From: Sanghuangporus weigelae
Taxonomy: Eukaryota > Basidiomycota > Agaricomycetes > Hymenochaetales > Hymenochaetaceae
Direction: 5' to 3'
NCBI GenBank assembly: GCA_033182465.1
Contig: CP137318.1
Span: 372,001 to 436,000 of the forward strand
DNA length: 64,000 nt
Below the pieces are notes generated by a model. It saw only the letters and a program-made list of their open reading frames with translations, ran no database searches and had not been told where the DNA came from. The position numbers and the translations under genes were made by a program. This document shows, piece after piece, positions 1 to 64,000 of the stretch (the first letter of the stretch is position 1; each line of letters starts with the position of its first letter).

Positions 1-2882
1 TAAAAATTGTCTACATGGAAAAGACTAATCAGCATCATTGCCATTGATACAACAGAACTGTCCATACCGCGATGAATGTCAAGAGTAAATTTCGATCACT
101 CACTAGCGACACTGGAGTTCAGGAATGCTTCATTTTCATTGCAAGAGAAAGATTCTCTTACTGATCCAAATTCGCCGCATGTAGAACCTGTATTGATCGA
201 GAGCCTATCAAGTCTTCATCTTTACAAGACTTCGATAAATGTACATACAGACGAATGATGAAACTGCTTGTTTCCTGAGTGAACGGCTAAAATGAGTCCC
301 TCAGGCAAGTGAGGCAGAGAACTCAATGTTATCACCGATACTATGGCAAAAGCCTATTGGCAAGCAAATGGGTCAGAACGAGTGCGTTAGCAGTATTTCG
401 CAGACAGAACCTACAGGCGTACTCCAGTTTATTACCTTCACAGACACGAAATTTGTGAAGTTCTCCACTAAAACAAAGTGACAGTTATGAATGACCAATG
501 CAAGTTGCAACGATCCAAGTGACCTAGTTTCGAGTCTGAGCATATTTATTGCACCCATAGGATTTGTATTTACCACAGAAAAGCTATCTGTATTCAATTA
601 AGATACTATCGTTCGCCATTAGTCGCGGAAGAAGCTCTTGGCTCACCATGAACTTCAAATATTTGGAATCCGATTTCGAGTTCTGAAAATAGGCTAGAGA
701 CTGGATACTGACAATCCCATAAAGGCTGCAAAGCAGAGCGAACTCAGGCAAGTTTCGCATGTAGAATGAATAGACTCACATAGAAGCAATGGTATTTCCG
801 ACGAAAACAGAACTGAGTACCTGATGGAAAAGAGACAGGACCTCTCCTGAGATTAGTGCATTCTCAGTCATAACGCAGTCAAGAAAGGGTGGCTTATGCT
901 CAGAGGAAGTTGTTAGAGAAAGGTGGCGCGGACCTGTCTATGTTCTTATACCCACCAAGGAGTATAATCTGTAGTAAGGAACGGCCCAGATATCACTTTG
1001 AAATTTGAAGCGATGGAAACTATCAGGATGGTAGCTAATCATAGGACAGAATAATCAGAAATGGTGCAATCCGCAGTCTAGGATAGCAATGTGTATCAAC
1101 ACCGAACAAAGATCAAGATAGCAAACTAGAAGACCACCTGTTTTTCCTAAGAATGAGTCGCAGTCATGATTTGCGCATGTAATAGTACATGTTGTGATTG
1201 AACAACAACGAACATCGTTACCGTCACGGTGCCCGTGATTATTTGCAAAAGAAGTGATGAAATGGTTCTGTCACCACTCAGAGGAGAGATGTACTTCCAT
1301 GTGTAGAAAGACATCGAGCTGCAGAAGGCCACATCCCAACGTAACTAGGCATTACTTGATGAGCCAAAAATCAGATCAGGGATCCATTCCTACCTGAAGT
1401 CAACTGTCAGAGTTGGACAGACCAGAAACGATTGTGAAGTTGATGCACCCAATCTCATCAAGATGGTTGCTCCCGTTCTGCTCACACACGTGAGGATGCA
1501 ACGTGCGGGAGATGCAGAAGCGAGTCTTCATCAAATAGCTTTGCTTGTTCTGAAATACAATACAAGCCATAGTCTCAGAAATATCGAGAAATAGGGACCT
1601 ATACGCAAAGTACACCATCAAACAGATATAGCATCGCGTTAGCAGCCTAAATTAGTCGTTAGAGTACGACATATAAGTAAGAGATCCTAGCGAACCTTAG
1701 CTGTAACCTCAATGGAAATGTTCTCGCGATTTTTTCAGACCCGGCCGATTCATACGAACCGAACAGTAGCGTTGTCCAGAAGTGACTCGTGCTTTGACGA
1801 TGGAGAGTCTAGGAAGTACCTCTGCAAAGTATCCGAAGCTGTAAGCAAGGAGCACAGAGAGAGAAAACGGAGAGGCACATGCACGCGTAAGCAATGATCC
1901 ATCGCTGGACGTTCTAACTTTACGAGTGTCAAGAATTTCCTTCGAAATGACGGTGTCCTCTATAAAGATAGGTTCTTGATAACAAATGAGTAGTGCATGT
2001 GAGAACTCGTGAATAGAAGCGATTCAGCAGTGACCCGAGGTTTCCGCAACAGAGCACGACGTTCCTTTCCATCAATACCAACCTTCAGAAACTTGCCTTT
2101 TTGCATCTCCTTGCATGGGATTCGTCGCCGAACTTGGTTCACCTTCCAGCATCTGTGTATCAATGTCATGCAGAAACTTGGTGCCAGGACGAAATAGACC
2201 CGTCGAAAACTGCAAGGCGAGTTCCAAGAGAATACCCACAACTACATTTCGGATGCGTTTGAACTGAGTACGCGCTTCGTTTCACAACGGCCACTCACAT
2301 CAATTGGTGTAGCGAAGCTTTCCAGCAGAACATCGCTTCAAGTCGCGAAGCAGTGTGTGTGAGTCTTGAACCTAGAATTGTGAGAACCTCGGCTATCAAC
2401 AACTTACAAGCATCTTCTTGCACGTCTCACGCCACAAAATTCAAACAAAAGGGAAAAAGGCAGATATGTACCCAAATTAAAAGGAATGTATAAAAGAGCG
2501 GACAGCTGGTGAAGGAAAACCTAGACAGCACTAACACAATTTCACCAAAGAAAAGGCGCAAGAAAAAGGAAAAGATCATGCAATCGCCAAATGAGCAAAC
2601 GATATGCTCATGAGCGAGTTAAAAAAAGACAGTTCGTCCAGGCGTGAGAGAGATGCAACAGCAGTCCGATTATAAGTCCGTCACAAAAATGTTATCATGA
2701 ATGGATGAACCGAGTGCAATGACTGGAGATAGGAAAACGTGAATGAAGTGAATAAGAGAGGGGCAAGTGCACGGCAAGTTAAGCACGAGTCCGGCAGACC
2801 GAACACATAACAAGATAAAAGAAAAGTCATGTATACTGTTCTCCGAGTCCGAGCTGGTCAATTTTGGTATGGTCCCTGGAAA
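1..2882. other. gene-free or unrecognised stretch
   Basis: I found no gene that I can name here. Short open stretches exist on the minus strand (for example around 1760-1880 and 1960-2240), and some have protein-like composition with plausible splice sites beside them. None shows a known domain or joins convincingly into a longer protein. It could be a diverged or decayed multi-exon gene, or ordinary intergenic DNA. The last part, roughly 2400-2882, is A-rich and would be the 3' flank of the GPI-protein gene that follows on the minus strand. Confidence 0.4.
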
Positions 2883-3857
2883 TTAGAAGCCAACGAAACG
2901 CGCGCCTGCAACCGCTGCTACCGCCATGACAGCGAAGCTCGCAAGATTGGTGTTCGAAAGACCGAGCGCGACAGCGCCACTGTCGAAGGCGGTGGACGAC
3001 CCAACAGCTGCCGAGTCTGTTCCTGTCGAGGTTCCGGTGTTCGTGGCACCCACCGATGAAGCGGAGCGAGTTGTGCCGATGGCCGATGAAGAGACGGCAG
3101 ACGTGAGCCTGTGAATATGACATAATTAATCTTAGTTCCAGACGGCGATAGCACGCGACTCGTGGAAGCTTACGAAGCAGAAGCCGATGCGCTGGCAGAT
3201 GCAGACGCAGACGCAGATGCGGACGCAGTTGATGAAGTCGTAGACGACACCGATTCACTAATTGCGAATGGGGCACTTTCCGCAAACACATCGGTCACGT
3301 TACTAGAAACATGAGTTGAGTCAATACCAATAAATGATTTCTACACATTACCGACTGCTGAAAACTGCTGAACGGCAGTGATACTCACCCAATGTTGACG
3401 AACTGAACGGTATAGTCTGCTGTCGGACTGAAATTACCGGTTAGTATACTTGGCAAAAGACGATCCACGGCCCAGAACAGAACAGGCCAGACCGAATCGA
3501 AATATGTGACTTGTGACAGACAACTCACCTAAGGGGTACGATGGGGAGGGTGAGGCTGGCGGTCATGTCGCCAGTGTTGACATTGTTCGCAAGAGCGAAC
3601 TGACGGTTGAAAGCGTTATTGGTGAGCTCGATTGAGAATGACTGCGGGTCGCCTTGTACCGCAGACCAGTTAATGGTAGCGGGTCCACCGGACGTCCATC
3701 CTGTCGGCGTCTCAATGCTCAATGCAGAGACAAGAGGAGCAATGAGTGCGAGGGAGGCGCTACAGACAGCGAGGAAGAGACAAGAAAAAATGAGGCTAGC
3801 TTAGCCAATTTATTTCAGAGGTGGAAAAGAGACTTACGAAAGCTTTGCAAAGAACAT
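2883..3857 (-). CDS. secreted Ser/Ala-rich GPI-anchored cell-surface protein
   Basis: Five exons (3838-3857, 3529-3759, 3389-3427, 3174-3302, 2883-3108) join into 645 nt, giving 214 residues. The protein starts with a signal peptide (MFFAKLS then ASLALIAPLVSA, split by the first intron). A compact beta-type domain of about 100 residues follows, with the ETPTGWTSGGPATINWSAVQ and LTLPIVPL segments typical of the fungal Ser/Thr-rich GPI-anchored (Kre9/Knh1-like N-terminal) family. Next come a Ser-Ala repeat tract (SASASAS) and a Ser/Thr/Gly-rich stalk. The C-terminus is hydrophobic (SFAVMAVAAVAGARFVGF), which fits a GPI-attachment signal. The likely location is the plasma membrane or cell wall. 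Signal peptide, repeats and tail are read directly; family placement rests on motif resemblance. A precise function cannot be assigned. Confidence 0.85.
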
Positions 3858-4234
3858 GATGATGACAGGAAAAGATTGAAAGAAACAGAAGAGTTTTGCA
3901 GGCTTTTATGCGTGTAGGGCGACGGAGTCGAACGTGGAAAGGTGAAGAAAGAGGGAGAAAACGAACCTGGGGAGGAAAGAACGATCCTTGGCGGGGCGGA
4001 CATCCCACGCTCGCACACCTTTATTTGCGGAGTCTCTTTGGATAGCCAGTTTGGGAAAGAAGTATGATCGTCACGTATAGCCACTGCACTTTTCTGGTGC
4101 CGGTTTTATCCCGATGGGGCAATTCTCCCGCATATCACATGGCATCACACGTCATTAATATTCATAGTCGCGTAAAATATCTATATCTGTTACACCTAGT
4201 CTAGCACCTAACAAAGACCTTGCTTTCTCTAGCT

Positions 4235-5622
4235 CTAATAAATCTGCAACGATATCATAGAACAAAGGTTGAGTGAACGGAGTAAAAGATACTGAGAAGC
4301 CTACCTCGTCGAAAGGGCGTGTGTCATTGAAACAGCTCTCCCACACTTCGTTCACAGCCCGCTCCGCATCCTCCCGGCTTGGACACGCAGGATTAGATTG
4401 CACTGACAACACAGCTCGTCGGCGTACACATTCCTGTCATCCGTCACCGGCAAAGTTACGGTTGGGGAACAAGAAACAGCGTCAGCGCCGTCCAAGTGTT
4501 CCGGCAGTAGCGAAGACATTACGGACCTGATGCTGCTTGGAGAAATTGAAAAACAGCCGCCGGATCTCACGCGTCCATTTGCAGTCCCCTCCGAGGCTAT
4601 TGGCTCGGATCTGAAATATAGGAAATCCGTTAACACTTTAATGACAAGCGATTACGGAACATGAAAGGAAAGCTTAAAAGGCCGCATGCAGTCCAGCTAC
4701 AGCTCACAACCCTGTCCCACATTGCCAACATGCGTATCACTTCGCAACTTGACGTCACGTCGGCTTGTGTAGCTAGTCGCAGGGCACTATGAAAGCAGTT
4801 GAAAGCAGACTGCTGGCCGGCAAATGAAGATGATGACATGTTCAAAGCAAGGTGGCCATCGCACATCCTTCATCGAAAGACCTAGGCAACTATGCACAAG
4901 AAAAGCCCGGCCCAGAGTACAACAAAAGGCTCAGGCTCAGACTCACCTCACTACACGCATGATGCCTCAAATTACTCCAATCCACATCGAACTTGCAATG
5001 ATCGTACATGTGGACAAGTTCATGTGTGACTGTGTGTTCCATCTGCTTCTTGCTCCAGAACTTGCCCTGGCAAAGTACTACTGCACCGGCGTCTGGCGTG
5101 AACCCGCCTGAGCGGTCTTGCTCACAAGGCAGACAGAGAATGTGCTTCGAAGGTGAGATGCGTGCTCCCGTCTCTTTGCTGATCCGTTCAAGCATGAAGG
5201 TCACAGCTGGACCTAGCAGCATAAACACCAATACCATGATAATATAGAGAGATATTAAAGAGAGCGTAGAATATCATAATGAGAATACAAAACTCATAAT
5301 GAGCACCACGAAGCAGACTATCACACTTAATATTCAACTCACTATACTTTACAAGTTCATTTCTCCACTTCTCGCAAGTTTTTCGATGATGCTCAGCAAG
5401 CGCATCTGCGCGCTGTCCCGAGGTCAAACCGATGCCGGTCAACTGCGAGAAAGCATGCTGCCAGCGTTCAAAGACGCCATCGTCCGGGTTTCCCTCTCGC
5501 CCTTCAACCGGAGAACTAAGACCAGCATAAATAGCTGAAGACTTTCGAGAGCTTTTCTGGCTTGAAGAAGGTGCCGATGAACTAGACTCTCCAGAGGAAG
5601 AGGAAGAAGGAGAAGCGGACAT
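4235..5622 (-). CDS. ATP23: mitochondrial inner membrane metalloprotease Atp23
   Basis: Five exons (5343-5622, 4947-5212, 4527-4610, 4305-4433, 4235-4243) sum to 768 nt, 255 residues. The family hallmark is the zinc-protease motif HELVHMYD (HExxH) after QMEHTVT, followed by [45 protein letters not shown] and the family-typical end [11 protein letters not shown]. In yeast Atp23 processes the Atp6 precursor and acts as a chaperone in F1Fo ATP synthase assembly in the intermembrane space; that role is family knowledge. The Ser-rich N-terminus (about 35 residues) is expected to be variable. I chose the Met at 5622; a Met 14 codons further upstream is in frame. Two oddities: the 336-nt intron between exons 2 and 3 is far longer than its neighbours, and the last coding exon carries only Ile, Tyr and the stop. 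Confidence 0.93.
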
Positions 5623-8600
5623 GGGATATGGGATATGGGATGAGCGTTCGATGATGGGACACATCTCGACTCGAATTGCCTGCCGACTTTGGAACGTGAG
5701 AAATCATTTCCCGTTACATGAATATCCGTTCCTATCTCCTTTTCTTCTTATCCGCCGTGGTCATATAATCACCAGGAAACGTAACGGTTCGAAGACGCAA
5801 TTTCGCGATGTGTTCTCGCTCTTGAGTCTTGTGCTTTTGTTTGCAAGATGTTCCATTTTCCGTCTCATCGGACATCAAACAAGGACTCTATTGGATCATC
5901 TGATCTGTGGCCACTTTCTGGGTAATGCCAGAGAAGTTCTCTGTATCAAACCATCCTCTCTCTTTTCTCTTGGCATATAGACTTCCACGGAAACCACTGG
6001 ATCTTTGTCTTCCGCCTTCTCATTTTTCTTTGATTTGTTTCTACAACTACTGGTTCTGAGATGCAAAGACAGAGGAAAAAAACTCGCGCCTTTCCGATTA
6101 CGAACCAAGTTTTCGGCCCACGTTGGAGCGCGAATTTCCGCCGCCGTGCGTCCTCCTCTACAATCCACCAATGGCCGGTCTTACCACGATTCCCAGATGT
6201 CCAGGAGATAAACCACCGAACTCGAGTATTCGATTTGCAACGTGCAGATTGACGAAGAACTTCTTTTGCGAAAATAACGGCCGAGTAACTTCGCTGCTGT
6301 CGTTGATGAAGTCAAGTAATCAAATCCGGCGAGTCTGCGACGATTGCTTCCTATCGCGGAGGCTTATTCTGGTTCTTGCCTTCTCTTGTTCTCAGAGCTA
6401 TTACGGCACACAAAGATGCTTCTTCTGGGGCGTGATGTGAACAAGTCCACTTCGCCCCCTTGTGCCGCGATTTATCTGGGAATCATCAAAGTCATAGAAC
6501 CGGATATTCTTCTCAATTGTCAGCTGGTCTACTCATCAAGCACCTTCCTATCTTTCTGCTTCCGCGAAGGAAGGAACAGGGTCACGAAACAGTAGTCTTC
6601 TGATGAGTGTATTAGAAGAGGGTCGAATACAAAAAAACTTGCCGCGATACGGTGCTTCGGGACGTCACGCTTCCTGGTGACAGGAGAGGGTTACGAGGTC
6701 GTATTATCACCTGGAGAGAGTTTCTTGGTTCCCTGTGGGCTTTTCCGTAATGGGGGCACTGACATTGTTCTATACATCCGAAAACGGCACTCGTACCCGG
6801 GAGAGAATGAGATCCGGATTTCTTGCCATACGTATTGCTGTGCTTTCTTACAGAGTAAACACGAGGGGGTCCATTTTATGCTCGATTGACGACTTCCAGG
6901 ACATTGGTGAGCCGCAAGCTCGTGGGTTTACGTGTCTGTCTAGTTTTGCTGATTGTGAACTGCAATACTAGGTTTTCGATGTTTTTGATCGTCTTCTCTG
7001 TGCATCCGAACTCGACATTATCATGGGCCTTGGCTCAATGGCGTAAGCCTTGTATAGTAGGTGAGTGCTTCTTTTTGCATCCGATCTTATATCCAGTACA
7101 ACGCCACTGATTCAACACCTACATCCAACTTCACGGGCTTATCACCAGCGTGGATACCGAAGGGCTGGATTTCTCCGTGACGCTGAATTGTTTTATATAC
7201 GACTCCCGTAGTCAACGGCTCAACTCTTGACTAATATAATTGTATACTCCGCCACATGATACCCTTGCTCGAGATCCCAGGAGACTGAAAGAACGAGAGC
7301 AATCGCCGCAACTCTACGAATCACGAAGAACTTCTTGTATTCAGTTCATCAGTCGACCATCTTCTTTGATTATTATACAGACGGGCGCCACAATGGTGAG
7401 AATGCTGTCTCATCGCTTCAGGTCTCCGCACGGAGAAGTAGATCAAGTAAGATCCGTGGTGATGAAATTCAGCTCTTAGACCACTATTACCAGTTCAATT
7501 ACTTATTGCTTCTTCTTGATGATGTATGCCGTGAGTCCTTCGACTTCTGGTATCAGACAGGGCTTTCTTGAAAAGCATCACGTCGCAAAGGAAAGAACCC
7601 CAGGGTTAGTAGTGCCCTGAATATTCTGTCTCGCTGTACCAAAAAAGTTGCTCCACTTAATTGCCAACATGTTTACTTGTGCTCTGGACACCGAATTTAC
7701 ATCCATCAAGTTGGCGAAATCGGCAGTTGACGGCTCTGAACGTTTCAGCAGCGTAAAGAATCAAGAAGTTTACGGCGCTTAAAATACAAGGAAAATGGCT
7801 GAGTAATTGTTTAAGATATTTTGGTCTTACACCTTCCTGGCGGATCGTCAGTGGATCTGTGTATCCTTGTGGGTAGAGCGGTTGACATATGAAGAAGTTG
7901 CTCAAAATATTCGACGCAAACCATGCAAACTATCAGGTACATTTCTGCAGAATATCCTATTCGATTCCTAGAGCGTATTCAAATGATTCCGTGTCTTCCA
8001 TGCTTATTTATCTCGGAAGATCTCGCCATCGGCTGTTTATGAGACTATTTCGAGGACTCTAATTTCTGTAAGTAGCCGTAACCGTCATCCCACTAGCGCG
8101 CTAGATGTCGAGCTGATTTATTTGAAGTTTCCTTTCAATTCGAGCTCCAGGGTCGACGGCACCTATTGGCCAGTGTTCCTCAAAACACTTGTAATCCTCT
8201 AAATCTGAGTCCCGAATCGGGCGCTCTATTCAAAATGGTCGAACAGCTCGCGGAACTTTCCATCCGATATTATTTTGTTACTCAGTCAAGGACCATCATA
8301 TACTAGTCGCGGGAACTCCCATTCCTTCTCCTTACCTGTTGCGATCGGGACTCGACCCAGGACCTTTCCTATCGGCCAACACGGACTCTGTCATTACTTA
8401 TATACGCTTGAAATCATCAAGTCATACCACCTAAATTTTTTATACTCGAATGCGGGACGTGATATGAGGTACATGATGTGTTCTATTCGAGGCCAGCTTA
8501 TCGCTGGATCATTGGATGGGGTCAACCAGCGCTATTGGATAGAGCCGAATCGGAGGCAACCACATCTTTGTAATTGTTTCATTTCGTGAAACGCTATACC

Positions 8601-9666
8601 TGCCCGTCGAGATCTCGGCCACTAGGAGAAATTTTCTAGGCTCTCAATAATGTTAAGCGCTAAACAATAGTTTTCCATTTGATATTTGGCTTGCTACAAC
8701 CTCCGAGACCGATTGGACAGACCGCACGCGGATTCTCGTACTCAATTACCTGTTAAAAGGAAACTCCCAATCTCGACTGCATCTTCACAAGCAAGGCGGC
8801 GCTGACTCAGAAGGATACATGGATGGTCGTTAGGAGTAAAGAAACTTCTCAGATACATCATTTACTAGAGATAACAGGGCGCTGACAAACAAGCACGCTG
8901 GAAAAACGTGCCTTGGTACGTTGTCAGTAGAAAAGGAACAACTAAGGCTCTGATGCGTTGTAACTTCATCCAATCAGTGTGACACGCTGGCATCATTCCA
9001 GCATCACAGTCATTCGCCAAAGTACCTAAACATCTCGAAAGCGGAACTGACAAAGACTAGGTATACAGCGGAGCAACTTGACGGCCGAGCTCAGCGGTTG
9101 GGAGCAGAATTCAGTCAAAATCTCAGCGCCTTTGGTTCGGATGTTTTTGCGGTTCAGGTCGCAATTTGCGGGCATAACTATCAACCGACTGATGAAGGGT
9201 TGAATGCAGTCGGAATGATTGGTTTTCCGTAGGTCCAAATACGCTTGTCTACCAGCGTCTTACAGTGCCAAGGAGTACCGATCATCCGGCGAAAACATAC
9301 GGCAGACTGGCTGGAAGGAAGTATTTTCAATGAATATTTGGTAAAGGACCAGGTATATACGGTATGTACAGTAAGAGTAACTCATTTGAGGATTGTCTTG
9401 TTGAAGTTTTGCTACCGTAGTTTCGGCCCTTGGATCGATATTATCTTCCTCGTCAGTTATCGTCAGTAGTTTATGATCGAGGTGGTGCTTGCTTGCGAGG
9501 GATGAACATCTGAAGAACTCGACTTCCGAACGTAAGCACGAGACTTGCTGCGGTCATGTTCGGTTCCGAGCCCATGGTAAATGGTGGCTACCTTGAACTG
9601 TTTGAAGATAACGAACGACCTTGCTTACTGTGATTGCGCAATCTTCCTTGGAAAGCTACAATGATG
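5623..9666. other. gene-poor stretch
   Basis: Four kilobases lie between the ATP23 start and the 3' end of the TPX2-like gene. Open frames are short on both strands and none shows a family signature. Around 8330-8390, read on the minus strand, there is a weak resemblance to RNA polymerase III A and B boxes, but no cloverleaf forms. A short GGGATAT-type repeat (5622-5640) directly abuts the ATP23 start. The region may hold decayed coding sequence (minus strand, 8865-9240, looks protein-like) or long non-coding or regulatory DNA. Confidence 0.4.
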
Positions 9667-12600
9667 CTATCGATTCGTCGCCGTTCGCTTCGGTACTTGC
9701 GCGTACCATTTTGGAATTTGATTAGCTCGAGGAATGGTACGCTTTCTTGCTTCCCGCCATTCTCGTTCTTCTTCCTCTTCTTTGGCACGTCGCTGCTCCT
9801 CCCTGATTCGTTCCACTTCCTTCTCCTTCGCACGTTGGGCGTCGTCAAATTCATGTCGTTGAGCCAATCGGGTATCTACCATGAAGTGTGGGGAAACAGG
9901 AATTGTTGGAGTAATTTGTTCACGGCGCCGCGTTGCTATATTCTCTAAATTCGCACCCGGACGATTCCTGAAATTCGAAAGTTTTCCGCCAAATGTGCTT
10001 TGCCTGTTCGAGTTACAGTCCGCAGCTACTCGCTGTTCCCAGACCTTGAGCTTTGCTTTAAACTCTTGCCTCCGATTTTCCACCCGGTCATCTGTCTCGA
10101 ACCGGAATGCATGTGGAACTGTTGGCTTCCAAGGTTCACGTGTCTGGTGAAGAGACCGATATTAGACCAACAGTCGGATAGATACGACTGAAACAAGTCT
10201 TTGAAAACGTAAAAATTACAACGTACTTGGGCAGCCGAAGTCGGTATTCTTGCCTTCGCGCGGTTCCCTGCAGTCCTATCATCTGACTTCGAACCACTGG
10301 TCTTCCTTCCAGCACTGTCCTCCTGGTACTGGGCTTTCCTTTCGGATCTGGCGATCAGCCGGTGTTGATGCAGCGTATCGGTGGTAAATGCGGGCGCTAC
10401 GGGTACTGTCAAGCTGCAAGAGTGCTTTCCCGGTCCGACTCCACCTAGACCATCTGCAGACTTTTTCAAACTGCTAGCGTCGGCACTAAGCGGCGTAGCA
10501 CGAATTTTCGTTGACTTGGTCTTCTTGTTTGCTAACAAGCCTCGCGTGCTGCTACCCTTGATGCTGTCCGTTCGGATTTTTATTAAGTGCCGAGACTTAT
10601 CCGAGTGGGAAGGCAGTGCCAAACCGGCGGTAAGAGCGTCTTCTCGTGACATTTTCGCTCTTTTCTGTACTCGTTCCTCTTGTGCTATTTCGTGGAGATT
10701 GTCCTTTCCGCTACTCTGAGTGTTGCTAATCAGTTTGCGCTTTAGCGACACACGAAGAGGCTGATTATTGCTGGTGGCCTCGAATGCGCCGTGCTTGTCA
10801 GTCGAGGGTCCAAAATTGCAAGCTTGACCATCAGGTCCAGCTTTGATCTCTTCCGACTGATTACGATGCCGCAGAGGCTGGATCTGATCAGTAATATTAC
10901 TATGGAACAAGAATAGACCACAGCTTCAGTTTCCGGTCTTCCGAGGTGATAGTGCAGTTACGCACCCATCATTCTTCATGCTAGATCCGCGGATCGTTTC
11001 CAAAGCTTGGTGACCATATTCCAACTCGAGATCGTGCAACGTCTCTGTCCTTTTTGAGACCTCAGCGGCACCATCGCCAGATTGAGGGGTTAGCAACCTG
11101 CGGAAGGAAGAAATGCGATGAATAGAAAGACACGTGTTGAGACACGTAAATAACGGAATTGGAAAAGTAATATGTAATAAGATTTTGTGAAAATGGAGAT
11201 GACCACGGAAGATTGTTGAGAGCCAATAAACAAGGTGATGACGGTGAGTGGATAATGAAGTAGGCATTGTATGGATGAAACGGCGCGATGTCGTAAGATA
11301 ATAATTATCCATTTGAAGTTCCGTACAGCGTGTGGCCCGGAAATGACAGAATTTGGAACATGCACGAGGAATCAGCATTAGACAAATAACAAAACACATT
11401 CGACATACCCTAAGGAACCCATGACCTTCTGTCCAACATGCAGAAACCGTTCGGTGACGGAAGTCGCGCTGATATCACCGTTGTCGCTAGGACCGGACTT
11501 GGAATGCCTTGTTAAACCGAGGTCATAATCGAATGCCGGGGCTTTCCTTTTTGAAGCTCTATTGCTAAGCAGCTCTGTATCGGGTTTTACCGCTTGCTTG
11601 CTCTGGGCTTTCGAAGAAGCAGACCTGTGCAAAGCACGTCTCGATTTACCCTGTAAGAAAACTATTAGTGAGTAATTACTGAAAGCGATACATTACTAGG
11701 AGCGGTCTAAGCTCACCTCAGAAGGATCTAAGAATTCTGTATTAGGATGCGCGCTTCGTTGAAGCTTCTGATCTTCAGCATCAGAAATCAGATCCACAAT
11801 GGCTGGAACAGATCGAGAAGGCCAGGCCACAGATACGTCTAAAGATTCATTATGGGCGATAGTTCTCTTGACAATGTCATCCCTTGGCGATTCCTTAGAC
11901 AGTGTTTGAAGGACCGCACTTTGAGCCGCGGCAGCAGGCGGCGCCTTTCCAGCAAAGCGCCGCGATGAAAATGGCGTAAGGTCCAACCCTTTCTGCAGAT
12001 AATTGTCACGCTTCTTACGAGCGAACATGTCATCTGAACGCGGCTGGGGATTTCTTGTGGTCTTTGGCGCCGGCTGTGCAGATAAGGCAGACGGACGTTT
12101 CGGTGGCTCTCCGTTTACTGACCGATGCTTTCGGGAACTCAATACGATCTCCACGACTCCCTCCACGGTCACGTCCGGCTCTTCGATTTCTGCCAATACT
12201 GTAGACTCGGATACTTCCTTTTGAGCGTCGGACTGAATCCGCTGTCCTGGAACTGCAGATTTCGAAAAGGAAAACTGGTGCGCCTGCAGGTCATCTCCCT
12301 GTCCATCTTCTATAGTCAGGCCCCATGATAATGGGATCTCCTGGTCGAAATGAATTTCATCGGCTTGCCTTGAAATCGAGTTAACAGTCACTTCATCGCC
12401 ATCTGGAAGAATCGGTGTTTCTTGTGCCGTTGAGGTACCGCGACAAGGCGAGAGTACCCGGGATTCAACATCAAGCATCATTGACCTTGAATTTCGCGGC
12501 GTTGCTTGTAAATTACCCGAAGCATCTTCGGTTCCATCTAGAGTCTTTTCCGATCTGCTTCCGCGGTTATTCTTCGCTCCTGAAGCGGAATGACGCTTTG

Positions 12601-14440
12601 TACGTCCGTGACTTCCGGTCGACGCTCGCTTTATGCCCCTATTCAGTCCCGAGCTTGTAGATTTAACTCTATTTTTTCCGTTTGACAGAGCAGGAGGTTG
12701 TCTGATCTTAGGCTGCGTGAGTTTGCCTTTCGGAGCGAGTGTCTCGGGTTGAGAGGTGGATTGCTGCGAAGCAGTCGATGCTTGGGGTTCGTCATCACTT
12801 TCTTCTGAGATGACGGGCAATGGCTTCGGAACGACAGAGATAGTGGAAGCGCCGTCGCCTCCTGAACCGTACTTTTTCGCAACACGCAAAAGGAAGTCTT
12901 GAACCTCATCTCCACCCTCCTCAGGCTTGTGACCAGTATTCAAGACTCCTAAAGGATTCTCGGAACGAAGCTCAATCAATAATTGCGAGATCGGGGAAGG
13001 AGGTGGTCGATAATTAGAATCGGGAGCAACCGGCTTCATATTCGAAGCAGGCACGTCTAACTCATGATCACCTTCGAGCACCTGTTCGGGTAATCGACGA
13101 GTAGAAGTCGGATCTATGGAACTGGAGCGAGGACGAACTGTTCGTAGATATTCATGCTCCACTGAGTCAACATCGGAGTTGATTATGTTTACTTCCGTTT
13201 TCCTCTTCTTTGACACCAGTTGAGTAGCCCAGCTATCGCCGCTGCGCTTGACTGAGTCCTTCTTCAATATCAACACTTCCGGTTTTGAGCTGATCGCAAC
13301 CGATGAAGGATCTAGTTTCTTGTTCTTGTGCGCCACTGGTTTATTCCGGTCCAGAGACGTCCGGGCCATCTTCTTTCCAGGCTCCTCGCTCGGCACGGCG
13401 AGAACGGGATTCTGTTGAGGCTTCGAGATCGGCGGTCGGTCGTCCCTTGCTTGCAGATCCTCCTCCTCTTCCTGGATAGGCAACATCACGGCATCGTATT
13501 CTATGCGTGAGAGACCCGACGGACTTGCGCTCCGGGTGCTTGATCTGGGCCGTCTTCTTTGCAACGCGTTCGGGCGCTGGGCGCCCGCGTGTATTTTGGA
13601 AATATCGGGCGTTCTCTCCGGAGAAGGCGGACTGCGGCTCGGGTCATTGACCGAGGTTGATGCAACTCGATTTAACCAACTCCGTTCGCTCAACGCCGAT
13701 TCAGAAGGAAAAGGAAAATAGAAAGGCGAGGACGACGCGTGTTGGTGGCGCGACATAGTAACTTCCGCTTCTTTTGATCGTAGTTGAAATTGACCTTCAC
13801 AGGATCGAGGTAATGAAGGAGGCACGGTGGCGTCCACGCGTACAGAGTGACCAGAAGGAGAGGCTTGAGAAGCCCGGACGCGTCTTTGTTTAGGTTTTGG
13901 AGTAATGGAAGGCGGCGCGGAGCTGCGAGGTTGTTCTGCGGAAGAACTCTGGTCGCCATTTACTTGATCCATCGCGATGAAAGCTTCGTGTCGAACGGGA
14001 GTATTGGAGATCGATGCGGGCAAACGTGATGCCACAATTGAACCTTTAGAAGTAAACCTATTTGGGCGCGAACGAGGTGTGGGACTCGAAACGAGAAGAG
14101 TCGGGTCTTGCGCGCCTCTCGCTCGTGGTGTTTCTTCGTCCACATCTGTATTAACCATCTCCCGCTCCTCCTGGGCATAACTACAGTCAAAGTTCTCCTG
14201 ATCGGATTTCATAAGCCTCAAATACGCTGGCTGTGGTTTCGAAATTGGCGTTGACAGGTTTGAAGATGACGCCTTGGAAGGAACAGGGGTCGTAAGCGTG
14301 TATTCGAAACCGTCGAAAAAGTCATGTTCAAGGTTTCCGTCCTGCAGAAGCAGATTGTTCGAGGTGCTGTTTATGGCCAGAGGAATCTGGAAAGAAGCGT
14401 CGAGAGCCGCACTCAGCCTGATTGTGCGTCGCCTGCTCAT
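9667..14440 (-). CDS. large TPX2 C-terminal-motif protein (microtubule-associated)
   Basis: Five exons (11717-14440, 11409-11650, 10966-11097, 10227-10899, 9667-10143) sum to 4248 nt, 1415 residues. Exon 1 encodes about 900 residues of Ser/Pro/Arg-rich, probably disordered sequence. The last 220 residues carry three TPX2-type segments: VPVAPAFTTDTLHQHR (about 1198), VPHAFRFETDDRVENRRQEF (about 1266), and from about 1340 PHFMVDTRLAQRHEFDDAQR followed by a charged Glu/Arg helix ending in IPRANQIPKWYAQVP. The family consensus is an F-x-F...R...R..F core followed by a charged helix and an 'ANP.P' end. In animals and plants TPX2 nucleates spindle microtubules and activates Aurora A; these motifs bind microtubules. 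A spindle or microtubule role is therefore inferred. No Aurora-binding N-terminus was recognised, so this may be a TPX2-related rather than a true TPX2 protein. Confidence 0.85.
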
Positions 14441-17400
14441 CGTGACAGAGGAATCTCTTTAAAAGGCGGTCGTCGTCGGTAAAGGAGTGGAGTGGCGGGC
14501 GGTGGTTTGGTTCAAGCGCTAATTCCCACGCGCGCGATAGCATCACGTGACCATTTCTTTCCCTTCGTGGCATGTCGTGAGTGTCACAACTTGCATTCAT
14601 CCCCCATGTCGGTGAACCCAGACGTACAGGATTTTACGTCAAAACAGCCCAAAGTCAATGCAATAACATGTACAGGGAATAAAGTTCCGGGTATCCCGGT
14701 CAATCAGTCAGACGATTGCGACAATTGGACATATAGTCATTCCCCCTCCCCTCCCCTCATCAAAGCGAGGGCTCGAACATTCTTCGACGATCGAATCGGC
14801 CAGTTCTGTGTAATCTGTATAGAAAAGTCAATACGACAAGGATACGTACGGAATGCTCTCTGACAATTGGCCGTCTAGACCGCACGAAGCTGGCGAGAAC
14901 TATCCGTGAACTGACATCGGTGATACGATTCAGCACCGTGAGAAGGTATTCTTTGTACTTTTAGTGTGCTAATGCGGAGTATTTTCCCTTGATGTTGAAG
15001 GAAGAAATGGCCCGGTTTGGTATAGCTGGTATAGCCAATTGCGCTTTATTCCCATTATCGAGTACATCCGCAGATCAGGCGACAGACCAGGACAGACCAC
15101 GGGAAATCGCGACGTTTAATTTCGCGTTACGACATTCGCTTAGCCGCTGAATGCAATTCAAATGTGTGCCTTAGCATTTCGGAATTAAGCAAACCATCGT
15201 TCTGACCACAGATTAGCACTTACTAGTACCATCTAGCCTCCCGTGGAACTGTCTAAACCGTCTAAACGAGATCGACTGAACACTTGACACAACCTAGGCC
15301 TGCTTCCAAGCTCCTCACAATCGGTAAGTTTGGGATTCTGACGCGGAAGCTCGCTCCATCGCACGTTGATGAATATGTACGATCGGATGCTGTTCGCACG
15401 ACCTGCAGCGTGTGTGCTCGCGTGTGTTGCATTGATTCATTCGGAAAGCTCCTCGGGATGGAGAAGTAGCGTATGCTGCTTGATCGGATGCAGACATTTT
15501 CTCCGTTGTCCAATCCTATAATTCCTGGTGGCATCACTACTGTCACTGAGAGCACACGAGCAGTCGATCAGAGAGACGCATACCATAGACTCCGATCGTG
15601 TTTAGGTTCCCTGCAAGGGCGGAGCAAAACGAGAAGCAAACATATACCGACAACTTCCTGGAACCATCAACTTTCTTGCACAATAACATCCCCGAGGAGC
15701 TTGAAACAAGATGTATAGGTATCTGAATTTTCTGTCTTAGCAGACGCCGTGCGGCGTTGAAGCCCCCCGACGTCAGGCCAATCTCTATCCTGCTATCCTG
15801 CTTAAACTTTGATCGTACACCCAGTCGGTTCGAACAGTGATATCCGATGCCTCACCCCAATAGATTATCCACCAATGGGATGTCCATGCGGAAGATCTTC
15901 TACGTGGGACGACATGTAGGAAGCAAACTTTACGCGCCGAAGAACGATGAGACAAGCACTGTGAGCGCTCTTGGAAATAAAAAGGGAAGTGATTCACCGC
16001 GCAACGGACTATCCAAGGAATCGGGTTGTGAGTTTCATCGCACGAACAAATGATTCTGGCATGCCTCAAGTCTCGCCCCTACTCCGCTGCGCTTATGAGA
16101 TGCTTATCAGCACTCAGCCATCAGTATGTATGCAAGCTTCGCTCGTCCAAGTACTTCCTCCTTCGCATCGATCAATAACACCAGATAAGTCGAATAAGCA
16201 AGGCATCTTGCCCTGGAGCGTGGGTTCCCGCACGTTTCAAGTCGGTCAGTCGATCCTCTGCTGCTTGTCGCGTCGCCGGGCCGGAGTCTCTTCGCTTCAG
16301 AAAGATGTGGCCTCCGGCCTGGGCCACTGGACCAGTCGGTTCGTCGCATTGACTTGTCAAAGTCAGCGAACGTGAACTCCGCCGATTGTTACTCAATCAC
16401 CCTTTTCTGGTTGTATACGGGACCTTCTGGGCTAATTCGTCTCCCTCACCTCGCCGTGGTATGGCATTAGAATCAATCCGCCGAGTGAAGTCCGTTCAAT
16501 GCGTTGGCAAAACTAAAAACAAACCAAAATTATGACTATGACTACGCGCGGTGAGGTGCTCAAATGGCATATTTGATAATAATAAAAAAGGCCGCGTTTC
16601 CGCATAAAGTCCCTCGCATTCTTCCAGATGAAGAAGTCTCGCCAAGTAAGATGCACAGTCAGCATCAGCTTGAGACGGGCTTCAAGAATAGACGGAGGAA
16701 TAGAACAATACCATTCAAAAACAGCATGAAGTCAACATGTGGTCATCAAAAGGCAGTGCCTCTGACCATATTGATCTAGGGCTTCCAATATTCGCGAATC
16801 GGTCCTGAGAGTGACGGCAGATCGGCATTTTGCAGAACTGAATGAAGAAGATTAATACTGGAATAGAACAAGGCGCTCGAAGGTGCGGCAGTCGTATATT
16901 TATCAGTAATTAGCGTCGTGTCCGTGTCATATGCGGAGAAGGAATTGAAGGGGGAAAAAGGAAGGCAGTGAAGTCGGGGAAATGCGTAAAAATGACGGCT
17001 TACATCACTGAAACAGGACATTTTGTTGAGAGTGAGGATTGGAGTGGTGCTTGATGTGGTGATGCATTGTCGCGATTCGCGGGTGCCATGTCCGAACATA
17101 CTGCCCTTTGTCGGGCGGCCATATCTCGTCCTGTTGATTCCATTCAGCTGATTGACTGAATGAAGGGCATTCGGGTGGCAACACGACATATGAATTGAAA
17201 ACAAGAGGCCGCCAAACACCCGGGGCCACATAAAACGAAACGAGAAGAGTGATAACGCCCGATCTGTGATGAGCACCGCCCCGATTAAGGCATATATGTT
17301 TGCTTATTTTTCGTTGCGATTCTGCGTAGGGTTTACGTGACGCTGTGCTGTGTCCCGATAGCCGGGGTGGGGAAAACAAGGTTAGTAAAGAGAAGAAACA

Positions 17401-18181
17401 CGAAAGCGACGTCACAGCTCAGTCCTACTTAGATGGACAGCTGCAGGGCGTGCCGGTCAGGAACCACAGCCGCTGTGGGTGTGTGAAGCGAAGTCGAACA
17501 TTATTCCTCTTTTGCCACGTTTTCCAATGTCGTAAACCTTGTGAGTATTAAATTAATACAACAAGACAAGGACCTGAGGCACTTCGCGTCGGCAATTGCC
17601 TTGGACGCAATCATGAGGCTCTGCACCAGCTCTGAACCATCGACTGTGCAGCTGGGTTCGCCTGATCATGAAGCCTGGTCAAAACTAATGATTGTGCTTT
17701 TGGCCTGGTCCTGGTGCTCCCGCCCGAAATGGCTAACCTTCCGAGAGAGGCGAAGAGCCGGAGGGTTATCTGGTAAGCATCGGTATCGGACTGCGGGTGC
17801 CGCGTTCAGAGGACCCCGTTGGACCCTGACGGATGGGCCCCCCGGAGAGTTTTGATCAAAAAGATGAAAAAGATAAAAATAATGAGCCGATCTTGAATCT
17901 GAAATTGAATCTGCTGCGTTTCTCTTGACCAGGGGACCAGCCATCGCACTGACCATGACCATCCAAACTAGTCGCTCTTGCCATGGACAAAAACATATAA
18001 AAGCCCGTCAGGTGAGCGACTTGGCCCCCCATCCTGGTTGACTCATCTCGTCTGCTCCAACGTACCTGTGCTCGTCATCGTCTCCTCGACACTCTCCTCG
18101 CCCTTCTCCTCGCCCTTGAACTCGCACTCACACTTAACTCGCTCATCTGCTGCATCATTACCTCTTATCTCCCTACTAAAC
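14441..18181. other. gene-poor stretch upstream of the TPX2-like gene and small Cys/His gene
   Basis: The first few hundred bases are the presumed promoter of the minus-strand TPX2-like gene. Beyond that, 3.5 kb contains only short open frames on both strands with no recognisable domain. Small direct repeats occur (two GACAGACCA-like units near 15070-15100, two GTCTAAAC units near 15250). From about 18010 to 18181 the sequence is C/T-rich, as expected for the transcribed leader of the plus-strand gene that starts at 18182. Confidence 0.4.
17996..18003 (+). promoter_or_regulatory. TATA box of the 76-aa protein gene
   Basis: TATAAAAG lies about 180 nt before the ATG at 18182, followed by a pyrimidine-rich stretch with CTCGTC and CATC elements. 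That layout fits a strongly expressed fungal promoter with a CT-rich leader. It is the only feature pointing to real transcription of this short gene. Confidence 0.5.
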
Positions 18182-18412
18182 ATGATCTGCTCTGCTGCCA
18201 CACCTTTCGATTCTACGTCCGTTCTCAGGGATACCAGTTACCCTTCTGACGGAGTATCCGCTCGGGTTGGCACCTCCTCTGCTACCGCGACCCTTGCGAA
18301 TGCTGCTAAGGATGCTGCTGGTTCCGCAGGGCTGGTTAACCAGTCCACAGCACAATGCTGCCATTGCGGATACCGCAACTCGCACGCCAGCAACTGCCCT
18401 TTCAAGGGATAG
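18182..18412 (+). CDS. small Cys/His-tail protein, 76 aa, unknown function
   Basis: This is a single-exon frame of 76 residues starting MICSAATPFD. The middle is Ala/Ser/Thr-rich with the segment SYPSDGVSARVG. The last 18 residues read CCHCGYRNSHASNCPFKG. The spacing Cys-x2-Cys-x5-His-x3-Cys spans 14 residues, as in a CCHC zinc knuckle (Cys-x2-Cys-x4-His-x4-Cys), but with the His displaced by one. A metal-binding tail is therefore possible but unproven. Support for a real gene comes from the TATA box, the CT-rich leader and the CTAAAC context before the ATG. There is no signal peptide or membrane segment. The chance that this is a spurious frame is moderate. Confidence 0.55.
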   Translation: MICSAATPFDSTSVLRDTSYPSDGVSARVGTSSATATLANAAKDAAGSAGLVNQSTAQCCHCGYRNSHASNCPFKG

Positions 18413-20703
18413 ACTTCGAAGGAGCTTTCTTTGTCCTGTTGTCCAGTTCCAGGCTCGCTTTTTGTGCGTATTGTCTGTCATTTTGCTTCGCCTAGAGCCT
18501 CATCAAACTGATTGTTGCTTTTATGTGGCGCAGGTCATAATGTTTTGCTCCCGTTGCATCGTAATCGTCCACCTACTCAGTCGCTTCATTTCGTCATTCT
18601 TCGCCGTTCGACGTGCATTGTGCTCTTGTCCGTGTCTTCCATACCCTACACCCGATACCCGCACCGCGTGCGTGCCACCGTCGCGATAATTCGGGAACCC
18701 GTCCCGATCCATGCATTCCGAGCTCGCCACCTCATCCACTATATATGTGTTTTCATACAAGTTTTTATCGATCTTCACAGTATTGTTGTACCAAACCTAC
18801 GCCGCCTGGAGTCGGACCAGCATCGCCAGCACAAGAGAAGCATCTCATTTAATTGTTAATATCGCGTCTGTATTCTTGCCTTCTTGTTCCCTTTCACTTT
18901 CTTGGTCTTTTTATCCTTGTGTACTACATAGAACACTATGCCATTGCTCTGTTGTTTGATCCGTTTCCGATATACATACTGACATACAACATCTTTCCCG
19001 AGTATTTGTGCTTTTCAATGCCATCCAAGTGGCCTATGCATGTCTATCGTGCTCGCCCGTGGTCGGAGTATTCTCACTTTTCATACCCTCGAGGCGGAAG
19101 AAGCACCCGGCGCCACGAAGGGGCCGAAGGTTCACCGCATCTGCATGAGATGCAGTGGGAATGATACATTCTTCACTCTGTTCTCAAGAGCTTGTGCATC
19201 CATACATACATACAGTTCCACTCCATTTGATGACGGGCCGACCTTTGGGAGTCCTTTGAAGTTACCCTGGGTGCCCACAGAAAAGACACGGATGTGTGAC
19301 CCGAACACCGGTTCCGTTTGCGAGGCTCCGAGCCGTGCGAGATCTCGTGGCAAAGAATGGAGGAAATAAATGGCTCTCTGGCTCAGAATGGACGTGTCAC
19401 CGTTCTTCGGAAACCCAAATTCGGCAACTGACACCGGTGAGTGACGAGTACGTTAGTCACACGAGGACACCTTTTTCTTTTCTTTTTTGTCTATTTCCAC
19501 ACACAAAGGTTCAGTACTGAGCTGAGAGAACAGGACGCAAGGCGGGAAAGGATTTGGGAAAACATACAGCCGCACTTATCAGCCCCTTTGTTTTTCGTGA
19601 TTTTTGGCTTCGGTCAGATACCGTGCGACTGCCGAAGTCGGCGAGTACTCGTGAAATCAGACACGGGACTTTATCTGCCCCACAATATTAATCGATTTTC
19701 CCTTGCTCCCCGCACAACGTCTTTCTTGTTGTCTCTTTCCTCATATCTTGTATCTACATATCCCGACGTCACCTCGACATCGATATTCGGAACATTTCCG
19801 ATTGATTTAATCACTGGCCGCCAGTGATCAATCGATTTTCTTTCCCGGTCCTTAGACCTGACGTACGTCGTTCCTCGTTTTTTTATCTTCTATCTATCTA
19901 TGAATCTCTTTCGATTTTCACCCAACTTTCGCGTTTCCATGCCCACTTTTCGTGCCAAACGTATCCCGGCTCTTTTCGTGGCAATCTAAAAAATGAATCG
20001 GCGCGGATGGCGTGTTGCAGTGGAAGTGCATAGCGACTAATTCAGCCGTCGTCGGGTTGTCCTTCGAGGCGTTCATAACTTCGCCCTGCAACCGATCTCA
20101 GATTTTCCGTCACGCGGCCTCCTTTGGGTCGTTTCTTTACTTTACTTTTACTTTGAAGCTTGCGTAATCGGTGACGATTCAGGACATAAGTCAGAATTCA
20201 AAGGACCCGAGCGAGTTACTTTATCGATAAAGGGGAGGAGAGTTAAGGGACGATTAAGTGAACTTGACTTTGGCTTGGCACTTAGTCACACTATCACAAA
20301 GTATACACTAGTATACACCGGACGGCAGACCCCAAGGACCTCCAGTTTGGACCTGGATCTGATCTGCTTCATATACACGTGCGTCGTTTCGTTTCCTTTC
20401 AAGCTCGATTTGCCAGATTGAGTATGGTGGAGATGGAAAGTCGACAGTGAATGAGAAAAAAAAGAGATCGTCGTCAGGCGAGCCGTTTTAGCATGTGTTG
20501 TTCGTTTATTGCCGATTTTTCTGAGGGTTCGAGCCCGGTGGTCGTGCAGGCCGGTCGGCTTGACTAGGCGACCGAATGGTCCGGTGAAAAGTAAGCTACG
20601 GAACTGACGTCGGCATTTTGGCACAGGATCTTTGCCGATTTTCAAAAGTCTGTCACTCCGAACCAAAAATACTTTTTCTGACTCCAAGTCAAGAAATCTC
20701 GCT
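18413..20703. other. gene-free stretch
   Basis: The first several hundred bases are T-rich and may be the 3' end of the small upstream transcript. The remainder has only short frames. The 300 or so bases before 20704 form the presumed promoter and leader of the enoyl-CoA hydratase gene. No RNA gene or repeat was recognised. Confidence 0.4.
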
Positions 20704-23163
20704 ATGGCCTCAGCTAAACCTGCCACGGAAGTTATTTTCGAGCCTCCGCCACCTACGACGTCGAAGCAAGTGATAGTATCTTTCCCGGCGGAGCATATCA
20801 TCCAACTCATGCTCAACCGTCCAGAGGCCATGAATGCAATGTCTCCAACCCTCCAGGATGACCTGGAACGTACGCTTGCTTGGTTTGACGCGGAGCCTAG
20901 TATATGGTATGTCACTGCTTCGAGCTCGCCAAATTCAGGCACAAAGAAGGATCTGTTGTTGGTTGAGAATCATTATATGGCTTTCTGAGATACTTGCGGT
21001 TAGCCGAGACTGCGATAACATCTCAGAGCTGCTCCTGAAAAGTGCATCCGTTTCACTCTCAGAAGCATCACAGTGAAAGAATTTGTGATGGCCGTCGTGT
21101 TTCACTGTCATCCCATTATTTGACCTGCTGCGGGAGTTACTATCTATCATTTTTGGTCTCATTCAATTCCGTTTGAGCAGGAGCTGAAGATACGTCTCTT
21201 CTTTAGGGTTGGGATTATTACGGGTTCCGGCCGTATTTTCTGTGCTGGCGCGGACCTCAAAGCGTGAGCACGATTTTCTTTTTTGCAGTAGAAGAAGCTC
21301 TCGCTGCCGTAAATTCACTTCTGGGCGCGTTGTGATAGACAAATGCCGTCTATGCACTGCCCAAGAAGTGGAAGCTCGGAACTTCATGAGTGATTTGGGG
21401 GGAGGGCGGGGATGGCGTTTGTGTTATGTTTGTGTACAACGTGTTGCTGACTCGGGGACTCTCATCGCAATTATGTGAACTTCTCCGCCGAACGACGCTT
21501 CGTCGCGCAACTGCACCTATATCCGATCTGGCCTTGACTGTCACACACACCATTCATGGTTTCTGGCCCCTCTTTTTTGATGCTTCCCGCAATGGTCTCT
21601 ATTGACTTCGATCTACCATATATACAACTTGCACCGTCCCGTAATCCTGGCTCTGTGTCTCCGGAATCTCGATGATACGAACTGACGTCCTTCACGCGCT
21701 CTTTTCGGGATGTATTCTGCGGTCCAACGTCTCTATCACGATCAAAATCATTCGTCATGCTTCTTGAAATCTTTCGCAAATCTACCTCACATGGTCGAAA
21801 CTCGCTCTTCTAACTCGGTCGGACAATGATGCTAAAAGCTGGGATAAAGAAGCATCGAACTCCGATGCTTCGTCTGGCAGGCACAACCCGGAGGGAATTG
21901 TGGGTACGATCCATGGCTTTGGTTCTATTTCAAGACGAACAGTATCGTGCAAACCTCTCATCGCGGCGGTGATCGGCGGCGCGTACGGTGGTGGAGTAGA
22001 GATTCTCCTCAACTGTGATCTTGTGATTGCAGCGGACGATGCAATGTTTGGGCTGCCGGAAGTTAAGGTCGGCGCGACCGCCGCTCTAGGAGGTATGTTG
22101 CCCCCTCGCCCTTTTTGCCCGTTTGGGCACCGCCTTGCTTGCTTCGAGTTCTATCATCCCACCTTCTTAGTTACCGCTTGATTGTCCCTGCAACGAACAT
22201 AGTCCCAGTCCCGCGGTATAGATCCCTAGACCATCTACCTACCATACTTCCATCGAAGCGTTTTCATTTTCATTCTCTTCTTTCTTCCCTTGATAACGTG
22301 AATGCTGCGGACATTGACAATGATTTGATTTATAATTCTCCAGGTATTCCACGGCTAGTTGCGATTGCCGGACGCCAGGTGAGTATTCTTGAACTGTTTC
22401 TTTTACGTCGAGCTGTTTGTCTTTATTTGATCTGTGGCAATCAATGGCTGACGTCATTTCAATCTGGGTGGGATTTCCGGCCAGCGTGCATCCGAGATGC
22501 TGTTATTGGGCCGAACTATCTCGGCTCACGAGGCTTATAGCCGGTTTGGCTTGTGAGTGACCTTCCATTTTGTCTCTGCATTTCTTTCTGCAACGCTCCT
22601 ATCTGAGATGATCTCCGAGCTAATATTTCACTTTGATGCTTATCTTCTCCATCCAATCGTGACCATACCGAAACATAAATTTGGTCGCCCGACACATCTA
22701 ACCTTAAAGCGTGAACAAGACCGTACCAAAGAATCAGGTGCTGATAGAGGCACTCACCTGGGCGAAAATGATGGTCAACGACTGCTCTCCTGATGCGGTT
22801 CAGAGTACAAAACGGGGGATAATACTTGCTTGGCAGCATGGCGATGCTGACGAAGCGATGGTCAAACATGCATATTCCGCTGAAAGCGTGCGGCATTATG
22901 CTGGTGAAAACATAAAGGTATGTAGGCCACATCCGACGTTGGTGCACCACAAGCAGGTGTCCACTGGCACCGTCAATACGTTTTCATCGTCAATGCTTGC
23001 AAAGAGACGCGATGCTAATTTTCTTTCAAAATGTAGGAAGGGCTTAAGGCTTTCGGAGAGGTGCGTCCGCAATCGTACGTACAATATGGATTTACTTCAT
23101 TCTTATTTGTCAACGCCATCTCAGAAACGCAAGCCGAAGTGGACAAACCCCGCCAAGCTGTAA
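20704..23163 (+). CDS. peroxisomal enoyl-CoA hydratase/isomerase
   Basis: Eight exons (20704-20906, 21207-21263, 21839-22092, 22344-22378, 22485-22552, 22710-22917, 23037-23060, 23125-23163) sum to 888 nt, 295 residues. Crotonase-fold landmarks appear in order: IIQLMLNRPEAMNAMS (N-terminal strand and NRP motif), GSGRIFCAGADLKA (first oxyanion-hole loop), KPLIAAVIGGAYGGGVEILL (second oxyanion-hole loop), CDLVIAADDAMFGLPEVKVG, and MLLLGRTISAHEA. It should hydrate or isomerise enoyl-CoA thioesters. The C-terminus is AKL, a PTS1 peroxisomal import signal, created by the short last exon. Peroxisomal beta-oxidation or a related acyl-CoA pathway is thus likely. Motifs and tail are read directly; the exact substrate is not predictable. 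Introns 1 and 2 (300 and 575 nt) are unusually long. Confidence 0.92.
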
Positions 23164-26100
23164 TCGCTTCGAGTCATGAGTCAATCTAGACTAAATGTAT
23201 TGGTATCATTGATGCAATGCGATATGATAATGATAACGGTATCGATATGAACTTTTTCTCTATTCGCATATCTTTGTCTTCTTTGTATATTTTATTTACT
23301 TGCTGTGCACCAAAGAACATGTGTCCAATATCATAATTGCGCTGATCGCGCATGACATACATGCGTTCATAGTGCTGCATTCCAGTGCATTCCTACGACG
23401 GAGACAATACGAATCCCTCAGGCTTGCCGACAGAGCGGCTTGCATGCCAGAAAGGGACAGGAACAAAGAATCCCGAGGCATTTATCTTTGATTCCTAGCT
23501 CGTAATGGAAATGCTTGATGCGTGGGTAGGTACGGATAACGAAGGGCAATTGCCAGTTTCGTCTTATCAAAGGATAGGGTTTTACCTAGGCTTTGTTTGT
23601 AATGGATGACGTTTGTTTACGCAGATTGTCGGACATACGTAGGTTCACAGCACTAGTGTTCTCTGCAAATGACAAAAGCATAACTCGACATGAACAATTA
23701 CCAGCCGAAATGAAATACAAATCAATTTCGAGAAGTAGAGGGACCGGGCCAAAGCCGTATGGACGTAGAAAGGACGCCGATTTAGTAAAATCATGTAAAT
23801 TGGCATGACTAGGTAGTAACACTGCACAGAACGTATGGGAAAATCGTAAATGTGGTTTAGCGCCCTCTTTGCTTATGATACCACAGATTTCGAGTAAGAT
23901 TCAGAACAACGAATGGCGTGCCAGCTTGCGAATCTCGATCTTTTTAGAATTTGTAGACATGAGTCTATAGGTCACTCTATCCAGGTATGATAAAGGCAAC
24001 AATACAAATACATGAGCGCAATGAGCGGCGACACAAGAGTGAGTTCATCAGAACCCTCATTTGAGTCAAAACCTAAGAATGGTCACAACGCCAGCAGATC
24101 TAGCTCGTCGATCCCCGAAGATTCACATCTCTGTTCACTGCGAACAGCAACAGCCCGAGTCTAGGCGAGAAGAATCTGCGAAACCTTCAGGAGCTTTATG
24201 TAAGAAGGTGAAGATGAAGATGAAGATTGGCTCTCCGACAGGACGAATTGACGACTTCGTGACTTCGACGATTTGATTTACCCCTCGAGATCATCCCTCT
24301 TCTTCGTGTCTCCTCGATGGAAATAGAAAGCCGCTGGTAAGGGCAAATACAGATTTTACGAAGATCTGTCGACGTGATAGCCATGTGTTCTCCCCCAATT
24401 ATATCTGCTCGATCTTCCTGGTTACGATAGAGGAAAAACTCAGGCGATGTTCGGGATTTTCGAGAGAGCTAAAGTCAGAAAAGCCGACCGGTGTCCAGAA
24501 TGCCCAGAACATGTCAGCTGCAATTTGACTTAGCATCAATATTCCACAAGCTGTGTGAAATGATGATTGCAATCAAAAGTATCGCAAATGAGGCTTTGAT
24601 GATATTTAACAAAGCTGGATAGTAGCCGTTCAACAACTGGAAGCACCGGATTTCTTCTTGGGCTCGCCAATCTCATGGAGATCTGCTTCCGCTTCGCACA
24701 GTAGGTTCAGGCGAGAAGAATCTCTCGGACGTCAACAGAGAGCAGCCGGGTATTCTCATGCCGACTTCTCGAGACGCAAACAAATGGTTTTCCGGAGACA
24801 CGCTGTGCGAAGATCGTTGCCACTGGCGCCATGAGCGAGGCTTCTATATCATGAGTCATCAGGGAGAGCGAACTGCGGACCTGATTGCAAGCACTAGAAG
24901 AGATTCAAAGGCGTTTGGGCATTTGAACGTCTTCACAAAAATGCGACTCGCGCGACCTTTTCGCAAATAGCTGACACCCTAATAATTGGGGTTTGTGAAA
25001 TGGATCTAAGAGCAATATTCGTGAGCACCGGAACTTCCAAGCATTGGTAAAGCGGACTGTTTGACTAGTCTAGAGACCTCTGAATGGTCTATTGATGTGG
25101 GGGGACAAGACAAATGAGACAAATGTCAATGAGTCTAAAAAACGTTGTGAGAAAAGCTGACCAAACCTTGCATAACTCCCTTCTGCATCAATTGACAAGA
25201 TCAGCGGGATACTGACATATGATCCTTCCTTTCACTACGCACATTTGGAGATATACCTTTTAATCTGGTCTGTTGACCGTGCTGTTCGGAATTGTTCGAC
25301 TTCGGGCTGATACTCGAAAAGGTCAGAGGAAGGTCTGCACCCATAAAGCCGAGCAGAGCGATCAGGGCTTGACAGGCGCTCAACAGGAAGCCTAAGAAGA
25401 TCTGATCAACGATGATTCTGTATGATCAAAATCTTTTTTCAGAACAGACCCTGTTTGAGATTTTTGGATGGAAGACAGTTTATGGGACGTGGCCGTCACG
25501 CTTGTCACGGTTCAGCACTGCTGTACTGAATTACAGACGTTTCTCTCGGTCGACAACTTACGTCCATCCATTACTGTTTAGAACGCCACGGTGGCCTTGA
25601 TCATCTTGTCAGGATTAATGCACTCAGTCGAAGTTCGCTAATTTCATCTAAAGTAGTGTGATGATCGACTGCCCTTGTTGTACAAATACGTGGCTGTTGC
25701 AAAGAGGCCGGAACCTGTAGGTCCTCAGGTTCTATTCGGTTATTGACTCATAGACTTCCACAGCATACTTTCTGAGGTACAAACTCTATTCTTGGGCCTT
25801 TCGTTCCTGCTTCAGAGCTCGGCTAGTCAGCCTGCGGTTGTTGGTGTCAGAAAGGAAGATTTCCAGACAGACCTAGGTCGTGCTGGCATCAAAACTTGCT
25901 GGCATGGGAATCTCGGCAGACTTGTGGCAGCGGCTTGACCTCGGAGACCCTTCCTGTGGTCCGGCGTTGAAGACGGTACCATCCGCGGACTATCGTGACA
26001 CCAGGCATCGGATTGGACTCTTTTGTTTATTGAGACTGTCGGTTCGTCTTTTCGGATTCCAAAGACTAGAGACCGATTCTTGCTACATTATGACAAATTT

Positions 26101-27841
26101 GCAAGTCAACTAGCCTACTGCCAGTCCGCGCCGAGGACCTCCACGCAAGGATGACGAATACTATGCCGATTTATTTTTCAAGCCCTAAATTTCTAAACTT
26201 AGGTTAGGAACTTCTTTCTTCACCTGGCATTATTTATCTTCTAACACTTCTAAGCATTCACAGCGCCGAAGTGTTTCGTCAGTGACCTATGCCTCTCTTA
26301 TCTTTAGCTCGATTCCCCCATTCTGGGATTCTCGATGGCGGAACAACGGGGGTATTATCCCAAATAGTTCATCCGAACATTACTCTATGCTTCATCTTCG
26401 TTGGCCTTCTATCTCTAGAGTCGTGCCGCTCCTGAAGATCAGAAGACCAAGGACAGCTCTGCGGCGCCTCGTGCTATTCTGGACAGGAAAACAGCTGCGC
26501 ATTATGCGTAGATTTCCCGCCACGTTCGGGCTATTTGCAGACTGAACTGCTCGACATGGTGCTCCTCGGAGACGAAGAACAGTTATCCGCAGTTAAGAAA
26601 AGACGAGGAGTGTTATCTTCGCGACTTCTTGCTTACCGATTTCCGCCTCGGATGGGATGCAAAACATCCGATGCGTGACACTGGTACGATAAAGATTTTG
26701 TGAGACAAAGCTGGAAGATCGAGTACTTTTCTGGATGTCAGCGGCCTGCAGTTCTCACAGAAGCTGCGCATTTTGAATACATGCTGAATTTGGAGAACGG
26801 TCCGATCAAATCTAGAAGCTATCTGACCATCTGGTATGGGAGACTATGCCCGCCAGGTAATTGGGCCACATGTGCCTTAATTCTCAATGTATACTTCGGT
26901 AGGGCGGCCTCGAATTAGCTGCACCGGCGCTTTTCGTTCCATGAATCTAGCAACGATTGATCCTGACAAGTGGCCTCCAATTAATTCAGCTTACCCTGCA
27001 CTCATATACGTGAGTCGTATTTCCTTTATCCACGGTCTATTGTACTTTCTTGCATAGTACCTTGGACAGATATGCTTCGCAGAAATTTTATCATGCTTAG
27101 TTAGTCATGAGGACCTCTGCTGGGATGACACCTTGTGGCGCTCTGCACTAGAAAGACGACTCCAGCAGATACCTGCCTTCAAATAAAGCAAACCTTTTTC
27201 TCTGACAAGAGCGGTTCTGATACGACACGATTCATTTCGTCTTTACGATAAGAAGTATGTCTGTCAATGGGTCCTTTTGATAAGCTAACGTAGCTATGCA
27301 AGTTGATCGCTGAGGATTACAATTATAAGATTAAGATGTGACTTCTACCATGTGGATAGTCTCATGCATTGGACATAAAAAACGTGACATTATTCCGCCA
27401 CTGAGGTTTAGATTTTGATCACGTATTATCGGGTTTGAGAAGCGGTTCGGACTCGGGGTAACATCTATTCCATTCTATAGAAGATTCTTCCGTAATTAAT
27501 CTTTTGTTCATATCGCATGACCGGAGATCAACTCAGGTCCCAGAGAACGGGATCAGTCTTCAGAAATAATCCAAATCTCGTTATGTAAGGGTCGCCGCTT
27601 TCCCCGTGGATAGATTCGAAGACTGGAAATCTGACTTCCCGCATCTCCAAGAATAACAAAAGAACAAAAGAAGGTGAATTTCCACCAGACGATGATGATT
27701 ATGATGACAAGAATGCTTGATTATATTGAATAACTTTGTTGAATACTGTACATAACCGTGGATACTACGTTCGTCACATGCATTGTTGGTTAACTGAATG
27801 AATGTGCAGGATAAACGTAACGGAATAAGGCATTTTTCCTT
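23164..27841. other. long gene-poor stretch
   Basis: This 4.7 kb is the largest gap between genes in the window. No complete gene could be assembled. Several short segments look protein-like by composition (around 25420-25560, 25690-26110 and 26930-27010 on the plus strand), but they are broken by stops and match no family I recognise. They may be remains of one or more decayed host genes. No inverted terminal repeats, target-site duplications or long direct repeats were recognised. Confidence 0.4.
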
Positions 27842-28365
27842 TTACGCAATGGTGATCCGTTGGGCCTGCTGCTCGACGCTCGTCTTCGGGTATGTCACGG
27901 TCAAGAGACCATTCTCGAGCTTGGCCTGGATTTCCTCGGGCTAAATGAAATACCCAGTTAGTAAAGAAGTTTCTCTACAAAGGAAACATTACAAAATCCA
28001 CATACTTTAGTTCCCTGAGGGACAGGAACTGCACGCGAGAAGCGTCCGTAGTTGCGCTCGCGGTGCACGAATCCTTTTTCCTCGACGTCCTTAGAGATGG
28101 TCTGCTCGCCACTGATGACAAGACGACCGTTCTGAATTTCGATCTTGACGTCATCCCTCGTAAGACCGGGAAGCTCGAACGTCGCGGTTACACGATTCTG
28201 TTCAGGCGATTCGTGGATGTCTACTCTGGGTGTGAAACCGCGAGCAAGAGAACGCTCGCCGGCATCTCGGCGGGCGACTTGCTGGTTCGTAGTAGGCAAG
28301 GCGTCGTCAAAGAGCCTCCAGACGTCGTTGAAAGAGAAAAGCGGGTCGTATAGAGAAAGCGACAT
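27842..28365 (-). CDS. small heat shock protein of the Hsp20 family
   Basis: Two exons (28006-28365 and 27842-27940) give 459 nt, 152 residues, a normal length for a fungal sHsp. The N-terminus MSLSLYDPLFSFNDVWRLFD is the short Phe/Trp-rich arm. The alpha-crystallin domain follows from about residue 45: PRVDIHESPEQNRVTATFEL, LPGLTRDDVKIEIQNGRLVI, FVHRERNYGRFSRAVPVPQG, then NGLLTVTYPK in exon 2, and a short tail ending in AQRITIA, which supplies an I-x-I oligomerisation motif (ITI). It is a cytosolic ATP-independent holdase that keeps unfolding proteins soluble (family knowledge). The promoter to the right carries a TATA box and a perfect heat shock element, which fits heat induction by Hsf1. 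Confidence 0.95.
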
Positions 28366-28465
28366 TTTGTTTTGAGTACTGATAGTGTTAGACGCGAGTG
28401 TGGTAGAGCGCTATCGAAGATCTGACTGTTCTGAAGCTATTGCAGACCGATTCAGAGAGGGCTCT

Positions 28466-28473
28466 TTTATATA
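28466..28473 (-). promoter_or_regulatory. TATA box of the Hsp20 gene
   Basis: Read on the minus strand this is TATATAAA, about 100 nt before the ATG at 28365 and between that start and the heat shock element. Confidence 0.65.
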
Positions 28474-28482
28474 CAAGCAGTC

Positions 28483-28495
28483 GAAATTTCCAGAA
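28483..28495 (-). promoter_or_regulatory. heat shock element upstream of Hsp20
   Basis: GAAATTTCCAGAA contains three perfect alternating pentamer cores (GAA, TTC, GAA), each separated by two bases. This is the minimal binding site for an Hsf1 trimer. It sits about 10 nt beyond the TATA box, about 120 nt from the start codon. Another GAA core follows nearby at about 28504. Heat-induced expression is inferred. Confidence 0.75.
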
Positions 28496-30294
28496 CAAGT
28501 CTCGAAGAACATTGAACATGGTGACGCTTTACGCAAGGCGCTCGTACTCCTGCAGTTTAGACCAGAGCATACGAGAACCTGCAAGGAGTGCCATTCAGAG
28601 TAACCCGGTCTTTCTCGATAATTCTACAGTCTTCAAAGACGGTCATTTTCGGGCAGAACACGTCAGGAGTCGTTCATGAGACCAGCTCTCATTCTTCACA
28701 TAACCTGTGTAGAATGTTCTCGGTAGCCGTATAATATCCTCCAGCTAGATGTGGTAGGCGACGCAGGGAGGATCCTGGAACCTACTCGGAATGGATCGGG
28801 ATTGGCCGGGGAACGTAGATATTCGACCGGCCCTTAATCTACGCACAACGATGAGATTCTCACACCGCGACCAATATGGATCCCACATGGCAATTTCTAT
28901 CGACAGTCAACCAAAAAAATCAAACAAACCTATCGCTTGCTCCTTCAAGGTCAATACGGCGTTCAACGGAGTGACATCGCGCGATGACCATTAGATACGT
29001 TCCCTTGCACCCGATAACCTACGACTGGAATGCGGGAAGGCAATATTTGTCAGGGCTCAAAAGAGACACGCAATCTCCTTGTTTCTGGTGCAAATGATCG
29101 TGTATAAGTAATCATTTCATGCTTTCAATTCTGTGGCTAGCCTACTTCTATATATTGCAGGTAATATCTTTTCTGCTTTCCGTTTTGGCGCTTTGGCGGT
29201 TCTTATCCAAAGTCGGTAGTCTCTCTCTGTGATGTGTGACTCCCCGTGGTGCGGATGTTTGCCGAAGCACCCGTGTTCTATTAGGTTGGACGTAAGGATG
29301 AGGTAGGCAGAGTGTTTCACGGTGCTCAATCGCCGTGAGAAAGAATTACGGCAACCCCTTTCTTTTTGGTCCTTGTAGTGATACAGTGAACTCGGCATGA
29401 CACAAGGGAGCCGAAGCGGCGACATATTTACTATCTTGTTCTCTCGCTATCCAGGCTCCAGGATTCCAATATCAACGTTAGCCAAGCCTGCACGAGCATT
29501 CTCTGGATCTGGAAGCGCAGTGATTTTATGCAAAACAGATCCGGCCGTCTTCGCTACAATACGATCATCGTATCGAAGAAGGCCTTGGACATTATGCCAA
29601 GGAACGATCCTCGCACGATGAATCGTGATTGGTGAAGAAATTTGGTTGCACAATATCTGTACGCTTCGTCGACCGAAGGCACGGCTATGAAGGTATGCCG
29701 CACCGGAACTCATAGTTTCTGCCTGGGGCTCTTCTGGGTCTCAGGTGACGCAAAAGGCTTCTCCAATCCTCGTGTATCTGGGATTCTTTTATCTTTACAG
29801 CTTGGCATGTGGTTCTCCTTTGGTTTACCTGTTAACTCTGTACTCGTGCACCAGTATCGGCTGCCTCTGTGTCTTCCGACATTTCTCACATTATTGTTCA
29901 CAATGACAGTACCGAACGGAGTTGGAAACGCGCTTGAAGCTGGTAGTCCTTGTTCGCGCTCGTGCTTCTCTGCCGGGGATTAATGCATATTTCGCACACA
30001 GAGAAGAGGGTTTTCTGTCCTTGTTCCTAGCCTAGGTCGTTTGCGGGGTACCTTCTAAGCAGGCTTTCGGTCTTCCTGGAAAAGGTCAGAACTCGTTCGG
30101 AAGTAGACATTGCGTGTATTTAGCGAGTATTCATAGTGCTCGCCAGGTCTTATTCAATCATCTTCGACAACTTTGACTAACTCCGCCTTTACTTTTCTCA
30201 TAATAAATCTGCAGCGACGAACTCTCTTTTGCATCCTTGTTACTTCGGCAATACGACGATTCTTCCTCGGGGACTCTCTGGCTTCAATCGACGA
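28496..30294. other. gene-poor stretch, with one possible short frame
   Basis: No recognisable gene lies between Hsp20 and the first aldo/keto reductase. The only frame of note is 29447-29713 on the minus strand, an 88-residue frame beginning with ATG. It contains RIVPWHNVQGLLRYDDRIVA and TALPDPENARAGLANVDIGI, segments with normal protein composition but no family I can name. It may be part of a larger decayed gene. The rest shows nothing clear. Confidence 0.35.
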
Positions 30295-32124
30295 TCAGTA
30301 CATGGCCTTGAAAGTAGGGTCCAAAGGTGGACGGCCCATTGTAGACTCAGGCGCAGGTTTGTCCTCGAGGATCTTCTCAATTTTGTCCATGACTTCCGGT
30401 GTGAGCTTCGGGATAACTTCGAGTGCCTTGAGGTTATCTATAACCTGCTCCGGACGCGAGGCACCGAGGATAACGGTACTTGTACTAGGCTGCTTCGCGA
30501 CCCATGCGAGCGCTAGATGATTCAGATTGCAGCCGAGCTCTATGAATACAAACATTTCAGAATTGGTGCGTACACGAAGCTAGTAGAAGAACGCAGAACT
30601 GAAGACGAAGCTGAGAGCTGGACGCACCTTTCTGAGCGAGTTCAATCAGCTGGTCGATTTTTGCGAACTTGCGCTTCCCTTCCTCCTGCGTGAATGCTCC
30701 AATCGTGTCCTTAAAGAAGTCCTTATGGTTATCGAAGCGTGAGCCTTGCGGGATGTTCCCGCCGTTGTACTTGAAATCCACAGGAGCGGGTACGGGTCAA
30801 TACATATCTCTGGGAAGCGAGACGAGGGAATAAAGTAGAGACTGACCTTCCCTGTGAGCAGCCCACTTGCAAGAGCTGAGAAAACTGTCGTCCCGATACC
30901 GTATTTGGCATAGATCGGACTGTACATAGCCAAAGCATGAGGCGTTACAATATCCAAATGATTGGAGCGAGGGTTCCTTACGCATATTCTCCCTCGGGAC
31001 GTTGACGGTGGAGCATGCTGAACCGAAATTGGTTAGCCTTTGGATTCCCTATTGAAGTGAAGAAGAAACTTGAAGGACTCACTGATGCTGACATTGCTCC
31101 GCAATCGGAGGAATCAGGTTCAGCTTATCAGCAATGTCTGACGGAAAAAAGGCGGTATTTAGTCCTATTAGTCACCCTCAGAAACAACATACGGTATGCT
31201 TCTTCGATCTCCCGCGCAGTCCACTCCGAAGTTGCCCAATAGAACGCCTTGGAGTAAAGAAGACATCAACATGATAGATCTCTATTTTCATATTCAAACT
31301 ACGGACCCATCCTTTTTCAATAACGAAGTTGAATGCGCGAACGATTTCTTCCATTCCAACTGCAAGGGGAAATCGAGGTTGAGATCAGAATCGGTTAGTC
31401 GAAAATAACTCAAAGGTAATTATTTTAACGGCGGAATGGCAACTTCTTCGGGAGGGATGAGTAGATGCATATGTGCCTACCTGTTTTATCTGGACGATGA
31501 GCAAAAATGACATCTACATAATCCATCTGGAGACGTTTAAGAGATGCTTGTGTTCCTTCAATAATGCTAGCCAAATAGTAGTTGAGTCATCTTCAAAGGA
31601 CAAAAGTTCAGGTATCTTACTGTTTGCGTGAAAGACCTGTGGCGTTCGGATTCTTTCCTTGGCCCCAGAAGTACAACTTTGTCGAAATGACGAGTTCTGT
31701 GCGCTTGAGACCTAGCTCCCTGATTGCACGTCCCCTGTGTCACAGATCAGAATTGCAATGGTGGGCAATTATCGATGACACGAAAGAGTGCGCACATTTC
31801 TTCTTCCGACCTGCCGGACTCGTAACCCTCAGCAGTATCGAACATATTGATACCATTTTCAAAAGCCGTTTTAAGGATTTCCTTTGAATTCGAAAATCAT
31901 TATGTCTGGCTGAATCGGATAGGCTGGTGAAATCACTCACTTTGACCGGATCGCCCTTGACTGTTCCTCCCAACGTAAGCCCTACAAATAAGAAATGTTA
32001 GCAGTTGAACCACTGAAGCTGAAAACGAGCGATATTGCTAACATCCGCCGAGGGAGAAAACAGGGACGCGAAGACCAGTGGGCCCAAGACGACGGAAAGG
32101 CATTCCTTTAGGATCGTAATCCAT
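30295..32124 (-). CDS. aldo/keto reductase, Kv-beta-like (AKR6 type), copy A
   Basis: At least ten short exons encode roughly 345 residues, starting [20 protein letters not shown] and ending MGRPPLDPTFKAMY. Landmarks: [35 protein letters not shown] with catalytic Asp and Tyr; [20 protein letters not shown] with catalytic Lys; [12 protein letters not shown] with catalytic His; WATSEWTAREIEEAY; and [17 protein letters not shown], the NADP-binding C-terminal segment. This is the potassium-channel beta-subunit-like group of NADPH-dependent reductases, which in fungi are soluble oxidoreductases of broad carbonyl substrates (family knowledge). A close paralogue lies 420 bp to the right on the same strand. 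The first intron splits GGW as in copy B. Substrate and physiological role are not predictable. Confidence 0.92.
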
Positions 32125-32398
32125 CTTTGAGAGTGTTATTTGTGACTGAATTTACTAGATTGAACAACGAAATGGAAGTTGGTGGCAAGAAGAGGATAGT
32201 CGAGCTTCAAGACGCCCGTCGACATGCAGGTCTTTTAACTTGCAATATTAATGAGCATATGACGCGTCGTTGTCTAAATAGCGTTAACTCTACATGAAAT
32301 GCTTGGTAATAAAGGTTCTTATTGGAGGAAAATAAAATGAGCGACAGAAATACTTACTTGGAGTGTCAGACAGAGCAGAGGCCCGGCCCGGAGAGTCC

Positions 32399-32406
32399 CC
32401 TTTATA
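32399..32406 (-). promoter_or_regulatory. possible TATA box of reductase copy A
   Basis: The minus strand reads TATAAAGG (followed by GG), about 275 nt before the ATG at 32124. The same TATAAAGG core occurs before copy B, so the promoter may have been duplicated with the gene, although the distances to ATG differ (275 versus about 115 nt). Confidence 0.4.
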
Positions 32407-32543
32407 GATGTAGACGTTGCAAAAATTCATGTATATGTTACGGAAGAACGATTTGGCATTTCTTAAATGTCTCGGATACTATTCGCAGGATTAACGACGG
32501 ACTTCAGTAGCACAGGCAACTTCCCACTCCTCTACTGCATAAA

Positions 32544-34223
32544 TCAATACATGGCCTTGAACGTGGAATCCAAGGGAGGACGACCCATTGTCGTCTCTGG
32601 CGCAGGCTTGTTCTCAAGGATTTTCTCGATCTTATCCATGATTTCTGGCGTAAGTTTTGGAATGACCTCGAGAGCCTTGAGGTTATCAACGACCTGCTCT
32701 GGACGAGAGGCACCGAGGATGACGGTACTTGTACTGGGTTGTTTTGCGACCCATGCGAGCGCGAGATGGTTCAGTTTACAGCCTAGTTCTGTAGAGACGA
32801 AGGGGCAGAAATAAGAGGATTATTCACTGAAAGGGGAAACAGAGACGTCCGAACCTTTCTGAGCAAGCTCTGACAGTTGATCAATCTTCGCAAACTTGCG
32901 CATGCCTTCCTCCTGACTGAATGCACCGATCGTATCCTTGAAGAAGTCCTTGTGGTTGTCGAATCTCGAACCTTGAGGAATGTTACCGCCATTATACTAA
33001 TGATTTCAAGTAGGAGTTGTTAATCATGTAATGACAAATGCAGGTATTGTAACGGACCTTTCCCGTGAGCAATCCGCTCGCTAGTGCCGACCAGACAGTA
33101 GTGCCGATGCCGTATTTCGCATAAATCGGAGCATATTCACCCTCTGGACGCTGACGATGGAACATACTACGGTAGTACAGATTAATAAAGTCCACATCCA
33201 GCTTATACGAATCAGATGTGAGATGTACTGGTGTTGGCATTGTTCTGCAATGGGAGGGATCAAATTAAACTTGTCCGCGACGTCTGGGGATTGAACAACA
33301 TTGCAAAGTCAGAACGGCCGCCTTCAGGACTCGGAAGACTTACGATATGCCTCTTCAACCTCTCGTGCAGACCACTCGGAAGTGGCCCAGTAGAATGCCT
33401 ATACATTATTAGACTCGGCTGGAAGCACTTTTGTTCATCAATCCGAAACTTACCCAGCCTTTCTCAATGACGTAGTTGAACGCGCGCACAGTTTCTTCCA
33501 TGCCGACTGGATAGATTCCCATAAGTGCCTTCGGAAGAATCACATCATGATAGGGGGCGCACCTGTTCTATCTGGACGGTGCGCGAAGATAACGTCGACG
33601 TAGTCCATTTGAAGACGCTTCAAAGAGGCCTGTGTTCCCTCGATGATGCTGAACAAAGGCCGGGTCATAATCAAAGCGGTTTACGTCAACAGAAAGAATT
33701 CATATGAGTGAGTATGGGTACGCACTGCTTGCGTGAAAGTCCAGTTGCGTTCGGGTTCTTGCCTTGGCTCCAGAAATAGAGCTTTGTCGAGACAATAAGG
33801 TCAGTGCGTTTAATACCTAGTTCCCTAATTGCACGTCCCCTGGATCAAGCATAATCAGGAATATAATTTCCCGAAATTCTGAGAATGAAAACTCGCATTT
33901 CTTCTTCTGATTTGCCGGACTCGTAACCCTCGGCTGTATCGAACATATTAATGCCATTTTCGAAAGCCACTTTGATGATTTCCTAGGAATCGACATGATC
34001 TCTATCTTGCTCATTGCTCAAAGATGAGGTCAGGCGCAGCTCACCTTGACAGGGTCGCCTTTCACCGTTCCTCCCAGGGTAAGCCCTGAAAGGAAAGTAT
34101 AGAGTAAATTGTGAGATAGCACAAGTCAGAGCAGGACTGACAGCCGCCAATGGAAAAGACCGGAACGCGTAGACCGGAGGGTCCAAGTCGACGAAATGGC
34201 ATGCCCTTCGGATCGTACTCCAT
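32544..34223 (-). CDS. aldo/keto reductase, Kv-beta-like (AKR6 type), copy B
   Basis: This is the tandem paralogue of copy A with the same exon layout, starting [20 protein letters not shown] and ending [14 protein letters not shown]. The catalytic tetrad is visible: Asp and Tyr in [18 protein letters not shown], Lys in [20 protein letters not shown], His in [12 protein letters not shown]. The cofactor segment [17 protein letters not shown] is also present. Most differences from copy A are conservative, implying fairly recent duplication under purifying selection. One intron (33840-33896) starts with GC instead of GT; copy A has GT at the same place. Reading through that intron meets a stop, so it must be removed. 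It is divergent from the fasciclin gene on the right, sharing about 520 bp of promoter DNA. The precise substrate is unknown. Confidence 0.92.
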
Positions 34224-34335
34224 ATCGAACAATCAAAAGCGACGCACGACTTAGTTGAGTGTTAGCAAGTCAATGAGGAGAACAGTATGATGAGCGCAGT
34301 AGTCCAAGTCGCAGTGACTACTGTGAGTATGTCGC

Positions 34336-34343
34336 CCTTTATA
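34336..34343 (-). promoter_or_regulatory. TATA box of reductase copy B
   Basis: The minus strand reads TATAAAGG about 115 nt before the ATG at 34223, a normal fungal spacing. Confidence 0.5.
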
Positions 34344-34742
34344 CGATACGGTCAACCCATGACCGGTTGCAAATGACGCATTTTCACAAATTGGTATTCA
34401 ATCGGTATTGCATGCTTGGTAAGAAAAGCTTTCGGACGACTAAAAATGAGGAACATAAATAGACACTGGGAACCTTCTGATCAGTTATCATACGTACGAT
34501 GCGACCAGGGAAAATCCTCGGAATTATCAGCTATCTTGCCCTAGATTCCACTATATAGGAATCAGCGGAACACTTTATGAGTAGGAGGGTATTCAATGAT
34601 GTCAAATGCATCTTTAGTGCTTGTCGAGTTTCCTTCACGGAGGCGGGATGGAGATGATTAGCTGTGTAAGCGGCATCCTCCAAAAACGTGACGTCGTCGA
34701 AGCCTGCTGCAGCCTCGTTGTACTTGCACGTCCACCATCGTA

Positions 34743-35513
34743 ATGCTTCTCAGCGACCTCATTTTCAAGTTCTCTTCCTTCCTTGCAGGTCTCACAGTCG
34801 TGCATGACTCTTCCGACCCCGCAATCTTAAAACAATCTCCTATCGCAATGGACTCCGCTTCAGAATCCGGACCGGCGATGAGCCTCATGCTTTCCGACGT
34901 CCTCACGGTACATACTTCGGCATCGATATTCTTTTCTTATGCAAGGGAGACGCAAGTAGGCGAACTATTTAAAGCAGGTGATGCGAGAGTCACTGTGTTC
35001 GCACCGACGAACAAGGCCGTTATGGCGCTTTCGCGAAAGCCGTAAGTCATTACTGAAGTTCGCTTCGATACATGAGTTCCAATATGCATGACCTATCAAG
35101 GCATCAAGGACCTATCCCTGTAGACGACGCCGTCATTTCTGAGGAAGAATTTGACGCTCGTTCAAAAGAAAACGTCCAGCGATGGATCAGTGCTCATATC
35201 GTACCAGTATGTTTCCATTCTTCGTCGTCTTTCTACTTCATGCTAAGTTCTTTACAGCAAGTACTCCCTAGTCTCTCTCCATCATCAAAATATGAGACCC
35301 TTCTGGATGGCGTTGCCGTTACCGTCAGCTCCAAATCTGAGTCACCGGGGTCTGACAAATCCGATTGGCAACGGGTTGTGCTGAACGAGAACATCTTTAT
35401 AGTGGACAGGGCTGAGGTTCGTTAGTATTTCCTGTCTATATGTCGCGCTCTAACAGTAAATTTAGGCTGCTAACGGGGTACTGTATCTTCTTGACGGCGC
35501 TCTATACGGATAG
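34743..35513 (+). CDS. secreted fasciclin (FAS1) domain protein
   Basis: Four exons (34743-35041, 35101-35206, 35258-35416, 35466-35513) give 612 nt, 203 residues. The N-terminus MLLSDLIFKFSSFLAGLTVV resembles a secretion signal. The single FAS1 domain shows the H1 motif as GDARVTVFAPTNKAVMAL and the H2-side end as ENIFIVDRAEAANGVLYLLD, with the intervening ISAHIVP segment. FAS1 proteins mediate adhesion at the cell surface or vacuole; in fungi single-domain versions are often secreted or membrane-linked (family knowledge). No clear GPI signal is visible: the protein stops soon after the domain at GALYG. The third intron uses a GTTCGT donor, a weaker form also seen in the first ABC gene. A protein-like segment follows at 35624-35735 but is not joined by any obvious splice. 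Confidence 0.82.
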
Positions 35514-37040
35514 ATTCCTATTTCTCGTTATCATCAGGTTTGTACACTGTATCTTTTAAATTAGCCTTGTATCAGATATCTAGTTCATTCAGTGCTCAGT
35601 CCCGCTATGAACACGTTTTTTTCAGAACGCCCATTTCAGAAAACGATCTCCATGAAGGAGTTGACGTCGAGGCTGACGTTGATGAAGAGTCGTTGAATAC
35701 ATCTTCGGCCGGCCGCGCAGAGAGTCACCTGAATAAGGTTGGCCACATATATCTCTTCCGGTGCCACCTCAAATTCACTACGGTCTTCGATTCGTCCAAC
35801 TTTGATACTTACTGGTTTTCAGGCCGGGACGAAACCTGATTTTCGGCTCATCAATTAATGCGTAGCTACGTTACAACGTCGTCTTCCGCAACCCGATGTA
35901 TCTTCTTTGTATAGAAGCGCATTTCCTTCCTGAGTGTTGGTGGCCCTTTTCAACAGTCACAGTCACATTGTAAATAACACTGTGATCTTGGACACATTCG
36001 TAGTACTTACGATTGTGTACGCAAATCATGACTACGGCCCATTTTCAAGACAAGATCATCTTACTTTGATACCTTGATCTTTGTCCGGTGTTGATGCTCA
36101 AAGTATTCTGGACCCACATCTGATTGGTCTTTTTTGTGGTATCTTAGGCAGTTTCCATCACATTTCGAGGTTATCTGGATCAACTCTTACGACAGATCAT
36201 TCTTCTCATAATTTTTTCTTTGGTGAGTATAAGAACACACACAGGTTCAGGTGGCCGATAACTAACTATCTCCTTTGAGGAACCTTGTCTCTCTCTCTTG
36301 ATGGCATCATTATGGCCGTAGATGCGTAAACTCAGCGGAGATCGTGTCCCTTTCCCATCACACGCTGACGCACCTTTTCTTCCCTCCCTCCTCATCCACG
36401 TCGGCTACGCAAGGGCAAAAAATTCCAACAATAACTTTCCTATTGACCTATGCACCTACGCCTGATAGACGTTTAGTCCTCAAATGCTACATTGGATGCA
36501 TGCCGGATCACCTTGTCGCTCCGATCTGTGCGCTTCACTTGCGTGTTGGACTGGAGAATGCCTTGTTCAGTGTGATGAATTTTGTATCCGAGTATGTAAC
36601 GTCGATGCGAATGAGAGATTCAGGAAGTAGAGCGGAAACTGAATGGTTTCGAAATTTTACGGCTGCGTGTCCTCCTTGGCTGACTCTTACGATAGAGGCC
36701 CCGTTGTTTTTAATAATTTATATTCCCCTGAGATGTGGTATGGAAACACGTGATCGACGGATTGCCTTTTCCGCCGACTTGATCGACGAGGATCATCAAC
36801 AACAGCCGTTATGAATTCGACTCGGATTCGTAGGCTGTATGAAGAGTCAAAATCCCATGCGGAAGTCATCTATGAATCATTTTCTAAAAACAATACGTAT
36901 CCCGTGTCGATGCACTGGGAAAAGGCTGTTCCTTTTGTATACAGTCCGTGTTCAAGTTGGACGCGAAAGATCGCAGTCAGGCACGCGATAAACAAGTTAA
37001 AAGCCCTGCACCTCGCTTCAGAACTCACGCATCTTCAGCC
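35514..37040. other. intergenic stretch with coding-like pieces
   Basis: Position 35624-35735 follows a good acceptor (TTTTTTTCAG) and reads TPISENDLHEGVDVEADVDE and onward in one frame, ending near a GT. It could be an exon of an extended fasciclin transcript or a decayed fragment. The rest, including 36340-36814 on the plus strand, has open frames without family signatures. The last part is the presumed promoter of the DUF6593 gene. Confidence 0.35.
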
Positions 37041-37855
37041 ATGTCCCCACCGAGAAACAGTGGAGGTATCCTCACCCTTACTCTAACTCCTGACAATCCG
37101 AATAATACGACTATCACCAACCCTGCCGGTGACATACTCTACACGGGCGAAACCCTTTTCCCTCGCTGCAAGGACTCCTCTTACACTATCACCTACGTTT
37201 GCGGTAACAAAGGCCAAGCTATCGCTGCGCTTGAATGGAGGGATATCAGCAGTGGTCCAATCGGTCTCGGGGAGGAAGGAGTAGAACTGGACGCGGAGGG
37301 CGACGCAGTTGGCCTGAAGAAAGGAAAGGAAATCAACTTGACTCAATGGATGAAGTCAAGCATCATTCCGTTTGACACGTAAGCTGGTATCACCTCCTTT
37401 GGACGCAAAAGACATTTCCAACATAGTCCCGTATTATAACTGCAGTTCCGTTTCTCTTAAAGATGAGAAAGCAAGAAAGTACAAGTGGAAGGGTTATGAA
37501 CGTGACACTGGAGAAATCCTGGAAGTCAGTTTTTATTCATGTTCTCTTCTTTGTTCAGGAACTAACACTCGACCCATTCATACCTCACTAGCTTCACGCA
37601 TCCGACTACAGTTCAGGTCTGATTGCACAATATCGGCCCTCCCATGATCTTTTTAGACCTGCACAACTACTTCTCGCTCCCTGTGCACAGGAAATAATGG
37701 ACACAGTTGTGACCAGTTTCCTCTTTTTGGAGAAGAATAGACGCGCTACCAAATGTTCGACTCAGAATGAGGCTGATGTCCTCGGTTCATCATACATGAA
37801 TCTTCCAGGAGGTGGAAGGTTGAGAACACAGGTTGTTCATAGAGGAGGTGTCTAG
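37041..37855 (+). CDS. DUF6593 family protein
   Basis: Three exons (37041-37378, 37446-37524, 37592-37855) give 681 nt, 226 residues. The order of features matches the DUF6593 proteins that are abundant in agaric fungi: LTLTPDNPNNTTITNPAGDI at the start, a beta-rich core (SYTITYVCGNKGQAIAALEW), a charged middle (DEKARKYKWKGYERDTGEIL), and the helical end PAQLLLAPCAQEIMDTVVTS followed by FLFLEKNRRAT. There is no signal peptide or membrane segment. The biochemical role of the family is not known to me. Its stop lies 95 bp from the stop of the convergent ABC transporter gene. Assignment rests on strong motif resemblance remembered from this family, not on a search. Confidence 0.85.
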
Positions 37856-37950
37856 AATATCTCTGCACATTGAATCATTAGGCACAAATAGCGAGGAACT
37901 TGTATATCCCCGAGCGAATATCATGATATCGGATTTATTGCAAGAGCATT

Positions 37951-40680
37951 TCATTGGTCGGACATGAATGCTCTAGCCTGCACATCATACAACCTCTTAT
38001 ATTCTCCATTGAGAGCAATAAGTGTTTCATGGTTTCCTTGCTCCATGAGATGACCATCCTTCAAGCATCTACAGAAATATATCCTACTCAGTTTCTGTAC
38101 ATTGGAGAGATTGATAGGAAAATGTTACGAACAGAATCAAGTCCGCATGCTTTGTCAGGTGTCCGAACCGATGGGTTATAAATAAAGCCGTCTTTCCGAC
38201 GCATTGTTTGCGGAGCTTCGAAAATAGCTCGTACTCTCCTTCTGGATCGAGGGCGGAGGTCGGTTCATCCGCGACCAGAAGGCGAACGTCTCCTCCCATT
38301 AAACGCAGGAATGTCCGAGATCTTCAGTATTCATTTCCACCCATCAATCCATCTTCAAAGTCAATAATGAAGAAACATAAACGTACGCTGCGAGCCTCTG
38401 AGATTCTCCTCCAGAGATATCTGTCGATTGTTCTCTTCCATCTATGACGGCTTTCAGCTCAGGATCCGTCCCGCCAACGACACGAAGCTTGGCGGTCTTC
38501 TCAGGATGAAGTATCGTCCCGAGGCCTTGACTTAACTTCTGCACAAATGTTTCGGATCCTCCTTGACGCATTGCTTCTTCGATATTTTCTTCGGGTACAT
38601 TCCCATCTGGCAAACCGAGTGAAACGTTCTCACGTAACGACAATGGAAAAATAGGATGGTTCTGACGAAGGACTGCCATCGAGCGCCGAATGTCAGAGAG
38701 CCTGTATGATGGGAGCGGCAGACCGTCGAGAAGAATTTCACCGGAGGTCGGGTCAAACAGCCTCGTAAGAAGCTTGATGGCAGAAGACTTTCCGCTGCCG
38801 TTGACGCCAACAATTACGACCATCTGTCCAGATTCGATTTTGAAGGACACATCTGTGAGCGCATCCTTGTCCGATCCTGGATATTTAAAGGTAACGTTCC
38901 TGGTGTATGGAAACGAGGTAAAGACGTCGTTCGGATGCTGGTATCGGACATACCTGAACTCGATCTTGGCACCACCGAGATTCCCTTTATCGTGCTGCAG
39001 AGGATACGGAGTCCTACCGTCCTGAAGCTTCCTCTCGATGTTTCCTCTGGTATAAATACGCTCGATGGTATGAAGATGATCATGCATCATAGTCATACGC
39101 CAAAAGCAGTCCCACGATAACCTTCGCATTGAGCGGCATAGCTGTTGAATAATAATGAATTCGGCCAGAGAGATGCTATTATGATTCCATAGCACTCGTA
39201 AGGTGAGGAACAACTTGAATAATCAACTAGATGGCCATAAGGTCAAGATAGATGAAAGCCAACACACCAAAGAGTCCCAGGATAAACTCAACATGGTGTC
39301 GAAGTAGATGGACTGATTGATCGACCACTGATGTGTGACTGATTCAGTGCACGTATCTCCAAGCAAGCGCCTGCTCTTCTTGAACTCTATATCGATGAGG
39401 AAACGGATTTTTAGATTCAATGTCTTGGGCATGTTCACAAAAGGACTGACCATTTACGATGTAAGATCCTAGCTCACAACCAAGACGATCTTCAAGGAAT
39501 TTCTCATCAAAGGCAAGATTGTTGAGGCCTGACATGCGGTCGAAGTGCGGGTTGTTACAAAAAGTGGCATACGCTGCAATATCGTTGAGATCAGCCGAAG
39601 AAGGTGATGGGAATAGATCTTACACATCGAGTAAAAGTTCCCTTTTATTGTGCTCAGGAGAGGGTGTAGCGTGCATACTATGGTCGAGAATACCAATGTA
39701 GACCTGGTCTGAGATATGCTGACCAAAAAAGACAGCTCCGAAATGATCGAGAGAAGACCAGACATGATCTCTTTGATACCGGAAAACGCTAGCACCGCCT
39801 CGGACGTATGGGAGGTCAAGTGCGGGAACGTGTAACCAAACTTGCTGCGTATTTCTGGATCTGCGAAAGGTGAGTCAGGGTTTAAGTTTTCCATATCAGC
39901 GAAAAAGCAGCACCTTGCGCAGTCAACGGATCAAAGGTTGGCACGACTGTAACTTAGATTAGTCAATGCCATTCACACAGATAGTAACAAACAAGCTCAC
40001 CGCGCATCGTTTCCTCCAGGAAATGATATTTGATACGTTCGCATAAAAGTGAAGAATATCTCTGTCTACAAAAATATCAGCCAAAGTGCTTGTACGACAA
40101 TGCACCTTACTCCATTTTATTGATGTGCCGTTCTAGAGCCATTATCACTACTCTACCCGCCAAAGCCCACGAGACAGCAACCGCATCGACCTGATTATTC
40201 CGTAAGCCCGAAGTTATCTAGAGTTTGATTGAAATAAGTCGAAGGGGTAAGCTACTAATAGTCAAGAGTCACCACACCAAGTCGAGAATGCGGCCGGAAA
40301 AGGATGCTTGAGCTACTCCACATGCAGCGAGCAAGATATTTGTAATGACCACAGCAATCAAGTAAAACGGTCCAAGCGAGTACAAATCAGCTATGAAGCG
40401 GTAAAGATAGGAGATAGTCCGGGTCTTGAAAAACGAATCGTCCAGCATGTTCTCTTCATATATATCAGAAAATAATAGCAATGTAAATGAGAATAGGTTC
40501 ACTTTCCGAGGGACATTCATTCGCTCGCGACGTGTAAAGCAGCCTTTCTGCCCTCGTCCACATGTTCAGTAAAATGTTATACGGATCCCATAGCCATCCG
40601 AACGCGAGAAACGTTGATTGTCTTGTTACAAACGTCCATATACCAAGCTGCTGAATACGAATTTTGCCTCTTGTTGACAT
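37951..40680 (-). CDS. ABC half-transporter (TMD-NBD), copy 1
   Basis: A multi-exon gene with an N-terminal transmembrane region and one C-terminal nucleotide-binding domain. The N-terminus begins MSTRGKIRIQQLGIWTFVTR. A clear membrane helix is LGPFYLIAVVITNILLAACG. NBD motifs appear in order: Walker A GVNGSGKSS, Q-loop VLRQNHP, signature DISGGESQR, Walker B RLLVADEPTSALD, H-loop LFITHR. About 45 extra residues lie between the Q-loop and signature, with charged EKTAKLRVVGG. As a half-transporter it should dimerise and drive ATP-dependent movement of an unknown substrate across a membrane. The last intron donor is GTTCGT. The C-terminus is AFMSDQ. Copy 2 (42825-45575) is a clear paralogue on the same strand. 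I checked the NBD exons closely; the exact splice sites of the membrane half are less certain. Confidence 0.85.
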
Positions 40681-41412
40681 TGTATAGGAAATTCGAAGAA
40701 GGAGAAGGGGAGAAAGACGAGCATCATGGGGAAACAACGCGACCAGCCTCCTAAAGATTCTGTAGGTATCTCTGTATTTCCAAGTCAGGATATTCGGCTG
40801 TCCTTGGCCTCATATCGAAAAGCATCAGAAAGAACGTGGCATTCCTTTTTCGCCTATCGATGCACTAAGTATAAGTCACTTTTTCAGAACACGCGGGACC
40901 CGACCGAGAAGACCGGCGAGTTCATGGTTACGTAAACAACTCGTGGAATCCTCAAATATCAATTTTTCCTCTTCTTTTCTCGGAATTTACAGTAGCATCC
41001 CGTATCAACCAATCTGAACATCAACGCCTATCCAGACCCGTTGTAGCTCACGGATAGTATCCTTCCTAATCCACACCCCACTGCTGCCATTGTATCGATT
41101 TATATTATTCACTTCGAACCAAAGGACGCTTCGCCTGGATGCCACTGAACATTTAACATTCTGTTGCATCCTGAAACTCGTCTTGTCCGGCACCTAACTT
41201 GAGTATCCCCCCTTCGGAAGTCTCGTAATAGTTGAACAGACAGACCCACCTATTCTTAAACGGGAATACTAAGGTCCAAACGCATGATTTCTCGCATAGG
41301 CACTCGAAAAGCAATAGATGCTGAACATTATACATTTATCCGCTTCTTCTTCTTCAAGGAAGGCTGAATATCAAACAGACACCAGAAAACATATCTCATC
41401 TATAAGATGCTA
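40681..41412. other. intergenic stretch
   Basis: This holds the promoter of ABC copy 1 and the 3' flank of the glutaredoxin gene. No frame or repeat of interest was seen. Confidence 0.5.
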
Positions 41413-42104
41413 TCACAGTTTGTTAATCAGGGCACCAAGCTGCTGGCTTTCCTCAAGAGCGATCAAGTCACTCGAACCTACAATAGGCGTGTAAGAACAC
41501 TCCAGCAAATGAGAACTTGAATAACTTACCACCAATGTGCTTCGTGTCTACAGGATTTAGAAATCGGTAGTAGTCCCGGAATGACGTAAGGAGAGTATTT
41601 TTAGCTGAGCGGAATACACGAGCGACAGTGGAGAGACGCACCAATGAAGATGTTGGGAACGGTCCTCTGTCCTGTCTTCTCCGCAAGATAATCCTGGATG
41701 TCACTTCCATCGGAACGTTCGTCGAGCCTAAGGGATAATTTGGGCATATTTTTAAGAAGAGGTCGCAAGGAAAGTGACGGAAGGAGACTTACTCGACGAC
41801 GGTGGCAGGGACGTCGCTGTACTTGTCTGAGAGGAGCTGCTTTGCCCTCCTGCAGTACGGGCAGTAGCTCTTGCTGAACACCGCAATTCGGTTGTCCGCA
41901 ATCAGGTCCTGTGATAAAGGAAGAGAACAAATAGATTTTCTCATTAACTCGACACATGACTGACAACGAGAGACCCACATCGACGAAGGAAATGATGGTT
42001 TCACGCTGCTTGCCAGACATTGTAGACGCTGGTCGACCAAAGAGATAGTTGCGGATGGAGGATAACATGCGTGGAGAAGCAAGAGGTCTTCTTATAGCGT
42101 TCAT
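41413..42104 (-). CDS. dithiol glutaredoxin, possible mitochondrial and cytosolic forms
   Basis: A short multi-exon gene. Exon 1 (41979-42104) ends in RETIISFVD. Exon 2 (41793-41908) carries the active site: [20 protein letters not shown], with the CPYC dithiol motif. Later exons give [20 protein letters not shown], the cis-Pro loop [14 protein letters not shown] (glutathione-binding Gly-Gly) and the C-terminal helix [12 protein letters not shown]. Glutaredoxins use glutathione to reduce protein disulfides. Two in-frame starts are visible: the first Met opens a basic, Ser/Arg-rich leader ([20 protein letters not shown]) typical of mitochondrial presequences, and a second Met 28 codons later starts the core (MSGKQRET). 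Dual targeting from alternative starts, as in yeast Grx2, is plausible but inferred. It sits between two ABC paralogues. Confidence 0.92.
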
Positions 42105-42284
42105 CCAAACTCAGCTCCTCCTTCGCGCGCGATCGCGTCATTTATTCAAAATAACTTTCTGATAACTAATCCGCATCACGTGTTCGCCGCAATTGCCTTC
42201 GTGACCTCCGAATCTGACAGATCAGACTTACTTGAATTTATAATTCTGCGTCTGCCAAGTGACCTCTCGGCCAAGTTTTATTGC

Positions 42285-42409
42285 CCCACAGATATATTTC
42301 TCTATGTGAACGGAAGCAAAAATCTGGTAGAGCCCAGTAACTTCACTTTATAGCTAACTAGCTGAACCAATTCTGTTCAAGTTATTCCGACTCTGATTCG
42401 ATGAAGAAT
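42285..42409 (-). repeat. diverged duplicate of the ABC copy 2 3' end
   Basis: This segment aligns with 42692-42852. Shared blocks include GGAAGCAAAAATCTGGTA versus GAAAGCAAAGAAATCTGGTA, and GTTCAAGTTATTCCGACTC versus GTTCAAATTACTCTGATTC. Read on the minus strand it ends with a relic of the ABC copy 2 C-terminus (FIESESE, then stop; copy 2 has FITEAESE, then stop). Copy 2 has about 45 extra bases in the middle. It therefore looks like a partial duplication of the ABC gene's last codons and 3' flank, left beside the glutaredoxin promoter. Confidence 0.65.
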
Positions 42410-42691
42410 TTTGATAACATCGAGATAGCCTGAAATGCGTATTGACATTTAGAAATTTGTCATGTGTTTCACTGCATAGGAATCTACGAGTTTCCATGTT
42501 GAAATAATTCTAGGTTCTCTTTGCCAGTGAAATCCTTTCTGAAACTAAACTTCGGCCTCATGGAAACCGTAAAACTAGTCAAGCGTTCATCAAGAAATGA
42601 AATTTCAAGTTGCTTTTAATGAGATCTTGATGTGGCCGAAATGCTTTGCAAAATACTAAACCTGGTCAGGCCCCGGCGGAAGTCTCAATCT

Positions 42692-42852
42692 CACACGGAT
42701 GTTTCTACATGGACGAAAGCAAAGAAATCTGGTAAGTAGGTTTGCATCAGGTACATACACCGTACATCAGTCATTGTCAATTAGTACTGTATATCTGACT
42801 GGTTAGACCCGTACTCTGTTCAAATTACTCTGATTCTGCTTCGGTAATGAAT
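42692..42852 (-). repeat. parent copy of the duplicated ABC 3' end
   Basis: This contains the last nine codons of ABC copy 2, its stop, and 130 bp of 3' flank. It is the better-preserved partner of the segment at 42285-42409. Confidence 0.6.
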
Positions 42853-45575
42853 GCCCTGGCTTGCATGTGATACAGCTTCTTATACTCCCCATCGGCAGCC
42901 ATAAGTTCCTCGTGGTTACCCTGCTCCACAAGCTGACTATCCTTCAAACATCTAATCGAGTTAAAACGGAAGCAGCTCTTGTCAGTTCCAAGATTTTTCA
43001 AAGGAAAGAGGCGGCCAAACTTACAAGATCAGATCGGCATATTTCGTCAAGTGTCCAAAGCGATGGGTGACGAAGATAACGGTCTTCCCACCACTCTGCT
43101 CGCGTAACTTTCTGAATAGCTCGTACTCGCCCTCCGGATCGAGTGCGGACGTCGGCTCATCTGCGACCAAGAGACGGATGTTGCCTCCCATGAGCCTCAT
43201 GAAAATCCGTGACCTGCAAGCGCGGCGCCCCATTATTCAGTTTCTCCTATGATCGAAACGGGTGATCAAAATAGACGTACGCTGAGAGTCTCTGCGTTTC
43301 ACCGCCAGACAAATCTGTCTTAACTTCCTTATCATCTACGACTTTCTTCAATTCTTCATCGGTGTCTCCTATGAAATTAGTCTCGACAGTTTCAACAGGA
43401 TCCAAGACTGTTTCAGGACCGTTCTTTAGTTTCTGAACGACCTTCTCTGCACCGCCCTGATAAATTGCTTCCTGTACTTCGTCGTTGTCCACATTCCGCT
43501 CCGGCAAGCCAAGTGCGACGTTCTCGCGAAGCGAAAGAGGTAGAACCGGGTGGTCTTGGCGCAGGATCGCTGTAGCGCGTCGGATGTCGTGGAGTTTGTA
43601 TGAAGGAAGCGGACGGCCGTCGAGAAGAATTTCACCAGACGAAGGATCGTACAACCGGGTCAATAGCCTGATTGCTGACGACTTTCCGCTCCCGTTGACA
43701 CCGACGATAACTACAAGTTGACCAGGCTTGATAGTGAAGGATACGTCGGTAAGTGCGTTGTTGTCCGTTCCCGGATATTTGAAGGAAACATTCCTTTATG
43801 CGGAAGGATTCAGTCGATTATTGTAGAAGAACAAATGTCATTTTGAAAACGTACCGGAACTCGACTTCAGCGCCACTGTGGTTTCTTTCCTCCGAGTATA
43901 GAGGATATGGAAGGTCACCATCCTTAATCTTATTCTCAACTTCCGCTAAGCTGTATGTATTCCGTATGGTAGCTAGATTACTGGATATCCTTTTGGTGCT
44001 GTAAATGATTCTGAACAAAGATCCGTGTATCGATTGGGACGTCTGCTGGGTGAGAATGAGCTCGTCTATAGAGACGTTGCCAAAGTCCCACAGCATCCTC
44101 AGAGCGAAGAGCGGCTATATAGAACCATTAGACTGACCTATTAGCTCCCTTTTCTATGTGAACACATACCAATGTACAATCCCAAGCAAGAGTATTGAAC
44201 ACTTCCGAGATAATAGAGCGATTCTTGTACCATTGAATGGAATAATTTTCGGTACAGGTATCTCCGAGCTCCTGCCTACTCTTCTCGAATTCTGTTCGGT
44301 TTGTTCAGAATCAGTCTCCAGGGGATGATTTCAGGAGAGATGACTCACCTCTTTCGATGTAGTCTCCAAGATTATTGGTGATACGATCTTCTTGGTAGTC
44401 CTTATCGAACGCCAGCATGTGTAGGGAGACCATCCTGGGGAAGTGAAGATTACTGCAGAAAACGACGAAGGCTGTAGATTTTCAAATGCCATATCAGTGT
44501 CGAATGATTTCGAGATCCAGTACGTGGAGCTTACATCGGGTGTACAAGCCACCTCTCAGAGTACGCATGAGAGGATTCACAAGAGCCAGTGCGATCGACA
44601 GTGTAAACCCTGAACCGCCCCGGAACATGTGGAACATGAACGATATCTCCGATATGATCCTGAGATACTCGGTGGTCGTGCTCAGAAGATCGCGGAAAGC
44701 ATCATACATCCCAGTATCGGACTCCGTCAAGATGTCTCCACATTTGCCGATCTTGCTCTTCACCTCTGGATCTGGGTGAAACGACTTTCAGGAGCAGCTA
44801 ATGGCGGAGAGAGAAGAAATGGTTACCCTCCACAGTCAGCAAGTCGAACTTCAGCACGGCTAAATAAGGAGTGGTCGAGGTGATGAGAAGAAGAGTTACT
44901 GGCATATATGGGTACCTACAATGCATGGTCTTCTGCACGAAGTGGTACTTCACCCGCTCTTCCAGAATCGTCTTATATTTGTCCCTGCATATAGCTCGCC
45001 CAGTCAGATTCCTTCTCGGCATTCAATGACGGAACCTTTTGGTACGTACCCTAGCTTAGAAACAGACTCCTGTGCTACCAAAAGTAATATTTTACCTGCC
45101 AGAGCTTGGGCGATAGTATCGAAGTCAAGCTGCCGGGTCTCGAGACTCTGAGTGACCTGAATTTGCAGTTGGAAGTCTGGATCAGAAATATGCTATGAAG
45201 TAGAGCTTACCGATCTCAGAAGGCTGCTCGTGAAGTATAGTTCCATTACATTGAATACAACTTGCCAGACACTCATGAAAATCTCAATCAGGAAGTACAG
45301 AGGGCCCAAAGAGTATACTTCCTTCAAGAACGTCCAGAGATACGCAAGTGTGCGTATCTCAAACACCGATTTTCCAGGTTTAGTTCCGTCCTCTGAAATA
45401 GGCAGTCAATAACGGCGTAAATAACACATGTAAAGGTATATGAATACTTACTCTTCCAGAACTTACCCTTAAGGTTCAGAAAGTTTGATAGCCAGCCCGG
45501 TATGAGGGTCGGCTTATTGAATACGACGGTCCATATTCCAAGCTGAACGAAGGAATGTTTAGGATTCGGATCCAT
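42825..45575 (-). CDS. ABC half-transporter (TMD-NBD), copy 2
   Basis: Paralogue of copy 1 with the same organisation. It starts MDPNPKHSFVQLGIWTVVFN and ends AFITEAESE. The NBD motifs are Walker A GVNGSGKSS, Q-loop ILRQDHP, signature DLSGGETQR, Walker B RLLVADEPTSALD and H-loop FVTHRFG. Like copy 1 it carries an insertion of about 45 residues between Q-loop and signature, here acidic (DTDEELKKVVDDKEVKTD). All catalytic elements are intact, so both copies should be active ATPases. The membrane half is spread over several exons, which I traced only in part. Substrate unknown. It is divergent from the HIT hydrolase gene with 465 bp between the starts. Confidence 0.85.
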
Positions 45576-46040
45576 GGAAGTTATAAATGAGTGACAGGAT
45601 TATGAAGAGAAAATAAAGAGAAAAAAGGAGAGAGGAAATGCCTAACATACACTTTCTACGATGACTTTTAAAGCCTAACGTGGCGGATGCACACGACGGC
45701 CTCTATCAGAAGAGGACGCAAAGGAAGGCTGACGAGCAATTGCCAGATCGGATTCTCTCAAAGGTCCAATAGACATTGCACTCTCTTTGCGAAACCGTGA
45801 ATGCGTGGCAAAGTTCCATGGTGAGAGTTGCCATTCAAGCCGACTCGGAATTGGAAGAAAGGCCAATATCATTCCTGCACCTGCAAAATCTACATTTGAA
45901 ACGTCACGTGTTCGAGGAATTTCCCGCCTAGCGGCACTCGAGCTCCCTCTGACTGAACGCTGACCGATACCTTGAACTGAAGTTATTCTCATCCTTCATA
46001 TTCTGCTTCATTATAGACGTATATCTAGGAACTATAGAAA

Positions 46041-46877
46041 ATGAACAAGTTACTATTCTCGACGATAGACGTGACCAGGCAAGCATTCTACCGCACCGCA
46101 CACGCATTTGCTATCGTGAATCTCAAGCCTATCGTTCCTGGTCGTAAGCATTCCATACTCAACATACGTCCTCCTGGAGGTGCCATGAACTGATGGTATT
46201 GCGTTCTATTTTATTCGAATGTTCGCGACAGATGTGCTCGTCGTCCCTAATCGCGTCGTACCTCGCCTTGCGGACCTCTCCCCAACCGAAGTCAGCGCTC
46301 TATTCACGAGCGTCCAACTCGTCGGGCGTATTGTGGAGCGTGCATACAATGCCGACGGGTTATCAATAGCTTGTCAAGTGCGTCCTATTACAATCTATTC
46401 TATACAATCATCTAATGTGCACTTCAATCATAACGAAATCCGTGTCGCGCAAACATGGACCATGTCACATCAACTTGGTACATCTCCGATCAATCTAATT
46501 CAAATCGTGTTTTGTGTTTCGTTTCAACCCAGGATGGCCTCGCAGCAGGACAATCGGTACCTCACGTCCACGTCCACGTTCTTCCTCGTAAATTGTCAGG
46601 CCGTCCAGACGGCGGCGATACCTTCTCGGAACACAACGACGCGGTCTACCCTGCGCTCGAGGATTCCGAGCAGACGCTGCCACGCGACCTGAAAGCTGCA
46701 CGGCAACAGCTACATGGCGTGGACGGATTTGAGACGAAAGAAGTGAAGCAGGAGAGGATCAATCGCTTGAAGGTCGATGCGGACGAGGCTCGCCCGCCTC
46801 GGACCATGGAGGACATGATACGCGAGGCGGATTGGTTGCGTGGTCTGTTTGTTGGAGAGGATCAAGCGAAGAACTGA
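46041..46877 (+). CDS. HIT-family dinucleoside polyphosphate hydrolase, Fhit-like
   Basis: Three exons (46041-46143, 46232-46377, 46533-46877) give 594 nt, 197 residues. The Fhit/Aph1 pattern is complete: AHAFAIVNLKPIVPGHVLVV, PNRVVPRLADLSPTEVSALF, the acidic substrate-side segment YNADGLSIACQDGLAAGQSV and the histidine triad VPHVHVHVLPRK, whose middle His attacks the alpha-phosphate. These enzymes split Ap3A/Ap4A-type dinucleotides into AMP plus ADP or ATP. The C-terminal third (KQERINRLKVDADEARPPRT) is the usual fungal extension. The second intron interrupts the protein just before the catalytic motif. The 5' end is divergent from ABC copy 2. Confidence 0.94.
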
Positions 46878-46950
46878 AGGCTAGAAAGTATCATATCCCT
46901 CTTGTCATACCATCGCCAATCCTGCCAGAGAGACTAAGATGACCATTGCT

Positions 46951-49431
46951 TCAGCTCCTGGAAAGTTCCATACCTGTACTTCTCGCCTCGTCGGCATTCG
47001 TCATCGGAGGCGGAACCGACGCGGGAGGAGGTACCTCCCCATCCTCCCATGTTCCAGGTACAAGTACGATCGGCAACACCCATGTTGCACTCAGCACAAC
47101 CCCATTTCCTCTATCGAAGGACACGGTCGCCTTCCAGCTCCATGCCACAAATGATCCAATCATACCCAGCAATGGTATCAGTGCCTTTAGAAGGAGCACA
47201 GCCGGAGCCAATACAGGAGGGAGCGAGGAGAGGGGAAGATTATTGACAAGCCAGGTTAGTGCTCCAGTGAGGAGCGCTGCGCGTTTGGCTGTTTCGATTG
47301 TACGACCATTGAGGACGTGAAGGACAGGCGGAGGAAGATACCTGTAGATTTGATTAGAACAGATAATCGTATATGTCTTCAATGATGCTTACATGCGATA
47401 GCCCCACCACAAGACTTGTACTGATATTTTATCGGGAGAAGGGACCCAAATAACCTTCTCTCTCGGTTTTGGCTTTGAGCTGTCATCAGCAGTTTGTTGA
47501 TTGTCCATCGGATTTGAAGTAACGACCGTCTGATCACTCCCATTTTGTACGCGGGTACTATCCTCCTCGGCTGTCTCTTCTTGCACAGGCTCAATACTCG
47601 ACAACGCGTCAAACGATATGAAGCCACGTCCATCTGCCCATCGTCGACGAAGCTCTGCTCGATACGCACTTTCACGCACATCGTCTGCACCGTCACCGTA
47701 CAGGGTCACCACCTCCGAAGTGGCTAACTCTACGATTGAGCTCGAATCTGGGATGAGCGGAGAGTAGAGCATTATATCCCGCGAGCCTTCGATGTCCTGT
47801 TCTACTGAATCTTGTCCAGAATCCTCGTGGGTTTCCTTCAGCTGAGGACCCGAGACGCTCTCAGAATCAATGGGAGCTTCAACCAGATCCTTCGCGTTTT
47901 CCTTCTCTTTCCCTTTGGTCTTGCCAAAGAGCTTGTCCCAAACAGTTCCTGACCCGCGAACAAACGCGTCGTTCATCTCGCGGGCGTTTGTTAAGAATGT
48001 ACCAAAAGGCGAGCTAGCTTGAGGTAGATCCTTCGCCACACTGGGTTGACCATCGGCCGGCTGAGTAGAAGTATCCTTAGTAGGCGGCCCTGTAGGTGTG
48101 GCCGTCCCGGATGAGCCGGGGGAAGGCGAACGATCAATCCCTTCTTCCGGTAAGGAAGCAAGAGCTGAAGGGGAGCTGAAGTCCATATCTCCCATTTCTA
48201 GGAGTACAGACATACGTTGCGTCAGATTCTTAGCAAAGTCTTCCGCTTGCTCCTTCTCCATTTCGTCAGGAGGCGAGGGCAAAGGTCGGTCCATGAGAGG
48301 ATGATCTGATACAAGTGTAAGGTCCGCGGAATTGGTGCCTGACGTACGCGTACGGGTCAGTCGTCCCAGGTATGATCTAGGTCCAGTGTTTGACGCTGAT
48401 GCACTTGGGGTGGAGGTTGTCGGAGGCGCTATTTTTACTTCCCAACCTTCTATTCGTTTATTCGAAGACGCATGCTGTCGATCTGTATTCTGTATGCTTC
48501 CGTTAGGTAGCGATTTTTCTTGAGATTGGTAAGGCAAGTTTTGATTCTGAGCTGAAGACGACGTTGGGCTCGCATAGATACCGTATCTACCCATACGAGG
48601 AGGATTTCTGGATGAAGAACTCGGAGTCGTGTACGATCGTCCCGGAGGCAGTCGTTGCGAGGGCGATGCGCGATATTGTCGTGAGTCTTCTGCATGGTCC
48701 CCAGCGCGAGATACGGAGCTCTTTGGAGGTGGTCTTGCGGCAGAAGCATTGCGGGGAAGCGGTTCGGATGGAGCTCGCTTCGCCTGTGGGCTGTTCCAAT
48801 GGCCCTCGGAGCCCGCTCTGCTGTGAGTTGAGGATCCTTGATATGGTTCTCGGTGTTCATTAGGCACATTGTACCCTCGTACAGCAGATTGAGAACGTGA
48901 AAGAGATGAACCACGCTGGCGCGTCCGTTCATCCACCCACCATTCTTCCGGAGGGAAGGGCCGCTGTCTCACCGCGTCGTACTCGCGTCCATGCGCCTGC
49001 GGCGACTTTTCTACATTTCTAGTCCTCCGAAAGCGCGATACCGGATTTGCCGGCAGACTTGGACGTCGCGACGATCCTTGAGAGGATGGGGCAGCATACA
49101 TTGGGTCAGTCCGAGCAGTTCTAGCTGGAGTACCATTGTTTCGTGGCGCAGAGTCTTGACGATCAGAAGTCAATGACGAGGCCGATTTGTGTCGCATCGT
49201 CGCGTTTATTCTGCGAAATAAGGAAGGTCTCCGCTTTGGACTCTGGCCATGCTCTACCGTAGACCTAGTATCCGATGTTTCACGAGAAGCTGAATAACTG
49301 CGGTCCGGCTGCAAGGCATCTTTCCAGATATTCGAATCCTTTCTTTGCGTATAAGTGGTGATTTCATCGTTAATCAAATCATGAGAAGGAGAATGAGGCA
49401 GAAAGTACTGAGGGTCTGCTACGACTGGCAT
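46951..49431 (-). CDS. 809-aa low-complexity protein with C-terminal membrane region
   Basis: Two exons (47393-49431 and 46951-47341) sum to 2430 nt. The first 650 residues are Ser/Pro/Arg/Thr-rich and probably disordered, with many potential phosphorylation sites (for example SPKRRPSLFRRI near residue 65). Only the C-terminal 150 residues look folded: KVIWVPSPDKISVQVLWWGY, then a hydrophobic block PPVLAPAVLLLKALIPLLGM and IGSFVAWSW, and a second hydrophobic segment VVLSATWVLPIVLVPGTW. The hydrophobic blocks suggest two membrane passes or a hairpin anchor near the end. I do not recognise the family. The architecture (long disordered cytosolic part, tail anchor) would suit an organelle-surface adaptor, but that is speculation. 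Its stop lies 73 bp from the stop of the convergent HIT gene. Confidence 0.8.
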
Positions 49432-49821
49432 AGAGGTTCATGCAAACCATGCGTCAATAATGTTGTTGTGTACTTCCGTTTCATTACATAATCTAAGATT
49501 GTGTCATCAAAATTATCGAAACAACAGAATATATGTAAGTTGGCCTAGTATTTTATTTACAGGGATGTTTAATCTTCTATCTCCTTTTCCCGGGAAGTGA
49601 GTTACATAATCTGGTGAACGCGTGTTTGTCACGGGACCCTAGTGAAGCGCGTCGATGACCCAGAAAGGGTATGCCGTGGCAATTGACTGGTACGGCGACG
49701 CAGCCGGCTGAACCGCAAGAAGGCCTGACCCAAAGAGAGCTATCTTCCCTTCAACGCCCCCTCTTTCTTGCCTCTCACCATCATCGTCAACGTCATACAC
49801 TCAGTCCCTCTATCGCCCTTT

Positions 49822-49827
49822 TATAAG
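49822..49827 (+). promoter_or_regulatory. possible TATA box of the Ste20-like kinase gene
   Basis: TATAAG, in the context CTTTTATAAGCG, lies about 150 nt before the ATG at 49971. It sits in the 540-bp divergent promoter shared with the 809-aa protein gene. Confidence 0.4.
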
Positions 49828-49970
49828 CGCGTGTTTATCTTGGCCAAACTCTGCTTCGCGTCTTGCCTCCCTGGTTCATCCAAACGCGACCCTGAGCGCA
49901 GTTCGTCGCTCAGCTTCATCGTAGTTCGTCTTCTGCTTTCTGATACAGTGGCCAGATCGGCTAGGTTAAA

Positions 49971-52350
49971 ATGGTGCGTGTTGGTTTGGTTCGAGTTCAC
50001 TAGACGCGTCCGATTACATCTGATCATCCCCGGTTCGTCTAATATCCACCGATGCTGATTATTTCGTTTACAGGACACGCGACACCAGGATCCAGAAGAG
50101 TTCTACGTCAGGCAGAATCGTATTGGTATGTCAATATCTTCATTTGCTTCCATATTCCGCCGAGTTCATTCCATGTTGATTTCTAGGAAAGGGGTCGTTT
50201 GGTGAAGTGTACAAGGGGTAAGTGGACGATCGGTGACTTCGTCTTGTTCAACTTTCTTCTTTCGTATCTTCGCGTTTCGTCACTTCTATTTAAGCCGTAA
50301 TGCTGAATCGATAATGATTAGATATGATAAGCGCACGCAGAAGACTGTTGCAATCAAAATCATTGACCTCGAGAGTGCAGAGGATGAGATAGAGGATATA
50401 CAACAAGAGATTCAGATTCTGTCTCAATTAGACTCGCCTCATGTCACGAAGTGGGTACTACTCGACTATTTACTGGCATAACGAGAGTAATCATCCTTCA
50501 ATAGGTATCACGGATCATATCTGAAAGGCTCTAATCTATGGATTGTTATGGAGTACGTTGGTTCTTCTATCCTTTCCATAAGGTCCCTGACTTTTTTGAT
50601 TAGGTACTGCTCTGGAGGTTCTTGCTCTGACCTTGTCCGTCATCTCCAGCTCCGAGTTACCTCAACTAATTATTGATGTGCTTCACAGATGAAACCGGGC
50701 GTGTTCCGAGAAGAATATATCGCCATTATCGTTCGTGAATTGCTAAAAGGCTTGGATTACCTGCACATGGAGGGAAAATTACACCGAGATATCAAAGGCA
50801 TGCATCATCACACGTATTATGCATCAGGATTCACGCTGATTATATATTTAGCTGCGAATATCTTGCTGTCGGCGACCGGAGACGTGAAGTTGGCTGACTT
50901 CGGAGTATCGGGCCAGCTTTCAGGAACACTGTCAGCTAAGAAAAACACATTTGTTGGTACTCCCTACTGGATGTCTCCGGAGGTCATCAAGCAGTCCGGG
51001 TACGACTACAAGGCAGATATCTGGAGTTTGGGGATTACCGCTATCGAATTAGCGAAGGGCGAACCACCATATGCTGAACTCCATCCCATGAAGGTACTAT
51101 TCCTCATTCCGAAGAACCCTCCACCTCAATTGGATTCATCGTTCACACGTCCATTCCGGGAGTTCGTCTCTCTCTGCTTGCAGCGCGATCCTCGGCAGGT
51201 GAGCACCATTTCACCGGTTCTCCTATTTGCCACTGGACAGTCTGACGTTGACTTACTACGTGTCGCTTCTGCCCCTTGCAGCGACCTTCAGCGCGTGAGC
51301 TCCTAAAACACAAGTTTGTACGCATGGCGAAGAAGACGAGTTACCTAACGGAGCTCATTGAACGGCATGAGCGATGGAAGGCCGAAGGTGGAGAGCGGAC
51401 GGAAGACGAAGAAGCCGCTGACGACGACATTACGTACGTCCATACAGTTCCTGGTTCCTCTTATTCTTCTCTGACTTCTCTCCTTCCGGTGATTCTCGGG
51501 CTAATGATAATATAGGGGTCTTACTCAGGAGATGGATGATTTATGGGACTTCGGCACCGTAAGGCATGTTGGTCGACAGTCGACAATTGGACGAAGAAGC
51601 GATTCGATCAATACAATCAGTGCGAATGGAAACGGAAATGCTAATTTCTACGGGAACGCCGGTGTTAATGCGAGTCCACCACGAACTCGGACTACCACTA
51701 GCGGGAGTGCAAATGGTACACCGAAGGGTCCTCGACGGACGGGTTCGGAGATCTCGTTGAACGCGAGTATAGTGACGAAGGGCGAGAAGTTACCTCCTCT
51801 TCCTCCATCTGTATCCACTATACCGGAGTCGCCATCAAAGAGACCAACCTCAACAGCTTCTTCCTCGTCAGGCTATTCTGATTCGCAGGCGACGGTTCGC
51901 CATGCGGAGCCACCTGTGCAGAGTAACGTTGCGCTGAGACTGTCGTCTGGGTCTTTCTCTGCTTCGGACGTCGTCGATGAGGAAGAAGAGGAAGATTATG
52001 GAGAGCTGCTAAGCGAGATCACAGACCCTCCATATCCGCCTATGCCTCCACAACATGATCGACACATGTCCGAGCTGGAGGATACCACAATGCTCGACTC
52101 AGTAGTTTTACCTGCCATTGCCTCGGTCAGCACGCTCTTTCTCTTTCCTGATGACTTGGTATTGACGAGATTGTTACTTCTTGTGCTATAGCTTTTCCCA
52201 CGTGTATCTACCCAGGAAGCACGAATAGCGCTCTCAGGCTTGCAGCGCGCCTTTACGGAGGCGGAGAGGATTATACCTGGCGTGACGCTCGAGCTCGTCA
52301 ACGAGATCGTTGATTCGGTCGAGCATGTTGAGGATCCTGCAGTTGTTTGA
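49971..52350 (+). CDS. Ste20-family protein kinase, germinal-centre (GCK-III) type
   Basis: Eleven exons sum to 1671 nt, 556 residues (49971-49973, 50074-50125, 50187-50217, 50322-50450, 50505-50552, 50604-50634, 50689-50797, 50852-51198, 51282-51433, 51516-52125, 52192-52350). Kinase motifs: glycine loop [21 protein letters not shown] with the ATP-binding Lys, [30 protein letters not shown] (GCK signature in the activation segment), [13 protein letters not shown]. Closest are MST3/YSK1-type kinases such as fission yeast Ppk11/Sid1 and Ustilago Don3, which act in septation and polarity; that role is inferred. The regulatory tail is Ser-rich with an acidic patch ([12 protein letters not shown]) and ends in a conserved-looking helix. 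The first coding exon supplies only the ATG, and one intron has a GC donor. Confidence 0.95.
50798..50851 (+). other. GC-AG intron inside the kinase catalytic loop
   Basis: The intron begins GCATGC and ends TTTAG. Removing it restores HRDIKAAN, the invariant catalytic loop. It is 54 nt and free of stops in frame, so if retained it would add 18 residues between the catalytic Lys and the metal-binding Asn and should kill the kinase. Confidence 0.8.
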
Positions 52351-52946
52351 CATTACTTGACTACCTGTTCGCTGGTGTCCTCTTGCTTGTATGCGCAGAA
52401 AGATCCATTGGAGAGATTGCTTGAGTGCGGTCCATTGCCTGTTTTCTAGGTGACGAGTCTTGACTCTGGAGTGGACCGAAGGATGGACGCGATGATATCG
52501 CTGGACCAGATACAATTTATACCACGAACCTGAACTCCGTCGTATACTAGATCCTTCTGACCGTCCCTCCTTACCCAACCATGACTCTCCAGCATTAGTT
52601 TGTTTTACATAACTCGCTTTGTCCTCTTTTTTTGTTGTCTGTTGTCTGTATACCATCAACTCAACCCTGTACGTACGTACGTATATCTCATGTACGGACT
52701 TTACAATGCAATGAACGCATTCCTGCATTCTGTGTATTCATTCATATCATATCGAGCTTGTGTATTTCGGTACCTTTCGCTGCTTCTTTCCTTCCAATAC
52801 CAAATTCGTCAAAAAGAGAAGATCACAACGTGTCATAAATGGGGGACGGTCCTTCCTGACTGATTGGCTCAAATCTCTTGCATTCGACTGAAAGATGTGA
52901 CTTGACAAGCTAACCAACAGAGAATATACAACCGCGTTCCGACAGC
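52351..52946. other. shared 3' region between convergent genes
   Basis: Between the kinase stop and the SYO1 stop. It is T-rich, with a short microsatellite of GTAC units at 52669-52683. No gene was seen. Confidence 0.5.
52669..52683. repeat. GTAC microsatellite
   Basis: Three and three-quarter units of the self-complementary tetramer GTAC in the shared 3' region. Confidence 0.7.
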
Positions 52947-55539
52947 CTACAACTTCAACTCCCTACGATACTTGACAAACGCCCTCAAGTTCTCCAACGT
53001 CTCCTCGCCCCTCGCTCTCAACATTCGCCCGCCCTCTTTCTTCCTATCCACAGCGCGTACAGCGCGTCTGAGGTTCTCCACAACACGCGAGGAGAGCTTT
53101 TCGAGGTAGGCGTGTTGACGGAAGTTGATGTCGTAAGGGAGAGCTTCGTCGGAGTAGATGTCGATTAGGGATGAGGCGGATTGGATGATCACTTCTGGGG
53201 AGAGCGTTTGGGAAGGTGGGGTCGTGCTGAGTTGCAGGAGGTACTCGGCAATTACCTAGAAATATATGAGTGAGAACGTTTAGTTGATGACATGGGGAGG
53301 AAGAAATGGCTTACTCGGTTAGCTTCGATCGATTCGGGGTATTGTGCGAGGCTCTCGAGCGCGCCGATGCATTTCACTTTGACTTCCGAGTCTGAGGAGG
53401 CATCGCAGAGCTGCATGAGGAGCTTCACTTGTTCCTCATCAGGCACCTTTTCAAAGAGATCAAAATCATCGCTTTTCAGCATCTTCCAAACCGAGTGACA
53501 TTCTTCTAACAAGAAATACTTACGATACTGCCCTTCCAGATCCCGCCGACACCCCACAAGACTCCAACTGCAATTTCCCACATCTCGCGTCTGCGTTCCT
53601 GGCCCCGGCCAACTTGGAGGCCAACAGTGCCGAGTGCTGACCAAATAGCGCTCCACAGACGCCGACCGTCCTCTACGTCGGCACGCGGCGCTCGTATAGA
53701 CGAACCACTACCACCGGATCCAGATTCCGCTTGAGCGATGGAGATAGCGAGGCACGCGTTATTCAGGCATTCGAGCGCGCTTATGTGGATCGCACTCAGC
53801 GCGGATGTCGTCGGTGGGTGTACCGGGAGAAGAGGAACGGCGCTTCCTGTGTCTGCAGGTGGGAAAGAGAGCGGAGCTGGTTGGAGGAGAGTTAGGAGAG
53901 AAGAGAGGATGCTCGGGAGGAAGGAGGGCGGAGGATGTGCGGTGCCGTTGGCTTTTACTTCGAGCTCGGACTCATATTCGGGCTCGGCGATGTCCATTTC
54001 GACGTCGTCCTCGCCATCAATTTTGTTATTTTCATCTTCGTCTGTATCAGCGTTGTCGTCCACGTCTAGCTCCTCGTCTCCTTCACCGGAATCGAGTTCC
54101 GGCTCGGGATCGGGCAGCGTCGCACAAACACCAGTCAGAACCTCCAAGCTCAGCAGGACGTTCCTCAACCTCGCTTCTATCCTCTCCAGCTCTCTTTCCT
54201 CAGGAGTCCTATCGTCCGATTTGGGAGTTTTCTTGAGCGAAGGTTTCTGATTCTCGATCTGCGGTTCTTCCTCCTGCTTTTTCACAAGCTCTATCACTCG
54301 TTCCGAGGCCTCAGCGAGAGATATGGACGTTAACACGGGGAGGACGAGAGGGAGGATGACCGTACGGTCGACGTCTACCGCCGGTGCAGCTGACGATGCA
54401 GGTATTGGTTGGATATTTCGGAGGATACCAGCCGCGAGGAGTTTGACGGATAACACGCGATCTTCGGCTAGCTCTTTTGCTTCTGTGGATGTAGGAACTG
54501 GAGCATAATCTCCACGGGCGATGGATAAGAGGCAGGCGGTGTAGGAAGAGTTGGAGCGGAGCCCGTCGATTGCGGGAGGATTGTCATCAGTTAGGACGTA
54601 CAGACATTGCGCTGAATGAACAAAGATTAAATGTTAATGAGGATGTCTTTTGTGTCTATCGTAGCATGATACATACCTGCAGCTGCGACAGTCCTCGAAG
54701 GTAACTTATCACGGCTCTCAAGAAAAGCCATGAGGAACGGAACGAGATGGATCCCATTAATAGCATTCAGAGCTTTATTGGACGTCTCTCTACTTTTCTA
54801 AGCAAGACATCCTGAGAGGAAGAAAATATAAACTTACGATAGACACCATAAGATCGTTATAACGTTTTCAGCGAGCCCGTACACAAGTTCGGAGGAGCTC
54901 TCAGGTGCGGATTTTGAGGAAGTGACAATATGGTGTAGAGCGTTGGAGATCTGTCCCGATGTCGATAAGCTTTGATCAAGAATTGGTCTCGCATGTGCTG
55001 CTCACCTTCGGTATAAACGTCTGCAATGGTGCAAGGATGTTTTTGTTATACATTTCAGCGCAAATGTCATATCCAGCATCTATGCATAAATTTCTATGCT
55101 GAAAACTCAGATCATGTATTCATCGCAAGTAAATCATATCAAGACACTCACCTTAAAGCACCAGACGCCTCAACGGCAACCTCCTCGACGCTATCCGTAA
55201 GACGCGTAATGAGTGCTCCGACGATATTCTTGCCTTGAAGTAATCGGCGCGTCGACGGGTCATTCTGGATAAGATTCGATACGGCTGAGCAAGCCCAACT
55301 ACGTTCTTGTGCATCTACGCTTTCTAGCTATACGAAAGCGGAGTGTGTTCACGGTCAGTTGAAGAGAACACGCGTGGGTATGTGATCGGATTAGAGCAGA
55401 CCTTTCGGATAATGGGCAAGACTTCATCCTTTCGTGACGATGTTGCTGACGCTACTTCGAGACCCTTCGGTAAATGCGAGTCTGGTACTCGGACTGGATT
55501 GTGTCGCCGAGCTGCTCGCTTTTTCTGCGATTTACCCAT
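52947..55539 (-). CDS. SYO1: Syo1/HEATR3-like chaperone for ribosomal proteins uL18 and uL5
   Basis: Multi-exon gene starting MGKSQKKRAARRHNPVRVPD, the basic N-terminus typical of Syo1. Armadillo repeats follow: SWACSAVSNLIQNDPSTRRL, VGALITRLTDSVEEVAVEAS, NLCIDAGYDICAEMYNKNIL. A long acidic insertion (from about DSGEGDEELDVDDNADTDED) then interrupts the repeats, and HEAT-like helices continue to the end (EEQVKLLMQLCDASSDSEVK, KCIGALESLAQYPESIEANR, FVKYRRELKL). In yeast Syo1 carries Rpl5 and Rpl11 together into the nucleus with the importin Kap104 and helps form the 5S RNP; the acidic loop is part of the known architecture. The family assignment is by motif order. The exact boundaries of the middle exons were not all verified. 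Confidence 0.88.
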
Positions 55540-56437
55540 TCCAAATTACTGGCCAGTTATGTTGAAACTAGGTCACAAGTGAAAAAGTTCTTTAGAAATT
55601 GAATGATCGGCGGATGATTACATAATTAAATCAAGCAAGCGATGGATCTCTGCCCCTTTTGATTTGAATACAAAAACTTGAACTGAACACTCGCCGTCGG
55701 TGACTTACGCTCGTTTCATTACGACTTCGCTATTGACAAAGGTCCGAATGAAATCTCGGATCGGCCTCAGCTCCAGTCTTAATGATTGGCTTCAGCTGGG
55801 ATCCGTGATTGGCCTTGCATTGTTGGAATGCTGGAAATTCTTTATTATCACGGCGAGGACACGGCTCTAAGACAAGACGAGGCGAGTGGGTGGGCGCGCA
55901 GGGAATGAGCGCTGAGAAATGGCGATGCCACGTAATCCTGGATCTGTATAGAGTGCGATGGCTCGGCAATACGGGTCGCGAGTGCGAGACAAATCACGGC
56001 CGCGTAAGAGTTTCATTATTACATGCTCGTGTCTTACCTCTCATCTCAAATCAAACACAACTCAGCGATCCTTGTCACGTATTTACGCCGTTCACGCCGG
56101 TCGACGCCTCTTATAATCTGTGTGCTTTGCGTCTCTTTACGGGGTAACTACCCTGTATTATAATCGTCGTTTCGAATTTTCTTGTCCAGTCGTACCACTT
56201 CAGCTGCAACCTCATTCGGCCTATCCTCTTTTCATCGTCTTGCCGCCGCGACAAGGCCGGTAACATCGCACCAGTTTGCACCTCATCAAGTCATCCGATC
56301 CTCTAAACGTCCCATATTAATCCTCCCTCTCTCACTGTGGCGAGCGCTTCATGCAATGTACCCACCTACCTGTCCTCTTTACTCGTCTTCGACGTTATAA
56401 ATCCCTGGCGGAGCGAATTCCATTCTGGTGTCTCCCG
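55540..56437. other. divergent promoter region
   Basis: This 900 bp separates the SYO1 start (minus) from the 521-aa protein start (plus). A TATAAATC element at about 56396 lies only some 40 nt before the plus-strand ATG, so transcripts from it would have a very short leader. No other gene was recognised. Confidence 0.4.
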
Positions 56438-58129
56438 ATGGATGTCAATTCAGATTTGCAGCGTTTGATGGTTTTTGTCGTAGGGTGGTCTATGGCACTC
56501 GGCGGATTCCTTGTGGTTCGCACAAATTTTGGTTTCTTTGGATTTACATGTGCTAACAGCATGTTCTATTTCAGAGCGTATCGGCCTCTCTCGTCATCTT
56601 TCTGGTACCTCTACTTCGACCGCGGGTTCCAGACGAGGCACACGATCATATGCGCCGACGCGTACATTCCTATCCACACAACAAAGAAAGAGAGCACGAC
56701 GCATCAGATACTTGTTCGGCCAGTACATTGCAATCTTTCGACACAGTTGCGTCGGAGCCTTCGACATCCCGCCAAGCACCAAGTACGCCTCCAACTTCCT
56801 TAGGCAACTCGCCGGATTCGCCTTCTCAGGCACTTCCTCCAGCCTCCCCTATTCCGCACGGCAAGTCCGGTCAGACTTGTACGTCAAAAATCGCGCAGCA
56901 CGCTTGCACGCCAGAGAAGTGCGCAAATACTGCGAGCACATCGGCAGTTGCATCATCATCGTCGTCCTCCCCGGTAGCTCAAGAGGTTGCCGAGAAGTTC
57001 ATGAAGTGCAGAATCGGTGACGGCGATGTTACCAAGATGAAAGGCACACGAGCAGTTCGCGCCGTTTCATGGCTGAAGAGATCATCTTCTCCTGCATCTT
57101 CTGAGTCGCTGCGCTCGCCTCGTTCCTCCGGAGAATGTTCCCGCATACCTTCGAATGCATCTTCTCCTCGTGTGGTCAGCTTTGACGTTATGTCCTCACC
57201 AAAGAAACGCGAACCTCGTCGCGCCAATACATTACTGTCGTTTAGACGGTCTTCGAAGGCACCCGCACGGTCTGACTCAGAGGATACTTCATCAAGCGTA
57301 GGCTTATCGATGACGCAAATGCCAAGTCAGGTACCTGAAGGGCGAAGGTCCGCGCCAGCTTCGCCAATTCCGGTCTTGCACGAACTTCCTGAACTCTCTC
57401 GTGACACTGAGATTGCTAATCGGGAACGGAAGAGGCGTGTCTCATATTGTGAGCATTATTATTCATAATTTTGGTTCGCGTTTTCATCGGCTTACTCACG
57501 TGATGTATTTCTTAGTTGCGCGATTGAAGAGAAGGACCTCAGGCAAAGGAACAGACAAGGGTCACAAAACCCATGAAGAACCTGCATTTGAGACGAAGGA
57601 TTTGGAACAGTTGTCCAAATCACACCAACAGTCGAATTCTATCGACCGGGGACGTTCACGAGAAAAGCGCTCTTCCATGCGGATATGCGAGAAACGGCGT
57701 AGACCTACAACAGCCCCGTCGGTTCCTCCCCCGCGTACTAATCCATATGAAGCTCCTTATTTCTTCCCGTCACCCCTGTCACCAGACGCAGCTGACTACG
57801 TTCGACTAGCACGAACCGAGGTTCAACGATCGTCTGTTAGCCCGTCTGCGGCACGCTCACCGTTGCGCAGCAATTCAACTCCGCAGCACTCTCCTGCTGA
57901 GACTCCGGCCCTAAGTCCAACCCCAACTCGGTCGAGCTCAATGCAACAAAAGAGATTAGACGCGATTGTTGCTTCGAGTCTGAACGAACTGGTTCCGCAA
58001 AGCGCGCCACCTAAGCGTACGAGTTTCGCTGGTGCTGTACTCGATCGGCATCGTAAATCAGCTTCTGTATCTGAGGTGTCGCCGACGGAGTTTGGAGTCC
58101 TACAACACATTAATTCTCAGGGCAAATGA
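56438..58129 (+). CDS. 521-aa Ser/Pro-rich protein with N-terminal membrane anchor
   Basis: Three exons (56438-56515, 56575-57448, 57516-58129) sum to 1566 nt. The N-terminus MDVNSDLQRLMVFVVGWSMA, LGGFLV, then SVSASLVIFLVPLLRPRV across the first intron forms one or two membrane segments. The remaining 460 residues are Ser/Pro/Arg-rich and probably disordered, with repeated SPxR and RSSS motifs and a conserved-looking end EFGVLQHINSQGK. The first donor is GTTCGC, a weak form. I recognise no family. It may be a membrane-tethered scaffold or a phosphorylated regulator, but no function is claimed. It lies directly before the PAH array, which begins 620 bp downstream on the same strand. Confidence 0.75.
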
Positions 58130-58751
58130 GACGGCCCGACATCAAACATGAACCAGCAAAGACATGAAAGGTCTAGCAAACTCTATACTTCGCTGCATCA
58201 TCGTCATGGAATACTTCCAGACCAGACTCCTGCCACTTTTTTGCATTCTGCATTGAAAACATAAAAGCAATATTTCCCAGCTCAGTCCGGTCGCTCCCAC
58301 ACGCACGCTCACATTCGCTTTCGTTTTCGTCTTCACTATTTTGGCTATCTTTCGCGCTCATCCGTCGTGTTTTCCCATCAGTTGTCATTCTCTAGTTTTC
58401 TTTCATCTTCGTGCATTCATCTCCATCTCCCAGCGCATTCTCCATGCATTCGTGCTGCCCAAGTTCTTCGCATCAGTGTCTATTATCATTTTTTTCATTC
58501 TCATTGACATATTTACCGGACGTGGTCCTGCGCACACTACATATAGTGTATCCTCGTTAATTATTACCGTGCGTTCGTATGTTGTCTTTATTCGTAATAG
58601 TAATATCAGCATTTTGTAGCCCGTTCTTTTCTGCGATGCATTCAGGAGCTGGATTCGATCTTGACTTATTTGCGACCGCGAAGTCTTTTCTTTTGTCTTC
58701 TTGCTTGACGTTCACCACTCACCTCGACTAAACATTTGCTCCGTAAACATC
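58130..58751. other. intergenic stretch before the PAH array
   Basis: Pyrimidine-rich flank of the preceding gene and the promoter of PAH copy 1. The CACGTGCATGTG motif found before copies 2-4 is not present here. Confidence 0.5.
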
Positions 58752-59106
58752 ATGAACGCTCCTGCAAGCACGCGGCAGGGTGCATCGCAGACGAGTGCCG
58801 AGTACCAAAATGCTATCAAGTACGTAGAGAGGATCAAGGCGCGATACAAGGACGAACCGAAGACGTATCGGCTCCTTCTTAAGACGCTCCATAATTTCAG
58901 AAAAGATCATAATTATCGCAAGGTAAGCTTTCTCTGGCTTTGCTTTTATTGATTATTGAGACATGAAGCTGAGCTTGTCTTTCTTTGACTCTTTTGGTTA
59001 ATTGCAGGTGAATCGAAAAATCGAGCGCTTGTTCAAGGATGCGCCAGACTTGCTTGCGGAGTTTAAAAACTATATGCCCGCCGGTTGGAAGGAGGGTCGT
59101 GCGTGA
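58752..59106 (+). CDS. single PAH-domain mini-protein (Sin3 PAH2-like), copy 1
   Basis: Two exons (58752-58922 and 59008-59106) give 270 nt, 89 residues, MNAPASTRQGASQTSAEYQN to WKEGRA. One paired amphipathic helix domain fills it: NAIKYVERIKARYKDEPKTY, RLLLKTLHNFRKDHNYRK, then VNRKIERLFKDAPDLLAEFK and NYMP. Its pattern matches the second PAH domain of Sin3 (for example the FKDAPDLL..F..F.P end). PAH domains are four-helix bundles that bind short amphipathic helices of transcription factors. The intron falls at the same place as in copies 2, 4 and 5. It lacks the PAH1 domain, PAH3 and the Rpd3-binding region of Sin3. Whether it acts as a competitor or adaptor is unknown. Confidence 0.85.
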
Positions 59107-59422
59107 AGCGATTGGTCCTTCACTGAAGTAAGGATGCCATTAACGTTGCTGCAGTTATATCCGACAAGCTTAACGGTGGTGATCTATAGATGCCATAACT
59201 ACTTTGATATGTGACTCGGACTTGTAATCTCTCGATTTGTGTTTTGTAAACTTGAAATTTCGGCTGAGATCTCGTGCACGTTGCAACATCAAGTCTTACT
59301 CAGTACTGGTGATACTAAACCCAATATGAAACTTGAAATCACCCTTCTCGTTTGTTTGGTTATTGCAATATCTGTCTGTGGACTTTTGGGTTATCTGTAT
59401 CTGTCATCACGTAAGGGGTTTT

Positions 59423-59434
59423 CACGTGCATGTG
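59423..59434 (+). promoter_or_regulatory. shared upstream motif of PAH copy 2
   Basis: CACGTGCATGTG, about 100 nt before the copy 2 ATG. It combines a CACGTG E-box with a GCATG-type core and occurs at a similar spacing before copies 3 and 4. Regulatory function is inferred from this conservation; it might equally be shared by simple duplication. Confidence 0.5.
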
Positions 59435-59529
59435 CCCAGATAAATATTATTATTAATGAGTCACAACAGAACACAGAACACAGCCGCAACCACCACTCAT
59501 CAAGGTCAACCTCTTGCTCTGTTGTTAGT

Positions 59530-60357
59530 ATGATTGTTGCTTCAGACACCGTGGCCCGTGCAGATAGAGCTAATGTTGTAGTACCGACTAGAGAATTTGG
59601 TCCAGACGCCGCCATGCGAGTTACGCCCGAAGTGGACCATTTTGCGTTACTCGACATCACGAATCACGATGATAAAGAGGAATGTGCCCCAGAAGGACCA
59701 ATGAGCTTCGATGCAATGGACGCACTAGACTATCTGGACGCCATAAAGGAGCGGTTCAGAGAGAACAGGCCTGATGTGTACAGTGAATTTCTGAATATTA
59801 TGAAAGATTTCAAGAGCGAGATGTATGATTTCTCTATCCATGCTTTTGTATCATATGAGGTTGATAATGGTGAGACAGGATCGATACTTCGGAAGTGATA
59901 GACCGCGTATCAAGCTTGCTCAGAGGGCATAACGACTTGATACAAGGATTCAATACGTTCTTGCCTCCAGGGTATCGCATACCGTGCACCACTGATGCGA
60001 TAGATACGACAACTACGCCGGGATTTACCCTGGACAGAAGCCACAACAAACCGAGTGGAGCGCAACGAGATGCACCTTCCGAATTTCAGAAAGCCGTTCA
60101 GTTTGTGAACAAGGCTAAAACTCTGTACCGAAACAACCCGGAAAAGTATATGCTCTTCCTCGAGGCATTACAGTCTTATAAGGGAAGTCAGGATTCCGAC
60201 GACGTAGGTTTTCTCAGCTTCATTCATCGAGGACGGAATTGACTTGCCTTTGTTTTTGTAGTTGTATCACAGAGTTGAGCTCATGTTTCGGGATGCACCA
60301 GATTTGCTCGCGGATTTGAAAGAATTCCTTGCACCCACCGAAGTTCGGCGTACATGA
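59530..60357 (+). CDS. two-PAH mini-Sin3 protein, copy 2
   Basis: Three exons (59530-59822, 59879-60203, 60262-60357) sum to 714 nt, 237 residues. PAH1 spans about residues 64-132: [35 protein letters not shown], then [20 protein letters not shown] and [14 protein letters not shown] across the intron. This closely follows Sin3 PAH1, including the FNTFLPPGY end. PAH2 spans about 166-230: [60 protein letters not shown]. The acidic N-terminus has no known motif. It is the best-preserved member of the array. I chose the Met at 59530, matching copy 3. A longer in-frame start at 59326 would add a hydrophobic segment (see findings). Nuclear action as a PAH-only decoy or adaptor is an inference. Confidence 0.85.
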
Positions 60358-60738
60358 AATAATCCTTACGCTACATTCGCCCACTCCCTTCGTAGCAATC
60401 GAATTCTGTAATGTGATGTACTCTACCCGAGAATCTAACCTTGCCTTCGACTTTTAACTCAGTCAGGCGTTATGCATCAAAGGTGACTAAATGCAATCAA
60501 TTGTTACTTATTACTTCTATCCTGAGTGGACTGGCTCCAAATCGGCCTCGGATAACTTGAAACTTGACATCTCCGTTGAACGTTGAGATCTTATACCCCC
60601 GTTTCAGTATTCCTCAGTCTGTGGTAATGAGAATCACTATAAAGCTCAAGATCTCCTTTCTGGTTTGTTCGGCTGTTCTTGGGCGCATCTGGATTCTGTA
60701 GACGCCTGTATTTGTTCTTTGATCTATGAAGTGATTCA

Positions 60739-60750
60739 CACGTGCATGTG
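60739..60750 (+). promoter_or_regulatory. shared upstream motif of PAH copy 3
   Basis: CACGTGCATGTG identical to that of copy 2, 112 nt before the copy 3 ATG. Confidence 0.5.
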
Positions 60751-60861
60751 ACCAACCGAATGTGAAATGACTCGGCGTATAGATCATATACATGATACAT
60801 CATTCGCGCCTTCTTATTTGACTACCACTCACCGAGACCAGCCACTTGCTCTGTTGTTACT

Positions 60862-61480
60862 ATGGACATTGCTTCAAGCACTGCAGCCCGATCAGACACA
60901 GATAATGATGTAGTACCGACTAAAGAAAATAGTCCAGACACCGTCACACAAGGAAAGTCCGAAGCGGTTCGTGATTCCGAGCAACGAGAAGCAGTCCACG
61001 ATGATGACGATAAGGAGGAACCTGCTTCAGAAGAACCGATCAAACTCAGTGTAGTGGATGCACTCAACTACATAGACGCTATAAAGGCGCGATTCGCGCA
61101 GAAGAGGCCCGATGTCTACAATAGTTTTCTGGATACTATGAAGGATTTCAAAAGCCACGTGTATGGGTTCTATACGTATGCTTTTGATCATATACGACTG
61201 AATATGATGACGCAGGATCGATACCCCTGGTTCCGTAGATCGTATATCAAGCCTATTCGGAGGGCATGGTGACTTGATACAAGGATTTAATAAGTTCTTG
61301 CCTCCGGGGTATTGCATACCATGCACGAGTGATGCGGTAGACACGACAACTACCTCCGTGAGGACTTTTTTGGATGGAAACCGCAATGGACAGGTTAGAA
61401 GCGGACGAGGCTTACCAGCCGTTCAATCAGATATTCATAATTCTGTGCGGTTCGTGAATAACGTTAAGGCCCGGTTGTAG
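60862..61480 (+). CDS. PAH1-only mini-Sin3 protein, copy 3 (truncated PAH2)
   Basis: Two exons (60862-61160 and 61216-61480) give 564 nt, 187 residues. PAH1 is intact at about 66-134: [72 protein letters not shown]2 begins ([15 protein letters not shown]) but ends at a stop after its first helix, where about 25 bases present in the other copies are missing. A relic of the last PAH2 exon is still recognisable at 61588-61668. The N-terminal part is acidic ([14 protein letters not shown]). It may still make a single-PAH protein, or it may be a pseudogene. The reading frame of the PAH1 part is undamaged. Confidence 0.7.
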
Positions 61481-61587
61481 ATTGTTCCTGGAGGTATTTT
61501 GTTCTTATATATGAAAAATCAGGATTGTAGGTCTCCGGATTGTAGGTCTCCGTTCCGTTTCCATCATCAAACATGAAGTTGCCATGT

Positions 61588-61668
61588 CTTTTCACTCGTA
61601 GATGTGATGTATGACAAGTTCGAGTAGTTATGTATTATGGCATGAACCAGATTCACTCGCGGAACATA
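61588..61668 (+). pseudogene. relic of the last PAH2 exon of copy 3
   Basis: The sequence after TTTTCACTCGTAG resembles the last exon of copies 4 and 5 (TGTATGACAAG, then GAACCAGATTCACTCGCGGA versus GCACCAGATTTGCTCGCGGA) but has extra bases and no usable frame with the upstream part. It marks the original extent of copy 3. Confidence 0.6.
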
Positions 61669-61682
61669 AACGGACTGTATGT

Positions 61683-61706
61683 ACCAGTACTACTGCTAGT
61701 ACTGGT
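61683..61706. repeat. perfect short inverted repeat
   Basis: ACCAGTACTA, loop CTGC, TAGTACTGGT: ten perfect base pairs around a 4-nt loop, in the spacer between PAH copies 3 and 4. Confidence 0.75.
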
Positions 61707-61785
61707 GGCGCGAAGGACTTCGACATACACAAATCATCAGCACCTTGCAATTATTTTTTCTCTGAGCTGAAGTGATGTGATTTCC

Positions 61786-61797
61786 CACGTGCATGTG
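61786..61797 (+). promoter_or_regulatory. shared upstream motif of PAH copy 4
   Basis: CACGTGCATGTG again, at the equivalent place before copy 4, 150 nt before the start I chose. Confidence 0.45.
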
Positions 61798-61935
61798 ATC
61801 CAGACGCGAAATGAGCCACGAACACTCACTCACGCTTTCTTGCCCAACCATCACTCATCGAGACCAAGCACTTGTTCTTTGGTCTGTCCTATATCATTAG
61901 CTCTGGCTGCAGTACCGGAAATACTGTCCATACTA

Positions 61936-62708
61936 ATGACAGAAAGTGGCCCGGACGCTGTTATGCAGCTAGAAACCGAAGTGGACCATTTCGCGTTGCT
62001 CGATGTCACGAATTGCAAAGACAAAGAGGGACCTGCTCCAAGGGGATCAGTACAACTCGATCTAGAGGATGCACTCGACTATCTGGACGCTTTAAAGGCA
62101 CGGTTCCTGGACAAGAGGCCTGATGTGTACAATAATTTTTTGGATACTATGAAGGATTTCATGCTGGGAGTGTATGATTTTTCTATCTATGTTTTTCGTC
62201 TATTGTACAACTAATAAGGATGACATAGAATCGATACTCCTGGGGTGATGGACCGTATATCAAGCCTACTCAGAGGGCATAACGATTTGATACAAGAATT
62301 TAATAAGTTCTTGCCTCCAGGATATGACATATCGTGTACACCTGTTGCGTCGGACACGGCAGTTATTTCCTCAGGAACTAGCTTGAATGAAATCCACAAT
62401 GGACCGGATAGAGGTAGATGGGAAGCGCAGGGCGACATCGCTGAGTTTCATACTGCTATCCGGTTCGTACACAAGATCAAGACTCGGTATGAAAACAATC
62501 CGGAGAAGTTTATACACTTCCTAGAGGCATTACGTTCTTACAGGAAAAGTCAGGATTTTGACGACGTAGGTCTTCTCTGCCCCATTCATCGAATACGCCG
62601 TCTGACTTGTCTTTGCTCTCGTAGGTATATCGCAAAGTCGAGCCCTTCTTTCGGGATGCACCAGATTTGCTCGCGGAATTCAAAGAATTCTTTGTACCCG
62701 TGGCTTGA
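61936..62708 (+). CDS. two-PAH mini-Sin3 protein, copy 4
   Basis: Three exons (61936-62171, 62229-62565, 62625-62708) sum to 657 nt, 218 residues. PAH1 (about 45-113): [72 protein letters not shown]2 (about 148-212): [65 protein letters not shown]. Both domains are complete. The Met used by copies 2 and 3 has become Ile here, so the first available Met is 20 or so residues inside the homologous N-terminus; that is the start given. The frame is open for 160 nt upstream without an ATG. Translation from this Met would still give both domains. Confidence 0.75.
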
Positions 62709-62985
62709 ACCGCGTAGTTCGGCATGCATAACTTAGTCCTTGTGGTGCCACACGCAAATCGTGCCATAACAATCATACTTGTCTTTAGCTTAAACTTGGC
62801 GAGGCTTTGAATAGCAAAAGTTCTCGAATGCAATTGTGGCTTCTGGGCTTAGTGACCTGGTTGCAGTCTATAAACTTGAAATTTCGATCGAGATCTCATA
62901 CCCACTCTCAATTTGCAATGAAGACCAATTAAAACCTGAAACCTCTTTTTTAGTAATCGCGATTCTTTTCTCTTCAGTGATTTCC

Positions 62986-62997
62986 CATGCGCATGCG
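62986..62997 (+). promoter_or_regulatory. diverged upstream motif of PAH copy 5
   Basis: CATGCGCATGCG, a changed form of the CACGTGCATGTG found before copies 2-4, in the same TTTCCCA context as copy 4. The E-box half has been lost. Confidence 0.4.
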
Positions 62998-63088
62998 ACC
63001 CGGACGTGGAACGAAACTTGCTAGTTACGGGTGAGAGATCATATCCTTATCATCATTTGCACCTTCTTGTCTAACCACTACTCATCTA

Positions 63089-63896
63089 GTGTCAACAGGG
63101 CAAGTTGGTGTAGACTGGGCCACCCAGGGAACAATCGAAGCAGGTCGTGACGCGGAGCAACGAAAAGCAGACAGTGGGAATAAAGAGACAACTATTCCGG
63201 AAAGGCCGAAAGGATACGATGCAAATGATGTACGCAACTTTGTGGACGCCATAAAAGCGCGATTCGGAGACAAGAGTCCTCATATCTGCAACAATTTATG
63301 GAATAGTATGAGCGATTACAGGAAATGTGTGTGCGGCTTCTCTGTTTATTCTTTCCATATAGTATACGACTCATAACAATTACGCAGAATTGATGTTCCC
63401 GGGATGTTGGACCGCGTATCAAGCCTACTCAGAGGGCACGATGACTTGATAGAAGAATTTAATAAGTTCTTTCCGGAGTATCGCATGGAGTGCACAAGTG
63501 ACACGTCGGACACAACAAGAACTTTTTCCGAGACTACTCTAGAAAAAGGCCACAATGGTGGAGCTAAAGTGCGACCTACTCGTGATGGTGCCATACAATT
63601 TGTGTACAAGGTTAAGACCCGGTTCGAAAACGATCCGAAAACGTTTAGACTCTTCCTTGAAGTACTACTTTCATACGAGAAAAGTCAGAATTCTGACGAC
63701 GTTGGTTTTCTTCATCTCATTCGGTGAGTGCAAACTTGACTTGTCTTTGTCCTTGTAGATGTATGACAAAGCCAAGTACTCATTAAAGGATGCTCCAGAT
63801 CTACTTGCGGGGCACAGAATCTTTTCAGGGGTACTTACTGAAGCCCGGCATATCTGGTCTAATCCTAATCGCTACAGAAGGATTAATCTTCTGTAG
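63089..63896 (+). pseudogene. two-PAH mini-Sin3 gene, copy 5, without a start codon
   Basis: Three coding segments (to 63330, 63388-63700, 63759-63896) keep a single frame through both intron positions. PAH1 is diverged (DVRNFVDAIKARFGDKSPHI, SMSDYRKCV) but its second half is good ([33 protein letters not shown]). PAH2 is recognisable (AIQFVYKVKTRFENDPKTFR, LFLEVLLSYEKSQNSDD, MYDKAKYSLKDAPDLLAG), then runs into a novel tail ending at a stop within a hairpin. Compared with copy 2, a deletion of roughly 70 nt has removed the usual ATG, and no other ATG precedes PAH1 in frame. It may use an upstream exon, or be a decaying copy. The frame conservation suggests that the loss is recent. Confidence 0.6.
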
Positions 63897-63902
63897 CGAT
63901 TA
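63866..63902. repeat. 15-bp perfect hairpin
   Basis: TAATCGCTACAGAAG, loop GATTAAT, CTTCTGTAGCGATTA. The 15 pairs are perfect. The stop codon ending the copy 5 frame lies in the right arm. It could be a terminator-like RNA hairpin or the trace of a small insertion or template-switch event. Confidence 0.8.
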
Positions 63903-64000
63903 CGACAATTTGTGGAGTACAACTTTGAACATCCACCTATGAAGACTCAGTTCCTGCAGTCGCCTTTTTTAAGGAAACTAAACTATCTTCCAGAGCTAGG

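Follow-up and report, generated by a model that had tools for sequence, protein, structure and literature searches.

SIN3 is a gene-silencing scaffold, and the PAH domains are its partner-binding front end. Five SIN3-derived PAH gene-like units (g1 to g5) lie head to tail on the + strand at 58752-63896 of the window, the window being the whole stretch of 64,000 nucleotides that was analysed. All five units were modelled from the spliced frame and PF02671, and the upstream motifs were located by motif search.

58752..59106, + strand: g1, PAH2-only gene, 89 aa; exons 58752-58922 and 59008-59106
59423..59435, + strand: upstream CACGTG-type motif of g2, 107 bp before the g2 ATG
59530..60357, + strand: g2, intact PAH1+PAH2 gene, 237 aa; exons 59530-59822, 59879-60203, and 60262-60357
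60739..60751, + strand: upstream motif of g3
60862..61480, + strand: g3, PAH1 gene, 187 aa; exons 60862-61160 and 61216-61480
61786..61798, + strand: upstream motif of g4
61936..62708, + strand: g4, intact PAH1+PAH2 gene, 218 aa; exons 61936-62171, 62229-62565, and 62625-62708
62986..62998, + strand: upstream motif of g5, diverged, 3 mismatches
63089..63896, + strand: g5, PAH1+PAH2 copy in decay, no in-frame ATG; remnants of exons at 63089-63330, 63388-63700, and 63759-63896

With introns removed, all five units match PF02671 (Pfam PAH) above cut-off, a check that the first-pass annotation of this DNA had set. The match covers PAH2 only in g1 (E = 2.6e-8), PAH1 only in g3 (E = 4.5e-17), and two stretches in g2 (E = 1.2e-31), g4 (E = 1.6e-28), and g5 (E = 1.8e-17). 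Three short models from elsewhere in the genome match as well, m1 and m2 over two stretches and p1 over one, so that the count is 8 of 8. Among PDB sequences, g2 matches SIN3 (8kc7_B, E = 1.9e-41) and Pst1 (8i03_A, E = 5.5e-34). PAH1 and PAH2 of the short genes read as plain SIN3 PAH domains, and the Pfam and PDB sequence matches predict a PAH fold for their products, which are 89-275 aa in length. Pfam and a genome search gave no match to PAH3, Sin3_corepress, or Sin3a_C in the short genes, and the genome-wide profile search placed no Sin3_corepress match inside the array.

The first-pass annotation had described five head-to-tail, PAH-only genes of SIN3 type with common intron positions. Origin, domain content, separateness, and introns are all supported, and five SIN3-derived units are present; these are not five intact genes. 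A TAG at 61478-61480 ends the g3 protein in the first helix of PAH2, and both PAH1 and PAH2 of g5 are damaged. The start ATG of g4 lies further downstream than those of g2 and g3. The PAH1 intron is 55-57 nucleotides long in all four PAH1-bearing array copies, and the PAH2 intron is 58-59 nucleotides in g2, g4, and g5 and 85 in g1. Where several GT-AG pairs fit, the pair that lines up with the introns of the remaining copies was taken. The PAH1 and PAH2 introns of SIN3A, a full-length SIN3 gene near the array, are at the same two positions.

The motif CACGTGCATGTGA starts at 59423, 60739, 61786, and 62986, giving spacings of 1316, 1047, and 1200 bp that agree exactly with those reported earlier. 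In SIN3A, CACGTTCACGTGA is found 86 bp upstream of the ATG. With up to 3 mismatches allowed, the motif occurs 26 times in the window, where shuffled sequence averages 17.2. By itself it is weak evidence, since 5 of 100 shuffles reach 26; the weight lies on its phasing with the genes. The kilobase upstream of g1 contains no match at up to 3 mismatches. Lacking both this motif and a PAH1, g1 does not count among the repeat units of the tandem array. At the other end g5 is the last array copy. The array had been expected to continue past the window, and this is refuted: from g5 rightward as far as SIN3A, PAH queries give chance-level matches only (E 0.26 or worse).

The genome contains two full-length SIN3 genes, a point the first-pass annotation had asked to be checked. 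SIN3A is on the strand opposite to the array, and SIN3B is on another contig. The genome search with Sin3_corepress gives two matches (C1:447201-447452 and C13:1085760-1086029), both in these genes, and Sin3a_C matches are confined to the same two loci. The RXT2_N profile, a marker of a complex subunit, matches nowhere and is uninformative. Directly upstream of SIN3B are two further PAH1+PAH2 genes, m1 and m2, which have in common a C-terminal tail not seen in SIN3B. The m2 model includes a GC-AG intron and a weak donor, both chosen to keep the frame. Away from both sets are p1, a PAH1-only gene, and p2, a frame-broken copy. Worth recording is that p1 is placed with g5 in the tree; this may be long-branch attraction and was set aside. 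Relatives of PAH1 outside eukaryotes were also sought, and 0 of 19 pattern matches in viral contigs and 0 of 57 in prokaryotic genome contigs were confirmed.

SIN3A is the evident source of the array, judging from the sequence they have in common. In a DNA alignment the array and the SIN3A stretch have 8 pieces in common, at 66-74% identity, against only 5 pieces of 29-53 bases on the SIN3B contig; the g2 N-terminus matches SIN3A residues 6-98 at 45%; and the promoter motif is found in both. The hypothesis that all PAH1+PAH2 copies go back to one origin is rejected (delta lnL 72, AU p = 3e-7, 7 sequences). An intron in the linker between PAH1 and PAH2 is present in SIN3B, m1, and m2 and absent from SIN3A, g2, and g4. 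The PAH2 tree joins m1 with m2 (91), as do both domains together (70), and the PAH1 tree joins m1 with SIN3B (79). The sequences show that truncated copies were born at least twice, once beside each SIN3 gene.

Estimates of dN/dS were made with a custom maximum-likelihood script. As classes, the array (0.59, 2 delta lnL 10.3 against 1) and m1/m2 (0.36, 2 delta lnL 18.0 against 1) are below 1 and far above SIN3. Copy by copy, g1 (0.68), g3, g5 (0.83), and m1 are not different from 1, and m2 is. The pair g2 and g4 alone gives 0.58 (2 delta lnL 4.0); with SIN3A in the tree the statistic is 3.8, or 3.2 in a fuller tree, and is not significant at 0.05. Constraint on the array is weak. SIN3 branches have a lower omega in every fit that includes them (0.04-0.24), with 0.21-0.24 in fits with SIN3A alone and 0.05-0.09 with SIN3B alone; the value of 0.04 is only rough because synonymous sites between SIN3A and SIN3B are saturated. 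In a neutral stop simulation (2000 runs), stop-free runs make up 8% for g2, 13% for g4, 0.2% for m1, and 0.25% for m2. Hydrophobic sites are retained above neutral in g2 (52 of 55, P = 0.012) and m1 (49 of 52, P = 0.005), and not significantly so in g1, g3, g4, g5, and m2. For identity at hydrophobic sites, m1 (P = 0.003) and m2 (P = 0.005) exceed the neutral expectation.

One explanation is that of decaying partial duplicates without function, made by unequal crossing-over near SIN3 and slowly lost. It competes strongly with a functional reading where the array is concerned and less strongly for m1 and m2; overall it is somewhat unlikely. It fits the damage to g3 and g5 (two of five array copies), the broken frame of p2, the spread of dN/dS within the array (0.43-0.83) with three copies not different from 1, the lower omega of SIN3, and the unremarkable hydrophobic sites of g1, g3, g4, and g5. 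It does not sit well with m1 and m2, whose reading frames and intron positions persist despite high synonymous divergence, as does a private C-terminus that is similar in both, and whose dN/dS is 0.36. The array class is also below 1, and births occurred at both SIN3 loci.

The reading preferred here, with a probability of roughly 0.48, is a family of PAH-only SIN3 decoys that turns over by birth and death and has the build of the mammalian splice form SIN3B(293). A duplication of the 5' end of SIN3A would have carried along the promoter with its CACGTG-type motif, the N-terminus, and PAH1 and PAH2 with their introns, but neither PAH3 nor the deacetylase-binding part. Head-to-tail amplification would have followed, and the same truncation beside SIN3B would have yielded m1 and m2 independently. 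If expressed, the intact products g2, g4, and m1 (perhaps also g1, m2, and p1) would most likely adopt the fold of free PAH domains and may bind SIDs, the short helices of transcription factors or complex subunits. Isolated PAH1 and PAH2 do bind SIDs in solved structures (2RMS, 2CZY, and 1G1E, as given in the accessible text of PMC6295471). The Sin3A-PAH2 SID-contact positions taken from that text remain hydrophobic in g1, g2, g4, g5, and m1 in an alignment read by eye; m2 has K and C at two of them, and m1 has E at one PAH1 position. Because products that bind SIDs in this way could not deliver the deacetylase module, they would be decoys in competition with SIN3 and would tune its recruitment, the array copies under a promoter inherited from SIN3A, with g3, g5, and p2 dying as copies turn over. 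Competition with SIN3 is plausible. The same source argues that only part of Sin3A is occupied by transcription factors and that competition for PAH sites may be rarer than first thought (PMC6295471). The birth of truncated copies at least twice, once beside each SIN3, points to natural competitors or decoys of SIN3, even though decay has set in for some copies. A fuller version is doubtful: a genome-encoded SIN3 decoy system in which both paralogues shed PAH-only genes, some under selection, the array with the parent promoter, and free PAH proteins tune recruitment of the SIN3-deacetylase complex, the rapid turnover hinting that SID-bearing partners are engaged in an arms race or in fast rewiring with them.

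Free PAH proteins might instead be HDAC-independent adaptors, recruited by transcription factors and repressing or activating on their own or bringing other partners. By analogy this has some appeal, since the architecture equals that of SIN3B(293), which is described as lacking the HDAC-interaction region and yet repressing basal transcription (PMC5902990, in part), and since m1 and m2 have their tail. It is improbable: g2 and g4 stop a few residues past PAH2, and no other Pfam domain is above cut-off in the short models except the PAH variant PAH_ZNF598 in g2. Least credible, despite units close together on one strand, are exons of one long multi-PAH gene, ruled out by the ATG, stop, upstream motif, and at least about 0.4 kb of intergenic DNA of each of g2, g3, and g4, and an assembly duplication, for which array copies 68-78% identical in PAH1 DNA are too diverged.

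Were the decoy reading true, short genes that are copies of its recruiting domains would regulate a conserved chromatin scaffold, the mirror image of the SID decoys aimed at SIN3A PAH2 in cancer work (PMC8997856 and PMC5687616, as partly available). Two independent births in one genome make a testable case of decoy-gene origin beside a parent. Were it false, the locus would still illustrate clearly how partial genes are born and lost next to a gene that evolves slowly.

Like SIN3 proteins (S. cerevisiae SIN3; S. pombe Pst1, Pst2, and Pst3; mammalian SIN3A and SIN3B), the family has PAH1 and PAH2; unlike them, its short genes give no match for PAH3, Sin3_corepress, or Sin3a_C. MicroProteins are described as single-domain proteins that are related to multi-domain ones and disturb the complexes of the latter (PMC7534434, PMC5381583, and PMC6003976, each in part). 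The likeness lies in a multi-domain parent, an interaction domain kept, and an effector part lost, and the short genes, at 89-275 aa and derived from SIN3A or SIN3B, agree in size and parentage. Only g1, g3, and p1 are single-domain in the strict sense, whereas g2, g4, m1, and m2 carry two PAH domains, and microProteins disturb the parent complex whereas the fungal genes are known here from sequence. Sin3, PAH, yeast, and fung- do not occur in the main text of PMC5381583. The first-pass annotation knew of no stand-alone PAH system. Tandem PAH-only genes were indeed absent from the matches listed in a search of open-access literature by titles and abstract openings (few subscription journals, no preprints), and from the accessible parts of PMC2266940 and PMC9217932. 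The protein architecture, however, is already known, since mammalian SIN3B(293), or SIN3B-SF, is reported in the available text of PMC5902990 to hold in its 293 residues only PAH1, PAH2, and 19 private residues. It is alike in its short private C-terminus and its lack of an HDAC-interaction domain, and by the same account it can compete for partners. SIN3B(293) is a splice form of one gene, whereas the fungal copies are separate, duplicated, fast-evolving genes beside both SIN3 genes.

Five head-to-tail SIN3-derived PAH units, g1 to g5, form the array. As the first-pass annotation proposed, these are PAH genes by profile, with a PF02671 (Pfam PAH) match above the cut-off in all five spliced models. 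Its count of five genes stands for five PAH units, with g3 shortened by a TAG and g5 without an in-frame ATG. The 33.87 Mb assembly (13 contigs) was searched, and nine PAH-only loci were found in all. Loci are listed below, in window coordinates unless a contig is given; the window corresponds to C1:372001-436000.

58752-59106, plus strand: g1, PAH2 only, 89 aa
59530-60357, plus strand: g2, PAH1+PAH2, intact, two introns, 237 aa
60862-61480, plus strand: g3, PAH1 kept, TAG within PAH2, 187 aa
61936-62708, plus strand: g4, PAH1+PAH2, intact, two introns, 218 aa
63089-63896, plus strand: g5, both introns present, in-frame ATG missing, PAH1 and PAH2 damaged
59423, 60739, 61786, 62986: upstream motif starts, one each before g2, g3, g4 and g5
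C1:449239, minus strand: start of SIN3A, full-length SIN3, oriented toward the array
C13:1083848, plus strand: start of SIN3B, full-length SIN3
C13:1081111: m1, 275 aa, head to tail with m2, directly upstream of SIN3B
C13:1082643: m2, 217 aa, head to tail with m1, directly upstream of SIN3B
C2:3876259-3875634, minus strand: p1, PAH1-only gene, open frame, 182 aa
C2:2330826-2330242: p2, copy of p1 including flanks, frame broken

The proposed motif spacings of 1316, 1047 and 1200 were recovered, and the shared intron position was found for the PAH1 intron, which lies at one place in 4 of the 4 array copies having PAH1 (55-57 nt). The SIN3A PAH1 intron has the same position and is 67 nt long; introns are short (49-85 nt) throughout the models of the minigenes and SIN3 N-termini, which together with the gene style suggests a basidiomycete of the mushroom type. 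A one-residue insertion in PAH1 is common to the four array copies and absent in SIN3A, SIN3B, m1 and m2, suggesting that g2-g5 descend from a single founder. Ahead of its start codon the g2 frame continues without a stop as far back as an ATG at 59326, and 59326-59529 would add a hydrophobic, membrane-like stretch. This stretch is probably promoter DNA; a longer g2 isoform starting at that ATG is possible. Visual inspection shows a short, comparable upstream reading in g3, ended by a stop.

The frame is complete with GT-AG introns in g1, g2, g4, m1 and p1. The m2 frame is complete with odd splice sites, the model depending on a GC-AG intron and a weak donor. Both m1 and m2 retain the three intron positions of SIN3B and carry a similar private C-terminal tail. 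The Pfam match of p1 (23.0 bits, cut-off 21.3) covers only profile positions 20-43 of 45. The dispersed PAH1-only pair p1 and p2 has common flanks.

A full-length SIN3 gene was sought in the same genome and two were found, both with Sin3_corepress and Sin3a_C matches in the genome profile search. PAH3 is evident in SIN3A (three PAH stretches) and in SIN3B (C13:1085479). The genome search gave 12 PF02671 matches at E<=0.001 (5 array, 2 m1/m2, 3 SIN3A, 2 SIN3B). It missed g1 and p1, probably since introns split their PAH, and the counts are lower bounds. From the array end, the SIN3A start is 13 kb away and its last Sin3a_C match (C1:442983) 7 kb. Array DNA aligns with the SIN3A stretch in 8 pieces of 66-74% identity, and with the SIN3B contig in only 5 pieces of 29-53 bases each. 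CACGTTCACGTGA occurs in SIN3A 86 bp upstream of the ATG; the motif-to-start distance in g2-g5 is 103-150 bp, g5 being measured to its first open codon.

The SIN3A C-terminal part is broken by non-coding gaps of ~0.7 and ~0.9 kb (C1:443800-445540); in the matching part of SIN3B the first two gaps are ~50-60 bases by eye. Between the two genes PAH2 is strongly diverged (dN 0.61) and PAH1 close (dN 0.18), so they may differ mainly in PAH2 partners. By Pfam, window neighbours include an ABC transporter, a protein kinase and a SYO1-like repeat protein (38347-39222, 50677-51303, 53509-54633), and a PDR-type ABC transporter adjoins SIN3A (L015, the SIN3A stretch, 5711-7894). The Pfam scan of nine neighbouring reading frames gave no match in five.

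A PAH1+PAH2 tree was built from seven sequences (SIN3A, SIN3B, g2, g4, g5, m1, m2), with g1, g3 and p1 excluded as each is without one domain. It splits SIN3A and g2/g4/g5 from SIN3B and m1/m2 with support 100; the g2/g4/g5 group has support 99. Placing the five minigenes in one group lowers the log-likelihood by 72 (AU p=3e-7). The linker intron, present in SIN3B, m1 and m2 and missing from SIN3A, g2 and g4, agrees with the tree. Judged from these sequences, PAH1+PAH2 minigenes were therefore born at least twice. The order within m1/m2/SIN3B conflicts, with m1+m2 in the PAH2 tree (91), m1+SIN3B in the PAH1 tree (79), and m1+m2 at 70 with both domains combined.

Omega (dN/dS) was fitted with a GY94 codon model on fixed trees, with 2 delta lnL taken against omega 1. 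The nine-sequence fit gave 0.36 for m1/m2 (18.0), 0.59 for g2-g5 (10.3), 0.68 for g1 (0.5, not significant) and, resting on a saturated branch, 0.04 for SIN3; other fits gave SIN3 values of 0.21-0.24 with SIN3A alone and 0.05-0.09 with SIN3B alone. Fitted alone, omega was 0.36 for m1+m2 (14.5), 0.62 for g2-g5 (7.3) and 0.58 for g2+g4 (4.0). With SIN3A, g2+g4 gave 0.60 (3.8), and the g2/g4 class in the array-plus-SIN3A tree gave 0.63 (3.2, not significant). Individually, m2 gave 0.30 (8.7) and m1 0.48 (1.7, not significant); g3 (0.43; 2.9) and g5 (0.83; 0.4) did not differ from 1. Present-day sequences were also randomly substituted to fitted length in 2000 runs, ignoring indels and splice sites. 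Stop-free runs were 8% for g2, 13% for g4, 0.2% for m1 and 0.25% for m2, and at shorter assumed lengths 23%, 26%, 3.4% and 4.7%. Hydrophobic sites were kept hydrophobic above neutral (600 runs per gene, P uncorrected for 7 genes) in g2 (52/55, P=0.012) and m1 (49/52, P=0.005), borderline in m2 (44/51, 0.058) and g5 (46/54, 0.062), and not above neutral in g1, g3 and g4. Residue identity at these sites was above neutral only in m1 (0.003) and m2 (0.005). From the codon fits, stop simulation and hydrophobic-site test, m1/m2 look maintained, as does g2 and perhaps g4, and g3 and g5 do not. Non-functional decay of the PAH-only genes ranks second among the readings, as a less likely but strong rival for the array and a weaker one for m1/m2.

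PAH domains bind a short partner helix, the SID. SID-contact positions were located in the minigene/SIN3 alignment through the human SIN3B register and the Sin3A motif. At the PAH2 contacts, SIN3A, g1, g4 and g5 have I/V/L/L, g2 V/V/L/L, SIN3B M/V/I/L, m1 M/V/L/L and m2 K/V/C/L. Equivalent PAH1 positions are hydrophobic in g2, g3 and g4, with R in g5 and E in m1. Passages of PMC6295471 give the Sin3A-PAH2 contacts as Ile308/Val311 and Leu329/Leu332, with structures of isolated PAH1 and PAH2 domains binding SIDs. The part of SIN3 with the deacetylase contact is missing from the PAH-only genes. Since either domain alone binds SIDs and that part is missing, a free PAH1+PAH2 protein should hold SID partners without bringing the deacetylase. 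Decoys of this kind are the favoured reading, tentatively, at a probability of about 0.48. Counting against decoys, the same passages note that transcription factors occupy just a fraction of Sin3A, so that competition may be rarer than thought (PMC6295471). Action as HDAC-independent adaptors ranks third and is improbable.

A search of the open-access literature found no tandem PAH1+PAH2 genes like these, which arose at least twice, next to two SIN3 paralogues. Other mushrooms may well have annotated proteins with a single PAH. The putative decoys have a known counterpart in architecture, as a PAH1+PAH2-only protein is already known as an isoform, the mammalian splice form SIN3B(293).
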